Of a stretch of DNA of 64,000 nucleotides, positions 1 through 64,000 are shown piece after piece. Source of the DNA: Halorubrum sp. 2020YC2. GTDB taxonomy: Archaea > Halobacteriota > Halobacteria > Halobacteriales > Haloferacaceae. Location of the stretch: contig NZ_CP076019.1 in assembly GCF_018623055.1 (NCBI RefSeq), positions 124,001-188,000 of the forward strand, in the 5' to 3' direction. Position numbers and translations under genes: made by a program. Positions within the stretch are counted from its first letter, which is position 1; each line of letters starts with the position of its first letter. The notes below the pieces were generated by a model. The model had not been told where the DNA came from and made no database searches. It saw only the letters and a program-made list of their open reading frames with translations.

Positions 1-121
1 GATCCCCCAACCGGTCGAGGCGGACGCGGCGACCGCCTCCTTCGACGCCGGCGTGCTCACCGTGACGCTTCCGAAGCGCTCGCCCGACGACGACCGCGGG
101 CACACGATCGACGTTAGCTGA
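1..121 (+). CDS. Hsp20/alpha-crystallin small heat-shock protein, C-terminal fragment
   Basis: Only the last 39 codons are in the window; the gene starts upstream. The visible reading frame holds the end of an alpha-crystallin domain, with the typical GVLTVTLPK strand that precedes the short C-terminal extension, and stops with TGA at 119-121. Hsp20 proteins are ATP-independent holdases that bind unfolding proteins in the cytoplasm. The next gene is a second Hsp20 with a similar end (GVLTATIP), so the two form a tandem paralogous pair. Confidence 0.8.
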   Translation, partial: IPQPVEADAATASFDAGVLTVTLPKRSPDDDRGHTIDVS

Positions 122-221
122 GTCTCTGACGCGTCGTCGGGATCGACGCCGTCACCCGCCCCGGCCGCGAGATAGCACGCCTCACTCGCCGTTTAATACC
201 TCACGGCGCCTTCCTGTTGGT

Positions 222-635
222 ATGAAAACGACGAATCTCTTCGACGAGATCGAGCAGTTCCTCGGCCGCTCCCGCTTCGCGGGCGAGCGAGCATGGGGCC
301 GCGACCTCCGGACCGCGGACATCGACGTCGCGGAGTACGACGACGAGTTCGTCGTGATGACCGACCTCCCGGGGTTCGACCGCGAGGAGATAGACGTTCG
401 CGCCCGTGGCGACCGGCTCACCATCGCCGCCGAGCGCGACGCGGAACGCGAGGATCCGGACCGACGGTACCTCCGCCGCGAGCGCCGCCACGAGTCCGTC
501 ACCCGGAGCGTCAACCTCCCCCCGACCGCCCGGTCCGAGGACGCGACCGCGACGTACCGTCACGGCGTGCTCACCGCGACGATCCCGCTCGACGCCCCCA
601 ACGCGGACGAGGGGCACCGGATCGACGTGAACTGA
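222..635 (+). CDS. Hsp20/alpha-crystallin family small heat-shock protein
   Basis: This 137-residue protein has a short N-terminal arm (MKTTNLFDEIEQFL) and an alpha-crystallin domain from about residue 30 to 125, including DLPGFDREEIDV and the C-terminal GVLTATIP strand. It should act as a cytoplasmic oligomeric holdase chaperone. A TATA-like GTTTAATA at 191-198 lies about 27 nt before the ATG, which fits a leaderless transcript and supports this start. It follows another hsp20 in the same orientation, but its own promoter suggests separate transcription. The length is usual for archaeal Hsp20. Confidence 0.93.
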   Translation: MKTTNLFDEIEQFLGRSRFAGERAWGRDLRTADIDVAEYDDEFVVMTDLPGFDREEIDVRARGDRLTIAAERDAEREDPDRRYLRRERRHESVTRSVNLPPTARSEDATATYRHGVLTATIPLDAPNADEGHRIDVN

Positions 636-659
636 CCGCGGATCGACGTGAACTGACCG
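618..659 (+). repeat. perfect 21-bp tandem duplication across the hsp20 stop codon
   Basis: Bases 618-638 and 639-659 are identical 21-mers. The first copy contains the last codons of hsp20 and its TGA; the second lies just after the stop and repeats the same codons and stop in the same frame. This looks like a recent slippage or unequal-crossover event. It does not alter the protein, because the original stop is kept. Confidence 0.95.
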
Positions 660-715
660 GACCGACGCCCTCCTCGGCCGATGCTTTCTCAACGACTCCC
701 GTGTTAGCGTGCCGC

Positions 716-1348
716 ATGAATGACGCCGACGACGCGGCCGCCAGGCGCGAACTGGTGCGCGCGCTCCGCGACCGCCTCGACGCGAGCGAGCGGACCCTGT
801 CGGCGATCGGCGCCGTCCCGCGCCACGAGTTCGTCCCGGAGCCGCAGCGGCCGGCGGCGTACGCCGACCGCCCGCTCCCGATCGGGCACGACCAGACGGT
901 CAGCGCCCCGCACATGGTCGCGTTGATGACCGACCTCCTCGGGGTCGAGCGCGGCGACCGCGCCTTCGAGGTGGGGACCGGCTGCGGCTACCACGCCGCG
1001 GTCGTGTCCGAGGTCGTCGGTCCCGGGAACGTCTTCTCGGCCGAGCGCGTCCCGGAACTGGCCGCGGACGCCCGGGAGCGACTCGACCGTCTCGGTTACG
1101 ACGTGACGGTCGCGGCCGGCGACGGCCGCGAGGCGTTCGCGGACGAGGCCCCGTTCGACGCCGCCTACCTCACCTGCGCGGCGCCCGAGTCGGTCCCGGA
1201 CCCCATCGTCGACCGCGTCCGGACGGGCGGCCGCGTCGTCGCTCCCGTCCGCGAGGCCGGCGGTCAGCGGCTCGTCAGACTCGAGCTCCGCGAGGACGGA
1301 ATCGACCGCGAGGACCACGGAGGAGTGCGGTTCGTTCCGATGCGGTAG
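716..1348 (+). CDS. pcm: protein-L-isoaspartate O-methyltransferase
   Basis: This 210-residue protein is a full-length PCMT. It transfers a methyl group from S-adenosylmethionine to abnormal L-isoaspartyl residues, starting repair of aged proteins. The family block PLPIGHDQTVSAPHMVA (about residues 58-74) forms part of the active site, and the SAM-binding motif VGTGCGYHAAV is near residues 86-96. The frame is open further upstream, but the ATG at 716 begins the normal PCMT N-terminus, so I chose it. It is followed by a second PCMT-like gene. Confidence 0.93.
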   Translation: MNDADDAAARRELVRALRDRLDASERTLSAIGAVPRHEFVPEPQRPAAYADRPLPIGHDQTVSAPHMVALMTDLLGVERGDRAFEVGTGCGYHAAVVSEVVGPGNVFSAERVPELAADARERLDRLGYDVTVAAGDGREAFADEAPFDAAYLTCAAPESVPDPIVDRVRTGGRVVAPVREAGGQRLVRLELREDGIDREDHGGVRFVPMR

Positions 1349-1455
1349 CCGACGCCCGCCGAGAGGAGGGTCCCCGAACCGCGTCGCTCGTCACCGGACC
1401 TCGGCGTCGGTCCGCCGAACGCACAGTTTTAGAGGACCGAGTCCCGAGTCCGGCC

Positions 1456-2286
1456 ATGGACGAAGCGTCGCTCAGGGCGGACATGATAGAGGGGCTCGAA
1501 CACCAGATCGGCGAGCCGATCGAGCCGCCCGTGCTGACCGCGCTCCAGCGCGTGCCACGCGACCCCTTCGTGGACGACGCTCCCCGCGGTGGTGCCGCCG
1601 ACGGCGACGATCCCCACTCGCTCTCGCTCGCGACCGTGGTCCGGCTCGTCACTGCGCTCGACGTCGAGGAGGGGGACTCGGTCCTCGTCGTCGGCGCCGG
1701 AGTCGGCTACTCGGTCGCGATGCTCGCGGAGATTGCCGGCGCGCGTCACGTTCACGCGGTCGACATCGACCGCTCGGCCGTCGTCGCCGCGCGGTCGAAC
1801 CTCGACGCGGCCGGCTACGGGGCGGTCCTCGTCGACCGCGCCGACGGCGCGGACGGGCTTCCGGCGTACGCGCCGTACGACCGGATCCTCCTCGAAGCCG
1901 CCGTGGTCGAGCCGCCGCGCGCCCTCCGGGAACAGCTGGCGCCCGGCGGCCGGATCGTCTACCCGCGGGGCGCCGGCGTCCAGACGGTCGCGGCGATCGA
2001 ACCGTCGTCCGCCCGGGGTCCGGACGCGGACGACGCTCCCGCGCCGGGCGCCGACGCGAACGCACCGCCGTCGACCGGCGACGCGGAGGACGACCCGGCG
2101 CCGGCGGGGTTCGAGACCGTCGAGACGCACGGGCCGGCGCGCCTCCAGCCGATGCTCGTCGACGGCGAACAGCCCGGAACGGAACGGAACCGGACCCGAC
2201 GGGAGGACGCCGAACGCGCCGAGCGGGGTCGGCGGCGCCGGCACGGCTGGGAGCAGGACTGGATAGACTGGGACGATCGGCTCTGA
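1456..2286 (+). CDS. PCMT-like SAM-dependent methyltransferase, divergent paralogue
   Basis: This 276-residue protein resembles protein-L-isoaspartate methyltransferase. It has a helical N-terminus (residues 1-40), a SAM motif VLVVGAGVGYSVAML near 76-90, and an acidic motif after strand 2 (HAVDID). The PIGHDQTVSAPHM substrate block of true PCMTs is replaced by a degenerate stretch (DPHSLSLATVVRL), so the substrate may differ. The last 90 residues are low-complexity, acidic then Arg-rich. A TATA-like TTTTAG near 1425 suits the ATG at 1456. The role as a partner of Pcm is inferred from adjacency. Confidence 0.8.
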   Translation: MDEASLRADMIEGLEHQIGEPIEPPVLTALQRVPRDPFVDDAPRGGAADGDDPHSLSLATVVRLVTALDVEEGDSVLVVGAGVGYSVAMLAEIAGARHVHAVDIDRSAVVAARSNLDAAGYGAVLVDRADGADGLPAYAPYDRILLEAAVVEPPRALREQLAPGGRIVYPRGAGVQTVAAIEPSSARGPDADDAPAPGADANAPPSTGDAEDDPAPAGFETVETHGPARLQPMLVDGEQPGTERNRTRREDAERAERGRRRRHGWEQDWIDWDDRL

Positions 2287-2316
2287 CTGGGCCTCCGCGT
2301 CGCGTCGTTCCCGGAG

Positions 2317-2787
2317 TCACTCCTCGACGACGAGCACCTCGGTGTTCCCCCGCTCGTCGACGTAATCGCCCTCCGCCGGCGGCTTGATGTCGACCGTGAG
2401 CGTGCCGTCCGCCTGGTTCGGACCGAGCTTGGGGGCGACGTCAACGCTCGCGACCCCCTCGCCGTTTGTCTGCGCGGTGGCGACGCCGTCGATCTGCGCC
2501 GAGCCGCCGCGCACGATGACCGTCGCGTCCGCGACGCGGGAGCCGTCGGGGTCGACGACCGCGACGTCGATGGACTGCTCGCCGGGCGAAGTCACCTCCG
2601 GCTGCGGCTGCGCGTCGAGTTCGGTCGCGGCCAGCCCGTCGATGTCGCCTATCATCCCCATCATCACGCTGAGGCTGGCGACGCCGACGACGAGCGCGAT
2701 GACGAGGCGCACGGGAAGCCCCTCGATCGCGCGGGTGTCGGTGCTGAACGTCCGGCGGTTCGCGGTCCGCTGTGTTCGATCGGACAT
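2317..2787 (-). CDS. membrane-anchored protein with carboxypeptidase-regulatory/Ig-like domain
   Basis: This 156-residue protein has one N-terminal hydrophobic segment (GLPVRLVIALVVGVASLSVM, about residues 22-42), resembling a pilin-like anchor. It is followed by an all-beta domain (PQPEVTSPGEQ to the end) of the kind that recurs in secreted haloarchaeal proteins, with AVVDPDGSRVADATVIV and QTNGEGVASVDV strands. An upstream ATG at 2808 is in frame, but a TATA box at 2812-2817 lies 27 nt before the ATG at 2787, making the shorter leaderless start more likely. The exact function is unknown; a cell-surface role is inferred. Confidence 0.6.
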   Translation of the reverse strand: MSDRTQRTANRRTFSTDTRAIEGLPVRLVIALVVGVASLSVMMGMIGDIDGLAATELDAQPQPEVTSPGEQSIDVAVVDPDGSRVADATVIVRGGSAQIDGVATAQTNGEGVASVDVAPKLGPNQADGTLTVDIKPPAEGDYVDERGNTEVLVVEE

Positions 2788-2928
2788 ACGCTCCGCTGGC
2801 CGCGCCATCGCTTATAAAGAGTCGGCCGGCCCCGACGGCGCCGCGACGGACGCCCGAGAGACGCGCTCGTCGCTGGGGGTGTGGCGACTCCCGACCGTTT
2901 TTATCGGATACCGAGACCACCAGACTGC

Positions 2929-4155
2929 GTGTACGTACTCGGCCGCGACGAGACCGACCGCGACGGCGGGACCGACCGCGATAGCGGGACCGACCACGAA
3001 GACGGAGCGGACCGCGACAGCGGAACCGACACCGTAAGCGATCCTCGATCCGCGAGCGACCGCGGCGGCGACCGACCGCCACACACCGCCCGGATCGGTT
3101 CGTTCCTCGCTCGCGACGGGAGCGCCGGCGCGGCGGTCGGCGTCGACCTCGACCGCCCGCACGCGGGGGTCGTCTTCGGGAAGCGCGGGACCGGGAAATC
3201 GTACACGCTCGGCGTCCTCGCAGAGGAGATCGCCGCCGCCGCCGGCGTCGCGCCGGTCGTCGTCGACCCGATGGGCGTCTTCGGCGGCCTCGAAGCGGCC
3301 GGCGGCCGGGTCGTCGACCCCGCGGTCCGCCCCGCCTCGATACCCCCGTCGGCGTGGCCGGACCTGCTCGGTCTCGAGCCGGCGAGCGGGCCGGGGAGTC
3401 TCGTCTGGCGCGTCGTCGCGGACGCGCTCGACGTCGATGGTGGGGACGCGATCGACGCCGGCGACTCCGCGTCGACAGCGACCGGCGGCGGTCCGTCCCC
3501 CTCGCTCGCGGCGCTCCGCGGGGCGGTCGACGCGGCCGACGCGCCGGCGGAGACCCGGCGCGCCGCGTCGAACCACCTCCGGCTGGCGGCCTCGTGGGGC
3601 GTCTTCGACGCCGACGCGCCGCCGGTCGCCGCGCTCGCCGCGGACGGCGATCCGGTGGTACTCGACCTCGCCGGCGTCCCCGACGCGGCCGCGGCCGCCG
3701 TCGTCCGGGCGGTGGCTCGGGGGCTCTACGACGCCCGGATCGACGGCGGTATCCCCCGGCTCCCGTGGCTGCTCGTCGACGAGGCCCACGCCTTCTTCGA
3801 CGGGGTCGCGGACCCGGCGCTCCGGACGCTCCTCACTCGGGGTCGCGCCCCCGGCGTCTCGCTCGTCTGCGCGACGCAGCGGCCGGCGGCGCTGCCCAGC
3901 GTCGCCGTCTCGCAGTCGGACCTCCTCGTCTCTCACCGGCTCACGGCCGCGCGCGACGTCGAGCGACTGGCGGAGGCGGAGGCGACGTACTTGGGGGGCG
4001 ACCTCGCGACGCGGCTCCCCGAGGGCGTCGGGGAGGCGCTCGTCGTCGACGACGCCACCGAGACGGCTCACACGGTCCGGATCAGAGAGCGACGAACGCC
4101 ACACGAGGGTGCGAGTCCCCGAGCGAGCCGGCTGTCTGACCCGGGGTCGCGGTGA
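2929..4155 (+). CDS. HerA/DUF87-like P-loop ATPase
   Basis: This 408-residue protein has a Walker A motif GKRGTGKS (residues 84-91), a Walker B LLVDEAHAFF (Asp284-Glu285) and a C-terminal sensor block VCATQRP near 315, the arrangement of HerA-type hexameric ATPases that pump DNA. A GTG start at 2929 is chosen because TTTTTAT at 2896-2902 lies about 28 nt upstream. Residues 8-33 are an acidic imperfect repeat (DRDGGT/DRDSGT). Unlike canonical herA it is not next to nurA, mre11 or rad50, so it is probably one of the lone HerA-like ATPases of haloarchaea. Its substrate is unknown. Confidence 0.75.
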   Translation: MYVLGRDETDRDGGTDRDSGTDHEDGADRDSGTDTVSDPRSASDRGGDRPPHTARIGSFLARDGSAGAAVGVDLDRPHAGVVFGKRGTGKSYTLGVLAEEIAAAAGVAPVVVDPMGVFGGLEAAGGRVVDPAVRPASIPPSAWPDLLGLEPASGPGSLVWRVVADALDVDGGDAIDAGDSASTATGGGPSPSLAALRGAVDAADAPAETRRAASNHLRLAASWGVFDADAPPVAALAADGDPVVLDLAGVPDAAAAAVVRAVARGLYDARIDGGIPRLPWLLVDEAHAFFDGVADPALRTLLTRGRAPGVSLVCATQRPAALPSVAVSQSDLLVSHRLTAARDVERLAEAEATYLGGDLATRLPEGVGEALVVDDATETAHTVRIRERRTPHEGASPRASRLSDPGSR

Positions 4156-4198
4156 CGCGGTTCAGAACGCACAAGCCGTCCCGGACCCACTCGCGCCC

Positions 4199-4603
4199 AT
4201 GGAACAGACGCCGTACGGGTTCCTGCTCGTCGCGGCCGGCGGGTTCCTCGGCGCGGTCGCCAGACACGCCGTCGACGTCGGGGTCGGCGGACTCCTCGCG
4301 GCGATCCACGCCGGAAGCGGTCTCGCGGTCCTCGACGGAACCACGACCGGCCTCGGCACGCTGGCCGCCAACGTCGCCGGGTCGTTCGCGCTCGGACTCC
4401 TGTTGACCCGTGCGTCCGGCGACCGGACCCGCCTGTTCGTCGGGACCGGCGCGCTCTCGTCGTTCACGACGTACAGCACGTTCGTCTCGGACGCCGTCGC
4501 GCTCGGGACGCCCGCCGGCGCCTGGTACGTCGCCGTCAGCTACCTGACCGGATTCGCCGCGGCCGCGCTCGGACTCGCGGTCGGGAGGCGGAGGGACCGA
4601 TGA
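4199..4603 (+). CDS. crcB: CrcB/Fluc-type fluoride channel subunit 1
   Basis: This 134-residue protein has four predicted membrane helices. Family motifs are GGFLGAVARHAV near the N-terminus, ANVAGSFALG (the pore Asn of helix 2), and GALSSFTTYSTF in helix 3 with the Phe residues and Na+ site of Fluc channels. Fluc dimers export fluoride. The ATG at 4199 is the only one giving a normal N-terminus. The stop overlaps the ATG of the second crcB by four bases (ATGA), so the two are coupled and probably form a heterodimer. Confidence 0.92.
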   Translation: MEQTPYGFLLVAAGGFLGAVARHAVDVGVGGLLAAIHAGSGLAVLDGTTTGLGTLAANVAGSFALGLLLTRASGDRTRLFVGTGALSSFTTYSTFVSDAVALGTPAGAWYVAVSYLTGFAAAALGLAVGRRRDR

Positions 4604-4962
4604 CCGCCTCGCCGCTCCTCGCGACGGCGCTCGTCGGGGTCGGCGGCGCGCTCGGTGCCGTCTCTCGGCACGCGGTCGGCCTCCGCGTCGAGGGGCGCCG
4701 CTCGGTCCTCCTGGTCAACGCGGTCGGGAGCTTCGCGCTCGGTGCCGTCTCCGCCGCACCGATCGGGTCGACGGCGGCGCTGCTCCTCGGCGTCGGCTTC
4801 TGCGGCGCGTTCACGACCTTCTCGTCGTTCGCGGTCGGGACCGTGCGGGCCGCGAGCGAGACCGGCGCCCGGGCCGCCGCGACGGTCGCGGGGTCGACCC
4901 TCGCGGCCGCGCTGGTCGCGTTCCTCCTCGGCTCGCTGCTCGCCGGGACCCTTCTCGCCTGA
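4600..4962 (+). CDS. crcB: CrcB/Fluc-type fluoride channel subunit 2
   Basis: This 120-residue, four-helix membrane protein has GGALGAVSRHAVGL, VNAVGSFALGAV and GFCGAFTTFSSF, matching the first half-channel in order. It begins inside the stop codon of the preceding crcB. Paired crcB genes usually encode antiparallel heterodimers, so this subunit should sit in the membrane in the opposite orientation to its neighbour. Together they export fluoride. No fluoride-riboswitch-like leader is visible, because only 43 nt separate the pair from the ATPase gene. Confidence 0.92.
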   Translation: MTASPLLATALVGVGGALGAVSRHAVGLRVEGRRSVLLVNAVGSFALGAVSAAPIGSTAALLLGVGFCGAFTTFSSFAVGTVRAASETGARAAATVAGSTLAAALVAFLLGSLLAGTLLA

Positions 4963-5039
4963 CCGGAATTCCTCGCTCTTCGGTCCGATCCGACTCGACA
5001 AGCGATAGGTACAGCATCCCTCGGTCCCTACGCGCTCCC

Positions 5040-5354
5040 GTGACCGACACCGACCGCTCCGTCGACGGCGAGTCGACCGACCCGGGCGACTCGGGACCGC
5101 TCTCCGACGACGTCGGGCCCGAGGACGTCCCCGAGTTCGGTGACCTCTCGATCCCCCAGCGCGCCTTCGTGGCCGCCGCGCAGAACCCCTCGCGCGGGCT
5201 GCTCGTCGTCGGCCTGTTCGCGTTCGCGCTCGCCTTCTACGCCGCGTTCTGGCTGTCGTTTCCCCGCGCTGCCGGCCTCCTCTCGGCGCTCGCGCTGATC
5301 GTCGCCGCCGTCGCCGCGGTCGTGTACTGGCTCCTCGACCGCGTCTCCCGGTGA
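5040..5354 (+). CDS. hypothetical two-helix membrane protein
   Basis: This 104-residue protein, starting with GTG, has an acidic N-terminal tail (about 45 residues, rich in Asp, Glu, Ser and Pro), a conserved-looking stretch IPQRAFVAAAQNPSRGLL, and two hydrophobic helices (about 60-78 and 82-98) before a short basic end. It is on the same strand as crcB, 77 nt downstream. I do not recognise the family. The acidic soluble tail followed by a helical hairpin is a common form of small haloarchaeal membrane protein. Confidence 0.55.
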   Translation: MTDTDRSVDGESTDPGDSGPLSDDVGPEDVPEFGDLSIPQRAFVAAAQNPSRGLLVVGLFAFALAFYAAFWLSFPRAAGLLSALALIVAAVAAVVYWLLDRVSR

Positions 5355-5418
5355 CGCCGGGCGGCTCGTCGGCGTCCCGGCTCGCGTCCCCGCGGCGGCT
5401 CGCTTCCCGCCGGCGCCC

Positions 5419-6849
5419 TCACGGCCGCGGCTCGTAGAACTCCCGGAGCGGCCGCCCGAACGCGGGCGCGAGCGTCGCGACCGCTTCCCCGACCAGCACG
5501 TCGCGGTCGTCGAACGCCGGCTCTACCCGCGCGCCGAGCGCCACGTCGCTCGCGGCGTCGCTCTCCAGGTACTCCCGGACGGTGGCGAACTCCCGCTCCC
5601 GCTCGACGACGTACCGGTCCCCGTCGATGAAGGGGCCGTACGTGTCCGGGTCGACGTCGTCGACGTACGACTCGTAGAAGCTCGCGGCGTGCTTCCTGAC
5701 CGCGACCGGCGGCCCCTCGTGGCGCTCGACGGCCGGCCGCTCCGTCACCTCCAGTTCCGCGTACAGCGCGGCCCGCGTCGGCCCGTCGGAATCGGTGCGC
5801 TCGCCCGCTCTCTCGGCGTCGCTCGCCTCGACGCTCCCCGTCGCTTCCGCCCCGTCCGTCATGGCGCGCGCCCGGAGCACGTCGAACCCGTGCTCGTTGA
5901 GCCCGCCGACGATCCCGTCCAGCGAGCGGCGGAGCTGCGGCCACAGCTGGTCGTCGACGAGGTCGGGCGCGTCGAAGACGACCGCGACCGGCGTCGTCCC
6001 CCGGCGGTCGAGGTGAGCGCGTACCGCCTTCGAGTCGAGCGGCTCGGGCTCGTCCGGCTCGAAGAGCGCCTCGCTCGGTGCCGCGAGCAGCTCCCGCGCG
6101 TAGTGCTGGAACCGCGCGAGGTTCGCCGCCGACAGCACCGCGGCGACGTTCCGCGTCGGGTCCGTGGGGTCGACGACGACGAGCGGGTCCTCGAACGTGC
6201 GCTCGGCGTGTCCCTCGGGGTCGAACTCAACCGGTGGGTGCCAGCTCCGCGCCGATTCGACGAGCGGGACGAACCCGCCGAGCTCCAACACGAGCAGCTC
6301 CGTCAGGTACCCCGAAAAGCCCTCCGTGCGGAGGTCGCTCCCGTACGCGCCGATCCCCTTCAGGAACGCCTTCGCCAGCACCACGTCGGCCGCGAGGTCG
6401 TCGTCGAGCCGCGCCGAGAGGTACGCGTCGTGGAACGGGGTGCGGTCGACCGCGGAGACCAGATCGCCCGCGGTCTCCACGTCGTGACAGGGGACTAAGT
6501 CGACGTCGAACCCCTCGTAGCTCCCCTTCACGTACGGGTGTTCGGCGTACTCCTCGTGGCCGTCGGGGAGGACCGCGTGGCCGACCGCCAGCCCGTACTC
6601 CTCCAGTTCGGCGCGGTCGAGGTCGGCGTCGAACCGGACGAACAGATCGATGTCGCGGTCGCCCGCGACCCACGTCCCGCGCGCGGTCGACCCGACTTGG
6701 ACCGCGTCGGCGTCGACGGGGAGGTCGGCTATCGCCTCGCGGGTCCGCTCGGTCAGCGTCGCGGCCGCCTCGCGCAGCCGCTCGCGCTCCGCCGGCTCCG
6801 GGAGGACGCGCTCGCGGACCCGCGACAGCACCGCCTCCAACTCGTCCAT
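5419..6849 (-). CDS. cca: CCA-adding tRNA nucleotidyltransferase (archaeal class I)
   Basis: This 476-residue enzyme adds or repairs the 3' CCA of tRNAs without a nucleic acid template. The nucleotidyltransferase signature is GSTARGTW (53-60) followed by DRDIDLF with metal-binding Asp66 and Asp68. Central and tail domains, including LAKAFLKGIGAYGSDLRTEGFSGY, match class I archaeal CCA enzymes, and the length is slightly above the usual 440-460. An acidic low-complexity insert (TDGAEATGSVEASDAERAGERTD) accounts for the extra length. The tRNA genes just beyond its start do not encode CCA, so this enzyme is required for them. Confidence 0.95.
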   Translation of the reverse strand: MDELEAVLSRVRERVLPEPAERERLREAAATLTERTREAIADLPVDADAVQVGSTARGTWVAGDRDIDLFVRFDADLDRAELEEYGLAVGHAVLPDGHEEYAEHPYVKGSYEGFDVDLVPCHDVETAGDLVSAVDRTPFHDAYLSARLDDDLAADVVLAKAFLKGIGAYGSDLRTEGFSGYLTELLVLELGGFVPLVESARSWHPPVEFDPEGHAERTFEDPLVVVDPTDPTRNVAAVLSAANLARFQHYARELLAAPSEALFEPDEPEPLDSKAVRAHLDRRGTTPVAVVFDAPDLVDDQLWPQLRRSLDGIVGGLNEHGFDVLRARAMTDGAEATGSVEASDAERAGERTDSDGPTRAALYAELEVTERPAVERHEGPPVAVRKHAASFYESYVDDVDPDTYGPFIDGDRYVVEREREFATVREYLESDAASDVALGARVEPAFDDRDVLVGEAVATLAPAFGRPLREFYEPRP

Positions 6850-7009
6850 ACCGAACGGTCTCGCGGTCCGGCCGAAAACGTGTCGGTCGGATCGGCGGCG
6901 CGACGCGCGGGCGCCGCGGTAGCGTTTCGCACCCCTCGCGTCGTCCGGATCCCGCTCCGTCGGGCGGAAACGAAAGCCCTATCAAAACGACGCGAGTACC
7001 CGAGAGTGA

Positions 7010-7082
7010 GCCGAAGTAGCTCAGTTGGTAGAGCGCCTCGCTGTTAACGAGGCGGTCCCAGGTTCGAGTCCTGGCTTCGGCG
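7010..7082 (+). tRNA. tRNA-Asn (GUU)
   Basis: This is a complete cloverleaf. The acceptor stem is GCCGAAG (7010-7016) with CTTCGGC (7075-7081), and the discriminator is G at 7082. The anticodon stem CCTCG/CGAGG encloses loop CTGTTAA with GTT at 7043-7045. The T arm is CCAGG-TTCGAGT-CCTGG. CCA is not encoded and no intron is present. Confidence 0.97.
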
Positions 7083-7150
7083 CCTTCTGCTGTCACCTGC
7101 TTCGTCGCGAGTCGGTACGCTAAAAACGTCTCGGACGTACCGACGGGTAC

Positions 7151-7225
7151 GGGCCCTTAGCTTAGTCCGGTTAAAGCGACTCGCTCATAACGAGTTGATC
7201 GCCGGTTCGAATCCGGCAGGGCCCA
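7151..7225 (+). tRNA. tRNA with CAU anticodon, probably tRNA-Ile2
   Basis: This is a complete cloverleaf. The acceptor stem is GGGCCCT/AGGGCCC with discriminator A at 7225. The anticodon stem ACTCG/CGAGT encloses CAT at 7186-7188, and the T arm is GCCGG-TTCGAAT-CCGGC. A CAU anticodon can be initiator Met, elongator Met or Ile2 (agmatidine-modified in archaea). The intronless gene and the GGGCCC acceptor typical of isoleucine tRNAs favour Ile2, because haloarchaeal elongator Met genes commonly carry an intron. No intron or encoded CCA is seen. Confidence 0.9.
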
Positions 7226-7294
7226 TCTTTCGACTGTTCTCCGACCGGTTTTTGAAACCGCCTAGTCGCCGAAAACAGCCCCGGAAAACGCTGC

Positions 7295-7753
7295 CTACTC
7301 CCGCTGAAGCGTCACGTCGGTCGCCGTCTCGTTCGCGAGGTTGTCGCTCACCGGACACCGCTCCTCGACGGCAGCGGTGAACTCGGCGAGCGTGTCGTCG
7401 TCCACGTCGCCGGCGAAGTCGACGTCGACGGTCGCCTCCACGCCCTGATAGCCCGCTCGGGGCTCTTCGGCGTGGCCGAGGTGTTTTCGGGGGTCGAACT
7501 CGCCGGCGACCTCGACTGCGACGCCCTCAACGTCAAGGTCGAAGTCGGGCGCCGTCGCGCGGACGGTCGCGTTGAGACAGCCGGTCCAGGCCGCGAGGAG
7601 GTACTCGACGGGCATCGCGCCGTCGTCGTCGCCGCCCATCGCCTCCGGGTCGTCCATCACCAGTTCGTGGCCTCTGGCCTCGGCGACGAACTTCGACTCG
7701 CTGTCGCTCTCGCCGCTGACCTCCATCCGCTGCGTCGCGTTGGCGTCACTCAT
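7295..7753 (-). CDS. OsmC/Ohr family protein
   Basis: This 152-residue protein has the OsmC fold signature with two redox cysteines, Cys59 in WTGCLNAT and Cys133 in ERCPVSDNL. In this family they reduce organic hydroperoxides. The acidic N-terminal 30 residues are typical of halophiles. The gene stands alone between the tRNA pair and a 243-bp gap. Whether it belongs to the Ohr or OsmC/YhfA subgroup cannot be settled by eye; the ERCPVS form is common in the YhfA-like group. Confidence 0.87.
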   Translation of the reverse strand: MSDANATQRMEVSGESDSESKFVAEARGHELVMDDPEAMGGDDDGAMPVEYLLAAWTGCLNATVRATAPDFDLDVEGVAVEVAGEFDPRKHLGHAEEPRAGYQGVEATVDVDFAGDVDDDTLAEFTAAVEERCPVSDNLANETATDVTLQRE

Positions 7754-7996
7754 CGGCCGAGCTACCGGTTCAGCGGGGTTAAACCGGCGACGTACGCCGG
7801 GTTCGTGCCGCCGACCGTGACGCTCGATTCACGCACAAACGGCGTTTGTGCGGGCTGGAAAGCTCTGTCACCGTCTCTCCGCCGCTCGGAACCTATTCGG
7901 CGCGTCACGGATACCGGCGAGTTCCGCGGGCGCGTCGCCGGAACGATCCCGGCCTGACCGATCGTCCCCCGACACGGCGCCACGGCGCGCCGCGGA

Positions 7997-8860
7997 CTAC
8001 TCCAACAGCCCGACCAGTTCGTTCACGTCGTCGATCACCGCGTCGGCGCCGACGCCGGCGAACTTCTCGCGGCCCGCCTCGCCGGTGAGGCCGCCGGTGA
8101 GCACGCCGATACCGTAGTAGACACGCGTCTCGTCGGTCTCGTCGGCGTTGCGTGCGGTCCGCACGTCGTCGAGGGTGTCGCCCGCGAACGCGACGCGCTC
8201 GGCGTCGAACCGCTCCGCGAGCTCGACGAGCGCCCGCGGGTGCGGCTTCCCCTCCTCCCAGTCGTCCATCGTGAACCGCCGGTCCGCGGGCACGTTGAGG
8301 CCGACGCGCTCTAAGGCGATGTCGGCCTCCGCGGCCGGTCGCCCGGTAAGGACGCCCACGTCGAACCGCGCGCTGAGGTCGGCTATCGTCTTGGGGTCGA
8401 CGAGCGTCGGCTCGTCGCGGATGTACCCGTCCGTCTCGGCCGGCGGCTCGCCGCCCTCCAGTTCGCGGTACAGCTCCGCGCCGAGGTACAGCGCTTGGAA
8501 CGTCTCGCGGAGCGCGTCGCGGTCCCACTGGTCTCGGACGCGCGCCTGCGCGACTCGCGGGAGGTCGCCGACGACCTCCTTGGCGGCGTCGAGGCCGCCG
8601 CCGAGTTCGTGAACGCGGTCGGTGAACTCGTCGACGTTCATCCGGAGCCCCTCGCGGCGGGCCAACACGAACAGCGCGGCCGCGTCGGTCAGCTCCCAGT
8701 CGTTGTTGAATCCGCCGGCGTCTTTGAACGCCTGGACCGCGTCCCGGTCGATCGGCTTGCCGCACACTCGGTCGACCGATTCGAGGATCGCCCGCCGGTA
8801 GGAGTCGGCCACGTCGACCAACACCCCGTCGATGTCGAGGACCACTGCGTCGACCTGCAT
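7997..8860 (-). CDS. HAD-superfamily IA hydrolase (TIGR01548-like)
   Basis: This 287-residue protein begins [17 protein letters not shown], giving the nucleophile Asp9 and acid/base Asp11 of HAD phosphohydrolases. Motif II is VLTGRP, motif III is the Lys in EEGKPHP, and motif IV is FAGDTLDDV. The frame continues open upstream, but nothing HAD-like precedes the ATG at 8860. The helical cap with [17 protein letters not shown] matches a haloarchaeal subgroup similar to the TIGR01548 family, whose substrate is uncertain. Confidence 0.85.
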
Positions 8861-8958
8861 ACCGCTACGCCGGCTGGCGGCGGAATGAACGTTCGGGTTC
8901 GCGGTCGCCGTCGCCGGCTCGGTTCCCCCCGGTCGAGACGAGACCCCGGCGCACGACC

Positions 8959-9483
8959 TCAGCGCGCGACGAACACGACGGGGCCCGCCTCCGCCGACCG
9001 CCGCCGGACGTCGACGATCGGCTCCTCGAACCCGAGCGTGGTGAACAGGCAGGCGGCGTCGAGCCGCTCGGCCAGCGCGACGGTCGGACGCTGGAGTTCG
9101 GCCGGGAGGTTCCGGGCGTAGACGGCGTCGACGCCGGCGGCCGCGCTCGGCTCGCCCCCGGCGGTCGGTTCGCCCCCGGCGGCGGGTTCGTCTTCGGACG
9201 CGCCGCATCCGAGCGCGTCCCGGACCGCTCGGTCGTCGGCGATCGACAGCGCGGTCACGTCCGCCGCGACGACGCGGAGCGACCCCCCGCCGGACGCCTG
9301 CGTCTCGGCCGCCGCGTCCCGCGCCGCCTCGCTCACGTCGACGTCGAACGCGACCACCTCGCGACCGCGGGCGGCGAGCGCGCGAGCGACGCCCGGGCGG
9401 CGACCGACGCCGACCTCGACGAGCCGCTCGTGTCGGTCGAGGGCGACGGCGAGCGCCCGCTCCGACGGGGACGTTGATGCCAC
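8959..9483 (-). CDS. UPF0146 family protein
   Basis: This 174-residue protein has a Rossmann-like pattern: [19 protein letters not shown], then [10 protein letters not shown], and a C-terminal block [15 protein letters not shown] followed by [11 protein letters not shown]. This is the UPF0146 layout, a SAM-methyltransferase-like fold without assigned activity. The start is GTG at 9483. A low-complexity Ala/Gly/Glu loop (about 107-125) interrupts the fold. It is divergent from the archaemetzincin gene, with only 39 bp between the two starts. Confidence 0.78.
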
Positions 9484-9522
9484 GGCGCGGGCTTTATGAT
9501 TGCGGCGGTCAAAAACGGTTCC

Positions 9523-10044
9523 ATGCTCGTGGACATCGTCCCGGTCGGAGAGGTTACCCCCCAAGTGAAGCGGGAGGCCTCCGGCGCGCTGCGTTCCGTG
9601 TACGACTGCGACGTGACCGTCCACGACGACCAGGCGATCCCCGACTCCGCGTTCGAGGCCGAGCGCGGTCAGTACCGCGCCGAGGACCTCATCGAGACGG
9701 TCACGCGGGTCGGTGGCGGCGAGAAGAACATCGGAATCACGCCCGAGGACCTCTACTACCGCCGCCGGAACTACGTGTTCGGCCTCGCGTATCTCAACGG
9801 CAGCGGCTCGGTCATCTCCACGCACCGCCTCCGCACCTCCTCCGACGGCGGCGTCTCCACCAAGCCCGCGGTCGACGTATTCGGTGACCGCGTCCGGAAG
9901 GAAGTCGTCCACGAGATCGGGCACACCCTCGGGCTGGAGCACTGCGACAACAGCAAGTGCGTGATGTCGTTTTCTCCCACGGTCCGCGAGGTTGACGTGA
10001 AAGAGGAGAACCTCTGTGGCACCTGTTCGCGGCTCGTCCGCTGA
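9523..10044 (+). CDS. amzA: archaemetzincin metalloprotease
   Basis: This 173-residue protein carries the diagnostic extended zinc motif HEIGHTLGLEHC (His120, Glu121, His124, His130) followed by structural-zinc cysteines Cys131, Cys136, Cys155 and Cys158. It is predicted to be a soluble metallopeptidase with one catalytic and one structural zinc. An upstream in-frame ATG at 9496 exists, but the TATA-like CTTTATGA at 9491-9498 lies 28 nt before the ATG at 9523, so the latter is chosen. The physiological substrate is unknown for the family. Confidence 0.93.
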   Translation: MLVDIVPVGEVTPQVKREASGALRSVYDCDVTVHDDQAIPDSAFEAERGQYRAEDLIETVTRVGGGEKNIGITPEDLYYRRRNYVFGLAYLNGSGSVISTHRLRTSSDGGVSTKPAVDVFGDRVRKEVVHEIGHTLGLEHCDNSKCVMSFSPTVREVDVKEENLCGTCSRLVR

Positions 10045-10117
10045 CGCTTCGCGCGCTCGGGCCCGCCCCGCTTCTCCTGCCGGTAGACGTAAAGTCCGTC
10101 CCCTACAAGGAACGCGT

Positions 10118-10417
10118 ATGGCCGCAAAGCCGGAATACCGCGACCGGCCGGACGTCGAGGTAGCGCTGCTCGACGCGCTCGTCGACCGCGGCGACGAGGG
10201 GATGACGGTCCTCGAACTTCGCGCGGCCGTCGACGCCGACATCGACGCCGTCGAGGAGGGGCTCTCGGCGCTGAAAGAGGATTCGCTCATCATCGTGGAG
10301 ACCGACGAGCGCGTCCGGGTGTACGCCCACGAGCGCGTCGTTCCCGACCCGGAGGCGGAGGTCGACGACCCCTCCGAGAGCCTCGTCGACGCGATCCGCG
10401 ACCGGATCGGACTGTAG
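10118..10417 (+). CDS. small winged-helix DNA-binding protein
   Basis: This 99-residue protein reads as a winged helix-turn-helix: DVEVALLDALVDRGDEGMTVLELRAAVDADIDAVEEGLSAL, then a wing LIIVETDERVRVYAH, and an acidic tail SESLVDAIRDRIGL. A TATA-like GTAAAG at 10088-10094 lies 27 nt before the ATG. It resembles a haloarchaeal family of MarR-like small regulators. It precedes the YgfZ-like gene by 47 nt, but its target is unknown. Confidence 0.7.
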   Translation: MAAKPEYRDRPDVEVALLDALVDRGDEGMTVLELRAAVDADIDAVEEGLSALKEDSLIIVETDERVRVYAHERVVPDPEAEVDDPSESLVDAIRDRIGL

Positions 10418-10464
10418 CCGCCGGAGACGGCGGCCTTTTGACTCTCGATCGCGTTCCTCCCACC

Positions 10465-11622
10465 ATGACGCTCGTCTCCGGCACCCACGACGCGCACGGC
10501 GCGGCGTACCGCGACCGCGGCGGCCGCGAAGTGGTCGACCACTACGGGAAGCCCGTCCGCGTCGGCAAGGCGGTCCGCAAGGTCGCCGGCGTGATCGAGA
10601 TGGGGTACGGCGTCCTCGCCGTCAGGGGCGCCGACCGCGTCGAGTTCGTCGACAACGCCGTCTCGAACCGCGTCCCGACCGAGGACGGCGGGGGGACCTA
10701 CGCCCTGCTGCTCGACCCGCAGGGCGGGATCGAGACGGACATGTACGTGTACAACGCCGACGAGCGGCTGCTCGTCTTCCTGCCGCCGGAGCGGACCGAG
10801 TCGGTCGCGACCGACTGGGCGGAGAACGTGTTCATTCAGGACGTCGAGATCGACGACGTCACCGAGGAGTTCGGCGTGTTCGGTGTCCACGGACCCAAGT
10901 CGACGGAGAAGGTCGCGTCCGTCCTCGGCGGTCCGGGCGCCCCCGAGGAACCCCTCTCGTTCGTCCGCGGGTCGATGGTCGACGCCGGGGTCACCGTGAT
11001 CGCGACGGACGCGCCGCTGGGCGAGGAGGGGTACGAGATCGTCTGCGCCGCCGCCGACGCGGGCGACGTGTTCGACACCCTGATCAACCGCGGGCTCAAC
11101 GCAACGCCGTTCGGCTACCGAACGTGGGACGCGCTCGCGACGGAGGCCGGGACGCCCCTCTTCGAGTACGAACTGGCGGGGGCGATCCCGAACGTCCTCG
11201 GCCTCCGGAACGCCTTAGACTTCGACAAGGGGTGTTACGTCGGGCAGGAGGTCGTCTCACGCGTGGAGAATCAGGGCCGGCCGAGCCGCCGGCTCGTCGG
11301 GCTCGAACTCGACGGCCTCGTCGAGAGGGTCGCGGACGTCGACGCGGACGCGAACCCGGCCGGGATCGACGACGCCCTCCCCGCGTCCGGCGCCGCCGTC
11401 TTCGACGGCGACGAGGCGATAGGCGAGGTCACCCGCGCCGCGGTCGGTCCCGCGACGGACGTCCCGATCGCGCTGGCGCTCGTCGCGTTCGACGCCGACC
11501 TCGGCGGCGTCACCGTCCGCGTCGACGGCGAGGAGGTCCCGGCCGCCGCCGTCGACCTCCCGTTCGTCGACGGGAGCGCTCGGTCGGCGCGGCTCCCGTC
11601 GTACCCGGGGCTGCGGGCCTGA
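10465..11622 (+). CDS. YgfZ/GcvT-like aminomethyltransferase family protein
   Basis: This 385-residue protein has the GcvT fold and the YgfZ-type signature KGCYVGQEVVSRVENQGRPSRRLVG near residues 256-280. The family binds tetrahydrofolate and is either the T-protein of glycine cleavage or a folate-dependent Fe-S cluster maintenance factor. There is no gcvH or gcvP nearby, which favours the YgfZ-like role. The C-terminal barrel follows an acidic loop (VADVDADANPAGIDDAL). The ATG at 10465 follows TATA-like CTTTTG by about 28 nt. Confidence 0.82.
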   Translation: MTLVSGTHDAHGAAYRDRGGREVVDHYGKPVRVGKAVRKVAGVIEMGYGVLAVRGADRVEFVDNAVSNRVPTEDGGGTYALLLDPQGGIETDMYVYNADERLLVFLPPERTESVATDWAENVFIQDVEIDDVTEEFGVFGVHGPKSTEKVASVLGGPGAPEEPLSFVRGSMVDAGVTVIATDAPLGEEGYEIVCAAADAGDVFDTLINRGLNATPFGYRTWDALATEAGTPLFEYELAGAIPNVLGLRNALDFDKGCYVGQEVVSRVENQGRPSRRLVGLELDGLVERVADVDADANPAGIDDALPASGAAVFDGDEAIGEVTRAAVGPATDVPIALALVAFDADLGGVTVRVDGEEVPAAAVDLPFVDGSARSARLPSYPGLRA

Positions 11623-11662
11623 AACGCTCCGCGGGATCCGGGGCTTCGGCCGCGGAAACCCC

Positions 11663-12838
11663 TCACACCACGAGATCGACCGCGGAGTAGACGCCGAACC
11701 CGAGCACGAACGCGCCGACGAGCGACCCGATCCACGCGAGGACCGTGTACCCCATCTTCTTGCGGCTCACGCCGGCGTCGCCCGCGGCGTAGCCCGCGCC
11801 GACGATCGCGGAGACGATGATCTCGTTGAACGAGACGGGGATCCCGAAGGCGACGGCGGTCTGCGCGATCGCGAACGAGGGGATGAGCGCCGCGATCGAC
11901 CGGCGCGGCCCCATCGAGGCGTAGTCCTGTGAGATCGCCTTGATCATCCGCGGCGCGCCGGTCCACGACCCGGCCAGCAGGCCGACCCCGCCGCCGACGA
12001 GCAGCGCCCACACCGGGACGCCGACCTCGGTGAAGATCGGGACGAGCGGGCCGATCGCGAGGCCGACCTGCGAGCCGCCCGCCGAGAACGCGACGAGGCC
12101 GCCCATCGCGAGCAGGAACCGCCGCTGGGCGCCCGCGCGGTCGCGACCGAGGTCCGCGTACACCGCGACCGCGACCAGGGCGGCGATCGCGAGGCTCACC
12201 GCGGGCGGCCCCGCGCCGCCGACCCCGAGCCCCGAGCCGAGGGCCGTCGCGACCGACGCCTGCTCGCCGGCGGGACCGAGCAGCGCGAACCCGACGTTCG
12301 CGAGGATCACCCCGACGAGTCCGGCGAGGGCGGCCGTGAGCGGGCGCTCGGGCAGCGACTCGCCGATGAGCATCCGGGCGACGCCGTAGGCGACCCCCCC
12401 GCCGACGAACGGCGTGAGCACCCACAGCGCCGCGATCTCCGCGTACTTCGGCCACGCCGGGTCGCCGCCCAGCGCGAGGCCGACGCCGACGACCGCGCCG
12501 GTGACGGTGAACGCCGTCGCGATCGGATAGCCGGCGAAGACGCCGATCGCGACCAGCGCGGCGGCCGTGACGAGCGCGACGATGGCCGCCGCCGCCGTGA
12601 TCGTCACCCCGCCGATCAGTTCGGTGCCGACCGCCTCCGTCACGTTCGCGCCCTGAAGTATCGCGCCGAGCAGGCCGAGGACGCCGACGATCAGGCCGGC
12701 CCGCATGACGGAGATGGCGTTCGCGCCGACCGCGGGCGCGAACGGTGTCGACCCCGACGACCCCGCGCCGATCGACCACGCCATGAAGAGGCTCGCCGCG
12801 GCGGCGACGAGCAGCGTCGCGGCGGTGACGAGGACCAT
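11663..12838 (-). CDS. PiT-family inorganic phosphate transporter
   Basis: This 391-residue polytopic membrane protein has about 10-12 hydrophobic helices. It contains two related PiT signature regions, GANAISVMRAGLIVGVLGLLGA in the N-terminal half and PVSFNEIIVSAIVGAGYAAG in the C-terminal half, the inverted-repeat phosphate-binding elements of Pit/PHO4 transporters. It should import phosphate with H+ or Na+ at low affinity. Its start codon overlaps the stop of a 42-residue membrane protein (TGATG), so the two are translationally coupled. A high-affinity pst system lies 28 kb away. Confidence 0.9.
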   Translation of the reverse strand: MVLVTAATLLVAAAASLFMAWSIGAGSSGSTPFAPAVGANAISVMRAGLIVGVLGLLGAILQGANVTEAVGTELIGGVTITAAAAIVALVTAAALVAIGVFAGYPIATAFTVTGAVVGVGLALGGDPAWPKYAEIAALWVLTPFVGGGVAYGVARMLIGESLPERPLTAALAGLVGVILANVGFALLGPAGEQASVATALGSGLGVGGAGPPAVSLAIAALVAVAVYADLGRDRAGAQRRFLLAMGGLVAFSAGGSQVGLAIGPLVPIFTEVGVPVWALLVGGGVGLLAGSWTGAPRMIKAISQDYASMGPRRSIAALIPSFAIAQTAVAFGIPVSFNEIIVSAIVGAGYAAGDAGVSRKKMGYTVLAWIGSLVGAFVLGFGVYSAVDLVV

Positions 12839-12966
12839 CAGTTACGCCCGTCGTCGTACCCCTCGTTCAGTCCCGTCACCGTGCGACGGACGAGGAGGAA
12901 CCCGAAGAAGAACAGCCCGAGAAGCCCCACCAAAATCAGGACGAACAGCGGTTGGACCGGAAGCAT
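12838..12966 (-). CDS. 42-residue single-span membrane protein coupled to the PiT transporter
   Basis: The reading frame encodes MLPVQPLFVLILVGLLG, then LFFFGFLLVRR, then TVTGLNEGYDDGRN. It has one strong hydrophobic helix (about 6-26), a double Arg stop-transfer and a short polar tail. The stop codon shares bases with the ATG of the PiT transporter gene (TGATG), and the AT-containing GTATAAC at about 12990-12996 sits roughly 27 nt before the ATG at 12966. So the pair is transcribed from a promoter ahead of this gene. It may be an accessory subunit or regulator of the transporter, which is an inference from coupling only. Confidence 0.7.
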   Translation of the reverse strand: MLPVQPLFVLILVGLLGLFFFGFLLVRRTVTGLNEGYDDGRN

Positions 12967-13379
12967 ACGCTCGAATCCGTCGGGACGGGGTTATACCTTT
13001 CGAGCCGGACGGCGGCGAGACGCCCCGAACGCCGCCACGCGCGGTCGACCGATCGGTGACTAAAACGCCCCTTTGTCCCTCAGCCACGTATATCTCGTCG
13101 GCCGCGTTACGTACGGGTGCGACCCCCGCTTCGGCCCTCAGACGCTCGAAACTGCCGGCCGACGTGCCGGCCGGTCGGCCTCGCACCCCTCCCCTGCCCG
13201 GTGCCCCTCTCCGGCCGACCGACGCGACCGACCGCCGGCGCCCGCACCCGCTCCGATCCGGGTCCTCCACCGTGTACACGACCGTCGGTCGGCCCGGCCG
13301 TCCGCGGGGCGTCGCGTCCGGTCCCCGCCGCCCGCGACGGCGACTCCCTCCGCCCCGCTTCTCACGACCGCTCTCGTTC
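12967..13379. other. 413-bp region without a supported gene
   Basis: Translations in all frames are Arg/Pro/Ser-rich shadows of GC-rich DNA with no domain. The right side of the PiT operon promoter lies at 12985-13000. A TATATC at 13090-13095 and a GC-rich palindromic run around 13155-13185 (CCGGCC repeated) are visible. I see no RNase P, SRP or tRNA-like signature. It may hold an unrecognised small RNA, but the sequence gives no positive support. Confidence 0.5.
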
Positions 13380-13913
13380 TTACTGGGTACTCTCGCCCTC
13401 GATCCGGAACGTCTCGAAGGCCTCGCCGTCCGGCGTCACCAGCCGCCCGTCCAACCCCCTTCCTCTCTCGTCCGCCGACGGGGTCAGTTCCGCGTGTGCC
13501 GGGCGGTTGCCCCGCGGCTGCGCGTGGCTCCCCGGGTTCAGTATCGGGAGGCCGCCGGAGTCGTCGAAGCGCGGTCGGTGGCTGTGGCCGCAGATCACGG
13601 CGTCAGCGTCGCGACCGCGAGCCAGCATGACGAGGCCCGTGTCGCCGCTGCGGTGGCGGTGCGTGACCGCGAACCGGACGCCGGCGTACTCGACGGTCCG
13701 CACCTCGGGGACCCGGTCGCGGATCGACGCGTCGTCGTTGTTCCCGTAGACGGCCCGGAGGCTCGCGGCGGCCGACCGGAAGGCGTCCAAGACCGGCTCG
13801 CGGTAGAAGTCGCCCGCGTGGATCACCAGCTCCGCCTCGCGGACCGCCTCCGCGGTCCGTCCCTGAAGCCTCGACTCCTCGCGTGCGTGCGTGTCGGAGA
13901 CGACGACGAGCAT
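13380..13913 (-). CDS. YfcE/MJ0936-type metallophosphoesterase
   Basis: This 177-residue protein has the calcineurin-like order SDTH (Asp7, His9), HAGDF, YGNND, THRHRSG and GHSHRP, a di-metal phosphodiesterase site. Relatives such as MJ0936 hydrolyse phosphodiesters and some nucleotides; the native substrate is unknown. A loop LTPSADERGRGLDG is an insertion near the end. TTTAAAAA at 13937-13944, read on the minus strand, is 27 nt before the ATG and would be its TATA box. The same box faces repeat copy A in the other direction. Confidence 0.88.
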   Translation of the reverse strand: MLVVVSDTHAREESRLQGRTAEAVREAELVIHAGDFYREPVLDAFRSAAASLRAVYGNNDDASIRDRVPEVRTVEYAGVRFAVTHRHRSGDTGLVMLARGRDADAVICGHSHRPRFDDSGGLPILNPGSHAQPRGNRPAHAELTPSADERGRGLDGRLVTPDGEAFETFRIEGESTQ

Positions 13914-13936
13914 ACCGGCCGTCCGCGCCGGCGTGA

Positions 13937-14362
13937 TTTAAAAAGCGCGCCTGCGGTGGCGCGTGCCTGCGAGGCCGCTTTGCGGCCGAGCCGCGAGGGA
14001 CGGAAGGTCCCTCTGGAAGCCGGCGCGAAGCGCCGGCGACAGCACGCGCGAGGGAGTCGCGAGCGCTTTTAAGCGCGAGCGACGAGGCCGGGGAGGCGTG
14101 AGGCTGCGGTTGCGGTGCTGTGGGGTGGACTCAAAGGGGCAGCCGCGAGGACGAAGACGCGCGACGTAAGCACTGGAGGGAGCGAGCGCAGCGAGCGGCT
14201 GAAGCGCGCAGCGAGCGCATCGAGTCCTCGCGGCTGGGGCTTTGGCGGTGTTCGCCGTCGATCCACAGTCAGCTATTTATAAGTAAGCGGCCGGAAATTT
14301 GGCGGCGGTAGCTGTCGCTGTGTGGTCGATTACTTATAAACAAGTGGCCGGAGATCCGAAAC
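13937..14362 (+). repeat. dispersed structured non-coding element, copy A
   Basis: The core spans 13953-14250, from GCGGTGG to GGGGCTTTGGCGGTG, with a 3' extension to CCGAAAC at 14356-14362. A TATA-like box lies at 13937-13944. Invariant blocks are GGGGAGGCGTGAGG (14090-14103) and GACTCAAAGGGGCAG. Stem 1 pairs GCGCGTGC (13959-13966) with GCACGCGC (14042-14049), enclosing hairpins. Stem 2 pairs 14140-14152 with 14224-14236, 13 perfect base pairs. The extension has TATTTATAAGTAA at 14273-14285 and an inverse TTACTTATAAA near 14330. Copies B and C share this plan. No protein is encoded. Confidence 0.88.
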
Positions 14363-14372
14363 CAGTCTATCG

Positions 14373-16664
14373 CTATTCGTCCAACGAGAGCGCGGCGAGC
14401 AGCGACTCCAGCTGGACCTGCTCGTTGGCCCCCTCCGCGATCCGGTAGTCGGCCTCACCGATGCGCTCCATGAGCCGCACCGCCTCGCGCTCGCTCAGAT
14501 CGAACTCCCAGACGGAGCGGTGGAGCTGGTCGATCACGTCGCCGCCGGCCATCCCCGTCTCCGTGAGGAGGGTGTCGAGCGTCGACCGCGCCCGCGCGAA
14601 GTCGCCGTCCAGCGCGTCGGTCACCATCGACTCGATCTCCTCCGGGCGGGCCGTGGCGGTGATCGCGTACACCGCCGCCTCGTCGACGACGTTGCCGGTC
14701 GTCGCGGCCGCCTGGAGCGAGTTGATCGCGCGGCGCATGTCGCCGTCGGCCGCGTAGACGAGGGCGTCGACGCCCGCGTCGGTCACCTCGATCTCCTCCG
14801 CGGCCGCGATCTCGCGGATCATCCCCCCGACCGCCTCGTCCGAGAGCGGCGAGAACCGGAAGACGGCGCAGCGAGACTGGATCGGGTCGATGATCTTCGA
14901 CGAGTAGTTACACGAGAGGATAAAGCGGGTGTTGTCGGAGAACTGCTCCATCGTCCGGCGGAGCGCTGCTTGGGCGTCGTCGGTGTTGTGCGTCAACACC
15001 CCGTTCGCGAGCATGAAGTTTGGAGTGTCCTCCATGGTGATGTTGTACGCCTTGCCGCGATGACTGTACTCGATGCTGTCGATCGCTACCGTCTGAACGC
15101 TCTGGACTCCGCCGTCGGCGACGACCGCCGGTTCGAACTCTTCTTTCTCGTAATGTTCGTCGTGAGGCATGGCGCCGTCGCCGACGACGACGTACGTGTA
15201 CTCGTCTCCGTACGTTTCGAGGAACTCTTCGACTTTCTCGGTCCGTCCCCACAGCTCGGCGACCCCCTTGACCTCGATCACCGTGTCTCCGAGTAAGAAG
15301 TCGGGATGGTACACGGAGTCGGACAACTCGAACGCCGGTTCGTACTCGTAGTCGATGCCTGCCTCCTGTAGCGCCTCCGCGACATCGTACTCCCAGTCGG
15401 ACCGAACCAGATGCCCGAGCTCGTCGCTGTGTCTGATGTTCCCTCCTCCGGTTGGTTCGTGCCCCTTCAACGCCTCCGAGACTTTCTGGGCGACCTCCGG
15501 GTCACGCATCGGATTGTTGTCGCCGGTGATGTCGCAGACGGGGTAATCACAGTTTTCGACGCTCTTGTCGATTACCGCCTGCCTCTCGTCGTCGTCCAAG
15601 CTTTCCCACCACTTGACCGTGGCCGCACCGATGTCTGCTTTCACCTCGTCGGGATCCGCGTCGACGACCCACTCCTCCCACGAGGTTCCAGACCGCATCT
15701 CGCTGATCGTCTCGCGAAACTGTTCGACGGTCTCTTCGTCCATCTCCATGACGTGGACTCCGTGGAAATTCCCGCCGTAATTCGGGTTGTTACTTCCGGC
15801 AAATCGACCGTCCGATAGCTTTTCGACGATCTTCTCCCGCCGCTCGTCGGACCACTCGGTCCCGTACATCGGATTTCCGTCCCCGCGCATCTCCTGGCTG
15901 TGGCCCTCATTTTTACACTCGACGGAACAGAAGCGTCCTGCCGTCCAGGACTCACAGATCTCGCACTGAGACACGCCGATATCGTCTTTGAAGTCCGCGA
16001 TTTCGTCTCCCGACGATAGTTCTCTGAGCTCTTTCTCTACGAGCCTCCCGTCTCCGCCGACCACGAAGAACGGGTGCGTCGGACTCGCGATCGTGGTTCG
16101 ACCGTCTTCCAGTTCCACTTCGAGGAAGTCCGCGGTACCGGAGTCGACGAGCTTCCCTTTGTCGGACTGTACCTCGTTGGTCTCGAAATCGACGGACGGG
16201 ATCGGTTCTCCTTCCGCACTCACTTCCTCGATCGGTTTCACCTCGGGATTCGACGGATACCCCGTGACGACATCGGTCCCCGGCGGCACGCACAACGAGT
16301 CCGCCTCATCGAGAAACACGATCCGGAAGTCGCCGCCGAACGACGAGCGCGCGAACCCCTTGATCCGGTCGCGCACCACGTCGATCCCGCGCTGGTCGGA
16401 GGCGTTGAGTTCGAGGAAGTTGCCGCGCCAGTTCTCCTCGCCGTACACCTGTCGAGCGATGGCGGTCGCCGCGGTGGTTTTTCCCACGCCCGCAGGCCCT
16501 GAAAAAAGCAGGTGGGGCACGTCGTCCTGGTCGATATAGCTCTGAAGCCGCTCGACGGCCTCCTCTTGGCCGTGGATGTCGTCGAGGGTCTGGGGCCGGT
16601 ACTTCTCGATCCAGATCTCCCGCCCGGTCGCGGTCGCAGCCGCCTGCTCGTCGGCCTCGCTCAT
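14373..16664 (-). CDS. rfcS: replication factor C small subunit with intein
   Basis: The 763-residue precursor comprises a 327-residue RfcS extein, normal for the family, interrupted by an intein after residue 124. The extein has Walker [10 protein letters not shown] (56-64), the DEAD-type Walker B FLDEADSL immediately before the intein, and after it [15 protein letters not shown], sensor [16 protein letters not shown] with the RFC-box SRC, and the C-terminal collar domain. RfcS with RfcL loads the PCNA sliding clamp at primer-template junctions. Activity needs protein splicing, because the insertion splits the ATPase site. The gene is alone on the minus strand, with repeat copy A just past its stop. 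Confidence 0.96.
14985..16292 (-). other. intein in RfcS with zinc, NUMOD3-like and PD-(D/E)xK-like regions
   Basis: The intein covers residues 125-560 (436 residues). It starts at Cys125 and ends NGVLTHN, followed by Thr561 as the +1 nucleophile. Splicing block B is ASPTHPFF and block F is [14 protein letters not shown]. Between them are a Cys4 zinc motif (Cys234, 237, 246, 250), three NUMOD3-like NP motifs ([24 protein letters not shown]) and a nuclease-like segment with PD at 454-455 and ExK at 464-466 ([15 protein letters not shown]). No LAGLIDADG motif is seen. The codon use is more AT-rich than the exteins, which fits lateral spread. Confidence 0.92.
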
Positions 16665-16725
16665 TGTCCGATCTGAGGGTCGGCGGGGTGATAAACGAAC
16701 CGAGACTGGCCCGTCTCCTTCCGTG

Positions 16726-16980
16726 TCAGTCGCTCCGAGCCAGCCGCTGGAGTTCGTAGGCGAACACCCAGACGCCCATCAGCACGCCGACGGGGACGAC
16801 CACTTCGGCGATCTCCCGCGAGACCGGTAGCTCCGCGACGTCGATGAGCAGGTGTCTCGTCGTCGCGGCGATCTGTGCGAACAGCTCGAACTCCGCGCGG
16901 ATCGTGTTCGTCAGCATCGATCCGACGACCAGCGTTACCATCGCGGCGAAGCCGTGAATCGTCCCTCGGATATGTGGCAT
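16726..16980 (-). CDS. small hypothetical membrane protein
   Basis: This 84-residue protein has two hydrophobic helices (about 9-27 and 59-78) joined by an amphipathic segment [24 protein letters not shown], and ends in ELQRLARSD. An in-frame ATG nine bases upstream (16989) is possible, but the TATA-like CCTATCAC (minus strand, about 17003-17010) is 26 nt from the ATG at 16980. I do not recognise the family. It lies between rfcS and the ETF operon, on the same strand. Confidence 0.55.
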
Positions 16981-17088
16981 GGTCGTCATATTCCTGACGA
17001 CCGTGATAGGTGTTTCTCCGGCGGTGGTCCGGCGGACGGCCGTCCGAAAGCCCGACTCTCGTCCCGTTGCGAGTTCGGTGTTGCCGAT

Positions 17089-18036
17089 CTAGGCGAACTC
17101 GTCGATCAGCTCGGGCACCACGTCGAAGAGGTCGCCGACGATCCCGTAGTCCGCGATGTCGAAGATGGGGGCGTTCGGGTCGGTGTTGATCGTGATTATC
17201 GTGTCCGACCCCTTCATGCCGGCGACGTGCTGGACCGCGCCGGAGATGCCGATCGCGACGTACACGTCCGGCGTGACGACCTTCCCCGACTGGCCGACCT
17301 GCCGGTTCTTCGGCAGCCAGCCGTTGTCGACGATCGGCCGCGAGGCGGACAGCGTCGCGCCGAGCGCGTCCGCGAGGTCCTCGACGAGTTCGAGGTTCTC
17401 CTCCTCCTCGATGCCGCGCCCGACCGAGACGAGCACGTCGGCGTCCGCGATGTCGACGTCGCCGCCGCCGACCTCCTCGAAGCCCGTAACGCGGGCGCCC
17501 GACTCGGGGATGTCGACGTCGGCCGACTCGACGGTGGCGTCACCGACCCCCTCCGCGGGCGCCCACTCGCCGCCGCGGACGGTGAGGACGAACCGGTCGC
17601 CGGCGACGTCGACGGTCGTCTCGACCTTCGAGCCGTACATCTCCCGGGTGACGGTGAGGCCGTCGTCGTACTCGATCCCGACCGCGTCGGTCACGACCGG
17701 AACGCCGAGGTCCTCCGCGAGCGCCGGGACGTAGTCGAGTCCGTTGACGGAGTTCGGCGCCACGACCGAGCCGGCGTCGAGCCGGTCCGCGAGCGTCGAG
17801 ACCGCGGTCTGGTAGGCGTTGTGGTCGAACTCCTCGCCGTCCGCGACGGTGTGGATCGCGTCGACGCCCTCGCGGTCGAGGTCCTCCGCGAACCCGTCGA
17901 CGTCGCCCCCGACGACGGCCACGTGGAGGTCGCCGCCGCGTTCGTCGGCCAGCTCCCGGCCCGCGGTGATCGCCTCGTACGTGACGTCACGGAGCGACCC
18001 GCGGCGGTGTTCGGCGGCGACGAGCACGTCGGCCAT
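17089..18036 (-). CDS. etfA: electron transfer flavoprotein alpha subunit
   Basis: This 315-residue EtfA/FixB has the N-terminal adenine-nucleotide-alpha-hydrolase-like domain and the C-terminal FAD domain, with VVTPDVYVAIGISGAVQHVAGM and TINTDPNAPIFDIADYGIVGD, the standard FAD-binding blocks. With EtfB it accepts electrons from acyl-CoA dehydrogenases and passes them to a quinone reductase. Its ATG at 18036 overlaps the etfB stop (TGATG), and a GTG one codon earlier is also possible. A membrane Fe-S oxidoreductase at 37.4 kb is a candidate downstream acceptor. Confidence 0.95.
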   Translation of the reverse strand: MADVLVAAEHRRGSLRDVTYEAITAGRELADERGGDLHVAVVGGDVDGFAEDLDREGVDAIHTVADGEEFDHNAYQTAVSTLADRLDAGSVVAPNSVNGLDYVPALAEDLGVPVVTDAVGIEYDDGLTVTREMYGSKVETTVDVAGDRFVLTVRGGEWAPAEGVGDATVESADVDIPESGARVTGFEEVGGGDVDIADADVLVSVGRGIEEEENLELVEDLADALGATLSASRPIVDNGWLPKNRQVGQSGKVVTPDVYVAIGISGAVQHVAGMKGSDTIITINTDPNAPIFDIADYGIVGDLFDVVPELIDEFA

Positions 18037-18824
18037 CACGCGCTCACCCCCTTCTCGCGGAGGACCTCCGCGAGGCGGCTAGCGGACTCCCCGGCGTCGC
18101 CCTCGATGATCTCCGCGTCGGACTCGCTCTCCGGCTCGTACATCTCGGTGATCGTCAGCGCGCTCTCGACGTCGGCGTCGGTCAGGCCGAGGTCGGACAG
18201 GTCCGTCGCGGCGATCTCCTTGCGCTGCGCCTGCCGGATCCCGCGCAGGCTCGCGTACCGCGGCTCGTTGAGTCCGGTCTGGACCGTCAACACGGCGGGG
18301 AGGTCGACGTCGGTCAGCTCCTCGACGCCGCCCTCGAGCTCGCGGTGGACGTGCGCGACGCCCGCGTCCGCGTCCACGTCGAGGTGGTTGACGACCGCGG
18401 CGTGCTCGAAGCCGATCCGCTCCGCGAGCGCGACGCCCGTCGCGCCGAACCCGGTGTCGGCGGCCTGGACGCCGCCGAGGATCAGGTCCGGCTCCTCCTC
18501 GTCGACGACCGCCTCGAACAGGTCGACCTTCGAGGCGACGTCGGGGAACCCGGATCCGAGCGCGTCGTCCCAGACGCGGACCGCGCGGTCGGCGCCCTTC
18601 GCGAGCGCCATGCGGATCGTCTCCTCGGCGCGCTCCGGGCCGACGGTGACGGTCACGACCTCGTCAGCGACCCCGGCCTCGGCCAGTTGGACGGCGGCCT
18701 CGACGGCGTAGTCGTCCCACTCGTTGAGGTCGTACTCGAGGTCGGACTCGGCGATGTCTGTTCCCTCGATCGCGAAGTCGTCGTCCGCCTCCGCGACCTC
18801 CTTGACGGTCACCAGAACCTTCAT
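18036..18824 (-). CDS. etfB: electron transfer flavoprotein beta subunit
   Basis: This 262-residue EtfB/FixA begins MKVLVTVKEVAEAD and contains the family signature region VDLFEAVVDEEEPDLILGGVQAADTGFGATGVALAERIG, followed by the long C-terminal arm that wraps EtfA. It binds AMP in known ETFs. It is the first gene of the etfB-etfA operon. A TATA-like element near 18850 on the minus strand is about 26 nt from the ATG, consistent with a leaderless mRNA. Confidence 0.95.
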   Translation of the reverse strand: MKVLVTVKEVAEADDDFAIEGTDIAESDLEYDLNEWDDYAVEAAVQLAEAGVADEVVTVTVGPERAEETIRMALAKGADRAVRVWDDALGSGFPDVASKVDLFEAVVDEEEPDLILGGVQAADTGFGATGVALAERIGFEHAAVVNHLDVDADAGVAHVHRELEGGVEELTDVDLPAVLTVQTGLNEPRYASLRGIRQAQRKEIAATDLSDLGLTDADVESALTITEMYEPESESDAEIIEGDAGESASRLAEVLREKGVSA

Positions 18825-18920
18825 GATCGATACTCGGTCGCTCGCCCTGTAATGGTTTTCGGAACGGTCGACCGCGGAACGACGGTTTCCGCGCCGTTCG
18901 GGCGAGTTCGGGCTCCCGGG

Positions 18921-20303
18921 TCAGGTCCCGCGCTCGTCGCCGCGAGCGGACCCCTCCGAACCGCCCTTGCCGTCCGCATCGCCGTCGCCCTCCTCGCCGT
19001 CGGGCAGCGAGATGAGGTTCTCGCGCCCCAGCCGGAGCTTCTCGACGCGGCCCTCGTCGGCCATCGCGGAGAGCAGCTGCGACACCTTCGCGTCCGACCA
19101 GCCGGTCTCCGCGACGATGTCGGCCTGTCGCATCCGCCCGCCGTTCTCGTTGAGGAGCCGCTCGACGCGCTCCTCGTCGGAGAGCAGCGAGAGGTCCGGA
19201 CCGTCCTCGTCGCCTGAGTCGTCGGTCGCGGCGCTGCCCGCACCGCCCGCGTCGCCTTCCGCCCGGTCCGGGTCGACGGCCCCGGTCGGACCGCGGTCGT
19301 CGCCGTTCGGCGCGTTCCCGCCGCCCGACGCCGCCTCGTCGGCTCCGCCGTCCTCGGAGTCGCTCCGTCGGTACCAGACGACGCCGGCGAAGAGGGCTGC
19401 CACGAGCGCGACCGCGCCGGTCAGCAGCAGCCACGGCGGCGCCCCCGCTCCCGCCGGGCCGTAGACGATCGCCACGGGTTCGCCGCCGTCGAACGTCTGC
19501 GGGCCATCGATTATCACGTCGCCGTCCGAGAGCCGCGCGACGGCCGTGCTCGGCGTTCCGGTGACGGTGTACCCCTCCGGCGTCGACACCTCCAGCGTCT
19601 GGCCGGCTTCGAGGCTGCGCAGCCACGTCTCGTTGCCCGGGGTCGTCAGCGCGTCCCCGAGGATCAGGCTCTCGCCGTCCTGCGCGAGGAACTCGGTCCA
19701 GGTGAACGTCAGCCGCAGCTCCCCGACGGCCGCCGACTCCTCCGTGGCGACGTCGTACTCGTCCGGGTCGTCGTGAACGACGGCCTCGCGGTCGACGTCT
19801 CGGATCGTCATCGACCGATCGACGTTGCGGTTCGCCTCGCGGCGGAATCCCTCGAACAGCTCGCTGTCCGGACCGACCTCGCCGTCGCGGAAGCGCTCGG
19901 CGGCCGCCTCGAACGCGGCGGTCTCGTTCTCGTCAGCGAGCGCGTATCGCACCGCGACGGTCCAGTCGGCGCTGCGGTCGGGGCTCAACCCGATCCGGAT
20001 CCGAGTCGTCGACGGCGAGGTGATGTCGTCCTCCGTCTGGGGCCGGACCGCTCCCGGACTGTCTCCGAGCGACTCTTTACCGTCTCGGGCGTCGCGGTCG
20101 ACGAGGGCCGCTCTCTCGTCCAACGAACCGGCGCTGCCCGCGGCGGCGGGGAGAGCCTCGGCCGCGGCGGCGGAGGTAGCCGTCCTGTCCGCGTCGGGGG
20201 AGGAGGTGATCGTGGCCGCGCCGCCGGCCGCGCCGCCGGCGCTCGCGATCAGCGCGAGCGCGACGACCGCGACCAGAAGCACGCGGAGAGCGGGGTTCCG
20301 CAT
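18921..20303 (-). CDS. membrane-anchored protein with extracellular domain and cytoplasmic winged helix
   Basis: This 460-residue protein has an N-terminal signal-like helix (1-28), a long acidic exterior beta-rich domain (about 95-275), one transmembrane helix (WLLLTGAVALVAALFAGVVWY, about 288-310), a low-complexity acidic linker, and a C-terminal winged helix (LSDEERVERLLNENGGRMRQADIVAETGWSDAKVSQLLSAM). This layout recurs in haloarchaea and suggests that an outside signal is coupled to DNA binding, possibly after proteolysis, though that is inference. It is divergent from the secreted-protein gene at 20490. No ligand is evident. Confidence 0.7.
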   Translation of the reverse strand: MRNPALRVLLVAVVALALIASAGGAAGGAATITSSPDADRTATSAAAAEALPAAAGSAGSLDERAALVDRDARDGKESLGDSPGAVRPQTEDDITSPSTTRIRIGLSPDRSADWTVAVRYALADENETAAFEAAAERFRDGEVGPDSELFEGFRREANRNVDRSMTIRDVDREAVVHDDPDEYDVATEESAAVGELRLTFTWTEFLAQDGESLILGDALTTPGNETWLRSLEAGQTLEVSTPEGYTVTGTPSTAVARLSDGDVIIDGPQTFDGGEPVAIVYGPAGAGAPPWLLLTGAVALVAALFAGVVWYRRSDSEDGGADEAASGGGNAPNGDDRGPTGAVDPDRAEGDAGGAGSAATDDSGDEDGPDLSLLSDEERVERLLNENGGRMRQADIVAETGWSDAKVSQLLSAMADEGRVEKLRLGRENLISLPDGEEGDGDADGKGGSEGSARGDERGT

Positions 20304-20489
20304 ACGTCTCGGGTCACTCGCGCACCCGGCAAAACGCTTTCCATACGCTGTTTTTCGACGGGACGCCCGGTCGAACTCCCGTCTCGCCCCCCGACGTGCC
20401 CGCCGCGCCCGTCCGGCTCTCCCCGCGGGCCGCCGGGCGACCGCCCGCAGTAGGTGGACTTTTTGTATCGCGGGGCGAATCGTCGCACG

Positions 20490-21815
20490 ATGAGAGCCCT
20501 CCTCGTCGCCGTCGTCGCGGTCCTGCTGTTCGTGGCGCCGGTCGCCCCCGTCGCCGCGCCGGGCGGCGCCCCGCAGTCCGCCGGCACGTCGCCGGTCGAC
20601 TCGTCATCGTCCGCCGGGCCGGCCTCCTCTGCCGATCCGACCCTCGCTTCCGGTTCGCCGTCCCCCGTCGCCGGACAGGTCCCGACGCCGCAGGTCGACC
20701 GAGCGAACCTCACGCTCCGGACGCTGTCGACGCCGTCGGGCGCGGAGACCCGCGTCGGCACGTACGCCCGCGGCCCCGACCTCGGCTCCTCGCTCGGGTT
20801 CGCGACCGCGGACGCCGACGCCGCGGTCGAGACCGCCGCCGTCGTCCGCCGGATCGAAACCACCGAGTCGACCGTCGAGCGACAGCAGCAGATCCTCGCG
20901 GAGATAAACCGCGTCGAGCGCGCGGAGGTGGCGCTCAACAGCCGGCAGGCGAACGCCTTCACCGCGCACGCCGCCGGAGAGCTGTCCGACCGCGAACTGG
21001 TCGACGAGCTCGTCCGCGTGTCCGCGACCGCCCGCGAGTACGACGAGCGCCTCGACGAGCTCGACGCGCTGGCCGAGGGGACCGACGGATTCAGCTCCCC
21101 CAGCCGGCTCGACGAGCTTCAGGTCGCGCTACAGGTGTACGAGGGACCGGTCCGCGACCACGCGCTCGCGACCGCCAGGGGGCAGTCGTCCCCGACCGAC
21201 GTGTACGTCGCGTCGAGCCAGGGCGCGGTCGTGCTCGCCACCGTCGTCGACGGCGAGTACGTCCGCGAGGCGTTCCGGACGGACCGCTGGGACCGGGGCG
21301 GCGGTCCCATCTCGAACGACCTGGCGATCGAAGTGACCGAGGCGGCGTACCCGGAGACGGCGTCGCTCCGCGAGCCGGACGCGTTCGGCGCGGGCGCGGT
21401 CCAGCGGATCACGATCCCGCACGACTTCGGCACGCTCCGCACCTTCGTCAGCGGCGGGACCGAGCAGGTGTTCGTCGAGCACCAGCGCATCGATCTCTCC
21501 GCGTTCCCCGACAGCGAACCCGTCTCGGAGAGCGGCGACGGGTTCAACGTCACCGTCGAACGGACCTACCCCGGCGGGCCGGTGAGCGTCACCGTCCTCG
21601 ACGACGAGACGGGCGACCCGGTCCCCGACGTCACCGTCACCAAATCGGTCGGTGACGGCGACAGCCAGGCCATCGGCGCGACCGACGACGACGGCGTCGT
21701 CCGGACGCTCTCGCCGGCGGAGCCGTACCGCATCACGGTCGTCGACGAGCCCCGCGTCGTCGTCGTCGGCGACATCCAACCCCTCCCGACGCCGAGACCG
21801 ATCGACGACGAGTGA
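20490..21815 (+). CDS. secreted haloarchaeal protein with coiled-coil and beta domains
   Basis: This 441-residue protein has a signal peptide (MRALLVAVVAVLLFVAPVAPVAA), a Ser/Pro-rich linker, a helical region (about 110-200, ETTESTVERQQQILAEINRVERAEVALNSRQ), and beta-rich C-terminal domains including VSVTVLDDETGDPVPDVTV, a carboxypeptidase-regulatory-like repeat. No C-terminal anchor is seen. TTTTTGTAT at 20459-20467 lies about 27 nt before the ATG. It heads a short same-strand pair with the pilin-like gene 43 nt downstream. Function is unknown; cell-surface location is inferred. Confidence 0.65.
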   Translation: MRALLVAVVAVLLFVAPVAPVAAPGGAPQSAGTSPVDSSSSAGPASSADPTLASGSPSPVAGQVPTPQVDRANLTLRTLSTPSGAETRVGTYARGPDLGSSLGFATADADAAVETAAVVRRIETTESTVERQQQILAEINRVERAEVALNSRQANAFTAHAAGELSDRELVDELVRVSATAREYDERLDELDALAEGTDGFSSPSRLDELQVALQVYEGPVRDHALATARGQSSPTDVYVASSQGAVVLATVVDGEYVREAFRTDRWDRGGGPISNDLAIEVTEAAYPETASLREPDAFGAGAVQRITIPHDFGTLRTFVSGGTEQVFVEHQRIDLSAFPDSEPVSESGDGFNVTVERTYPGGPVSVTVLDDETGDPVPDVTVTKSVGDGDSQAIGATDDDGVVRTLSPAEPYRITVVDEPRVVVVGDIQPLPTPRPIDDE

Positions 21816-21858
21816 GCGCCGGGCCGACCCTTTTATCCGAAACCGCCCCAGCGCCGCC

Positions 21859-22335
21859 GTGTCACCAGTCACTCGTCGCGCCCGCGGGATGGCGCCCGTC
21901 GCGGGCGTGCTGCTCATCGCGATCGCGGTCGCGTTAGCCGGCGGCGTCGCGGCCGCGACGCTCGACGGCCCGAGCGCGACGGTGCCGCCGTCGGCGGCCC
22001 TGTCGCTGTCCGCGACCGACGACCGGATCTCGATCGACCACCGCGGCGGCGACCCCATCGACGTCGCGGCCGCGACGGTCCGCGTCCGCGTCGACGGCGA
22101 ACCGCTCGCCGAGCAGCCGCCGGTCCCGTTCTTCTCGGCGGCCGGCTTCCACCCCGGCCCGACCGGTCCGTTCAACGCCGCCGGCGACGGCGCGTGGCGC
22201 CCCGGCGAGCGGGCGACGTTCCGCGTCGCCGGGACCAACGACCCGACGCTCGAACCGGGCCGGACGGTCACCGTGCGGATCGCGGTCGACGGTCGACCGG
22301 TCGCGTCGCTGGAGACGGTCGTCGAACCGGGGTGA
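21859..22335 (+). CDS. type IV pilin-like (archaellin N-terminal) protein
   Basis: This 158-residue protein starts with GTG and has a short basic leader (VSPVTRRARG) followed by a hydrophobic helix MAPVAGVLLIAIAVALAGGVAAATL, then a beta-rich globular domain. Leader plus H-domain is the pattern of haloarchaeal pilins and pilin-like proteins cut by the PibD peptidase at the Gly/Met junction. CCTTTTATC at 21828-21836 is 27 nt before the start. It follows the secreted protein and may share its regulation. Confidence 0.7.
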   Translation: MSPVTRRARGMAPVAGVLLIAIAVALAGGVAAATLDGPSATVPPSAALSLSATDDRISIDHRGGDPIDVAAATVRVRVDGEPLAEQPPVPFFSAAGFHPGPTGPFNAAGDGAWRPGERATFRVAGTNDPTLEPGRTVTVRIAVDGRPVASLETVVEPG

Positions 22336-22371
22336 GGGCGCGACCCGGCGGAGAAATGGTTCTGTTCGGCC

Positions 22372-23016
22372 CTACTCGCGGTCGTCCGTCTCGTCGCCGC
22401 CCGGGACCCGAGCCACGGTCGTGATCGCCCGCGGGCTCTGCGGCGTCGCCTGCTGGATGTGGTGTTCGAACGCCTCGTAGCCGGCCGCCTCGAACATCCG
22501 GTCGGCCTCGTCCGCGTCGTAGAACAGCATGATCGCGTCGGCCACCCGCTGGAGGATCGGGTTGTGCGGGTAGTCCGGTCCGACGACGAGCACCTGTCCG
22601 CCGGGCTTCGCCACCCGTCGGAGTTCCCGGAGCCCCTCGACGGGGTTGGGCCAGTACTCGATGGAGCCGGACGACCAGACCACGTCGAAGGCGTCGTCGC
22701 GGAACGGGAGCCGTTCGGCGTCGCCGCGGTAGAAGTTCACGCGGTCGCGCTTCCCGAACTTCTCGAACGCCTTCTCCATCTGGTGGACGCTCTGGTCGAG
22801 CCCGTGGACGTCGTCGGCGTGTTCGAGCAGGCCCTCGGTGCCGAACCCGGTGCCGCAGCCGACGTCGAGCACCTTCGGGTCGTCGCCGAACTCCAGCCAC
22901 GAGAGCGCCTCCGCCCGCATCTCCTCGGTCCAGTTGAAGCGGTTAACCCGGTCGTACACCTTCGAGAGGTACTTGTAGAAGAGCCGGGCGTTCGACTTGT
23001 CCTCGAGGATCCCCAT
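22372..23016 (-). CDS. class I SAM methyltransferase, quinone-type (UbiE/VTE3-like)
   Basis: This 214-residue protein has motif I VLDVGCGTGFGTEGLL, acidic post-I residue GLDQS, motif II DAFDVVWSSGSIEYWPNP and motif III VAKPGGQVLVVGP. The N-terminal NARLFYKYLSKVYDRVNRFNW resembles prenyl-quinone methyltransferases (MPBQ/MSBQ and UbiE type). That suggests menaquinone ring methylation, though context gives no proof. It is the only gene of its strand in this stretch. The substrate remains inferred. Confidence 0.78.
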   Translation of the reverse strand: MGILEDKSNARLFYKYLSKVYDRVNRFNWTEEMRAEALSWLEFGDDPKVLDVGCGTGFGTEGLLEHADDVHGLDQSVHQMEKAFEKFGKRDRVNFYRGDAERLPFRDDAFDVVWSSGSIEYWPNPVEGLRELRRVAKPGGQVLVVGPDYPHNPILQRVADAIMLFYDADEADRMFEAAGYEAFEHHIQQATPQSPRAITTVARVPGGDETDDRE

Positions 23017-23130
23017 TTACCGGTTCCTTGGGCCGCCCGCCCCATAACGACACGGATCCGCGGGCGGCGAGCGACGGTCTCGCCGTCCCGCTTCCGACCG
23101 GCTTTTCCGCGCTCCGCCCCACCTCCCGGT

Positions 23131-23994
23131 ATGGACCCGACGACGAGCGGCCGGTTCCGCGTCCACGACCGCCGCCAGCGGCCGGACATCGACGACGGCG
23201 CGGACGCGCCCGCCGACCCCCCGGAAGCCGGTTCCGCCGCCGCGGCCGCCGGCGCCGACGGCACCGAGGAGTTCGTCCTCGTCGAACTGGCCGACGAGCC
23301 GGTCGACCCGACCGACCCCGACGCCGGGGACCGATACGACCCGCTCTACGCAACCGCCGAGGGGTACGAGGAGGACCTCGCGGACGCGGTCGACGCGCTT
23401 CGGCCCGGCTTCGTCGTCGACGCGACGCTGGCGTGGACCGACGGCTCCGCGCGGTTCCGCGAGGTCGCGGTCGTCCGCGAGACGCGGTTCCGCTTCGCGG
23501 ACGGTATCGAGGGGATGTTCGAGGCGGCCGTCGAGACCTGGCGGCAGATCCGCGCCGAGGGCGAGCCGGTCGGCTCGATCACGACGCGGTCGAACGACGG
23601 CGACCCCAACGGCGCGCTGTACCTCTTCGCGGACGCGCCCGGTAGCGACACCTTCGACGAAGTCCGCACGGGGCGGCTCCCGGTCGAGCCGCTCGTCGCG
23701 CGCGTGAACGACTCACGGGACGACGACGACCCGCGGGAGGTGTTCGTGTTACGCCCCGCGGCACACGAGTTCGTCGCCGTCTACGTCGTCTTCGACCGCG
23801 ACGGCGTCCTCGCGCAGACGGTCCGGGACACCTACGACCTCGGTCCGGGTCTCGCCGCGGGACTCGACGCGAGCTACCCCGGCGGCGACGACGGCGGTTC
23901 CCTCGTTCCCGACGACTCGGACGGCTCGGACGACTCCGGCAGCTCCGATCCGCTCGACGAAGACGACGACTTCGACGCGCTCGACCGCCTGTAG
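23131..23994 (+). CDS. haloarchaeal protein of unknown function (DUF6663-like)
   Basis: This 287-residue acidic soluble protein begins MDPTTSGRFRVHD and alternates beta strands (FVLVELADEPVDPTDPD, FVVDATLAWTDGSARFREVAVV) with helices (GMFEAAVETWRQIRAEGEPV). The tail is Ser/Asp-rich low complexity. The composition and order resemble a haloarchaea-specific family (DUF6663 by memory). A TATA-like CTTTTCC at 23102-23108 is 27 nt before the ATG. No catalytic motif is visible. Confidence 0.6.
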   Translation: MDPTTSGRFRVHDRRQRPDIDDGADAPADPPEAGSAAAAAGADGTEEFVLVELADEPVDPTDPDAGDRYDPLYATAEGYEEDLADAVDALRPGFVVDATLAWTDGSARFREVAVVRETRFRFADGIEGMFEAAVETWRQIRAEGEPVGSITTRSNDGDPNGALYLFADAPGSDTFDEVRTGRLPVEPLVARVNDSRDDDDPREVFVLRPAAHEFVAVYVVFDRDGVLAQTVRDTYDLGPGLAAGLDASYPGGDDGGSLVPDDSDGSDDSGSSDPLDEDDDFDALDRL

Positions 23995-24026
23995 CCGGTC
24001 ATCCCCCGCCGCGACTCGCCGCCGCG

Positions 24027-25001
24027 CTACAGCCAGTCGGCGTCGGGGTCGACCCGCCCGTCCGGCGTCTCGCCGTTCAACACGGCCGCCACGTCGTTCG
24101 CGCCGCTTCGGTTCAGGTCGTCTCTCGCCTCCTCGCTGTACCACGCCGCGTGCGGCGTCACGACCGTGTCCGCCCGGCCGACGAGCGGGTCGTCCTCCGG
24201 GGGTTCCTCGGCCAGCACGTCGAGACCGGCCGCCTTGATATCGTCCGCCTCCAGCGCGCCGAGCAGCGCGTCGGCGTCGACGACCGGGCCGCGGCTCACG
24301 TTGACGACGACCGAGTCCTCGCTCAGCCGCTCCAGCGCGTCCGCGTCGACGATTCCCCGCGTCGCGTCCGTCAGGGGAGCGTAGACGCCGACGTGGTCCG
24401 CGCGGTCGAACAGCCCCTCGAAGTCGACCTTCTCGACGCCGTGTTCGGCCATCTCCTCGGCGTCGACGAACGGGTCGTGCGCGACGAGGTCGGCGCCGAA
24501 CCCGGAGAGCTGTTCGGCCGCCCGCCGGGCGATCGGCCCGAACGAGAGCAGTCCGATCGTCGACGCGCTCACGCGGCGGACCGGCCGCCCGTCCTCCCAG
24601 CTCCACCCGCCGGCCGCGACCGCGTCGTCGTACGGCTTGAGCGAGCGCAGACAGGCGAAAAGCAGCGAGACGGAGTGGGTCGCCACCTCGTCGGTACAGT
24701 AGTCCGGCACGCGGGTGACGGTCACGCCGCGCTCCGCCGCCGCGGCGACGTCGACGTTGTCCACGCCGACCGCCGACCGGACGACGACGTCGAGGTCCGT
24801 GGCGTCGAGCGCCGCCTCGGTGACGGGCGTGTTGATGTCGGTGACGACCGCGTCGGCGCCGGCCGCCGCCTCGATCAGCCGCTCGGTCGACCCCAGCTCC
24901 GCGACCTCGATATCGACCGGCTCGTCGACGGCGTTAGCGAGGACCTCGCGGTACGTCTCCGGGTCTATCATCGGGAACGCCGACAGCACGACTCTGGGCA
25001 T
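24027..25001 (-). CDS. C-terminal-binding-protein-like D-2-hydroxyacid dehydrogenase
   Basis: This 324-residue NAD-dependent dehydrogenase has the catalytic triad region VVNVSRGPVVDADAL (Arg), DVLAEEPPEDDPL (Glu) and VVTPHAAWYS (His). The nucleotide-binding helix is TIGLLSFGPIARRAAEQL, a variant of GxGxxG where the first Gly is replaced by LSFG. This form and the overall sequence match CtBP-like hydroxyacid dehydrogenases. Start at 25001 (MPRVVLSAFP) is preferred to an ATG 13 codons earlier. Substrate is unknown, probably a 2-keto acid. Confidence 0.85.
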   Translation of the reverse strand: MPRVVLSAFPMIDPETYREVLANAVDEPVDIEVAELGSTERLIEAAAGADAVVTDINTPVTEAALDATDLDVVVRSAVGVDNVDVAAAAERGVTVTRVPDYCTDEVATHSVSLLFACLRSLKPYDDAVAAGGWSWEDGRPVRRVSASTIGLLSFGPIARRAAEQLSGFGADLVAHDPFVDAEEMAEHGVEKVDFEGLFDRADHVGVYAPLTDATRGIVDADALERLSEDSVVVNVSRGPVVDADALLGALEADDIKAAGLDVLAEEPPEDDPLVGRADTVVTPHAAWYSEEARDDLNRSGANDVAAVLNGETPDGRVDPDADWL

Positions 25002-25142
25002 ACGTCGCGCTTCTCCGCCGATCCACTTGACGGCTGTCACTAACGCTGTCAGGCCTTCGTACGTCCGTTTCGATCGTGAGGAATCGGCCGTCCACCGCCG
25101 CGTTCCGATGGCTCTTTGCGGCCGCCGGCCGTACCGTTCGCC

Positions 25143-25448
25143 GTGACCGACGAGCGCTCGAAACCGCCGATGCTGGTCTTACTGGAGTCGCTGTCGTTCT
25201 ACCGCAACGTTCGGATCGGGACGGCGGTCGGCGCGCTGCTCGCGGTCCTGCTGTACCTCGTCAGGACGCTGGAGCTGCTCGGGCCCGTGATAGACGCCCG
25301 CGACTACCCGCTTTTCGGCCCGGACGTCTGGTTCCTCCTGTTGGCGTTCGTGCTGGCGGCGACGTCGGCGCTGTTCGTCGCCGTCGTCCTCACGATAGCG
25401 GCGGCGGTCCGCGGCGCGCGTGCGGACGGACCCGACGGTCCGGAGTAG
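25143..25448 (+). CDS. small two- or three-helix membrane protein
   Basis: This 101-residue protein starts with GTG and has helices at about 23-43 (VGALLAVLLYLVRTLELLG) and 58-86 (VWFLLLAFVLAATSALFVAVVLTIAAAV) with an acidic end. The frame is open upstream, but the GTG at 25143 begins a typical charged N-terminus (VTDERSKPPM). I do not recognise the family. It has no operon partner. Confidence 0.5.
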   Translation: MTDERSKPPMLVLLESLSFYRNVRIGTAVGALLAVLLYLVRTLELLGPVIDARDYPLFGPDVWFLLLAFVLAATSALFVAVVLTIAAAVRGARADGPDGPE

Positions 25449-25516
25449 TCGACACCGCGGACCGGAGAGGAAGAGACACAGAGCGCAGAATCGAACGAGG
25501 CGTCGACGGCGTCGCG

Positions 25517-25798
25517 TCAGTCGGCAGTGCAGGAGGCCTCGCTCTCGTCGGCCGTGAACTCCTGTGCCGGCTCCGTGAGCTTGTAGAGGTTCTGTCTGGC
25601 GTCCGCGAAGTAGACGTCCTCGTCGACGACGCCGATGCCCTCCAGCCGTTCGAGCGCGTATCGGACGGTGCGAGCCGACAGCATCGACTCCTGGACGATC
25701 CCCTTCTGGGTCAGCGGTCCGTTGTACTCGAGCACCTTGAAGACGAGCTTGGCGCTCGGCGGGAGGTCGTCGAGGCCCTCCGTTTGAGTTCCTTCCAT
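25517..25798 (-). CDS. winged-helix regulator (MarR/TFIIE-like)
   Basis: This 93-residue protein has LPPSAKLVFKVLEYNGPLTQKGIVQESMLSARTVRYALERLEGIGVVDEDV, a winged helix with a clear recognition helix (ARTVRYALERL), and a wing VYFADARQNLYKL. This is a common haloarchaeal regulator type. An ATG seven codons upstream is possible, but TTTATC near 25823-25830 on the minus strand is 28 nt from the ATG at 25798. Targets are unknown. Confidence 0.78.
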   Translation of the reverse strand: MEGTQTEGLDDLPPSAKLVFKVLEYNGPLTQKGIVQESMLSARTVRYALERLEGIGVVDEDVYFADARQNLYKLTEPAQEFTADESEASCTAD

Positions 25799-26061
25799 CG
25801 TTACGATTCGAAACCGCACACGGTGATAAATGTTGATGGAGTATTCCCGCTGAAACGCCGTTTACCGGAGATATACGCCGCATCTTGCCGCAAAAACCAG
25901 CAACTATCTCTGGTTTCTGCCCGCTAGACTGACCAGTCAGTCAGCGATTCGGCTCGCGCGCGCCGCGCTCGCCTCCGGAGTCGCCCGCGCCGTCGAGCCG
26001 TCGCGACCCGGTCGACCGCCGGAACGAACGGTTTTTCACGGGCGCTCGCGGATCCGAAGGC

Positions 26062-26370
26062 ATGAGCGACGATTCGGGCCTGTCCGACCACGCCCGCGGC
26101 GTGGTCGTCACGACCATCTGCTGTCTCGCCGGGATCGCGGCCGGCGTCGTCTCGGCCGTCTACGTCGGGACCGACCCCGCCGCCGCCGCGAGCACCACCG
26201 CGGTCTTCGTGCTCGGGGCGTTCGTCATCGCCCAGTACCCGATATTCAAGGCGGTCGGCGTCGGTGACCTCGGGATCAAGGACAACCTCTACGTGGCGTT
26301 TCTCACGTTCACTCTCTGGTTCATCAGCTACACCGTGTTGCTGACATCCGCCGTCGATCTGGGGGTCTGA
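26062..26370 (+). CDS. EMC6-like small membrane protein
   Basis: This 102-residue protein has three hydrophobic helices (about 14-35, 46-62, 76-97) and the segment GIKDNLYVAFLTFTLWFISYTVLLT, which resembles the archaeal EMC6-like family. In eukaryotes EMC6 is part of the ER membrane insertase. GGTTTTTC at 26029-26036 is about 28 nt before the ATG. The stop is one base before the ABCE1 gene, so the two form an operon; this couples a possible membrane insertase subunit to ribosome recycling. The family assignment is from memory of similar proteins. Confidence 0.7.
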   Translation: MSDDSGLSDHARGVVVTTICCLAGIAAGVVSAVYVGTDPAAAASTTAVFVLGAFVIAQYPIFKAVGVGDLGIKDNLYVAFLTFTLWFISYTVLLTSAVDLGV

Positions 26371-26371
26371 G

Positions 26372-28192
26372 ATGGCCGACGACAGCATCGCGGTCGTGGA
26401 CCTCGACCGGTGTCAGCCCGACCGCTGTAACTACGAGTGCATGAAGGACTGCCCGCCCAATCGGACGGGCAAGGAGTGTATCACGAAGCGCGGCGAGGAC
26501 GCGGAGGAGGGCGACCCGGACCAGATCCACATCTCCGAGGAGATCTGTCTGGGCGAGACCTGCGGTATCTGCGTCAACTCCTGCCCGTTCGACGCCATCG
26601 AGATCATCAACCTGCCCTCCGAACTCGACGACGACCCGGTCCACCGCTACGGCGACAACGCGTTCTCGCTGTACGGCCTCCCGACGCCGGAGCCGGGCAG
26701 CGTCACCGGCATCCTCGGCCCGAACGGGATCGGGAAGTCGACCGCGGTCCACGCGCTCGCCGGCGAGATGGTCCCGAACCTCGGCGACTACGCGGCCGAG
26801 GGCGACTGGGAGCGCGTGCTCGACCGCTTCCGCGGCACCGGGATCCAGAACTACCTCGAATCGCTGAAGGAGGGCGACGTGACCGTCGCGCGCAAGCCGC
26901 AGTACGTCGACCAGATCCCGAACCAGTTCGACGGCAACACCCGCGAGCTGCTGGAGCGGACCGACGAGCGCGGCGCGCTCGACGACCTCGTCGACCGGCT
27001 CAACATCCGGCCGGTGATGGACCAGGACATCGACTCCATCTCCGGCGGCGAGCTCCAGCGCGTCGCCATCGCGGCGTGTCTCGCCCGCGACGCCGACTTC
27101 TACTTCCTCGACGAGATCACGCCGTACCTCGACATCGGCCAGCGGATGATCGTCGCCCGGCTCATCCGCGAGCTGGCGGACGACGACGCCGCGGACCGGT
27201 CGATGCTCGTCGTCGAGCACGACCTCGCCATCCTCGACCTGCTGGCGGACACCCTCCACGTCGCGTACGGGGAGCCGGGCGCGTACGGGGTCATCACCGA
27301 CCCCAAGTCGGTCCGCAACGGGATCAACGAGTACCTGAAGGGGTACCTCGACAACGAGAACATGCGGATCCGCCCGTCCGCGATCACCTTCGAGGAGCAC
27401 GCGCCGCGGGTCGCCTCCCGGAGCGAGACGCTGATCGAGTACCCCGACATGCGGAAGTCGTACGGCGACGGCGAGTTCGAGCTGCACGTCGAGGGCGGCG
27501 AGATCAACCGCTCCGAGGTGCTCGGCGTCGTCGGCCCGAACGGGATCGGGAAGTCGACGCTCGCGCAGCTGTTCACGGGCGATCTGGAGCCCAACGAGGG
27601 CGAACTCGACTTCGCGCTCGACATCTCCTACAAGCCGCAGTACATCGACATCGACCAGCACATGCGGGTCGACGCCTTCCTCTCGTCTATCACCGACGAG
27701 TTCGGCTCCTCCTACTGGAACACGGAGATCGCGCAGCCCCTCCAGCTCGACCGCGTGATGGAGCAGAACCTCTCGGACCTCTCGGGCGGGGAGCGGCAGC
27801 GCGTCGCCATCGCGGCTTGCCTCTCCGACGACGCCGACCTCTACCTGCTCGACGAGCCGTCGGCGCACCTCGACGTCGAGCAGCGCGTGCGGGCGACGAC
27901 CGCGATCCGCCGGTACGCCGAGAACCACGACGCGACGGTGATGGTGATCGACCACGACATCTACATGATCGACCTCCTCGCGGACCGCCTGATGGTGTTC
28001 GACGGCGAGCCGGCCGAGCGCGGTCGCGCCGCGCCGCCGCAGGACATGCGAGACGGGATGAACGAGTTTCTCGCGGACCTCGAGATCACCTTCCGCCGCG
28101 ACGAGCGCACGGGCCGCCCCCGGATCAACAAGCCGGGGTCGCAGCTCGACAGCCAGCAGAAGCGCGACGGCGAGTACTACTACTCCGGGTGA
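26372..28192 (+). CDS. ABCE1/Rli1 ribosome-recycling ATPase
   Basis: This 606-residue protein has the N-terminal Fe-S domain with two Cys-rich motifs (CQPDRCNYECMKDCPP and CLGETCGICVNSCPFDAIEI) binding two 4Fe-4S clusters. Two ABC domains follow, each with GPNGIGKST, a signature ISGGELQRVAIAACL or LSGGERQRVAIAACL, and Walker B FYFLDE or LYLLDE. It splits the 70S-like ribosome into subunits after termination. The length and order are exactly those of archaeal ABCE1. The ATG follows the EMC6-like stop by one base. Confidence 0.97.
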   Translation: MADDSIAVVDLDRCQPDRCNYECMKDCPPNRTGKECITKRGEDAEEGDPDQIHISEEICLGETCGICVNSCPFDAIEIINLPSELDDDPVHRYGDNAFSLYGLPTPEPGSVTGILGPNGIGKSTAVHALAGEMVPNLGDYAAEGDWERVLDRFRGTGIQNYLESLKEGDVTVARKPQYVDQIPNQFDGNTRELLERTDERGALDDLVDRLNIRPVMDQDIDSISGGELQRVAIAACLARDADFYFLDEITPYLDIGQRMIVARLIRELADDDAADRSMLVVEHDLAILDLLADTLHVAYGEPGAYGVITDPKSVRNGINEYLKGYLDNENMRIRPSAITFEEHAPRVASRSETLIEYPDMRKSYGDGEFELHVEGGEINRSEVLGVVGPNGIGKSTLAQLFTGDLEPNEGELDFALDISYKPQYIDIDQHMRVDAFLSSITDEFGSSYWNTEIAQPLQLDRVMEQNLSDLSGGERQRVAIAACLSDDADLYLLDEPSAHLDVEQRVRATTAIRRYAENHDATVMVIDHDIYMIDLLADRLMVFDGEPAERGRAAPPQDMRDGMNEFLADLEITFRRDERTGRPRINKPGSQLDSQQKRDGEYYYSG

Positions 28193-28311
28193 GCGGGTGA
28201 CGGCGCGCGCCGGCGGTGCACCCACCCACTCCGCCCGCTCGCGCGGGGCGCGGTCGCGATCCGATCCTCACTATCGAAGCGATTAAGCCCGGAACACGCG
28301 AACCCCGGCGT

Positions 28312-28578
28312 ATGCACCACCTCATCATCCGCGGCGACCCCGACATTCGGAAGGACGCGGTGATCGAGCACGACGGCGAGGAGCTGGTCTGTTTCGGTAT
28401 CAACGTTCAGGGCGGCTGGCACGGTCCGGACGAGCCGCAGCTCTGGTGTACCGTCGGCACGGAGGACGAGCGCGAGGCGTACGACAAACGCGAGTACGTC
28501 CCTCACTGGCTCGACGTCGAAACGGTCGACGCCGAGGACCTCGACGTGATAAAGGCGAAAGGCGAGCTGTCTGTCTGA
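28312..28578 (+). CDS. HAH_0734-like small protein
   Basis: This 88-residue acidic protein begins MHHLIIRGDPDIRKDAVIEHDGEELVCFGINVQGGWHGPDEPQLWCTVG. The fold looks compact and beta-rich, with two Cys and several His but no metal motif. It closely resembles a conserved haloarchaeal family named after HAH_0734 (from memory) with no known activity. GATTAAG at 28281-28287 lies 27 nt before the ATG. It follows abce1 at a distance of 119 nt. Confidence 0.7.
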   Translation: MHHLIIRGDPDIRKDAVIEHDGEELVCFGINVQGGWHGPDEPQLWCTVGTEDEREAYDKREYVPHWLDVETVDAEDLDVIKAKGELSV

Positions 28579-28611
28579 CCGGTCCGAACGAGCGCTTTCC
28601 GCCGGCTCTCC

Positions 28612-29241
28612 TCACTCGTCTACCGGCGGGTCCGCCAGCCACGCCTCGACGGCGCCGGCCATCGCGCCGCGCCGGTGGATCGTCCCCGCCTCGGGGTCGA
28701 CGACCGTGCTCTCCGTGCCGGGCGCCTCCCCGTCGTCGATCACGGCGGCGACCCCGTCGCGGATCCGCTCGTCGAGATCGCTCGGGTCCGTGACGCTGCC
28801 GGTGCCCGAGACGTTGGCGCTCGTCGCGGTGAGCGGGCCGGTCTCGGCCAGCAGCGCCCGCGCGAGGTCGTGGTCCGGCACCCGGATCCCGACGCGGTCG
28901 CGCCCGGCGGTGAGCGCGTCCGGCACCCGGTCGCCGCGCCGGACGACGACCGTCACCGGTCCCGGGAGGAACGCCCGTCCGAAGGCGACGGCCAGCTCCG
29001 TCGGGCGGGTGTAGCGGAGTGCGTCGTCGACGCTCGCGACGCCGAGCGAGAGGGGGTTCGACCGGTCGCGGCCCTTCAGTTCGAAGGCGCGCTCGACGGC
29101 GTCGGCGTCGAGCGCGTCAGCGCCCAGCCCGTACACCGTCTCGGTCGGGTAGACGACGAGGTCACCACGGTCGACGGCGGCGGCCGCCGCGCGCAGCTCG
29201 TCGGATCGGTCCGGTCGGTCGTCGCTCGTGTCGGCTGTCAC
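28612..29241 (-). CDS. L-threonylcarbamoyladenylate synthase (Sua5/YrdC)
   Basis: This 209-residue protein is a YrdC domain with the hallmark YPTETVYGLGADALD near residues 31-45, then FELKGRDRSNPLSLGVAS and the nucleotide-binding region VGIRVPDH, plus TATSANVSGTGS. It makes threonylcarbamoyl-AMP from threonine, bicarbonate and ATP, the first step to the universal t6A modification at tRNA position 37. The C-terminal Sua5 domain is missing, so it is of the short YrdC type. The convergent neighbour is unrelated. Confidence 0.92.
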   Translation of the reverse strand: MTADTSDDRPDRSDELRAAAAAVDRGDLVVYPTETVYGLGADALDADAVERAFELKGRDRSNPLSLGVASVDDALRYTRPTELAVAFGRAFLPGPVTVVVRRGDRVPDALTAGRDRVGIRVPDHDLARALLAETGPLTATSANVSGTGSVTDPSDLDERIRDGVAAVIDDGEAPGTESTVVDPEAGTIHRRGAMAGAVEAWLADPPVDE

Positions 29242-29322
29242 GGGCGACCGTTCGGCGCCGAGTTGAAAAAGGGTGACGTGTGAGCGTGTGAGTTCCGCTC
29301 CGGTCGACGAGCGCGGGTCCGA

Positions 29323-29832
29323 TCAGTCGACGAGGTCGGCGACCGCGTCGCCGATCGCATCGGCGTCGGGGAACTCGGGGTGCTCGTTCGCGACCCACGC
29401 GTACTCGACGGTGCGGTCGGCGTCGAGCAGGAAGACGGCCGGTCGGCTCTCCGTGATCCCGGTCATGCCGTCGATATCCTGTGCGAGGCCGTACTCCTCG
29501 ATGACGCCCGCGCCCGGGTCGGAGAAGATCCGGACGCCGTCGCCGCGGTCAGCGAGCAGGCGCTTGTGGGCGTACGGTGTCGAGACGGAAACGCCGAGCA
29601 CGTCGACGTCGTCGGCCCAGCCGTTGTCGTCGACGGTGTTGTAGAGGTACGTCCCCTGAAAGGCGCCGTCCATCGGGTGGAAAAGCAGGAGCGTCGGCCC
29701 GTCGACGACGTCTGAAAGCGCGCGGTCTTCCCAGTACTCGTCGTTCACGAGCGGGCGGGTGAACTCGGGCGCCGTGTCGCCCTCGTCGACGTGGTCCGTC
29801 TCGGGCAGGGAGACGACGTCGAAGTCGGGCAT
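29323..29832 (-). CDS. redoxin-domain (peroxiredoxin-like) protein
   Basis: This 169-residue thioredoxin-fold protein has the AhpC/TSA-like pattern APEFTRPLVNDEYWEDRALSDVVDGPTLLLFHPMDGAFQGTYLYNTV. The position of the peroxidatic Cys is occupied by a non-cysteine residue (FHPMDGAFQGT where FYPxxFTPxCT is expected), so it is not a classical peroxidase. The ATG at 29832 has a strong Shine-Dalgarno GGAGGTG eight bases upstream and follows the glutaredoxin-like stop by one base, so the start is preferred over a GTG three codons earlier. It likely works with its glutaredoxin partner. Confidence 0.8.
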   Translation of the reverse strand: MPDFDVVSLPETDHVDEGDTAPEFTRPLVNDEYWEDRALSDVVDGPTLLLFHPMDGAFQGTYLYNTVDDNGWADDVDVLGVSVSTPYAHKRLLADRGDGVRIFSDPGAGVIEEYGLAQDIDGMTGITESRPAVFLLDADRTVEYAWVANEHPEFPDADAIGDAVADLVD

Positions 29833-29833
29833 C

Positions 29834-30094
29834 TCAGGCACCTCCCTCGCCGTAGGTCCCTTCGAGGTACTCGACGATGTTCGCGCTCTCGGACATGGTG
29901 ACGCCCGTCTCGCGGTCGACGATGGCCGGCACGCTCCGGGCGCCGGAGACGCGCTTGACGACGTTGCGCTCGGAGTGCATCGGCTCGACGTACCGAGAGC
30001 GGTACTCCACGTCCAACTCGTTCAGCGTCCGGACCACGCGCTCGCAGAACGGACACGCCTGGAGCCGGTACAGGGTGATCTGTGGCTCGCTCAT
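29834..30094 (-). CDS. glutaredoxin-like / GST N-terminal-like protein
   Basis: This 86-residue protein is a thioredoxin-fold disulfide reductase with the active site ACPFCERV near residues 13-20, the cis-Pro in SVPAIVD and the ESANIVEYLEGTYGE end typical of glutathione S-transferase N-domain and glutaredoxin families. Haloarchaea use gamma-glutamylcysteine rather than glutathione, so the thiol partner differs. It is immediately upstream of the redoxin gene (one base apart) in a two-gene operon. Confidence 0.88.
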   Translation of the reverse strand: MSEPQITLYRLQACPFCERVVRTLNELDVEYRSRYVEPMHSERNVVKRVSGARSVPAIVDRETGVTMSESANIVEYLEGTYGEGGA

Positions 30095-30259
30095 GTCCCG
30101 CGATTCGCTCGCGAGACGGGTAATCGTGTCGGCAGCGGCACCCCTCGGCCGCGGCGGGCCTTCGCGGCCGTCGAGACGCGGACCCCGGCGTCGATCGGGG
30201 CGCGTCGAGGGTAGCCGAAGGGAACGCTTTAATCGCGGGGCGACGGATGACAAACGAAT

Positions 30260-31684
30260 ATGGGCTTGTCGTCTAGCGCGCCGGTGGTCGACCTCCTCCA
30301 GCTACCGATGCCGGGCGATAGCGTCGTGACCGTCCTCGGCGCCGTCGCGATCCTCGTGTTGGTCGGGCTCTCGGCGTTCTTCTCCTCGTCCGAGATCGCG
30401 ATGTTCTCGCTGCCGCAACACCGCATCGACAGCCTCGTCGACGAGGGGGTGACGGGGGCGGAGACGATCCGCGACATGAAACAGAACCCGCATCGGCTGC
30501 TGGTGACGATCCTCGTCGGCAACAACATCGTCAACGTGGCGATGACCTCCATCGCCACCGCGCTGTTCGGGATCTACCTCTCGCGGGGCCAGTCGGTGCT
30601 GGCGACGACGTTCGGGATCACGACGCTCGTGCTGATCTTCGGCGAGAGCGCGCCCAAGTCGTACGCCGTCGAGAACACCGAGTCGTGGGCGCTCCGGATC
30701 GCCCGCCCGCTGAAGCTCTCCGAGTACGCGCTGTACCCGCTCGTCGTCCTCTTCGACTACATAGTCAAGGGCGTCAACGCCCTCATCGGCGGCTCGGCCG
30801 CCATCGAGTCGACGTACGTCACCCGCGACGAGATCCAAGACATCATCGAGACGGGCGAGCGCGAGGGGGTAATCGAGGAGGAGGAGCGGGAGATGCTCGA
30901 CCGCATCTTCCGATTTAACAACACCATCGCCAAGGAGGTGATGACGCCGCGGCTCGACGTCACCGCGGTCGCGAAGGAGGACTCCGTCGAGGAGGCGATC
31001 GAGACGTGCATCCAGGCCGACCACGAGCGCGTTCCCGTGTACGAGGGCAACCTCGACAACATCATCGGCGTGGTCACGGTGCGGGATCTGGTCCGCGAGC
31101 TGCGCTACTCCGAGGGGACGCCCTCCTTAGAGCGCGTTGTCAAGCCCACCCTCCACGTTCCCGAGTCGAAGAACGCCGACGAACTGCTCGCGGAGATGCA
31201 GGAGAACCGCCTCCAGATGGTCACCGTTATCGACGAGTTCGGCACTACCGAGGGGATCATCACCTTAGAGGACATGGTCGAGGAGATCGTCGGCGAGATC
31301 CTCGAGGGCGATGAGGAGGCGCCGGTGGAGTTCGTCGAGGAGAACGTCGCGGTCGTCCAAGGCGAGGTGAACATCGACGAGGTCAACGAGATACTCGGCA
31401 TCGACCTCCCGGAGGGCGAGGAGTTCGAGACGCTCGCCGGCTTCGTGTTCAACCGCGCCGGGCGCCTCGTCGAGGAGGGCGAGGAGATCGAGTTCGACCA
31501 GATCCGGATCCGGATCGAGCGCGTCGACAACACCCGGATCATGTCCGCGCGCGTCACCGTCCTCGACGGCGCCGCCGCGGAGGGGGACTCGACCGCGCCG
31601 GTGGAGACGACCGACTCGACGGGCGAGGGGGGGACGGCCGAGGCGGACGGCGACGGCGGACCCGCGCGGAACGACGCGGAGTAA
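30260..31684 (+). CDS. CNNM/HlyC-CorC family membrane protein with CBS domains
   Basis: This 474-residue protein has an N-terminal DUF21/CNNM domain with four hydrophobic stretches (about 15-170), including SAFFSSSEIAMFSL and LVGNNIVNVAMT, then two CBS domains (VMTPRLDVTAVAKEDSVEEAIE; VTVIDEFGTTEGIITLEDMVEEIVGEI) and a C-terminal CorC_HlyC domain. These are putative Mg2+ or Co2+ extruders; transport is not shown for this subgroup. The Glu/Asp-rich tail is halophilic low complexity. A TATA-like CTTTAATC near 30227-30234 lies 28 nt before the ATG. Confidence 0.88.
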   Translation: MGLSSSAPVVDLLQLPMPGDSVVTVLGAVAILVLVGLSAFFSSSEIAMFSLPQHRIDSLVDEGVTGAETIRDMKQNPHRLLVTILVGNNIVNVAMTSIATALFGIYLSRGQSVLATTFGITTLVLIFGESAPKSYAVENTESWALRIARPLKLSEYALYPLVVLFDYIVKGVNALIGGSAAIESTYVTRDEIQDIIETGEREGVIEEEEREMLDRIFRFNNTIAKEVMTPRLDVTAVAKEDSVEEAIETCIQADHERVPVYEGNLDNIIGVVTVRDLVRELRYSEGTPSLERVVKPTLHVPESKNADELLAEMQENRLQMVTVIDEFGTTEGIITLEDMVEEIVGEILEGDEEAPVEFVEENVAVVQGEVNIDEVNEILGIDLPEGEEFETLAGFVFNRAGRLVEEGEEIEFDQIRIRIERVDNTRIMSARVTVLDGAAAEGDSTAPVETTDSTGEGGTAEADGDGGPARNDAE

Positions 31685-31700
31685 GAGGTGGTCGAGGTGC

Positions 31701-32087
31701 GTTTCGGAGACCGGAGCGACTATTTATAAACGGCTGCCGGCGTTTCAGTCGCAAACACGGCCGAAGTCCCAGCCGGTTACTTATAAATAATTGACCGTAG
31801 ATCGGCGGAGACCACCGCCAAAGCCCCAGCCGCGAGGCGCTACGCGGCACGGGCAGCGAGGGACTCCGTCCCTCTGGCAACCGGGCTTCGCCCGGTGACA
31901 GCCGGCGGCGAAGCCGCCGGCGACTGCCCCTTTGAGTCCCGCCCCGCCCAGCACCGCCCCGCACCTCACGCCTCCCCAGCCTCGTCGCTCGCTTCGCTCG
32001 CGACTCCCTCGCGCGTGCGACTCGCGGCCACCGGTGGCGGCCGCTCGTCGGCACGCGCCACCGCACAGCGTTCATTTATAAGTAATC
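31701..32087 (-). repeat. dispersed structured non-coding element, copy B
   Basis: This copy reads on the minus strand, between two convergent genes. The core runs from GCGGTGG (complement of 32058-32064) to GGGGCTTTGGCGGTG (complement of 31813-31827). TTACTTATAAAT lies just before the 5' end (32074-32087). Stem 1 pairs 32051-32058 with 32011-32018. The 3' module carries three stacked hairpins (31902-31920 with a GAAG/CTTC loop; 31880-31896; about 31857-31878) in place of the long 13-bp stem of copy A. The 3' extension with TTATTTATAAGTAA and CCGAAAC (complement 31701-31707) matches copy A. Confidence 0.87.
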
Positions 32088-32155
32088 GTCGCGGTCGGTC
32101 TCGTCTCGGAAAGGCGTCGTCCACAACTCGACCGTCCGTATGGCGCGTTGTGATT

Positions 32156-32887
32156 TTAAACCGCGTAGGCGCGGGCGGCGGCCACGAGCGCCTTCCGGTA
32201 GTCGCTCTCGGAGGGGTCGTGGCCGAGGTCGAGGAACCTGTCTTTGAACGCGTCGACGTCGACGGCGTCGGTGTCGCTGCCGGCCGCGCGCGCGAGGTCG
32301 TAGATGCGGTGGTCGAGGCCGGCGATGTCGTGGCGCTCGACGAGGGCGAGCGCGAACGCGGCGTTGACGGCCGTTATCTCCGGGTCGGCGCCCGCCGTCA
32401 CCGGGGGCGAGCCGGTGCGCGACACGTCGGGTCGGTCCGCGACCGCGGCCGCGAGCGTCGATTCGAGGAAGCCGAGGAGCTTGTCCGCGGGCGCCACCGA
32501 GAGCGTGATGTCGTCGGCGTATATGTCCTTCATGTGGTTCGCGATCTGGTAGCAGTGCGCGAGCTTGCGGCGCTCGACCTTCTCGCCGGAGAGGCCGAGG
32601 TACAGCGCCTCCTCCGTCGACTGGAGGTGGGAGGGGTGGCCCTCCTCGTAGCGCGCCATGTGCGCCAGCTCGTGGATCGCCAGCTCGCGCGCCATCGCGC
32701 TCGTGGCGGCCCGCCGCGAGACGTTCAGGACGTGGTGGTCGTCGTAGTGGCCGGCCCAGGTCCGCTCGTCGGGGTCCTCGCGGACCACGACGCGGACCGG
32801 CGCCTCCACGGAGCGCTCTGTCTCGAAGAGGTCCGCGGCGCCGAGAAACGGGTCGGGGGGAACGTCCCCCTGTACGCGAAGATCCAT
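32156..32887 (-). CDS. metalloprotease-like protein (DUF5781-like) with HExxH
   Basis: This 243-residue protein has RELAIHELAHMARYEEGHPSHLQ, an HExxH motif with a nearby Glu and His as in zincin peptidases, after a beta-rich N-terminal domain (VRVVVREDPDERTWAGHYDDHHVLNVS). The C-terminal half is helical. It resembles a haloarchaeal family (DUF5781 by memory). An ATG five codons earlier is possible; a TATA-like CTTACC about 26 nt from 32887 supports the shorter form. A zinc-dependent peptidase role is inferred from the motif only. Confidence 0.72.
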   Translation of the reverse strand: MDLRVQGDVPPDPFLGAADLFETERSVEAPVRVVVREDPDERTWAGHYDDHHVLNVSRRAATSAMARELAIHELAHMARYEEGHPSHLQSTEEALYLGLSGEKVERRKLAHCYQIANHMKDIYADDITLSVAPADKLLGFLESTLAAAVADRPDVSRTGSPPVTAGADPEITAVNAAFALALVERHDIAGLDHRIYDLARAAGSDTDAVDVDAFKDRFLDLGHDPSESDYRKALVAAARAYAV

Positions 32888-33057
32888 GCGTACGTTTGGC
32901 ACGGGAGCGGGCGGTAAGTCTCTTGCGCTCGTGGAGCCCGGCTCACCGACGCTCGGCTCGGCGGCCCGGGGCCGGCGGGGCGGCGTCGCCGCACCGGCGC
33001 CTCGGCTCGCCCCGAGACCGGCGTACGCTTTTGAGTCTCGCGGTCGAACTCCGACCC

Positions 33058-34086
33058 ATGCGCGTCTACGCGGCCTACGACGACGGGCTCCGGATCGTCG
33101 ACCCCGCGAGCGGCGCGGCGGAGACGCGTCTCTCCGGCCAGCGCGTCGAGTGCCTCTCCGCCGCGCACCCCGGCCTCCCGGCGGACGAGGCCGGGGAGGG
33201 AGACGCGGCCGCCGGCCCCCGCGTCCTCGCGGGGACGGCCGACGCGGGGCTGTTCCGCTCCGTCGACGGCGGGAACCGGTTCGCGTGCGTGGCGGCCGCG
33301 ACGCTCGGCCCCGAGGGGGCCGGGCCGGACGCGGTGACCGCGGTCGCGACCAGTCCGCACGACCCCGCGGTCGTCTGGATCGGCACGGAGCCGTCGCGGG
33401 CGTACCGCTCCGCGGACGGCGGCGGGACGGCCGAGCGCGTCGGCGGACTGACCGCCGTCCCGTCCGCGTCCGAGTGGTCGTTCCCGCCCCGTCCCGACAC
33501 CCACCACGTCCGGTGGATCGAGCCGTCGCCGGCCGACCCGGGGCGGTTGCTCCTCGGGATCGAGGCGGGCGCGCTCGTCGTGACGCCCGACGGCGGCGAG
33601 ACGTGGACCGACCGGCCGGCCGGGTCGCGCCGCGACACGCACGCGATGGCCACGCATCCCGACGCGCCCGACCGGGTCTACGCCGCCGCCGGCGACGGCT
33701 TCGCGGAGAGCGACGACCGCGGGGAGTCGTGGCGCGTCCGCGACGGGGGACTCGACCACGGCTACGTCTGGGGGCTCGCGGTCGACCCCGGCGACCCCGA
33801 CACGGCGCTCGTCAGCGCGGCCGAGGACGCGACGGCCGCTCACCGCCGCGGCGAGGCGTACCTGTACCGCTACCGCCGCGACGGGGGATTCGATCGGCTC
33901 GACGGCAGCGGGTTCCCGACCGGCGAGGGCACGCACCGCGCGGCCTTGGCGTCCGGGGAGTCCGACGGAGAGGTCTGGGCGCTCTCGAACCGCGGACTCT
34001 ACGTCACCCGCGACGCGGGTGACTCCTTCGAGCAGGTCCCGGTCGACCTCCCCGACCGGGCGGCCCGGGCGCTGGCGGTCGCCTGA
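33058..34086 (+). CDS. BNR/WD40-type beta-propeller protein
   Basis: This 342-residue protein shows repeating blades with the Asp-box type SVDGGNRF, SADGGGTAE, TPDGGETW, SDDRGESW and TRDAGDSF (S/T-x-D-x-G-x-x-W/F). Each blade also has a VxWIGT/VYAAAGD-type strand. It is a five- to seven-bladed propeller of the sialidase/BNR-like family common in haloarchaea. No signal peptide is obvious, so it may be cytoplasmic. The ATG at 33058 has CTTTTG about 28 nt upstream. The binding partner is unknown. Confidence 0.8.
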   Translation: MRVYAAYDDGLRIVDPASGAAETRLSGQRVECLSAAHPGLPADEAGEGDAAAGPRVLAGTADAGLFRSVDGGNRFACVAAATLGPEGAGPDAVTAVATSPHDPAVVWIGTEPSRAYRSADGGGTAERVGGLTAVPSASEWSFPPRPDTHHVRWIEPSPADPGRLLLGIEAGALVVTPDGGETWTDRPAGSRRDTHAMATHPDAPDRVYAAAGDGFAESDDRGESWRVRDGGLDHGYVWGLAVDPGDPDTALVSAAEDATAAHRRGEAYLYRYRRDGGFDRLDGSGFPTGEGTHRAALASGESDGEVWALSNRGLYVTRDAGDSFEQVPVDLPDRAARALAVA

Positions 34087-34129
34087 GTCGGGAGGGAGAG
34101 CGGACGGGAACCGAGCGCGGCCGGTCGCG

Positions 34130-34852
34130 TCAGTTCCGGACCGCGCCGACGATCAGGTAGACGACGGGCGTGTCGAGGGCGGCGATCGCGAGCTTGAGGA
34201 GGTACTGGCCCAGTCCGAGCGCGAGCAGCGCCGGCGGCTCGAACGCGATCCCGACGCCGAACAGGGTCGGCGCCGCGTAGAAGGCGACGCCGACGAAAAT
34301 GACGGTGTCGATGGCCTGGCTCGTCGCCGTCGACGCGATGTTGCGGAGCCACAGCATCCCCTCGCCGGTGCGCTCGCGGATCGCGTGGAAGACGAACACG
34401 TCCCAGTTCTGACTGACGACGTACGCCAGCAGGCTCCCGGCGACGATGTTCGCCGCCGGCCCGAGCGCGGTCTGGAAGGCGGCCGACACCCCGGGGTCGT
34501 CCCCGGGCGCCGCGAGCGTCGACCACACCAGCGCCAACACGAGGAAGTTCGCGAGGAACGCGACGTTGACGACGACCTGCGTCGCCCGCCGGCCGTACAG
34601 CTCCGCGTAGCAGTCGGAGGCGAGGAACGTGAGCGCGTACGCCAGCGCGGCGCCCGGGAGCATGATCTCCGGGCCGACGACCGGCAGCGCGAACGGGAGC
34701 GGCAGCGCGAGCACCTTCGCGGCGGTGAGCTGCGAGGTCGCGAGCGCGACCGTGAACAGGGTGATCAGCGCGACCGCCGCGACCGCCGACCGGTCCAGCG
34801 GGTCGGTCCGGAACGGACCGCCCTGACCGCCGGCTGCCGTCCGGCTACTCAT
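34130..34852 (-). CDS. queuosine precursor transporter (YhhQ/QPTR-like)
   Basis: This 240-residue membrane protein has about six helices, with LATSQLTAAKVLALPLPF, ALAYALTFLASDCYAELYGRRATQVVV and IASTATSQAIDTVIFVGVAF, the characteristic motifs of YhhQ. The family takes up queuosine precursors such as preQ0 or preQ1. In haloarchaea the end product is archaeosine at G15 of tRNA. The ribbon-helix-helix gene upstream overlaps it by eight bases. A PTPS relative (candidate pathway enzyme) lies at 55.6 kb but is frameshifted. Confidence 0.88.
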   Translation of the reverse strand: MSSRTAAGGQGGPFRTDPLDRSAVAAVALITLFTVALATSQLTAAKVLALPLPFALPVVGPEIMLPGAALAYALTFLASDCYAELYGRRATQVVVNVAFLANFLVLALVWSTLAAPGDDPGVSAAFQTALGPAANIVAGSLLAYVVSQNWDVFVFHAIRERTGEGMLWLRNIASTATSQAIDTVIFVGVAFYAAPTLFGVGIAFEPPALLALGLGQYLLKLAIAALDTPVVYLIVGAVRN

Positions 34853-35060
34853 CGCTCCCCCCTCCCGATCCGGCCGCGGTCGACGGCCCCTCGTCGTCGA
34901 GCCGGTCGTGGCGGGCGTCGATCTCGTCGAGCAGGTCGAGGTTCTTGCGGATCGAGGCGCGCACCGCGTCGCTCCGGTTCACGAACTTCCCGTCGTCACC
35001 GACGTGCTCGTCGAGGTCGGCCAGCAGCTCCGCCGGGATCTCGACGCTTATCTTCGGCAT
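34845..35060 (-). CDS. ribbon-helix-helix regulator
   Basis: This 71-residue protein begins MPKISVEIPAELLADLDEHVGDDGKFVNRSDAVRASIRKNLDLLDEI, a standard CopG/MetJ-type ribbon-helix-helix with the antiparallel strand KISVEI that contacts DNA and two helices. The acidic tail is low complexity. Its end overlaps the queuosine precursor transporter gene, so it probably regulates or is co-expressed with it. The operator is not identified. Confidence 0.85.
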   Translation of the reverse strand: MPKISVEIPAELLADLDEHVGDDGKFVNRSDAVRASIRKNLDLLDEIDARHDRLDDEGPSTAAGSGGGSDE

Positions 35061-35181
35061 ACTCGCGTCGTGGACGCCGGCCGGGCATGAACGTTATTAT
35101 CTGAGGATTATCGAGGGACTCTCTCGATGCTCGGAACGGTTGTGTGTCGCTCCTGTCGCTCCCGTCCCGCCGGCTCCGAAC

Positions 35182-35213
35182 TCGTAAACCGCTACGTTGA
35201 AGTGGGTTTACGA
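35182..35213. promoter_or_regulatory. BirA-type biotin operator before bioY
   Basis: Inverted repeat TCGTAAACC (35182-35190) and GGTTTACGA (35205-35213) with a 14-base spacer matches the conserved BirA signal TTGTAAACC-N14/15-GGTTTACAA in seven of nine bases per arm. It ends 12 bases before the bioY ATG, so a bound repressor would cover the TATA/start region. Such biotin-dependent repression of bioY fits the downstream transporter. Confidence 0.85.
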
Positions 35214-35225
35214 ATCCGTTGAGCC

Positions 35226-35807
35226 ATGGCAACGAACACGGAGTCCGTCGACCTCGTGGGCGACGAGGCGGCGACGAACCTCGCCCGCGCCGCGCTGTTC
35301 GCGGCGCTCGTCGGCGCGTTCGCGTACGTATCGTTCCCGTTCCCGGTGTCGCCGGCGCCGGTCACGCTTCAGGTGCTCGGCGTGTTCCTCGCCGGGATCT
35401 TCCTCGGCCCGGTCTGGGGCGGCGCGGCGCTCGCCCTCTACCTCGTCGCCGGCGCGCTCGGCGCGCCGGTGTTCTCCGGCGGCGCCGCGGGGTTCGGAGA
35501 GCTCGTCGGCTCGACCGCCGGGTACCTCTGGTCGTACCCGATCGCGGCCGCGCTCGTGGGCGCGGTCGTCCACCGGGGCGCCCGGCTCCGCGACCTCGAC
35601 GCCGTCTCCGCCCCGGCCCTCGTGGGCGCGATGGCCGCGGGAACGGTCGTCGTCTACGCGATGGGCGTCGTCGGCCTCTACCTGACGCTGGAGCTCACCC
35701 TCGTCGAGTCGTTCGTTCAGGGGGCCGTCGTCTTCCTCCCCGCGGAGGGCGCGAAGATGGCCGCGGCGGTCGGTATCGTCCGGTCCGACGCGATCGCGGC
35801 CGAGTGA
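35226..35807 (+). CDS. bioY: biotin ECF transporter S component BioY
   Basis: This 193-residue protein has six hydrophobic helices and family motifs VSPAPVTLQVLGVFLAGIFLGPVWGGAALALYLVAGALGAPVFSGG and GYLWSYPIAAALVGAV. BioY binds biotin with high affinity as the substrate-specific subunit of an energy-coupling factor transporter. It is the first gene of the bioY-M-N operon, with a 10-nt gap to the ATPase. The BirA-like operator at 35182-35213 sits over the start region. The ATG at 35226 follows the operator by 12 bases. Confidence 0.94.
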   Translation: MATNTESVDLVGDEAATNLARAALFAALVGAFAYVSFPFPVSPAPVTLQVLGVFLAGIFLGPVWGGAALALYLVAGALGAPVFSGGAAGFGELVGSTAGYLWSYPIAAALVGAVVHRGARLRDLDAVSAPALVGAMAAGTVVVYAMGVVGLYLTLELTLVESFVQGAVVFLPAEGAKMAAAVGIVRSDAIAAE

Positions 35808-35817
35808 GGTCGTCGCC

Positions 35818-36570
35818 GTGATCGAGGTCGACGGCGTCACCTGTCGGTACGGCGGGTCGGACGGGCGCGACGGCGTCACCGCCGTCGACGACGTCTCCCT
35901 CTCCGTCCCCGACGGGGAGTTCCTGATCGTCGCGGGCGCGAACGGCTCCGGGAAGACGACGCTGGTCCGGACGTTCAACGGCCTCGTCGACTCCGACGCC
36001 GGGACGGTCTCGGTGAACGGGACCCCGGTCGACGAGGACCTCGTCGCGGCCCGGACCGCGGTCGGGATGGTGTTTCAGGACCCGCGCGACCAGTTCGTCG
36101 CGGCGACCGTCGGCGCCGACGTCGCCTTCGGCCCGGAGAACCTCGGCCTCGCGCACGCCGAGATCGACCGCCGCGTCGAGGCCGCGCTCGACGCCGTCAA
36201 CATGGCCGGCCGCGGGACGGACCGGATCGCGTCGCTGTCCGGCGGCGAGCGCGAGCGCGTCGCGATCGCCGGCGCGCTGGCGATGGAGCCGGACCACCTC
36301 GTCTTGGACGAGCCGTTCACCGGCCTCGACGAGCCGGCGCGGCGCTCGGTCGTCGACCGCCTCCGCGCGCTCCGCCGCGCGGGGACCGGCGTCGTCGCCG
36401 TCACCCACGACCTCCGGGACGTGTTCGAGATAGCCGACCGGGTGGTCGGGCTGGCCGACGGGCGCGTCGCGGTCGACGCCCCGCCGGCCGCGGCCGCCGA
36501 GTCGCTGCCCGGAGTCGACGTGCGCGTCCCCGACGGCGCCGCCGCCGGGCCACGCCCGAGCGACGGATGA
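35818..36570 (+). CDS. bioM: biotin ECF transporter ATP-binding subunit (BioM/EcfA)
   Basis: This 250-residue ABC ATPase has Walker A GANGSGKTT, Q-loop FQDPRDQFV, signature SLSGGERERVAIAGALAMEPDHLVLDEP with Walker B and a switch His in AVTHDL. The Q-loop FQDP-x-D-Q form is the EcfA type. It energises BioY with the T component downstream. It starts with GTG 10 nt after bioY and overlaps the next gene by four bases (ATGA). Confidence 0.92.
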   Translation: MIEVDGVTCRYGGSDGRDGVTAVDDVSLSVPDGEFLIVAGANGSGKTTLVRTFNGLVDSDAGTVSVNGTPVDEDLVAARTAVGMVFQDPRDQFVAATVGADVAFGPENLGLAHAEIDRRVEAALDAVNMAGRGTDRIASLSGGERERVAIAGALAMEPDHLVLDEPFTGLDEPARRSVVDRLRALRRAGTGVVAVTHDLRDVFEIADRVVGLADGRVAVDAPPAAAAESLPGVDVRVPDGAAAGPRPSDG

Positions 36571-37280
36571 CGCTGTCGTACGTCCCCGGCGACTCCGCCG
36601 GCCACCGGCTCGATCCGCGCTCGAAGCTGCTCGTGCAGGTCGCTTTCGCCGCGGCGGCGTACGCGTACACCACGCCCCGGGGGCTCGCGGTCCTCACCGG
36701 CGTCGCCGCCGCCTGCCTCCTCGCGGCCGACGGCGGTCCCCGCGACCTGTGGGCGTATCGGGTCGCGCTCCCGTTCCTGCTCGTCGCGCCCGTCGTGGCC
36801 GGCGCGACGCTCGGCGCGCCGTGGTTCCGGGTCGAGCGCGCGGCCGACACGGCGCTCGCGAGCTACCGCGTCCTCCTGATCTTGGTCGTCGCGGCCGCGT
36901 ACGTCCGGTCGACGCCGGTCCGAGAGTCGCGCGCGGCGGTCCAGCGGACGGTCCCGGGCCGGGCGGGCGTCTTCCTCGGCGCGGGCGTCGCGCTCGTCTT
37001 CCGGTTCCTCCCGCTCCTGCGGCGCGACCTCCTCGCGGCGCGCGCCGCGATGCGGGCGCGGCTCGGCGGCGAACGCCCCCTCCGCGACCGGATGCGGATC
37101 GTCGCGGTCGCGGGGATCGACCGCGCGCTCTCCCGGGCCGACCGGCTCGGGACGGCGCTCGTCGCCCGGTGTTTCGCGTGGAACCCGACGCTCCCGCGCT
37201 TAGCGTTCCGGCGCGTCGACGCCCCGGCGCTGGCGCTCGCCGGATGCCTGCTCGCGGCCGCGGTCCTGCGGGTCGTCTGA
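36567..37280 (+). CDS. bioN: biotin ECF transporter transmembrane subunit (BioN/EcfT)
   Basis: This 237-residue membrane protein belongs to the EcfT/CbiQ family. It begins MTLSYVPGDSAGHRLDPRSKLLVQ, with the family's DPRxKL motif, has five or six hydrophobic helices, and holds two Ala-Arg coupling regions (AAMRARLGGERPL; ALVARCFAWNP) that contact the ATPase subunits. It is the last gene of the operon and overlaps bioM by ATGA, so synthesis is coupled. Confidence 0.9.
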   Translation: MTLSYVPGDSAGHRLDPRSKLLVQVAFAAAAYAYTTPRGLAVLTGVAAACLLAADGGPRDLWAYRVALPFLLVAPVVAGATLGAPWFRVERAADTALASYRVLLILVVAAAYVRSTPVRESRAAVQRTVPGRAGVFLGAGVALVFRFLPLLRRDLLAARAAMRARLGGERPLRDRMRIVAVAGIDRALSRADRLGTALVARCFAWNPTLPRLAFRRVDAPALALAGCLLAAAVLRVV

Positions 37281-37402
37281 CGCCGGGCGAGGCGTTCGAC
37301 GGGCGCCGCGGAGGCGACTCGGGTCCCGAAACCGCGTGAACGCCGAGCGACGACCACCTCGTCGTGGCAAGTTTTAACCTCACCGTATCCCGGTGATCGA
37401 TC

Positions 37403-39589
37403 ATGACTCCCCTACAGGCGGCCACCCGAGAGACCTTCTGGACGATCGGTCCGGTGGGGAAGGCGGCGTTCTACTGGCTCGCCGCCGTCGCGGTCCTCGT
37501 CTTCCTGTATGGCGTCTACGCCCGGTTCGCGGCGTACGCGCGCGGGAGCGCGGACCCCAGAGACCGGCTGTCGAACCTCCCGGGCCGCGTCGTCGCGGCG
37601 ACGAAGACCGTCCTCTCGAACGAGAACCAGTTCGACGGCGACCGCTACACGGGCGTGATGCACACGTTCGTGCTGTGGGGGTTCCTCGTCTTACTCGTCG
37701 CGACGACTATTCTTGGCATCGACATCGACCTCTACCGCCCGCTCACGGGCGAGTCCTTCTGGGTCGGTGACTTCTACCTCGCCTACCAGTTCGCCGTCGA
37801 CGCGTTCGGCCTGCTGTTCGTCGTCGGCGTCGGCATGGCCGGCTACCGGCGCTACCGGAACCGCGACGGGCGGCTCTGGGGGAAACACACCTCGCTGGAG
37901 GACGACGCGTTCCTCTGGACCCTCTTCGCACTCGGAGTCGGCGGCTTCCTCGTCGAGGGCGTGAGCATGGTCGGGCAGCCCCAGCGCGCGACCGAGACGG
38001 TGAGCTTCGTCGGGATGGCGCTCGCCACCGGACTGGAGACGGCGGGACTCACCGCCGCAGGCGCCGAGGCGATATACGGCGCCCTCTGGTGGAGCCACTC
38101 GCTTTTGGCGTTCGCGTTCGTCGCGTGGATCCCGTACGCGAAGCCGTTCCACATGATCTCCTCGTTCGCCAACGTCGTCGCCCGCGACGAGCAGGCGGGC
38201 GCGCGGCTCCCGAACGTCCCCGCCGACCTCGATCACACCAACGCCGAGTCGCTCGACGACTTCACGTGGAAGGAGCTGCTCGACGGCGACGCCTGCACGA
38301 AGTGCGGCCGCTGTACCGACGCCTGTCCCGCCGACACGGTCGGCCGGAACCTCGACCCGCGGAACGTCATCCTCGACCTGAAGTCGTACCGCGAGTCGGT
38401 GAGCGACGACCCGGTGGCCGGGTCGGGTCCCGGGAACGGGACGATGGCGACCGACGGCGGAACCGCCGCCGCCAGCGACGGCGGCACGGTCCCCATCGTC
38501 GCGGACGAGGGCGGCGTGGTCGACGCCGAGTCGATGGAGTCGTGCATGTCCTGTATGGCGTGTATGGACGCCTGCCCGGTCGACATCGAACACCTCACCT
38601 CCTTCACGAAGATGAACCGCCAGCTCGTCGACGAGGGGGCGGTCGACTCGAACCTTCAGGACGTGTTCCAAGACGTCATGCAGAAGGGGAACACCTTCGG
38701 GGAGTCGCAGTCGACACGGGGCGACTGGGCGGACGACCTCGACGACGTCGAGGTCCCGGACGCCCGCGAAAACGAGGTCGAGTACCTCTGGTACGTCGGG
38801 GACTACCCGAGCTTCGACGACCGGAACAAGAAGGTGGCCCGCGCGCTCGCTCGGCTGTTCGACGAGGCGGACGTGTCGTTCGGCATCCTCTTCGACGACG
38901 AGAAGACGGACGGCAACGATATCCGCCGGATAGGCGAGGAGTTCCTCTACCTCGAACTCGCCGGGCACCACGTCGAGACGTTCGCGGACTGCGAGTTCGA
39001 GAACGTCGTCTGTACCGACCCGCACTCGTACAACACCATCAAAAACGAGTACCCCGAGGTCGACTTCGCGGAGTTCGCGGACGACCCGATGATGCCGTTC
39101 GATCGCGAGGCGCCGTGGAACCCGGAGGGAGAAATCGACGTGTTCCACTGGACGCAGGTGGTCGAAGAACTCGTGAGCGAGGGGCGACTCGACCTCTCCG
39201 GCGACGAATTAGAGTACACCGTCACCTACCACGACCCCTGTCACCTCGGCCGGTACAACGACGAGTACGAGGCGCCCCGAGAGCTGATCAGGGCGACCGG
39301 CGCCGACCTCTACGAGATGCCCCGCTCGCGGGACGACTCGTTCTGCTGTGGCGGCGGCGGCGGCGGGCTCTGGACCGAACACGACGAGGAGGTCAAGCCG
39401 AGCGAGGAGCGCCTCCGGGAGGCGGTCGAGGACACCGACGCGGGCGCCGACATCGAGAAGTTCGTCGTCGCCTGCCCGATGTGTACGACGATGTTCGAAG
39501 ACGGCCGGAAGACGGGCGACTTCGAGGACGACGTGGAGATAGTCGACGTCGCGGAACTGCTGATCGAGGCGGTGGAGGCCGGCTCGTAA
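37403..39589 (+). CDS. membrane Fe-S oxidoreductase with cytochrome-b-like and CCG domains
   Basis: This 728-residue protein has an N-terminal membrane domain (NarI-like, about six helices to residue 260), a double 4Fe-4S ferredoxin motif (Cys298/301/304/308 and Cys381/384/387/391; CTKCGRCTDACPAD and CMSCMACMDACPVD) and two C-terminal CCG domains (residues 460-720), the last with CHLGRYN, FCCGGGGGG and ACPMCTTMFEDG. The layout matches DUF224-type membrane enzymes proposed to pass electrons from ETF or lactate/glycerol-type dehydrogenases to the quinone pool. EtfAB is encoded at 17-18.8 kb. TTTTAAC at 37372-37378 is 28 nt before the ATG. Confidence 0.82.
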   Translation: MTPLQAATRETFWTIGPVGKAAFYWLAAVAVLVFLYGVYARFAAYARGSADPRDRLSNLPGRVVAATKTVLSNENQFDGDRYTGVMHTFVLWGFLVLLVATTILGIDIDLYRPLTGESFWVGDFYLAYQFAVDAFGLLFVVGVGMAGYRRYRNRDGRLWGKHTSLEDDAFLWTLFALGVGGFLVEGVSMVGQPQRATETVSFVGMALATGLETAGLTAAGAEAIYGALWWSHSLLAFAFVAWIPYAKPFHMISSFANVVARDEQAGARLPNVPADLDHTNAESLDDFTWKELLDGDACTKCGRCTDACPADTVGRNLDPRNVILDLKSYRESVSDDPVAGSGPGNGTMATDGGTAAASDGGTVPIVADEGGVVDAESMESCMSCMACMDACPVDIEHLTSFTKMNRQLVDEGAVDSNLQDVFQDVMQKGNTFGESQSTRGDWADDLDDVEVPDARENEVEYLWYVGDYPSFDDRNKKVARALARLFDEADVSFGILFDDEKTDGNDIRRIGEEFLYLELAGHHVETFADCEFENVVCTDPHSYNTIKNEYPEVDFAEFADDPMMPFDREAPWNPEGEIDVFHWTQVVEELVSEGRLDLSGDELEYTVTYHDPCHLGRYNDEYEAPRELIRATGADLYEMPRSRDDSFCCGGGGGGLWTEHDEEVKPSEERLREAVEDTDAGADIEKFVVACPMCTTMFEDGRKTGDFEDDVEIVDVAELLIEAVEAGS

Positions 39590-39617
39590 CGGCTGGGGGA
39601 CTTTCAAACGCCCGTCG

Positions 39618-39914
39618 CTACGCGCGCCCCGACAGCGCGTCCGCCGCGTCGTCGGTGCGACGCAGCAGGGCTCGTCCGGGAGCGCGGTCGCGGACCGGCG
39701 CGTTGCCGAGATAGTCGACGAGCGCGTCTCGCAGCAGGGCGACGTCCTCGTCGTCGAGCGCCGCCCCCCGCTCTATCGACTCGATCGGGCGATGGTACGG
39801 CGTCTCGTCGTCGGTCGCGTTCCGTGCGGCGTCGAGCAGCGCGGCGTGAGCCACCCACGCCTCCTCCCGGGTGGTCGTCGGCGCCGGCGGCCCGTCGGTC
39901 GTGGGAGGCGTCAT
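39618..39914 (-). CDS. hypothetical haloarchaeal protein
   Basis: This 98-residue protein has a helical plan: REEAWVAHAALLDAARNATDDETPYHRPIESIERGAALDDEDVALLRDALVDYLGNAPVRDRAPGRALLRRTDDAADAL. It has no signal, membrane segment or motif I recognise. TACTTAAAAC at 39938-39947 (TATA on the minus strand GTTTTAAGTA) is about 28 nt from the ATG. An IS6-family element is inserted 42 bp upstream of the start, just outside this TATA box, and might influence its transcription. Confidence 0.5.
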   Translation of the reverse strand: MTPPTTDGPPAPTTTREEAWVAHAALLDAARNATDDETPYHRPIESIERGAALDDEDVALLRDALVDYLGNAPVRDRAPGRALLRRTDDAADALSGRA

Positions 39915-39964
39915 TCGTCCGGCTTCTCCCGGTACGGGTACTTAAAACCACGTCCCGATTCGCC

Positions 39965-40655
39965 CGTCGCGTTAAGTTAGAGGATGAGGCGCTCGACTTC
40001 AGAGTGTCTATGGCCGAAACCGAGCGCCTCAGCGAACGTATCGCGTGGATCGACTTGTCGTTTGTGGAGCGAGATCGAACGCCGCGATGGGCGATTGAAG
40101 TAGGGATCCGCTGTCACTTGGCCGGTATGTCATTGCGAGAGGTAAGTAAGCATCTTGAGCTGTTTGGGATCAAGCGGAGTCACGTCGCGATCCATAACTG
40201 GGTTCATAAGGCCGAACTACAGCCGATCTCGACCGTCTCCGAGGATCAAATCGCGGTTGACGAAAAGATGATCCGCCTCCACGGCCAGAAGTTCTGGCTG
40301 TACGGCGCGGTTGATCCGCAGACGAACGAGATCCTTCACGTGAGTATCTATCCGACCGCAAATAAACAGACGACGCGATGGTTTCTCACCGAGCTTCACC
40401 GGCGCTATCAGCTCGATAGCGTGGAATTTCTCGTCGATGACGCAGACTATCTCGGATCAGTTCTCGATGAAGACGGCTATCGATTTCAAGTCATTCAACA
40501 TGGAAATCGGAATGCTATCGAACGTGTCTTTTGGGAAATAGAACGACGAACATCATCGTTTGCGAATAGTTTCAGCAATGTCGCGCTAGAGACAGCTCAA
40601 AACTGGCTAGAAGCCTTCGCCGTCTACCACAATTCACGCCAAACTTAACGCGACC
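39965..40655 (+). mobile_element. IS6-family insertion sequence, complete
   Basis: The 691-bp element has terminal inverted repeats (TCGCGTTAAGTT at the left, AACTTAACGCGA at the right; the outermost base differs) and is flanked by the 8-bp direct duplication GATTCGCC at 39957-39964 and 40656-40663, the size typical of IS6 elements. It carries one transposase gene. The sequence is visibly more AT-rich than the surrounding DNA. The perfect target duplication points to a recent insertion, between a small gene and the pst operon. Confidence 0.93.
40010..40648 (+). CDS. IS6-family transposase
   Basis: This 212-residue protein is full length for the haloarchaeal IS6 group. It has a helix-turn-helix part (VSKHLELFGIKRSHVAIHNWVHKAEL), then the DDE domain with Asp84 in IAVDEKMIRLHG, Asp143/144 in FLVDDADYL and Glu171 in HGNRNAIERVF. 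The frame is intact from an ATG at 40010, after a longer in-frame open region from the host side. It is expected to catalyse cointegrate-type replicative transposition. Confidence 0.94.
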   Translation: MAETERLSERIAWIDLSFVERDRTPRWAIEVGIRCHLAGMSLREVSKHLELFGIKRSHVAIHNWVHKAELQPISTVSEDQIAVDEKMIRLHGQKFWLYGAVDPQTNEILHVSIYPTANKQTTRWFLTELHRRYQLDSVEFLVDDADYLGSVLDEDGYRFQVIQHGNRNAIERVFWEIERRTSSFANSFSNVALETAQNWLEAFAVYHNSRQT

Positions 40656-40730
40656 GATTCGCCGTCGGAGCCGACGCCGCGGACCGTCCGTCCGCCGCCC
40701 CTTCCGACCGATCGACCGCGCCGGCCGAAG

Positions 40731-40818
40731 AATATACATCTCTATATAGGCTATGTACACACATATAGCCGTACCGGGCCGTACCCGCCGCCACGTACCA
40801 CACATAGCATACTACTTA
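40731..40818. promoter_or_regulatory. AT-rich control region before the pst operon
   Basis: This is an unusually AT-rich stretch in GC-rich DNA: AATATACAT, CTATATAGG (40743-40750), then an inverted repeat GGCTAT (40749-40754) and ATAGCC (40765-40770) ten bases apart, a duplicated CCGTACC (40770-40787), and a TACTTAACG box (40811-40819) about 28 nt before the pstS ATG. Phosphate-dependent control is likely for this operon; the regulator is unknown. Confidence 0.5.
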
Positions 40819-40843
40819 ACGGGAACTCGCCCAGCAACAGGTG

Positions 40844-41869
40844 ATGGCTTCAAGCCACGACGCGGACACAGCGGGGATCACTCGGCGGAAATCGCTCGCG
40901 GCGCTCGCCGGCGCGGGGGCGCTCGGACTCGCAGGGTGTACCGAGACCGAGGGGGGGGACGGCTCCGGCGGCTCCGACGGTTCCGACGGTTCCGACGGCT
41001 CCGACTCGCTGTCGGGCGCGATCAACATCGCGGGGTCGAGCACGGTGTTCCCCCTGATGAGCGCGGTCATGGAGGACTTCGCCGAGCAGCACCCGCAGGT
41101 CGACCCGGACATCAGCTCCACGGGGTCCGGCGGCGGCTTCTCGAACTTCTTCTGTGTCGGTGAGACCGACTTCAACAACGCCAGCCGGCCGATCCAGCCG
41201 GAAGAAGAGGAGCTGTGCGCCGAAAACGGCGTCGAGTACGTCGAGCTGATCGCTGCGACGGACGCGCTCACCGTCGTGATCAACAACGACAACGATTTCG
41301 CGACGGAGATGACCGTCGACGAGCTCTCGCAGATCTGGCAGTCCGACGCCGCCGAGCTGTGGAGCGACGTCCGCGACGAGTGGCCCGACGAGGAGATCGA
41401 GCGGTTCGGCGCCGCCGACACCTCGGGGACGTACGACTACTTCATCGAGAACGTGATGGGCGAGGACGGCCACACCGACGACTATCAGGCCACCGAGCAG
41501 GACAACACCATCGCTTCGGGGGTCGAGGGCAGCGAGTACGCGATCGGCTACTTCGGGTTCGCGTACTGGTTCCAGAACCAAGACCAGATCACGCCGGTCG
41601 CCATCGACAACGGCGACGGGCCGGTCGAGCCGAGCCTCGAGACCGCGTCCTCCGGCGAGTACGCCCCGCTCTCGCGGCCGCTGTTCACCTACACGAAGAT
41701 CGAGGCGCTCGGTGAGGAACACATCGCGGAGTTCGCCCGCTACTTCGTCGAGCAGACGACTAACGAGGACCTCGTCGCCGGCGACGTCGGGTACGTCCCC
41801 GCGACCGAGGAGACGCAGCAAGAGCAGATGCAGATCCTCGAAGACGCGATCGAGCAGGCGCAGGGCTGA
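40844..41869 (+). CDS. pstS: phosphate ABC transporter substrate-binding lipoprotein PstS
   Basis: This 341-residue protein has a Tat-type N-terminus (TRRKS at 13-17) and a lipobox LGLAGC with Cys32, so it is exported folded and lipid-anchored outside the membrane. The mature protein shows NIAGSSTVFPLMSAVMEDFAEQHP, STGSGGGFSNF and the phosphate-binding TSGTYDYFIENV. The acidic low-complexity linker (GGDGSGGSDGSDGSDG) follows the anchor Cys. A GTG one codon upstream is possible; ATG at 40844 is preferred by TATA spacing. Confidence 0.95.
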   Translation: MASSHDADTAGITRRKSLAALAGAGALGLAGCTETEGGDGSGGSDGSDGSDGSDSLSGAINIAGSSTVFPLMSAVMEDFAEQHPQVDPDISSTGSGGGFSNFFCVGETDFNNASRPIQPEEEELCAENGVEYVELIAATDALTVVINNDNDFATEMTVDELSQIWQSDAAELWSDVRDEWPDEEIERFGAADTSGTYDYFIENVMGEDGHTDDYQATEQDNTIASGVEGSEYAIGYFGFAYWFQNQDQITPVAIDNGDGPVEPSLETASSGEYAPLSRPLFTYTKIEALGEEHIAEFARYFVEQTTNEDLVAGDVGYVPATEETQQEQMQILEDAIEQAQG

Positions 41870-41926
41870 GACCCGCGTCATGAACCGGTGTATTGATTTA
41901 CGACAGCGTGCGATACCCGACCGTCC

Positions 41927-42901
41927 GTGACAGATAGCACCGAGAGTCCGGATCTACAGCGACGGAGCGGGCTCACACGACTGAAGGAGGGAACTTACGG
42001 CGGGTTCTTCGCCGCGTGCGCAGTAATCACGCTGCTCACGACGGTCGCAATCATCGCGACCCTGTTGTCGGACGCGGTGATGTTTTTCGCCGAGGTACCG
42101 ATCCGCGAGTTCCTGACCAGCACCAGTTGGAGCCCGAACCCGCGCGGGGGCGGGCAGACGTTCGGTATCGTCGCGTTGGTGATCGGGACGCTCACCGTAA
42201 CGATCACGGCCGCGTTCGTCGCGCTGCCGCTCGGAACGCTGACCGCGATATACCTCAGCGAGTACGCGACGTCGAACGCGCGCTCGATACTGAAACCGCT
42301 CTTGGAGATCCTCGCCGGCATCCCGACGGTCGTGTACGGCTACTTCGCGCTGGTGTACGTCACCCCGGCGCTGAAGGCGACGCTGTTCCCGGAGATGAGC
42401 ACGTTCAATGCCCTGTCGGCGTCGCTGATGGTCGGAATAATGACTATTCCCATGGTCTCGTCGATCTCCGAGGACGCGATGAGCGCGGTGCCGGACGACC
42501 TGCGGCAGGCCGGCTACGGCCTCGGCGCGACGAAGTTCGAGGTGTCGACCGGTATTGTGGTTCCGGCATCCATCTCCGGGATCGCCTCATCGTATATCCT
42601 CGCCGTCTCGCGCGCAATCGGCGAGACGATGATCGTCGTTGTCGCGATGGGGGCGCAGGCGCGGATGCCCGCGGTTCGGGAGGGGCTCCTTGGGGTCCCG
42701 TACATCAACCCCGCCGACACGCTTCTCGACTCCGGAATGACGATCACCGTCGCGATGGTACAGATCGCCGGCGGGGACCTGACTGGCGGGACAATCCCGT
42801 ACGACGCGATGTTCGCGCTCGGACTCACGCTGTTCGTGGTGACCCTCGTAATGAACGTTCTCAGTGACATCATCGCGGAACGGTACCGGGAGGAGTACTG
42901 A
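41927..42901 (+). CDS. pstC: phosphate ABC transporter permease PstC
   Basis: This 324-residue permease begins with GTG and has six helices with the MetI-type domain; the EAA-like loop is SISEDAMSAVPDDLRQAGYGLGATKFEV and the N-terminal helix is SGLTRLKEGTYGGFFAACAVITLL. It forms the membrane channel with PstA. Its TGA overlaps the pstA ATG by one base (TGATG), so translation is coupled. Length is normal for PstC. Confidence 0.93.
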   Translation: MTDSTESPDLQRRSGLTRLKEGTYGGFFAACAVITLLTTVAIIATLLSDAVMFFAEVPIREFLTSTSWSPNPRGGGQTFGIVALVIGTLTVTITAAFVALPLGTLTAIYLSEYATSNARSILKPLLEILAGIPTVVYGYFALVYVTPALKATLFPEMSTFNALSASLMVGIMTIPMVSSISEDAMSAVPDDLRQAGYGLGATKFEVSTGIVVPASISGIASSYILAVSRAIGETMIVVVAMGAQARMPAVREGLLGVPYINPADTLLDSGMTITVAMVQIAGGDLTGGTIPYDAMFALGLTLFVVTLVMNVLSDIIAERYREEY

Positions 42902-44679
42902 TGGCGACCGACACCGACGCCAGTCGCGTCGGGGGGTTCGGCGAGGTGAGCCGCGTCCGAGGGATCGCCTTCGAGTACCTCTCGCTCGGGGCGAGCGTGC
43001 TCGGGATCTTCGCGCTCGCGGTGCTGCTCATCTACGTCACGATCGATGCGTTCGACCTCGCGGGGGCGAACCCGCTATGGCTATTGACCTACTTCCTCAC
43101 GCTCGTCGTGCCGTTCCTCGGATTCTGCCTATACAGCGCCCACGACTCGGCGTTGACGCGCCGCGCGGTCGCCGTCGGCGGCGGCGGACTCGTCGCGGTC
43201 GCCGCGGTTTTCACCGCGATCGAGACGTTCGTCGGCCGAGTCCCGCGACTCAACTGGCAGCTCACGTACCTCTTCGTCGTCGTCGTCCCGCTCACCGGAT
43301 ACCTCGTCTACATGGGCGCGCGCGGTCGTCCCGGGTCGGTCGGGTTCGGGCTCATCGGACGGCTGATCGGTGGGGCCGCTATCGGGATGGCGTTCAGCGT
43401 CCTCTTCTTAGTGTTCGACGAGCGGCTGTGGTTCCTCGTGTACACGCTCGGGGTCGTTCCGGCCGCTCTCGTCTACGGATACGGGCACACTCGGGACGTC
43501 TCGTCCGCTCTGACGGCCGCGCTTCCGACTGCCATCCTCGGTACGCTGCTCGCGGTGTTCCTACGCCCCATTGTCGACACGTACCCGACCACGGCGTTCA
43601 TCTACCTCTGGACGCTGGCGATCCCGATCGCGGCCGCGGGAGCCCTCGTCGTCGACGCGCGATCGAGTCGGCCCAAAGCGGTCCTCGCGGGCGGCGTTCC
43701 GCTCGGACTTGCGGCCGTCGTCGGGCTCTTCGGCCGCGCAATCGGACTCGGTGTCGGCGGCCCGAACGCGCTGCTGGTCATCGTCGTTGCGGGCGTCCCG
43801 GCCGCCGTGTATCTCGATCGGGCGTTCGACGTCGGCGAGGGCGTCATCGGGCTCGGCCTCCCGGTGCTTCTCATCGCCGGTGCGCTCGCCGGCGCCGCCG
43901 TCGTCGAAACGTTCGGGATCCCGACGCCGAGCCCGTGGGTCAGCGAGACGTTCCTCACGGAGGCGCCGTCCAGAAACGCCACCGAGGCGGGACTCTATCC
44001 GGCGATCGTCGGCTCGGTGATCATCATCGCGATGGTCGCCGTCCTGTCGTTCGTCCTCGGGGTCGCGACGTCGGTGTTCCTCGAGGAGTACACCGCGGAC
44101 ACCGGCATCGTCGGCGCGCTGACGCGGCTGCTTCAGATCAACATCGCGAACCTGGCGGCGGTCCCGTCCGTCGTGTACGGACTGCTCGGACTGGGACTGT
44201 TCGCGAACCTCCTCGGGTTCGGGTTCGGGACTGCGGTGACCGTGTCGCTGACGCTGTCGCTGCTCATCCTCCCGATCACGATCATCTCCGCACAGGAGGC
44301 GATCCGGTCGGTGCCCGACGACCTGCGCCGGGGGTCGGACGCGATGGGCGCGACCCGCTGGCAGACGACGAAAAACGTCGTCCTCCCGGAGGCGTTCCCC
44401 GGGATTCTCACCGGGACGATCCTCGCGCTCGGCCGGGCGATCGGCGAGACCGCGCCGCTCATTATGGTCGGCGCGGCGACGACGGTGTTCAGCCCGCCGA
44501 GCAGCCTGTTCAGCAAGTTCAGCGCGATGCCGATGCAGATCTACGCGTGGGCGAACTTCCCGCAGGCGGAGTTCCGCTACGGGGTCGTCGCCGCAGGCGT
44601 TATTACGCTGTTGATCATCCTCGTCGGTATGAACGGGACGGCGATACTGCTGCGGAACCGCGCGGAGCGGGGTGACTGA
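42901..44679 (+). CDS. pstA: phosphate ABC transporter permease PstA, with large extra N-terminal domain
   Basis: This 592-residue protein is about twice the size of bacterial PstA. The C-terminal 260 residues are the permease domain with the EAA loop [34 protein letters not shown]. The first 330 residues hold about eight to ten additional hydrophobic helices with no recognised motif ([34 protein letters not shown]). This extension is probably common in haloarchaeal PstA. It may be regulatory or stabilising; its role is unknown. Start ATG lies inside the pstC stop. Confidence 0.9.
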
Positions 44680-44680
44680 T

Positions 44681-45523
44681 ATGAGTAACACCGAACCCAA
44701 GACGGAACCGAGCGACTCGCTCATCACGACGGACGTAGAGACCGAATCGAACGACCGGACCGCCCCCTCGAACCGGACCGCGGTCGCCGCGCGCGACCTG
44801 AACGTCTACTACGGCGACGAACAGGCGATCGACGACGTGTCGATCGAGATCCCCGAAAAGCGCGTGACCGCGCTCATCGGCCCCTCTGGCTGCGGGAAGT
44901 CGACGTTCCTCCGGTGTATCAACCGGATGAACGACATGATCGAGGTGTGCCGCGTCGAGGGCGACGTGGAGTTCGGCAGGAAGAACGTGTACGACGCCGA
45001 CGTCGACCCCGTCGCCCTACGCCGGAAGATCGGGATGGTGTTCCAGAAGCCCAACCCGTTCCCGAAGTCGATCCGCGACAACGTCGCCTACGGCCTGAAA
45101 ATTCAGGGGTTCGACGGCGACGTCGACGCCCGCGTCGAGGAGTCGCTGAAGAGCGCCGCGCTGTGGGACGAGGTGAAAGACCAGCTCGACTCCTCCGGGC
45201 TCGACCTCTCCGGCGGCCAACAACAGCGGCTCTGTATCGCCCGCGCTATCGCGCCCGACCCGGAAGTCATCCTGATGGACGAGCCGACCTCGGCGTTAGA
45301 CCCGGTCGCGGCCTCGAAGATCGAGGACCTCATCGACGATCTGGCGGAGGAGTACACCGTCATCATCGTCACGCACAACATGCAGCAGGCGGCCCGCATC
45401 TCCGACCGGACCGCCGTCTTCCTCACCGGCGGGCGGCTCGTGGAGTACGACGACACGACGAAGATATTCGAGGATCCGGAAGAACAGCGCGTCGAGGACT
45501 ACATCACGGGGAAGTTCGGATAG
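44681..45523 (+). CDS. pstB: phosphate ABC transporter ATP-binding protein PstB
   Basis: This 280-residue ATPase has a Ser/Thr/Glu-rich N-terminal 35 residues, then the PstB core: Walker [10 protein letters not shown], the PstB-specific [11 protein letters not shown]-loop [11 protein letters not shown], signature [33 protein letters not shown] and His loop [13 protein letters not shown]. It drives phosphate import. An ATG one base after the pstA stop is preferred to an in-frame GTG three codons earlier. It is directly followed by phoU with no gap. Confidence 0.95.
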
Positions 45524-46225
45524 ATGCCCCGCGAGAACTACCAAGATCGGCTCGACGAGCTCCGCGAGGACGTGGTCGCGATGGGCGAGACCGTCTGCGA
45601 CCGGCTCGACGACGCGATCGAGGCCGCGGTGTCCGGCGACGACGACCTCGCTCAGTCGGTGATCGAGAGCGACCACGAGGTCAACGAGACGTACCTCGCC
45701 TTAGAAGACGAGTGTACGGAGCTCTTGGCGCTCCAGCAGCCCGTCGCGGGCGACCTCCGACTCGTCGCCGCCTCCTTCAAGATCATCACCGACCTCGAAC
45801 GCGTGGCCGACCTCGCGACGAACGTCGCGGCGTACGGCGGTCCGGAGGGCGGCGTCCACGACGCCGTCGACGTGCGCGACCTCGGGGACGGCGCCCGCGA
45901 GATGGTGGCCGACGCGGTCGCCGCCTACGCCGCGAGCGACCCCGACGCCTGCCGCGAGATCGCCGCCCGCGACGACGCGTTCGACGACCGCTGTCGGCGG
46001 GCGAGCGAGGCGGTCGTCCGCGAGCTGCTGGAGGCCGACCGCGCCCGGAACGCGGCGCGCGACGGCCCGGCGCCGACGGACGGCGAGGCGCTCGAAGACT
46101 CCCTCGACGAGGTGTCGCAGGCGCTGCTCGCGGTGCGCGACCTCGAACGCGTCGCGGACCACGCGGTCAACGTCGCGGCGCGGACGCTGTACATGATCGA
46201 GAACGACGACGAGCTGATCTACTGA
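45524..46225 (+). CDS. phoU: PhoU phosphate signalling protein
   Basis: This 233-residue protein has two three-helix PhoU repeats with metal-binding acidic motifs, each of the type DLERVADLATNVA (about residues 90-102) and DLERVADHAVNVA (about 206-218). PhoU shuts off Pst uptake and signalling when phosphate is plentiful. The gene begins immediately after pstB. No PhoR/PhoB-like partner is present in this window. Confidence 0.94.
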   Translation: MPRENYQDRLDELREDVVAMGETVCDRLDDAIEAAVSGDDDLAQSVIESDHEVNETYLALEDECTELLALQQPVAGDLRLVAASFKIITDLERVADLATNVAAYGGPEGGVHDAVDVRDLGDGAREMVADAVAAYAASDPDACREIAARDDAFDDRCRRASEAVVRELLEADRARNAARDGPAPTDGEALEDSLDEVSQALLAVRDLERVADHAVNVAARTLYMIENDDELIY

Positions 46226-46273
46226 AGCGGGCGGGCCCGGTTCGGCCCGCTGCGGGCGGTTCCACGATCCACG

Positions 46274-46735
46274 ATGACGACACCCACCGACACGACCGAC
46301 GACGAGACGACCGACGAGACGACTATCCTCACGTTCATGTGCGTCCGCAACGCCGGGCGCAGCCAGATGGCGACGGCGTTCGCGGAGCGCGAGCGCGACC
46401 GGCGCGGGCTCGGCGACCGCGTCGAGATCCGGACCGGCGGCACCGCACCCGCCGACAGCGTTCACGACGTCGTCGTCGAGGCGCTCGCGGAGGTCGGTCT
46501 CGACGCAAACGGCCGGACGCCGCGGGAGATATCCGACGCGTCGCTGGCCGAGTCGGACTTCGTCGCGACGATGGGGTGTTCGACGCTCGAACTCGACGAC
46601 GTCGACACCGACGACTGGGACCTCGAGGACCCGGGCGAGCGACCGATCGAGGCGGTCCGCGAGATCCGCGACGAGGTCGAGCGCCGCGTGGTCGCCGTCT
46701 TCGACGAGCGGTTCGGCGCGTTCGACGGCGAGTAG
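46274..46735 (+). CDS. low-molecular-weight phosphatase / arsenate reductase-like protein
   Basis: This 153-residue protein has the P-loop CVRNAGRS (C-x5-R, catalytic Cys about residue 23) and the acid Asp region VDTDDWDLEDPGE, the fold of low-molecular-weight tyrosine phosphatases and ArsC arsenate reductases. It ends the phosphate region, 48 nt after phoU, so it is probably part of phosphate/arsenate handling: Pst imports arsenate with phosphate, so a linked arsenate reductase would be logical. The acidic N-terminus is low complexity. Activity is not decided by the sequence. Confidence 0.8.
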   Translation: MTTPTDTTDDETTDETTILTFMCVRNAGRSQMATAFAERERDRRGLGDRVEIRTGGTAPADSVHDVVVEALAEVGLDANGRTPREISDASLAESDFVATMGCSTLELDDVDTDDWDLEDPGERPIEAVREIRDEVERRVVAVFDERFGAFDGE

Positions 46736-46790
46736 CTCTCCGCCTCTACCCTCCGGAAGCCATAATCGGCTTCGGGCGCAGTAGCCGAAC

Positions 46791-47843
46791 GTGACTGTAC
46801 TGCAGGAGCTCATCGGTGACCAGTCGCTCGTCGTCTGGATCGTGTTGGGGCTGATCGGGTTCCTGCTCACCTGGAAGGGCGCGAACGTCATCGAGTCGAC
46901 GACCTCGAAAATCAGCGACCACTTCGGCGTCTCACAGGCTATTCAGGGCGGACTCATCGTCGCGGCTGCCACCTCGTTCCCCGAACTCGCGATCATCGTC
47001 ATCTCGGTGGTCTTCCTCGGTGACTTCGGCGTCGGCGCCGGCGCGCTCATCGGGACGGCGGTGTTCAACATCTTGGTCATCCCGGCCGCCGTCTCGATCA
47101 CGAGCGGCGACACGACGACGACACAGGGGATCGTCTACCGTGACGCCATCTTCTACATGGTCGCCGTCCTCGCGCTGTTCGGCGTGATCGCCCTTGGCGT
47201 CCTCGGGACCGACGGGCGGGAGCTGGCCCGGATCTCCCCCCAGATGGGCGTCGGACTGCTGGTGCTGTACGGCGTGTACGTCATCCTCCTCGCCGGCGGC
47301 AAGAGCGGCGCGTCGGATATGAAGCGGACGGAATCGACGAACCTCCCGAAACAGGCCGGGCTGTTCGCGGCCGGCCTCGCCGTCGTGCTCGTCGGCGTCG
47401 AGTCGATGGTCACCATGACGGTACAGCTCTCGGACGCGCTCGGCGCGCCGTCGTTCCTCGTCTCCGTGACGGTGCTGTCCGCGATGAGCTCGTTCCCCGA
47501 CCTGCTCGTCGGCGTGAAGATGGGCAAGGCCGGCGACAAGCGGGCGGCGGTCGCGAACGTCTTCGGGACGAACACGTTCAACCTCGTCGCGGCGCTGCCG
47601 ATCGGCGTCATCCTCGCTGGCGGCGTCTCCATCGGCTTCCTCACCTCCGTGCCGCTCCTGTTGTTCCTGTTTTACACCACCCTCGTCGTGGTGGTGATGG
47701 CCGCGACGGACTTCGAGATCACAACCGAGGAGGGGTACGTCTTCCTCGCGATGTACGTCATCTTCATCGCGTGGATGACGACCGAGGCGCTCGGGATCAC
47801 CGCGTTGCTGACCGAGTCGACCCTCCGGACGATCGTCGGGTGA
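46791..47843 (+). CDS. sodium/calcium exchanger family membrane protein
   Basis: This 350-residue protein begins with GTG and has about ten hydrophobic helices. Two alpha repeats carry the exchanger motifs: GLIVAAATSFPELAIIVISVVFLGDFGVGAGALIGTAVFNILVIPAA and SVTVLSAMSSFPDLLVGVKMGKAGDKRAAVANVFGTNTFNLVAALP. This is the CaCA family that swaps Na+ or H+ for Ca2+. ATAATC at about 46763-46768 lies 25-28 nt before the start. No operon partner is clear. Confidence 0.9.
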   Translation: MTVLQELIGDQSLVVWIVLGLIGFLLTWKGANVIESTTSKISDHFGVSQAIQGGLIVAAATSFPELAIIVISVVFLGDFGVGAGALIGTAVFNILVIPAAVSITSGDTTTTQGIVYRDAIFYMVAVLALFGVIALGVLGTDGRELARISPQMGVGLLVLYGVYVILLAGGKSGASDMKRTESTNLPKQAGLFAAGLAVVLVGVESMVTMTVQLSDALGAPSFLVSVTVLSAMSSFPDLLVGVKMGKAGDKRAAVANVFGTNTFNLVAALPIGVILAGGVSIGFLTSVPLLLFLFYTTLVVVVMAATDFEITTEEGYVFLAMYVIFIAWMTTEALGITALLTESTLRTIVG

Positions 47844-47903
47844 GTCGGCGGTCTATCCCCATCTTCCGTTAGAATCAAGCGGGCACGCGACCCAGAGGGT
47901 GGT

Positions 47904-48323
47904 ATGAGCGCCGAACAGCAGGAGCGCGCCGTCCGGTGTCTGGTCGCGAAGGTCGGGCTTGACGGCCACGATCGGGGCGCACACGTCATCGCGCGGGCGT
48001 TCCGCGACGCCGGCTTCGAGGTCGTCTACTCCGGGCTCCACCGCGCGCCGGAGGACATCGTCCAGGCGGCGGTACAAGAGGACGTCGACGTGCTCGGCAT
48101 CTCGATCCTCTCGGGCGCGCACAACACGCTCGTTCCGAAGGTGATCGAGGGGCTCAAAGAGTACGAGGCGTTCGACGACACCCTCGTGCTCGTCGGCGGG
48201 ATCATCCCGGACGAGGACGAGGACGAACTGAAGGGGCTCGGCGTGGCCGAGGTGTTCGGGCCGGGGACGCCGATGGAGGAGACGGTCGAGTTCATCCGGA
48301 ACAACGTCCCGGAGCGCGCGTAG
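47904..48323 (+). CDS. methylmalonyl-CoA mutase, cobalamin-binding subunit
   Basis: This 139-residue protein is the stand-alone B12 domain: VAKVGLDGHDRGAHVIARAF (DxHxxG with His binding the cobalt), the SILSGAHN loop and the VLVGGIIPDEDEDEL loop. It joins a separate catalytic subunit encoded elsewhere to interconvert (R)-methylmalonyl-CoA and succinyl-CoA in propionate metabolism. It is followed with zero gap by meaB, its metallochaperone, which confirms the pathway. Confidence 0.94.
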   Translation: MSAEQQERAVRCLVAKVGLDGHDRGAHVIARAFRDAGFEVVYSGLHRAPEDIVQAAVQEDVDVLGISILSGAHNTLVPKVIEGLKEYEAFDDTLVLVGGIIPDEDEDELKGLGVAEVFGPGTPMEETVEFIRNNVPERA

Positions 48324-49499
48324 ATGGCCGGGCCGGACGCACCCGCGTTCGCGGACGCGCCGACGCTTTCGGACGCCGACGCGGCGCTCGTCGAGGAGCT
48401 GCTCGCGGGGAGCCACCGCGCGCTCGCTCGCGTGATCACCAAAATCGAGAACCGAACGCCGGGGTACCGCGCGATCGTCTCCGCGCTCCACGAACACACC
48501 GGCGGCGCCGACGTGATCGGGGTCACCGGCTCGCCGGGCGCCGGGAAGTCGACGCTGGTCGACAAGCTAGCCGCCGCCTACCGCGACCGCGGCGACACGG
48601 TCGGCGTGATCGCGGTCGACCCCTCCTCGCCGTACACCGGCGGGGCCGTCCTCGGCGACCGGATCCGGATGGGGTCGAACGTCGGGGACATGGACGTGTT
48701 CTTCCGGTCGATGAGCGCGCGCGGCCAGCTCGGCGGCCTCTCGACCGCGACCGCGGACGCCGTGAAGGCGCTCGACGCCTTCGGAAAGGACGTGGTCGTG
48801 TTAGAGACCGTCGGCGCCGGACAGAACGAGGTCGACGTGGTCCGCACCGCCGACACCGTCGCGGTGTTGGTCCAGCCCGGCTCCGGCGACGACGTCCAGA
48901 CGCTGAAGGCCGGGATACTGGAGATAGGCGACGTCTTCGTCGTCAACAAGGCGGACATGGACGGCGCACAGCGGACCGTCGCGGAGCTAGAGGAGATGGT
49001 CCACCGCCGCGAGGGCGGGACGACCGGCCGCGGTGCCGGCCACCACGGCGCGGCCTCGATGGCCTCGACCGAGGGAGCCGGATCCGGCGGGAGCCACCGC
49101 GACGCCGACCGCTCGACGGACTCGGCGTCCGGCGAGTCCGACGCGACCGACGCGGACTCCGCCGACTCGTGGACGCCGGACGTGTTAGAGACCGTCGCGA
49201 ACACCGGCGAGGGCGTCGCGGCGCTGATCGAGGCGTTCGACGCGCACGCGTCGCACCTCCGGGAGTCCGGCGAGATCGAGGTGACGGAGCGCCGCCGGTA
49301 CGCCGAGGAGATCCGCACGCTCGTGCGAGCGGACGTGGGGGCGCTCGCGACCGCGGAGATCGAGCGCCGCGGCGGGATCGACCGCCTCGCGGAGCGGGTC
49401 CGCGACCGCGAGACGGACCCGTACGCGGTCGCGGAGGCGATCGTGGGCCCGATAGCCGACTGCGTGGAGGAGGCGGCCGACCGGGAGCCCGACGACTGA
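48324..49499 (+). CDS. meaB: MeaB/ArgK GTPase, methylmalonyl-CoA mutase chaperone
   Basis: This 391-residue G3E-type GTPase has P-loop GSPGAGKST, a signal region VDPSSPYTGGAVLGDRIRMG, LETVGAGQNEVDVVRTAD and NKADMDG for guanine recognition. It protects and reactivates the mutase by gating cobalamin. It is longer than the usual 330 because of a Ser/Gly/Asp-rich insertion (about residues 230-280, GGTTGRGAGHHGAASM and on) between the GTPase and the dimerisation arm. The start directly follows the stop of the B12 subunit. Confidence 0.93.
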   Translation: MAGPDAPAFADAPTLSDADAALVEELLAGSHRALARVITKIENRTPGYRAIVSALHEHTGGADVIGVTGSPGAGKSTLVDKLAAAYRDRGDTVGVIAVDPSSPYTGGAVLGDRIRMGSNVGDMDVFFRSMSARGQLGGLSTATADAVKALDAFGKDVVVLETVGAGQNEVDVVRTADTVAVLVQPGSGDDVQTLKAGILEIGDVFVVNKADMDGAQRTVAELEEMVHRREGGTTGRGAGHHGAASMASTEGAGSGGSHRDADRSTDSASGESDATDADSADSWTPDVLETVANTGEGVAALIEAFDAHASHLRESGEIEVTERRRYAEEIRTLVRADVGALATAEIERRGGIDRLAERVRDRETDPYAVAEAIVGPIADCVEEAADREPDD

Positions 49500-49613
49500 G
49501 CCCCGGTCTCGCTCGACGCGGCGGGGGCCGCCGCGTCCGCGACGGTCCAGCTCGACCCCGACGCCCCCGCCGCGTCCCACGGGTATAAGTCGCCAGCGAA
49601 CCAACAGTTTTCT

Positions 49614-50567
49614 ATGAAGCTCAGGAACCTCCTCGGCAGCGCCGTCCTCGGCGTCGGCGCGCTCGCCGCGCTCAACACCGGTCTCCGGTACGAGGGCGAG
49701 TTAGAGTCCCCGCTCGACGGCGACGACGGCGTCTTCCGCTGGCGCGGGATGGACGTCGCGTACACCGAGGCGGGCGACCCGGACGACCCGGACCTCGTCT
49801 TGCTCCACGGGATCAACGCCGCCGGTTCCTCCGGCGAGTGGCGCGCGGTGTTCGACGAGTTGGCCGCCGACTACCACGTCGTCGCTCCCGACTTCCCGGG
49901 GTACGGCCGCTCCGACCGGCCGCCGCTCCGGTACTCCGCCGCGCTGTACGAGGACTTCGTCCACGACTTCCTCGCGGAGTTCGACGAGCCGGCGGTCGTC
50001 GCCTCCTCGTTGTCGGCGGCGTACGCGGTCGCGGCGGTCGACGGCGGCGACGCGGACGGCGGCGTCGCCCTCGGCGGGTTCGTCGCGGTCTGTCCGACCG
50101 CGACCGCGGGACCGAGCCCGGCGAAAGGGTGGCTCCGCGAACTGCTCCGCGCGCCGCTCGTCGGGCGGGCGCTGTTCAACGTCATCACCGCGAAGCCGTC
50201 GATCCGGTACTTCAACGCCGACCACGGCTACGACGACCCCGCGAACCCGAGCGCGGAGTGGACCGACTACGAGTGGCGCACGACCCACGTCGAGAACGCG
50301 CGGTTCGCGCCCGCCTCGTTCGTTTCGGGGAGCCTGAACAGCGAGGTCGACCTCGCCGGCGCGCTCGCCGCCCTCGACGTCCCCCCGACGATCGTCTGGG
50401 GGCGCGAGGCGACGGTGAGCCCGCTGACCGACGGTCGCGAACTCGCGGACGCCGCCGACGCGCGGCTCGTCGTCTTCGACCGCGCGCGGCTGCTCCCGCA
50501 CGTCGAACACCCCGAGCGATTCGTCGAGACGGTCGAGGAGGCGCTCGTCGCGGGCACGGCGGCGTAA
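49614..50567 (+). CDS. alpha/beta hydrolase-fold protein
   Basis: This 317-residue protein has an N-terminal hydrophobic helix (LLGSAVLGVGALAALNTGL), an oxyanion region VLLHGINAAGSSGEWRAVFDEL, the nucleophile elbow VASSLSAAYAV (a variant of GxSxG with Ser in the centre), and a His near the C-terminus (LLPHVEHPERF). It is a typical membrane-anchored hydrolase or esterase; the substrate is unknown. TATAAG at 49584-49589 is 27 nt before the ATG. Confidence 0.8.
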   Translation: MKLRNLLGSAVLGVGALAALNTGLRYEGELESPLDGDDGVFRWRGMDVAYTEAGDPDDPDLVLLHGINAAGSSGEWRAVFDELAADYHVVAPDFPGYGRSDRPPLRYSAALYEDFVHDFLAEFDEPAVVASSLSAAYAVAAVDGGDADGGVALGGFVAVCPTATAGPSPAKGWLRELLRAPLVGRALFNVITAKPSIRYFNADHGYDDPANPSAEWTDYEWRTTHVENARFAPASFVSGSLNSEVDLAGALAALDVPPTIVWGREATVSPLTDGRELADAADARLVVFDRARLLPHVEHPERFVETVEEALVAGTAA

Positions 50568-50700
50568 CCCCCCGACCGACGGCGGTTCGGGCCGAGCGCT
50601 GCCGGATTGGGCCGAGTACCGCCGGGCGCCCCCGAAACCCGGTTCTCACCGCTGAACATCAGGCGAACACTAATAAGTACGGCCGCCGGCGACGACGGGC

Positions 50701-51417
50701 ATGGCGAGCGAAACGCTTCGCGTGCTGTGTGTCGACGACGAGCCGGGACTGGCGCGGCTCGTCGCGACGCACCTCGAACGCGACGACGAACTCGACTGCG
50801 AGACCGCGGTCGAGACGCGCCCCGACGACGCGCTCCGGCGCATCGAGCGCGAGCCGTTCGACTGCGTCGTCAGCGACTACGACATGCCCAGCCTGACCGG
50901 CGTCGAACTGCTCTTGGCCGCCCGCGAACTCGACCCGGACCTCCCGTTCCTCCTCTTTTCCGCGACCGGACCGGCCGACATCGCGGCCGAGATGGTCCGC
51001 GCCGGCGTCAGCGACTACGTCTCGAAGCGCGGCGGCCCCGACGGCTACACGGCGCTGCTGCGGCGCGTCAGGCTGGCCGCCGCGGGCGGCGTCACCCTCG
51101 ACGGGATCTGTACCGTGGCGCCCGACGGGACGTTCGAGTTCGTGGGCGAGGAGTACGGCTCGGTGTACGGGTACGACCCCGGGGAGTTGGAGGGGGAGCC
51201 GTGGCAGCGGCTCCACCCCGAGCCGGCGGTCGAGCACATCCAACGGAACGTCATCCCGGCCGTGACCGACGGCGAGCGGTGGACCGGGGCGAGCACGGGG
51301 CTCCGGGCGGACGGCAGTCGCTTCGCCGAGTCGAAGATGGTGAGCGCGACGGCCGACGACCGGCTGATCATCTCCGTCTCGCCGCTCGACTCGGTCCGGC
51401 AGCCCGCCGACGACTGA
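50701..51417 (+). CDS. response regulator with PAS domain
   Basis: This 238-residue protein has a receiver domain (residues 8-125) with Asp12-Asp13 (VDDEPG), a phospho-acceptor Asp in VVSDYDMPSLTGVEL and Lys in YVSKRGG. It is followed by a PAS-like domain (VAPDGTFEFVGEEYGSVYGYDPGELEGEPWQRL). There is no DNA-binding or output domain and no histidine kinase nearby. Such REC-PAS proteins are abundant in haloarchaea, and the partner kinase is not identifiable. ACTAATAAG near 50669-50677 is 28 nt before the ATG. Confidence 0.87.
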   Translation: MASETLRVLCVDDEPGLARLVATHLERDDELDCETAVETRPDDALRRIEREPFDCVVSDYDMPSLTGVELLLAARELDPDLPFLLFSATGPADIAAEMVRAGVSDYVSKRGGPDGYTALLRRVRLAAAGGVTLDGICTVAPDGTFEFVGEEYGSVYGYDPGELEGEPWQRLHPEPAVEHIQRNVIPAVTDGERWTGASTGLRADGSRFAESKMVSATADDRLIISVSPLDSVRQPADD

Positions 51418-51446
51418 CCGCGGCGGAGCCGACGACACCCACCGGA

Positions 51447-51965
51447 TCAGGCGTCGCGGCGCACGTACAGCGTCTTCTCGCAGGCCGCGTGGACTTCCCC
51501 TTCCTCGTCGACGAGCGAGACGAGGTACTCGCGGTCGGTCGACTCGCCCGGCCCGAGCGCGTCGCGGATCGCCTCGGTCTCGGCGGGCGGCAGGTCGAAC
51601 TCCGCGTACAGCGTGTCGCGGCCGGGCTCGATGAACTCCAGCGCGGCCGACTTGTCCCACACGGTGAACCCGTCACCCAGCGTCCGCCGAAGCATCGTCA
51701 TGTAAACGGGGTCGATCGCGCCGTAGATGCTGCCGCCGAAGATGGTCCCGACCGCGTTCCGGGTGCGCCAGTTGAACGGCACTCGGATCCGGACGTAGCG
51801 CCAGTCGGCCGCGATGTGGTCGACGCGCGCGCCCGTGCCCCGGTACGCCGGCAGGAGGTTGAACCCGAGGCGCCAGAGCCGGGTCCGACGGCTCTCCGCC
51901 GGGGGGTCCTCGCGCAGCGGTCGCGGGTCGGGATCGCGGTTGACCCCGGTCGGGGAATCGCTCAC
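51447..51965 (-). CDS. DUF4442 hot-dog-fold protein
   Basis: This 172-residue protein starts with GTG and has the DUF4442 core AADWRYVRIRVPFNWRTRNAVGTIFGGSIYGAIDPVYMTMLRRTLG and AALEFIEPGRDTLYAEFDLP. This is a hot-dog thioesterase-like fold. A possible role is hydrolysis of acyl-CoA, inferred from fold only. It is divergent from ncsA, with repeat copy C between them. Confidence 0.83.
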   Translation of the reverse strand: MSDSPTGVNRDPDPRPLREDPPAESRRTRLWRLGFNLLPAYRGTGARVDHIAADWRYVRIRVPFNWRTRNAVGTIFGGSIYGAIDPVYMTMLRRTLGDGFTVWDKSAALEFIEPGRDTLYAEFDLPPAETEAIRDALGPGESTDREYLVSLVDEEGEVHAACEKTLYVRRDA

Positions 51966-52044
51966 GCCGATTCGCGACGCCCCGCCGACAAACCGGTATC
52001 GGAACCGGCGACAACCGGCCGGGGGTTGTCGATGTCAGACGCTC

Positions 52045-52360
52045 GTTTACACCAACTGCGGTGGAGTCAGTCGCCGGAGCGAGGCGGAGGCGACTGACGA
52101 GGCTGGGGAGGTGTGAGGTGCTGTGCTGGGCGGTGCGGGGCGGGACTCAAAGGGGCAGTCGCGAGGACGAAGCACGGCGACGGAAGCACCGCAGGAACGA
52201 GCGTAGCGAGTGACGAGGTGCGCAGCGAGCCGCGCGAGTCCTCGCGGCTGGGGCTTTGGAGTGGTTCGCCGTCGATCCGCCAGTAGCGGTTTACAACCGT
52301 TCGACTGGATCTTTGGCGGTGGTCTCGGCGGAGCCGTTAATCACGTAGTCGGCCCGAAAC
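52045..52360 (+). repeat. dispersed structured non-coding element, copy C
   Basis: The core runs from GCGGTGG (52058-52064) to GGGGCTTTGG (52250-52259), with the shared blocks GGGGAGGTGTGAGG and GACTCAAAGGGGCAG. Stem 1 pairs 52066-52075 with 52089-52098, 10 base pairs with a sequence unlike copies A and B. Stem 2 pairs 52156-52168 with 52238-52250. The 3' part carries a second CTTTGGCGGTGG (52311-52322), a partial repeat of the end sequence. The copy sits between divergent genes, and its end overlaps the ncsA promoter region. GTTTAC at 52045 is the TATA-like position. Confidence 0.85.
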
Positions 52361-52392
52361 CCGTATGCCCGCGCGACCGCAACCCGACACCG

Positions 52393-53415
52393 ATGGAGTG
52401 CGACAAGTGCGGGAGCGACGCGATCCACCACGCCGCCTACTCCGGGGCGCACCTCTGTGGCCACCACCTCCGGGAGTCGGTCGAGAAGCGCGTGAAGCGT
52501 CGGGTCCGCGAGGACGGCCTCCTCGACCCGGACGCGACCCCCGAGGACCCCGACCGCTGGGTGATCGGACTCTCCGGCGGGAAAGACAGCGTCGCCCTGA
52601 CGCGGATTCTCGACGACGTGTTCGGGAAGGACCCCCGCGTCGAGATGCTCGCCTTGACGATCCACGAGGGGATCGAGGGGTACCGCGACGCGAGCGTCGA
52701 CGCCTGCGTGGAACTGGCCGACGACCTCTCCTTGCGCCACGAACTGGTCTCCTACGAGGAGGAGTTCGACGTGCGAATGGACGACGTGGTCGAGGACGAC
52801 CCCGAGGACATGGCCGCCTGCGCGTACTGCGGCGTGTTCCGGCGCGATCTCTTAGAGAACTACGCCGCCGAGTTCGACGCGGACAAGCTGCTCACCGGCC
52901 ACAACCTCGACGACGAGGCCCAGACCGCGATGATGAACTTCCTCGACGGCGACGTGCGACAGGTGGCGAAACACTTCGACGCCTCGCTCGGTCCCTTCGA
53001 CGAGCGCGCCGAGACCGACGCGTTCGTCCCGCGCGCCAAGCCCCTCCGCGACGTGCCCGAAAAGGAGATCGCCTTGTACTGCCACGTCCGCGACCTGCCG
53101 ACCCACATGGCCGAGTGCCCCCACGCGGAGGAGGCGTACCGCGGCGAGATCCAGTCGACGATCCACGAGCTAGAGGAGAACCACCCCGGCGCGCGCCACT
53201 CGATCATGGCCGGCTACGAGGAGCTGTCCGCGCTCGCGGCCGAGGCGTACCGCGGGGGCGACGAGAACGGTAACGGGGCCGACGAGAACGGCGAAGACGG
53301 CGACGTGGGCGACGGCGGGGACTCCGGCCTCCGCGAGTGCGAGCGCTGCGGCTCGCAGACGAGCCGCGACGTCTGCCGGAAGTGCCGGCTGCTGGAGTCG
53401 ATCGAGGCGGTCTGA
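52393..53415 (+). CDS. ncsA: NcsA/TtuA-type tRNA 2-thiolation enzyme
   Basis: This 340-residue protein has an N-terminal zinc finger (MECDKCGSDAI with CGHHL), the PP-loop GLSGGKDS (59-66), the Cys pair CAYCG for the Fe-S cluster with a third Cys in AECPHAEEAYRG, HNLDDEAQT, and a C-terminal zinc finger CERCGSQTSRDVCRKC. The family adenylates and thiolates U34 of tRNA Lys/Glu/Gln with a ubiquitin-like SAMP as sulfur carrier. The acidic insert GDENGNGADENGEDGD is halophilic low complexity. The ATG at 52393 gives a normal N-terminus. Confidence 0.92.
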   Translation: MECDKCGSDAIHHAAYSGAHLCGHHLRESVEKRVKRRVREDGLLDPDATPEDPDRWVIGLSGGKDSVALTRILDDVFGKDPRVEMLALTIHEGIEGYRDASVDACVELADDLSLRHELVSYEEEFDVRMDDVVEDDPEDMAACAYCGVFRRDLLENYAAEFDADKLLTGHNLDDEAQTAMMNFLDGDVRQVAKHFDASLGPFDERAETDAFVPRAKPLRDVPEKEIALYCHVRDLPTHMAECPHAEEAYRGEIQSTIHELEENHPGARHSIMAGYEELSALAAEAYRGGDENGNGADENGEDGDVGDGGDSGLRECERCGSQTSRDVCRKCRLLESIEAV

Positions 53416-53450
53416 GCCGTTCGCCGGGGGGAGTTACCGATCGAGGGGGG

Positions 53451-54536
53451 CTACCCCTCGGAGTCGACCCCGCCGAGCAGGTCGAGCTGGTGGGTGAGGT
53501 AGATCAGCTCCCCGTCGTCGACCTGCCGCCGGCGACGCGCGAGCCAGTCGTCGAGCGCGGCGGCCGGGTCGGCGCCGACGCCGCCCGCCGACGCGGCCGT
53601 CTCGTCGACTTCCTCGCCGTCTTCCCCCTCGATCAGCTCCCCGACAGCCTCCTCCACGGTGTCGAGGATGTGCCGGAGGAAGAACGCCTCGTCGCCGGGG
53701 TAGGGCGACTCGGGCGCGACCCCGCGGTCCCCGTCCGCGACCGGCCTGACCACCCAGTCCGACCCGGCGACGCCGAGGAGCGACGCGCCGTCGACCCCGC
53801 GGAGGCGCACGAGGGCGTCGCCGCCGGCGCGGCTGCTCCCGCCGGGCTTGGCGTCCATGTGCGCGTGGTAGCGCCGCTCTATCACCCGGTCGGCCGGGTG
53901 AGAGGGTCTGAACCGCGTCCCCCCGTCGAAGGTGATCGGGAAGTAGTACGTCCCGCCGGGCGCCACCGCGTCGACCAGCGTCGCTATCCCCTCGGCTTCG
54001 AGTACGTCGAGCAGCGCCATCCCGATCAGCGCGTCGCACTCGCCCGGGCGCTCCGCGGCGTAAGCGACCCCGTCGGCCGCGACCGGCTCGACGGCCACCG
54101 TGCGCGCGTCGGTCTCGACGACGAGCGGGTCGCCGTCGGTGCGCCCCGCTCCGTCAGCGACGGAGACGGACTCCCGGTCGCCCGCCCACTCCCGGATGAA
54201 GGGAGCCAGCCCGGCGAGCGCGTCCGGGTCGCTGTCGACGGCGACGTACCGCGTCTCGCCGGGCGGGAGCACCTCCCAGTCGATCAGCCGCGCGATCATC
54301 GTCCCGACGCCCGTCCCGACCTCGAACACGCGGAGGGGACCGTCGCCCGCCGCCGCGCGGTCCGCCAGCCGCTCCCGGAAGACGTCGAGGAGCCGCCGGT
54401 CGAGCGCCCGGTCGTCGACGCTCCGCTTCGCCCGGAGGTAGCGCTGGAAGGCCGCGGCGTCGGCGGCGAGGGCGTCGCCGCCGCCGTCCACGGGACCACC
54501 GTTGTCCGTGGCGCCGTCGTCTTCTCCCCCCGTCAC
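53451..54536 (-). CDS. SAM-dependent methyltransferase
   Basis: This 361-residue protein starts with GTG, overlapping the stop of the upstream glycosyltransferase (GTGA). Motif I is VFEVGTGVGTMIARL, then YVAVDSDPDAL, ECDALIGMALLDVLE and VAPGGTYYFPITFDGGTRF. The class I fold is clear. The C-terminus is helical with an acidic insert (EDGEEVDETAAS). It is the last of a coupled three-gene set with the glycosyltransferase and PTPS. A small-molecule substrate is likely but not identified. Confidence 0.8.
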   Translation of the reverse strand: MTGGEDDGATDNGGPVDGGGDALAADAAAFQRYLRAKRSVDDRALDRRLLDVFRERLADRAAAGDGPLRVFEVGTGVGTMIARLIDWEVLPPGETRYVAVDSDPDALAGLAPFIREWAGDRESVSVADGAGRTDGDPLVVETDARTVAVEPVAADGVAYAAERPGECDALIGMALLDVLEAEGIATLVDAVAPGGTYYFPITFDGGTRFRPSHPADRVIERRYHAHMDAKPGGSSRAGGDALVRLRGVDGASLLGVAGSDWVVRPVADGDRGVAPESPYPGDEAFFLRHILDTVEEAVGELIEGEDGEEVDETAASAGGVGADPAAALDDWLARRRRQVDDGELIYLTHQLDLLGGVDSEG

Positions 54537-55633
54537 GTCGCCACCTCTGGCTCGACGGCGTCGGGTTCGCCGGCGACCGCCGCGAGCAGCCGGCGGACGC
54601 GGGCCGTCGTCTCCTCCCAGCCCGGGTGGCGTTCGTACCGCCGCCTGGCCGCCCGACCCATCTCGGCCAGCCGCTCCGGGTCGGCCGCGAACCCGTCGAG
54701 CGCGCGGGCGACGGCGGCGGGGTCGTCCGGGTCGACGAGGACGCCCGTCTCGCCGTCCGCGACCGTCTCGTCCGCGCCGCCGGCCCGCGAGGCGACCGCG
54801 GGGAGCCCGAAGCTCATCCCCTCCAGGTAGACGATCCCGAACCCCTCGTACCGGGAGGGGACCGCGAGGACGTGGCTCGCGCGGAGCGCGTCGGCCAGGT
54901 CGGCGTCCGACAGCCGGCCGGCGAAGCGCACGCGCTCCCCGAGGCCGCGCTCGCGGACCAGCCGCCGGACGTCCGCGACGTGCCCCTCGTCGACAGCGCG
55001 CCCGACAACGGTGAGTTCGACGGCGGCCTCGGCCCGAGCCACCCCCTCGACGAGCGTGTCCAACCCCTTTCGGGGCGCGACGTTCCCGACGAAGGCGACC
55101 CGGAGGGGACCGGGGTCGGGACCGGCGAGCGACGCGGCCCGCGCCCCGATGGCCGCGTCGTCTATCGCGGGGTCGAACCGGTCGCCGGCGGGGGGAGCGA
55201 CGACGGTCGCCTCGGGGTCGACGCCGAGCGCGGCGACGGCGTCGCGGGTCGCCGCGCTGTTGCAGGCGACGCCGTCGAGGGTCGCGAGGTAGCGCCGCTC
55301 GACGGCGCGGTACAGCGGCGAGAGGCGGCGCGGCTCGCTCGCGCGCAGGTGGTGGACGACGCCCACGACCGGGAACGGCAGGTCGCGGTTGGCGAGGAGT
55401 AGCGAGGGGTGCGCCAGCTCGTCTTGGAGCATCACGTCGACGTCGACGCGGAGCCGGTCCCGGAGCGCCGGGCTGGCGTTGTCGAGCAGCCCGCGCGGAT
55501 ACGCGCGCCACGGTAGCTCCACCACCTCCACGGCGTCGCCGGCCCGCCGGAGCCCCTCGACTAACTTCCGGTCGTAGCGGAACCCGCCCGACCGCTCGTC
55601 GAGGCTCCCGTACAGCGCGAACCCGATCCTCAT
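54533..55633 (-). CDS. GT4-family glycosyltransferase
   Basis: This 366-residue GT-B enzyme begins MRIGFALYGSLDERSGGFRYDRKLVEGL. Its C-terminal domain has FVGNVAPRKGLDTLVEG, then VLAVPSRYEGFGIVYLEGMSFGLPAVAS (the E-x7-E nucleotide-sugar site). It likely transfers a sugar from an NDP-sugar. Its ATG overlaps the stop of the PTPS gene by four bases (ATGA) and its stop overlaps the methyltransferase GTG, so all three are coupled. The frameshift in PTPS would leave the ribosome about 100 nt short of its start. Confidence 0.9.
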   Translation of the reverse strand: MRIGFALYGSLDERSGGFRYDRKLVEGLRRAGDAVEVVELPWRAYPRGLLDNASPALRDRLRVDVDVMLQDELAHPSLLLANRDLPFPVVGVVHHLRASEPRRLSPLYRAVERRYLATLDGVACNSAATRDAVAALGVDPEATVVAPPAGDRFDPAIDDAAIGARAASLAGPDPGPLRVAFVGNVAPRKGLDTLVEGVARAEAAVELTVVGRAVDEGHVADVRRLVRERGLGERVRFAGRLSDADLADALRASHVLAVPSRYEGFGIVYLEGMSFGLPAVASRAGGADETVADGETGVLVDPDDPAAVARALDGFAADPERLAEMGRAARRRYERHPGWEETTARVRRLLAAVAGEPDAVEPEVAT

Positions 55634-56006
55634 ACCGGCGCGTCGTACGTGGCGGCGGCCGCGTCGTCCTCCCAGACCGTCACGGCCAGTTCGGAGACCG
55701 TGTCGTCGGTCACGGTCTCGGTCACGCGCTCGAAGATCACGCGGGCGAAGCGCTCGACGCTGGGTTGTCCCCCTCGAACTCCGGGAGGTCGTTGAGAAGC
55801 TCGTCGCGGTAGCGGTCCGCGAGGTCGGCCAGCGCCGCCTCGGCGTCGTCGATGTCGACGAGGTAGTCGTGGGCGTTGAGCTCCGGACCGCGGAACGTCA
55901 GCTCCACCTCGAAGTGGTGGGAGTGGGGCACGCCTTCGGGGCCGGGATCGGGGACCGTCAGGTAGTGTTGTGCCACGAAGTCCGTCAGGACCGTCGTCGC
56001 GTACAT
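55630..56006 (-). pseudogene. 6-pyruvoyltetrahydropterin synthase (PTPS) family, frameshifted
   Basis: Two overlapping frames together give a full 125-residue PTPS-family protein: frame one runs from ATG 56006 to a stop at 55737; the other frame continues NPSVERFARVIFERVTETVTDD to the end. The join requires one extra base at about 55762-55764 (GGG). Zinc ligands are His14, His28 and His30, and Glu24 takes the place of the usual catalytic Cys (ExxxHxH), the PTPS-III form. It ends ATGA-coupled to GT4. TATA-like GATTTAG is 28 nt before the ATG. It could be a sequencing error. Confidence 0.85.
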
Positions 56007-56129
56007 AGACCGACACACGGGCGCGACGCACCTAAATCCGGAGGGCCGCGGAAGGGGGTGGCGGGGAATCGCCGTCGCGGGACCGGGCGAGCCCTCTCGT
56101 CGCCCGCCGTCACAGCCCGTCGCCCGCCG

Positions 56130-57014
56130 TCACAGGTAGCCGAGCGCTTCCAGCCGCTCCCGCTCGCCCGTCTCGCCGCGCACCCGGCTCACCGGCAGCG
56201 GCTCCGGCGGTTCGAGTTCGGGGTCGCGGGTCCCCCGGTCGACGCCCTTCGCCTCCGCCCACGGCACGGCGAGGAGGGCGGGGACGGGCGTGTACATCGG
56301 GTGGCCGTACAGCCCCCACTCCCCGAAGAGGTTGCCGTGGTCCGCCGTCACCGCGACGCGGCCGTCGACGTTGTCGACGAGCGCGGCCACCTCGGGGAGG
56401 ACGTGACGGAGGTTCGCCTCGTAGGCCTCCCGGACGCGCTCCTCGGAGACCTCCCCGCGCCGGAGCGACACCCACGGGTTCCCCTCGCTGCTGTGGCTCC
56501 CGGTCCGGGCCAGCCCGTCGTCGCCGTCGAGCGGGTCCGGGACGAACGGGTGGTGGGGTTGCATGTAGTGGACGACGAGCCGGTCCGGGTCGAGTTTGCG
56601 GGCCAGCGCGACCGCCCGGTCGGTGACCGCCGCCGCCGGCACGGTGCCGACGGCGTCGTCCCACGCGTACTTCCACACCTCGTCGAGCGCGGCGAACGCG
56701 TCGGCGTCGAGGTACCGGTCGGTCCAGGTGTTGCCCGTGACCATGACCGTCCGCGCCGTTTCGGGACGACCGAGGAAGGTGTTCTCCAGCCACTCCGAGG
56801 AGGAGCTCCCGACCGACCGGACCGTCTCGACGGGGCCGAGGAAGTCGAACTCGGGAGCGACCGCGCGCAGCGCGTCGGCCCGACAGGCGTCGAGGACGAC
56901 GAGGACGTCCCACTCGCGGTCGAAGGCGTTCGTCCCGTAGTCGAGCCGCCGCCCGACCGCCTGTAGCCCGCGGAGGTAGGCGGTCCCGAGGCGGCTCATG
57001 CCCGGTTCCGTCAC
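56130..57014 (-). CDS. alkaline-phosphatase/sulfatase-superfamily protein
   Basis: This 294-residue protein has VLVVLDACRADAL near residues 37-49 (metal-binding Asp and nucleophile region), then HYMQPHHPF and VAVTADHGNLFGEWGLYGHPMYTPVPAL (Asp-His metal ligands). That is the sulfatase-type layout, and no signal peptide or anchor is seen, so it may be cytoplasmic. The start GTG at 57014 is supported by GTTTAG about 27 nt upstream; an ATG five codons in is possible. It may remove or transfer a charged group on a sugar or pterin product of the cluster (inference). Confidence 0.85.
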   Translation of the reverse strand: MTEPGMSRLGTAYLRGLQAVGRRLDYGTNAFDREWDVLVVLDACRADALRAVAPEFDFLGPVETVRSVGSSSSEWLENTFLGRPETARTVMVTGNTWTDRYLDADAFAALDEVWKYAWDDAVGTVPAAAVTDRAVALARKLDPDRLVVHYMQPHHPFVPDPLDGDDGLARTGSHSSEGNPWVSLRRGEVSEERVREAYEANLRHVLPEVAALVDNVDGRVAVTADHGNLFGEWGLYGHPMYTPVPALLAVPWAEAKGVDRGTRDPELEPPEPLPVSRVRGETGERERLEALGYL

Positions 57015-57135
57015 GCCCGCGAGTTCGGCGCGAGGCGACTAAACCGCTCCGGCGGGAGCGGTCCCGTCGACCGCGCGGTCCCGCCGAACCCGCCCCCGTC
57101 GGGACACCTATACGTCTCGCCGCCCCGGTACGACC

Positions 57136-59142
57136 GTGAACTGTCTGTTCGTGGGGGCCGGAGCGATCGCGCCGGAGTACGCCGCCGGGCTGTCGGAGAG
57201 CGACCTGTCGCTCGCCGGCGTCGTCGACCTCGACGCGGACCGCGCGGCGTCGCTGGCGGCGGCGCACGACTGCCCGTCCTTTGCCGACTTGGAGGCGGCG
57301 CTCGCCGCGGTCGACGCGCCGCTCGTGGTGAACCTGACGAGCCACGCCGCCCACGCGCCGGTGACGCGGACCGCGCTGGAGGCCGGCCGCCACGTCTACT
57401 CGCAGAAGCCGCTCGCGCTCGACGCCGACGAGGCGCGGGGGCTGGTGGCGCTCGCCCGCGACCGCGGCCTCGCGCTCGGCTGCGCGCCCGGGACGCCGCG
57501 GGCGCCCTCGCAGCGCCGCGCGGGCCGCCTCCTCGCTGACGGCCGGCTCGGAGCGGTCGGACTGGGGTACGCCCACGCCCACGTCGGCCGCGTCACCGAC
57601 TGGCACGACCGGCCCGACTCCTTCCTCGAGATCGGTCCGCTGTACGACGGGGCGGTGTACCCACTCGCGCTGCTGGTCGCGTGGTTCGGTCCCGTCGAGC
57701 GCGTCCGGGCCGCCGACGCCCTCGACGTCTGGCCCGAGCGGGAGGAGCGGCGGCCGTCGACGCCGAGCCACGTCGAGGCGACGCTCGCGTTCGCGGCGGG
57801 ACCGACCGTCAGGCTGACCGCGAGCTTCTACGCGCCCCACCGGAGCCGGGAGTTCTACGGGCTGGAGCTCCACGGCGACGACGGCTCGCTGTACCTCAAG
57901 GGGACCGGCGCGATGGACGCCGACCGCGATGGCGTCCGGTTCGGTCGCGTGGGGCGGGAGTACGTGAGCGCGCCGCCGGACGCGCCGACCGAACCGTACG
58001 AGTACGTCGACGCCGTCGAGCGCCTCGCGGCGACGGTCGAGGCCGGCTCCCCCTCGCGGGCCGGCGGGCGTCGGGGCGCCCACGTCGTCGCCGTCTGTAA
58101 CGCGATAGAGGCGGCCGCCGAGCGCGAGGGGTCGGTCGCCGTCGACGACTGCGGGGCGACCGCCGACCCGCCGCCCGCGCCGGTCGTCCGGCCGGCGGGG
58201 CCGGCCGGAGACGGGGCCGAGGGCGAGACCGAGCGCGAGGCCGCGGTCGCGGGCGAGCACGCGATCCGGCTCCCCGCGGTCGGCTTCGGCTGCTCGCGCT
58301 ACCGCGACGGGGAGTACGTCGAGCGCGCCGACTCGGTCGCGACCGCGCTCGACGCCGGCTACCGCCTCCTCGACTCCGCGGAGCTGTACGGCAACGAACA
58401 CCGGATCGGGGAGCTGCTCGCCGCGCCGGGCGCGCCGGACCGCGAGCGCGTGTTCCTCCTCGGCAAGGCGTGGCGCACCAACCACCGCCGCGACCACCTG
58501 TTAGCCGCCTGCGCGGGCAGCCGCGAGGAGCTGGGGATCGACGCGTTCGACTGCTACGCGCTGCACTGGCCCGATGCGCTCGAACACCGGGGCGAGCTGA
58601 CCCGGCTCGCGGAGGAGCCGGTCGAGCGGCAGGAGGCGCTCACCTTCCCGGAGGGCGCCGACGGCGACCTCGCGACCGCCGACGTGTCGCTGGCGACGGC
58701 GTGGGAGAACCTGGAGGCCGTTCGCGACAGGGGGTGGGCGCGGACGCTGGGGATCTGCAACGCCTCGCGCGCGGAACTGGAGACGGTGCTGGCGACGGGC
58801 GACGTCGACCCGGCGCTCGTTCAGGTGGAGCGCCACCCGTACCGTCCCCGGAACGACCTCGTGGAGTTCTGTCACGAGCGGGGGATCCGAGTCGTCGCGC
58901 ACTCGCCGCTGTCGGCGCCGGGCCTCCTCGACGAGCCGGTGCTGGAGTCGATCGGCGGCGACCGGGGGCTCTCTCCCGCGCAGGTCGTCCTCGCGTGGAA
59001 CGCCTCCCGGGGAGTCGTTCCCATCCCGTCCAGCACGAGCGAGGCGCATCTCGTCTCGAACCTGGCGGCCGGCAGCGCGCGGCTGCCCGACGACGAGGTC
59101 GCGCGGATCGACGGCCTGCGCGACCCCGGCTTCGAGCGATGA
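57136..59142 (+). CDS. fusion of Gfo/Idh/MocA dehydrogenase and aldo-keto reductase
   Basis: This 668-residue protein starts with GTG. Residues 1-345 are a Gfo/Idh/MocA oxidoreductase (NCLFVGAGAIAPEYAAGL nucleotide motif; EAGRHVYSQKPLAL with the catalytic Lys motif; a beta-sheet C-domain). A Pro/Glu linker follows at about 350-375. Residues 376-668 are an aldo-keto reductase with the tetrad Asp413, Tyr418, Lys444 and His477, ending in a helix PSSTSEAHL. Both active sites appear intact. Two NAD(P)-dependent steps in one chain suggest sequential carbohydrate redox or epimerisation. CTATACG near 57108-57114 is about 26 nt before the start. Confidence 0.9.
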   Translation: MNCLFVGAGAIAPEYAAGLSESDLSLAGVVDLDADRAASLAAAHDCPSFADLEAALAAVDAPLVVNLTSHAAHAPVTRTALEAGRHVYSQKPLALDADEARGLVALARDRGLALGCAPGTPRAPSQRRAGRLLADGRLGAVGLGYAHAHVGRVTDWHDRPDSFLEIGPLYDGAVYPLALLVAWFGPVERVRAADALDVWPEREERRPSTPSHVEATLAFAAGPTVRLTASFYAPHRSREFYGLELHGDDGSLYLKGTGAMDADRDGVRFGRVGREYVSAPPDAPTEPYEYVDAVERLAATVEAGSPSRAGGRRGAHVVAVCNAIEAAAEREGSVAVDDCGATADPPPAPVVRPAGPAGDGAEGETEREAAVAGEHAIRLPAVGFGCSRYRDGEYVERADSVATALDAGYRLLDSAELYGNEHRIGELLAAPGAPDRERVFLLGKAWRTNHRRDHLLAACAGSREELGIDAFDCYALHWPDALEHRGELTRLAEEPVERQEALTFPEGADGDLATADVSLATAWENLEAVRDRGWARTLGICNASRAELETVLATGDVDPALVQVERHPYRPRNDLVEFCHERGIRVVAHSPLSAPGLLDEPVLESIGGDRGLSPAQVVLAWNASRGVVPIPSSTSEAHLVSNLAAGSARLPDDEVARIDGLRDPGFER

Positions 59143-59212
59143 GGGGTCGTCCTCGACGCGATCGGGTCGGTCCGGGCGGTATTCCTATGTGAAAGGAACC
59201 CATGTGTGTGTT

Positions 59213-59599
59213 ATGGCAACGACCGAAACGCAGCAGTCGGCGGTCGACCTCGGCTCGCTGAACGGTCTCCACTGGATCGGCGTCGCCGCGGCCCTGGTCT
59301 CCGCGGCCGTCCACCTCCTCCTCGGCGTCAGGATGTTCCCCTCCCCGATGGGGATCAGCTTCGTCCTCGCGGGGCTCGGATTCGTCGGCGGCGTCGGCCT
59401 CCTCGCGATCGACTACCGCCGCCGGACGGTGTACGCGGTCGGGATCGCCTTCACGCTCGTCCAGATCGTCCTGTGGTACGTCGTCAACTTCTCCGGCGGC
59501 GCGAAGTCGTTCCCGGGCGACGTCGGGACGCTCGGCGCCGTCGACAAGGTCGCACAGGTCGCGCTGATCGCCGTCCTGATCGCCCTGCTCCGCCGCTGA
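59213..59599 (+). CDS. four-helix membrane protein of unknown function
   Basis: This 128-residue protein has helices at about 21-40, 50-68, 77-96 and 110-127, with the motif GLHWIGVAAALVSAAVHLLLGVRMFPSPMGISFVLAGLGF. An earlier ATG (59189) is possible. I recognise a haloarchaeal family pattern but no function. It follows the fusion oxidoreductase by 70 nt, in the same direction, and precedes the CDP-alcohol transferase. Confidence 0.6.
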   Translation: MATTETQQSAVDLGSLNGLHWIGVAAALVSAAVHLLLGVRMFPSPMGISFVLAGLGFVGGVGLLAIDYRRRTVYAVGIAFTLVQIVLWYVVNFSGGAKSFPGDVGTLGAVDKVAQVALIAVLIALLRR

Positions 59600-59715
59600 C
59601 CGTGTCGACGCAGACCCGCCGACCGCGGTGCGAGCCCGTCGCTCCGGGCGCCGCGGCGTCCGTCGCCCCCGGGCTACCCGCCGCCGCGCTGCCCGACGAC
59701 GCGACCCCCGAGAGA

Positions 59716-59747
59716 GTCGTAAACGCGGTTCACCCCGTCGTAAACGC
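59716..59747. repeat. direct repeat of GTCGTAAACGC, 21-bp spacing
   Basis: The 11-mer GTCGTAAACGC occurs at 59716-59726 and 59737-59747, two helical turns apart, within the 177-bp gap before the CDP-alcohol transferase gene. Both lie 30-61 nt before its ATG, covering the likely promoter. It could be a tandem binding site on one face of the helix. Confidence 0.55.
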
Positions 59748-59776
59748 CGCCGAACCGGTGACTGGGGGTGGGTAGG

Positions 59777-60547
59777 ATGGCGGAGACCCGTCAGCGACGC
59801 CCCGTCCGCGTCGGGGTCGGCGTCGCGCTTCCCATCGTCGCCGGGGTCGCGCTCGCGGCCCTCCTGTTCCGGCTGCTCCCCGCGGGCACGACGGGTCGCT
59901 GGGGGCTCTCGCCCGCCGTCGTCGCCGGCGTCTGCTGGGCCGGACAGCTCTGGTACGTCGGGTCCCGGCTCGGGCCGGGGCGCCCGACCGTCGGGTTCTG
60001 GCGCCGGCTGCTCGGGCTGGCGAACGCGCTCACGCTCGTCCGGGGGGCGCTGTACGTCGTCGTCGCCGGGTTCGCCGTCGTGCCGCCGGAGCCGACGCTC
60101 GTCTGGGTCCCGGCGCTGTGTTACGGGACCGGCGTCGCCCTCGACAACCTCGACGGCACCGTCGCCCGAACCGTCGGCCGCGAGACGGAGGCTGGCCGCC
60201 GGCTCGACATGGCGTTCGACACCTTCGGGTTCGTCGCCGCGCCGCTGGTGGCGGTGCTGTGGGGGCTGTTGCCGGTCTGGTACCTCTCTATCTCCGCCGC
60301 GCGGTACGTCTTCCGCGGGGCCGTGTGGCTGCGCCGCGTCCGCGGGCTCCCCGTCGGCGACCTCCCCGACAGCGACCTCGGGAAGTACCTCGCGGGCGTC
60401 CAGATGGTGTTCGTGACGGTCGCGCTCGTCCCGCCGGTTCCGACCGAACTCGTGTGGACCGTCGCGCCCCTCGTCCTCGCGCCGTCGCTCGCGGTGTTTA
60501 CGCGCGACTACCTCGCCGTCAGCGGGCGGCTCCCCGACCGCCGGTGA
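59777..60547 (+). CDS. CDP-alcohol phosphatidyltransferase family protein
   Basis: This 256-residue membrane protein contains the full CDP-alcohol motif DG-x2-AR-x8-G-x3-D-x3-D (DGTVARTVGRETEAG, then RRLDMAFD near residues 125-150). The family moves a phosphoalcohol from a CDP-activated donor onto a hydroxyl, as in phospholipid or phosphodiester synthesis. About six to eight helices are visible, slightly more than the classical six. It is next to a dehydrogenase, so the acceptor may be a polyol or sugar alcohol. ATG at 59777 is preferred to the one three codons earlier. Confidence 0.88.
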   Translation: MAETRQRRPVRVGVGVALPIVAGVALAALLFRLLPAGTTGRWGLSPAVVAGVCWAGQLWYVGSRLGPGRPTVGFWRRLLGLANALTLVRGALYVVVAGFAVVPPEPTLVWVPALCYGTGVALDNLDGTVARTVGRETEAGRRLDMAFDTFGFVAAPLVAVLWGLLPVWYLSISAARYVFRGAVWLRRVRGLPVGDLPDSDLGKYLAGVQMVFVTVALVPPVPTELVWTVAPLVLAPSLAVFTRDYLAVSGRLPDRR

Positions 60548-60560
60548 CCGCGGCGGCCGT

Positions 60561-61586
60561 TCACGAATACTCCAAGACCACCTGAACCGCCGCGTCGGAC
60601 CCCGAGTCGAGCAGCTCGTACGCCTCGGCCGCGCCATCGAACGGGATCCGGTGGGTGATCAGATCGTCGGCGGGGATCCGGTCGAGCCGGTCGAGCGCCG
60701 CGTCCATGCGACGGTCGCGGTCCCAGCGCCCCCGGAGTTCGGGGCTGATCGTCGACACCTGACTGGAGACGATGTCGATGCGGTCCCGGTGGAACCGCCC
60801 GCCCAGTCCGATCGGGTCGCGTTTGGTCCCGTACCACGACCCGACGACGATCCGCGCGTCGTAGCCGACGACGCCGATGGCGTCGTCGAGCGCGCTCGGC
60901 TGGCCGGAGAGCTCGACCGCGAGGTCGGCGTCGTCGAGGGCGGCGTCCGAACCGGCGAGGTCGGCGTCGGCTACGTCGTCCAGCGCCGCCGGCGTCGTCG
61001 TCCGGTCAGCGCCGAACGCCGCGGCGAGGGTCCGACGGCGCTCGATCGGGTCGACCACGACGAGCGATTCCAGCGGGAACGCGGCCAGCAGTCGGGTGAC
61101 GCAGAGCCCGATCACGCCGGCGCCGAACACCACGACCCGCTCTCCGAGCCGCGGCGCGGCGTCGAGGACGATGTTCGTCGCGGTCTCGACGGAGGGGAGG
61201 AGCGCCCCGACGGCCGGCGTCGTCCCCGGCGGGAGCGCGACCACCGACTCGGGGGTCGCGCGGAAGCTCGTCTGGTGCGGGACGAACGAGAACACCGACC
61301 GACCGACCCACTCCGGGTCGACGTCCGCCCCGACCTCGGTGACGACCCCGCTCGCGGCGTACCCGTACCGGAGGGGGTACGAGAGGTCGCCGTCGAGCGC
61401 GTCGAGCGCCTCGTCGGCCGGGAGGTCGTCCGGCGTCTGGTCGCGGTACACGAGCAGTTCCGTCCCGGCGCTTATGGCCGACGCCCGAGTGTCGACGAGC
61501 AGTTCGTCGGCGCCCGGCGGACCGACCGACGTCTCCCGCACTTCGACGGTCTCCGGGCCCGTGAAGTAGAGCGCGGCGTCGGTCAT
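60561..61586 (-). CDS. medium-chain (zinc-type) dehydrogenase family protein
   Basis: This 341-residue MDR protein has a GroES-like N-terminal domain (DELLVDTRASAISAGTELLVYRD) with few zinc ligands, and a Rossmann domain ERVVVFGAGVIGLCVTRLL with VDPIERRR. It ends DAAVQVVLEY, typical of sorbitol-dehydrogenase-like zinc-independent MDRs. The start at 61586 (MTDAALYF) is chosen over a far upstream ATG. It is convergent with the CDP-alcohol gene and completes the sugar-type cluster. The substrate is unknown. Confidence 0.82.
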   Translation of the reverse strand: MTDAALYFTGPETVEVRETSVGPPGADELLVDTRASAISAGTELLVYRDQTPDDLPADEALDALDGDLSYPLRYGYAASGVVTEVGADVDPEWVGRSVFSFVPHQTSFRATPESVVALPPGTTPAVGALLPSVETATNIVLDAAPRLGERVVVFGAGVIGLCVTRLLAAFPLESLVVVDPIERRRTLAAAFGADRTTTPAALDDVADADLAGSDAALDDADLAVELSGQPSALDDAIGVVGYDARIVVGSWYGTKRDPIGLGGRFHRDRIDIVSSQVSTISPELRGRWDRDRRMDAALDRLDRIPADDLITHRIPFDGAAEAYELLDSGSDAAVQVVLEYS

Positions 61587-61763
61587 CGGGTCGCGAGTTC
61601 GTCCCGTTCGCTGACGGCGCCGGAGCGACGCGGCGACGCCCGGCCCGGCTGGTGGCGTGACACGTAGCGTCACACGGACCGCGTGATATTAAGTCCTCGC
61701 GCCAGGTCGACGCGGGACCGAGAAAAGCGATGTCGAAGCCGGACCGCGGCGGTCGCGGGAGGC

Positions 61764-62999
61764 CTAGCGGATGACGTCCAGCCCGTTGTTCTTCTCGATC
61801 GGCTCGCTACCGCCGTCGGACTCCCACGCGTTGCGCTCGGTGCCGCCGGAGACCGCCGCCTCGCCCCTGTCGCCGCGGCCGCCCGCGGCGTCGTTCGCCT
61901 CGGCCGCCCGCTGGCGCGAGTCGCCGAGGTCGTCGCCGTTGACCGCCGCCCGGGACTTGTCCGCCTGCTTCTGGGTCGAGGGGCCGAGCACCTGCGCGCT
62001 CTGGACGCCCGTCATGATCGCCATGACGCGCACCTTCCCCTTGTACTCCTCTTGGATGCGGGCGCCCCAGATCACGTTGGCGCTCGCCTCCAGCCGCTCG
62101 GTGATGTTGTTCGCGATCCCCTCGGCCTCCTTCAGCGTGAGGTCCGGGCCGCCAGTGATGTGGACGAGTCCGCCCGAGGCGCCGCGGTAGTCCACGTCGA
62201 GCAGCGGGTGGTTCATCGCGTCGTTGACCACCTCTTGGGTCTTGTTCTTGTCTTGCGTCTCGCCGACGAGCATGACCGCGACGCCGCCCTGGTCCATGAT
62301 CGTCGACATGTCGGCGTAGTCGAGGTTGATGAGGCTCGGCTGGGTGATCGTCTCCGAGATCCCCTTGACCGTCTCCGCGATGATCTGGTCCATCACGGAG
62401 AACGCCTTCCCGATCGGCAGGTTCGGGACGTAATCGAGGAGCCGGTTGTTGTCGAGGACGATGATCGAGTCGGCCTCGTTGCGGAGGGTCTCTAACCCCT
62501 CCTCGGCTTTCACCGTGCGGGCGCGCTCGACGTTGAACGGCGTCGAGACCATCCCGACCACGATGGCGCCCTGCTCTTTGGCGATCTTCGAGACGACCGG
62601 CGCCGCGCCGGTGCCCGTGCCGCCGCCCATGCCGGCGGTGACGAAGACGAGGTCGGCGTCACCGAGCACCTCCTTTATCGTGCCCTGAGCCATCTCGGTG
62701 GCGCGCTCGCCCATCTTGGGGTCGCCGCCGGCGCCGAGCCCCTGCGTGAGCGACTTGCCCACGAGGATCTTGGTGTCGGCCTCGATCATCTTGAGGTGCT
62801 GTTTGTCCGTGTTGATGGCGACGGTGTCGGCGCCGTCGACGCCGATGTTGTACAGCCGGTTGACCGTGTTGTTCCCGGCGCCGCCGGCGCCGACGATGAC
62901 GATCCGGGGGTCCCCGAACTCGTCGTCGTCCATGTCGACGTCCATGTCGCGCTTCTCCGCTTCCGCGTTGTCAAGGGCGTCCTGAACGAGATCTTGCAT
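61764..62999 (-). CDS. ftsZ2: cell division protein FtsZ2
   Basis: This 411-residue tubulin homologue has [13 protein letters not shown], the tubulin signature [12 protein letters not shown] (about residues 118-130) and the T7 loop [11 protein letters not shown] with catalytic Asp. The N-terminus [15 protein letters not shown] and the acidic first 25 residues are those of haloarchaeal FtsZ2, which constricts the division ring after FtsZ1 sets it up. The C-terminal 70 residues are a linker with no obvious tail motif. It is last in cdrS-ftsZ2, 4 nt after the cdrS stop. Confidence 0.95.
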
Positions 63000-63003
63000 C
63001 AGT

Positions 63004-63183
63004 TTACACCTTCGCCCAGTTGCGGTTGCGGCCGCGCTCGTCGCGGTCGCCGTCCTGTTCGTTCAACATGTCGCGGACGGCCGACCGGATCGCCTCGCTC
63101 CGGTTCGGGAACTCGCCCGTCTCCACCATCTGTTCGACCTCGTCGATCTGCTGTTTCGGGATTCGTAGTGTCACACGCTCCAT
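63004..63183 (-). CDS. cdrS: CdrS, short ribbon-helix-helix cell-division regulator
   Basis: This 59-residue protein begins [40 protein letters not shown] and is a canonical ribbon-helix-helix; the tail is Asp/Arg-rich. In Halobacterium CdrS is encoded next to ftsZ2 and controls it; this gene has the same place, size and orientation. The start ATG is at 63183; the frame is open to 63261 but the region before is leader with operator repeats. It is probably co-transcribed with ftsZ2. Confidence 0.9.
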
Positions 63184-63196
63184 TGGTATTCCCCCG

Positions 63197-63350
63197 GTAA
63201 GACGGCGAACACGCGACGCGTGTGTCTTACAGTCCGGAACCGCCCGAATGCGGAGCGACACCCCGCGCCGGACGTCCGCTGTAAGACGACCGTCTTACGC
63301 AGTTGAAGTCATCGAGCCTACTAATATAAATCTACCGGTGGTTGTAAGAC
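63197..63350. promoter_or_regulatory. cdrS-ftsZ2 promoter with five GTAAGAC/GTCTTAC repeats
   Basis: The heptamer occurs at 63197-63203, 63224-63230 (inverse), 63281-63287, 63292-63298 (inverse) and 63344-63350. The pair at 63281-63298 is a perfect 8+2+8 palindrome (GTAAGACG-AC-CGTCTTAC). A minus-strand TATA (TTTATATTA, about 63322-63330) would place the start of transcription beside the palindrome, about 115 nt ahead of cdrS. The cluster is a strong operator for a symmetric, RHH-type factor. Confidence 0.85.
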
Positions 63351-63398
63351 AATTCGCGACCCGTTGCCTCTCCGACGGGTCACGGCGTCAGACACCGG

Positions 63399-64000
63399 TC
63401 ACCGGTCGTTCAACACGTCCGCAGCGGGGGTTCGGCGCCCGCAGCCGGGGCAGAACGCCCAGTCCGTCCGGATCTCGTCGCCGCACTCGCAGAACGCCCT
63501 GTGGGACTGCTTTTCCCCGCAGTTCGGGCAGTACACGTGGTCTGACGGCACGTTTTCGCCACATCCGCCGCAGACGTTCGCTCGCGTTTGCGCGCTCGGG
63601 CTCCCGTCCGTCTTACGCGTGTCCGGCTCCGGAGCGCCGGCCGTCTCGCGCGTCGCGCCGACGTCCGCCTCCGACTCGTCGAATTCGGCACTCGGAGCGT
63701 CGAGCGTGACGTTTACGTTGATGTCGCCGGCGCTTCCGGGCGACCGCGTCGGCGTCGCGGCGCCGCCCGTCGGACCCAACCGCTCGTCGAGGGCGGCGTC
63801 GAGCCGCTCCGCGATCAGCTCGTCGACCCGCTCCGCGAGGGCGTCGTCGACGCTCTCGGCGGGCGCGTCGGACGCGTCCGACGCGGCGGGGTCGTCCCCG
63901 TCGAGGTACGTCCGCAGCGCCTTCCGCATCACCTCGCTCTTCGAGGCGTCACACGCTTCCAGCCGGTCGACGAGCCCGTCGTCCGCCCGGAAGGTGATCT
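63399..64000 (-). CDS. cdrL: CdrL-like ribbon-helix-helix protein with double zinc ribbon (truncated at window end)
   Basis: The start lies beyond 64000. From the first full codon the protein reads ITFRADDGLVDRLEACDASKSEVMRKALRTYLDG, a ribbon-helix-helix N-terminus, then an acidic linker, and a C-terminal double zinc ribbon with CGGCGENVPSDHVYCPNCGE and CECGDEIRTDWAFCPGCG. The combination matches CdrL, the longer partner of CdrS in haloarchaea. It is upstream of, and in the same direction as, the cdrS-ftsZ2 promoter. It should bind DNA, perhaps the operator above. Confidence 0.88.
   Translation of the reverse strand, partial: ITFRADDGLVDRLEACDASKSEVMRKALRTYLDGDDPAASDASDAPAESVDDALAERVDELIAERLDAALDERLGPTGGAATPTRSPGSAGDINVNVTLDAPSAEFDESEADVGATRETAGAPEPDTRKTDGSPSAQTRANVCGGCGENVPSDHVYCPNCGEKQSHRAFCECGDEIRTDWAFCPGCGRRTPAADVLNDR

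Follow-up and report, generated by a model that had tools for sequence, protein, structure and literature searches.

Bacterial REP/BIME and REPIN sequences are high-copy, intergenic, hairpin-forming chromosomal elements, and REPs are linked to RAYT (Y1) transposases. The large structured noncoding RNAs OLE, GOLLD, ROOL and HEARO have elaborate covarying structures and functions that are unclear from their gene neighbours, and they usually occur at low copy number. REPs measure 20–40 bp (PMC3733652). Palindromic noncoding elements of haloarchaea include the IS200/605 omega RNAs and the PATEs, which derive from IS605-type transposon ends and one of which is expressed in Halorubrum lacusprofundi virus HRTV-DL1 (PMC10544981). 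Haloquadratum walsbyi carries small mobile repeats and MITEs that are short, dispersed and transposase-free; they end in terminal inverted repeats, and their insertions differ between strains (PMC3119063). The Methanomicrobiaceae have recurrent G-quadruplex motifs that adjoin a C-rich tract, and the available part of their description contains no covarying hairpin scaffold (PMC8044849).

In this study we analyzed a window of 64,000 nucleotides from Halorubrum sp. 2020YC2 (NZ_CP076019.1, positions 124,001 to 188,000), which holds three copies (A, B and C; Table 1) of an element that shares features with each of these systems. Like REPs it is intergenic, chromosomal, hairpin-forming and present at high copy number, but it is 200–300 nt long, multi-domain and strand-specific, has a class-wide core and showed no linked Y1 gene. 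We rejected a REP/BIME–RAYT pair, as none of the three Y1 genes in the genome is an intact gene partnered by an adjacent element; one ordinary copy (L123) lies near a Y1 gene carrying stop codons. The element is palindromic, noncoding and haloarchaeal, as are PATEs and omega RNAs, but only the twin-hairpin inserts found within some copies resemble IS200/605. Identity with these elements was also rejected, since by coordinates 0 of 15 TnpB genes have a same-strand element immediately 3', and blastn of eight TnpB and three Y1 loci returned no more than short matches or full copies close by. The short, dispersed, transposase-free repeats of H. walsbyi differ in that our element keeps its loci throughout the genus and showed no terminal inverted repeats by eye. 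With OLE, GOLLD, ROOL and HEARO it shares elaborate covarying structure and a role that its gene neighbors do not reveal, but it reaches about 190 copies per genome. Although likewise repeated, G-rich and archaeal, the Methanomicrobiaceae motif, so far as the available part of its description goes (PMC8044849), belongs to another lineage and has another sequence, and identity with it was rejected. No Rfam 15 family matched the element at gathering or relaxed thresholds, the best matches being unrelated and far below gathering; apart from two adjacent tRNA genes, nothing in the window matched Rfam. A search of the open literature, by name or by core sequence, found no description of the element.

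Table 1. Features of the three element copies and the tRNA genes in the 64,000-nt window (window coordinates)
Feature	Position	Strand	Remarks
tRNA gene	7010-7082	+	Rfam match
tRNA gene	7151-7225	+	Rfam match; adjacent to the preceding gene
Copy A	about 13937-14282	+	TATA-like box at 13937; stem 1 from 13955
Copy A, twin-hairpin insert	about 13988-14040		within stem 1
Copy A, stem 2	about 14056-14083	+	
Copy A, core	14128-14145	+	
Copy A, 3' end	14234-14245	+	
Copy B	about 32081-31781	-	TATA-like box at 32076-32081; stem 1 from 32062
Copy B, stem 2	about 32004-31984	-	
Copy B, core	31938-31921	-	
Copy B, twin-hairpin site	31829-31935		
Copy B, 3' end	31829-31818	-	
Copy C	52046-52295	+	
Copy C, degenerate TATA-like box	52046-52051	+	TTTACA, directly upstream
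Copy C, 5' end	52058-52065	+	GCGGTGGA; stem 1 deleted, GGTGG fused to AGTC (copy alignment)
Copy C, stem 2 hairpin	52066-52098	+	GTCAGTCGCC-GGAGCGAGGCGGA-GGCGACTGAC (sequence, fold, variants in other copies)
Copy C, stem 2 arms	52066-52075 / 52089-52098	+	GTCAGTCGCC / GGCGACTGAC
Copy C, invariant purine-rich block	52099-52111	+	GAGGCTGGGGAGG
Copy C, G-tract core	52137-52155	+	GGGGCGGGACTCAAAGGGG; CAAAG (52148-52152) pairs with CTTTG; outer helix covaries
Copy C, stem 3 5' arm	52156-52168	+	CAGTCGCGAGGAC
Copy C, stem 3 distal arm	52169-52237	+	short helices, many only 2 bp, with tandem G-A mismatches between
Copy C, stem 3 3' arm	52238-52250	+	GTCCTCGCGGCTG
Copy C, GGG and closure of outer helix	52251-52258	+	GGG opposite the 5' GGG, then CTTTG
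Copy C, 3' flank	52259-52295	+	GAGTGGTTCGCCGTCGATC...TTTACA

The element belongs to a class-wide family of high-copy, chromosomal, noncoding structured elements that is strongly expanded in Halorubrum. The core GACTCAAAGGGGCAGYCG had 157 matches at up to three mismatches in the 3.06-Mb chromosome, compared with 5 for a reversed-pattern control, and it was found in all 22 other Halorubrum genomes searched. In the genome of origin and 18 other Halorubrum genomes, 9–191 copies per genome were counted at up to two mismatches. At two mismatches, counts of this core were near background in other genera of the same family (Haloferacaceae); BLAST revealed a related element in two further haloarchaeal families. 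The class-wide core GGACTGAAAGGGGCNG was present in 193 of 391 haloarchaeal genomes at up to about 73 copies, with nearly all controls at zero, and takes the form GGGNGG(G)ACTGAAAGGGG. The outer closing pair is C-G in Halorubrum and G-C elsewhere, with CAAAG/CTTTG becoming CGAAG/CTTCG, and GGYTGGGGAGG, part of the purine-rich block, is also present in other haloarchaeal families. Taken together, we hold with moderate confidence that this class-wide, strand-specific structured family consists of noncoding RNAs homogenized by gene conversion.

Alignment of the copies revealed the order of parts on the plus strand. A TATA-like box is followed by GCGGTGGCGCGTGCC, which opens stem 1, then by GAGGGA, stem 2 and GAGGCTGGGGAGG; the 3' part comprises a variable G-rich stretch ending in GGGNGGGACT, then CAAAG, GGG, stem 3, GGG and CTTTG, and the tail is GGAGGTGTTCGCCGTCGATC with another TTTATAA. 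The 3' domain consists of a helix (C/G-AAAG:CTTT-G/C), GGG facing GGG and the long stem 3, whose tip is a ladder of short helices with tandem G-A mismatches between them, usually capped by a GNA triloop (GCGTAGC in copy C). In other copies the TATA-like box is TTTATAA and usually starts 15–24 nt before the element; such a motif occurred at -24 to -4 in about 61–69% of 168 Halorubrum copies and in about 0–4% further upstream. Haloarchaeal TATA boxes usually lie about 25–30 nt from the transcription start, so that, if the TATA-like box is a promoter, the transcription start would fall within the 5' arm of stem 1, which counts against the RNA reading. About 18–28% of the 5' flanks examined (L001–L120 and L162–L281) have another TATA-like motif, starting near -49, about 32 nt before the first one.

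In many copies the tail and flank are repeated in tandem at a spacing of exactly 54 or 57 nt. These arrays join the 3' end of the element (GCGGCTGGGGCTTTGG) to a local flank with TTTATAA, and the units are alike within a locus and different between loci (for example, G000:C1:524400-524705 and 2862161-2862289). The counterpart of the copy C 3' flank elsewhere is the start of a 51–57-nt tandem unit with TTTATAA and GCGGCTGGGGCTTTGG. Twin hairpins, perfect and with 3-nt loops, are nested in either orientation in element hairpins of copies A and B and of loci such as L088, L098, L102 and L109. Related twin-hairpin units lie near IS200/605 tnpA/tnpB genes (L121 and L122), and the nested units look like insertions of IS200/605 ends (PATE-like). 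In copy B a run of inserted hairpins replaces most of stem 3.

The sequence-only reading had proposed that one stem is replaced between the copies, with GCGCGTGC/GCACGCGC in copies A and B and GTCAGTCGCC/GGCGACTGAC in copy C. All of these sequences are present, but the comparison was in the wrong register. The aligned copies have two successive 5' hairpins, stem 1 (GGTGGCGCGTGCC...GCACGCGC-GAGGGA) and then stem 2 (from GAGGGA to GAGGCTGGGGAGG); copy C is without stem 1 and its GTCAGTCGCC stem is stem 2, so non-homologous stems had been compared. The stem 2 hairpins of the other two copies do differ, being GTCGCGAGCGCTTTTAAGCGCGAGCGAC in copy A and GTCGCGAGCGAAGCGAGCGAC in copy B. A G-U change had also been described in the 3' stem: position 4 is indeed C in copy A and T in copies B and C, opposite GCGGCTG, although in copy B CAGTCGC sits at the edge of an insert.

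The more general claim, that pairing is kept while sequence changes, was borne out strongly by wider alignments rather than by the comparison of A, B and C. RNAalifold applied to 50 copies without inserts from the genome of origin gave 30 pairs, in which 98.9% of pair cells can pair, compared with 88.8% in shuffles. Both sides had changed in 15 of the 30 pairs and in 144 cells (32.8 in shuffles), and the covariation score was 0.334, compared with 0.130 for shuffled and at most 0.06 for slid versions. Not one of 500 shuffles was as high on the pairing measures, the number of pair types excepted; as the 50 copies share ancestry and exchange sequence, the shuffles alone give no probability, and the slid control preserves relatedness but uses a structure derived from the same alignment. 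Covariation extends to the short helices between the G-A mismatches (for example, columns 55-70 and 59-66: GC 36, AU 14). Stem 2 occurred as 56 distinct sequences among 79 copies, nearly all of them hairpins and a few odd short ones being parsing failures. Its arms were 75.9% paired with their own partner and 64.7 ± 1.0% with that of another copy. The corresponding values were 98.0 and 85.4 ± 0.7% for stem 3 and, for the class-level stem at 45 other haloarchaeal loci, 91.9 and 61.9 ± 2.1%. Pairing stem 2 from the outside in without gaps gave no information, since it contains purine mismatches and varies in length. These results strongly support selection on base pairing, with compensatory changes exceeding both shuffled and slid controls and the stems pairing in nearly all copies. 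The outcome that the sequence-only reading had named as its refutation, stems mostly unpaired or paired no more often than in shuffled controls, thus did not occur.

Across Halorubrum species the copies largely stay at their loci, mostly in one orientation, and their arms appear to be shuffled between copies. Among 96 copies of other Halorubrum species, 46 adjoin genes that flank copies in the genome of origin, although these flanks make up 6.8% of the genome; 28 are syntenic on both sides, 25 of them in the same orientation. As these copies were chosen for holding the element, the data show location and not a rate of absence. At the copy C locus, the core was present in the same orientation in 20 of 30 species, with several more sites diverged or partial and a few clearly empty; in one species (L157) a solo remnant (CTGGGGCTTTGGAG...) is present and the rest of the element absent, marking either a lost element or a unit that is empty. 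Syntenic copies showed no greater likeness than random copies (0.64 and 0.62 for stem 2, 0.69 and 0.69 for stem 3), and stem types and single-base variants were unlinked within the genome, with modules in linkage equilibrium. Because fixed loci show no extra likeness, the arms appear to be shuffled between copies, from which we infer frequent exchange, most simply by ectopic gene conversion. Part of the replaced-but-paired stems described earlier therefore reflects exchange of whole hairpins between copies and not stepwise compensation. A selfish element maintained by gene conversion could yield identical synteny.

Selection on RNA structure had been proposed from the first three copies. That a folded structure is selected stood up; that the molecule is RNA is likely, judging from G-U use, fold scores and independence from neighboring genes. 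In the first 12 bp of stem 3, G-U was found 30 times and A-C 4 times, and in an RNAalifold alignment (A1) G-U was found about 40 times and A-C 8 times; at one position U-G was the most frequent pair. With RNA parameters the plus strand folded better in 80 of 80 copies, by a mean of 25 kcal/mol, and against dinucleotide shuffles copy C gave z scores of -4.5 for RNA and -3.7 for its minus strand. It is possible, though on balance improbable, that the family instead acts as DNA, with the single plus strand, exposed on the lagging strand or in a transcription bubble, folding into GNA-triloop hairpins and a G-quadruplex. Such a fold would stall forks or recruit a nuclease or recombinase; repair from templates in other copies would shuffle the arms and expand the adjacent tandem array, and the element would serve as a chromosome-organization or recombination site or persist selfishly. 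Acceptance of G-U as a normal pair speaks against this, as does the z score of -0.8 for copy C folded as DNA, no better than shuffles, although DNA parameters hold no special bonuses for GNA-type loops. The loops themselves point the other way: 65 of 78 apical triloops are GNA and only 2 loops are GNRA tetraloops, and GNA triloops, typical of stable DNA mini-hairpins, count against RNA. Mini-hairpins of the d(GCGAAGC) type are extraordinarily stable as DNA (PMC10527192). The thorough shuffling of modules, the 54/57-nt arrays beside the element and the two facing GGG tracts likewise suit DNA. GGGNGGG precedes ACTCAAAGGGG in 87 of 94 Halorubrum copies; conservation of the core is partly by construction, because copies were collected with a pattern that includes AAAGGGG. 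The stems, their 5' neighbor GGGN and the 3' partner of the core lie outside that pattern, and their conservation does not stem from it. The G-tract evidence weakens outside Halorubrum, where the second tract is often only GG and GGGNGGG was found in 24 of 45 loci.

A non-autonomous mobile element of the MITE, small mobile repeat or PATE class, mobilized by a transposase in trans with the structure as substrate, would explain the high dispersed copy number, the fact that a minority of species clearly lack the element at orthologous sites and the IS200/605-like twin hairpins inside some copies, and mobile repeats without a transposase abound in haloarchaea (PMC3119063). We consider it unlikely, because the element keeps its loci and orientation throughout the genus, the 15 TnpB genes lack an element directly 3' and inspection of aligned copies by eye revealed neither terminal inverted repeats nor a target duplication that was consistent. 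In addition, unselected copies would lose pairing, whereas nearly all cells pair, and the element is nearly absent from viruses and plasmids. A phage search gave no match, the exact Halorubrum core did not occur in viral contigs, and five plasmid records contained the element; the 28 exact matches of GGACTGAAAGGGGCNG in viral contigs do not, by our estimate, exceed the number expected by chance for a motif of 15 bases in such a collection. A cis-acting leader, attenuator or terminator of neighboring mRNAs is very improbable. The copies are intergenic and often lie within 100–250 nt of genes, which would suit such an element, but their orientation to the flanking genes is mixed. Among 94 copies, with genes called by a simple codon-usage gene caller, none overlapped a gene; 31 were in convergent, 48 in tandem (both senses) and 14 in divergent arrangement, with one undetermined. 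The upstream gene was co-directional in only 50 cases and opposite in 43, indicating that element orientation is independent of it.

One strand of each copy folds into hairpins set on the invariant purine-rich blocks. If the family acts as RNA, as we favor, that RNA would be made at many loci. The invariant blocks and G-tracts would bind a common protein partner, and the G-tracts may form a quadruplex, favored by high intracellular potassium. Ectopic gene conversion in polyploid cells would homogenize the family, so that selection would need only paired arms of the right shape. Since element orientation follows no neighboring gene, a trans-acting scaffold or a protein-sequestering RNA would be the most likely role, although so many copies would be unusual for a noncoding RNA gene, which counts against RNA. 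Tentatively, we propose a class-wide RNA family of up to about 190 loci per genome in which a quadruplex-type G-tract core lies between two helices with G-A ladder arms, cassettes are exchanged between fixed loci, and the copies may share a structural or protein-binding job in a molar-potassium cytoplasm.

In the richest genomes the element ranks among the most abundant structured sequences. So clean a separation of evolutionary speeds is rare: loci and pairing are retained, and the sequence is shuffled. The mechanism by which dispersed copies evolve in concert in polyploid archaea thereby becomes open to testing. Minimal elements of one other haloarchaeal genus (L322; G325, G431 and G399) occur as head-to-head pairs separated by about 33 nt, and a CCAATC-like motif often lies in between. 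The copies of the element also supply a natural library, with hundreds of variants that preserve the structure.
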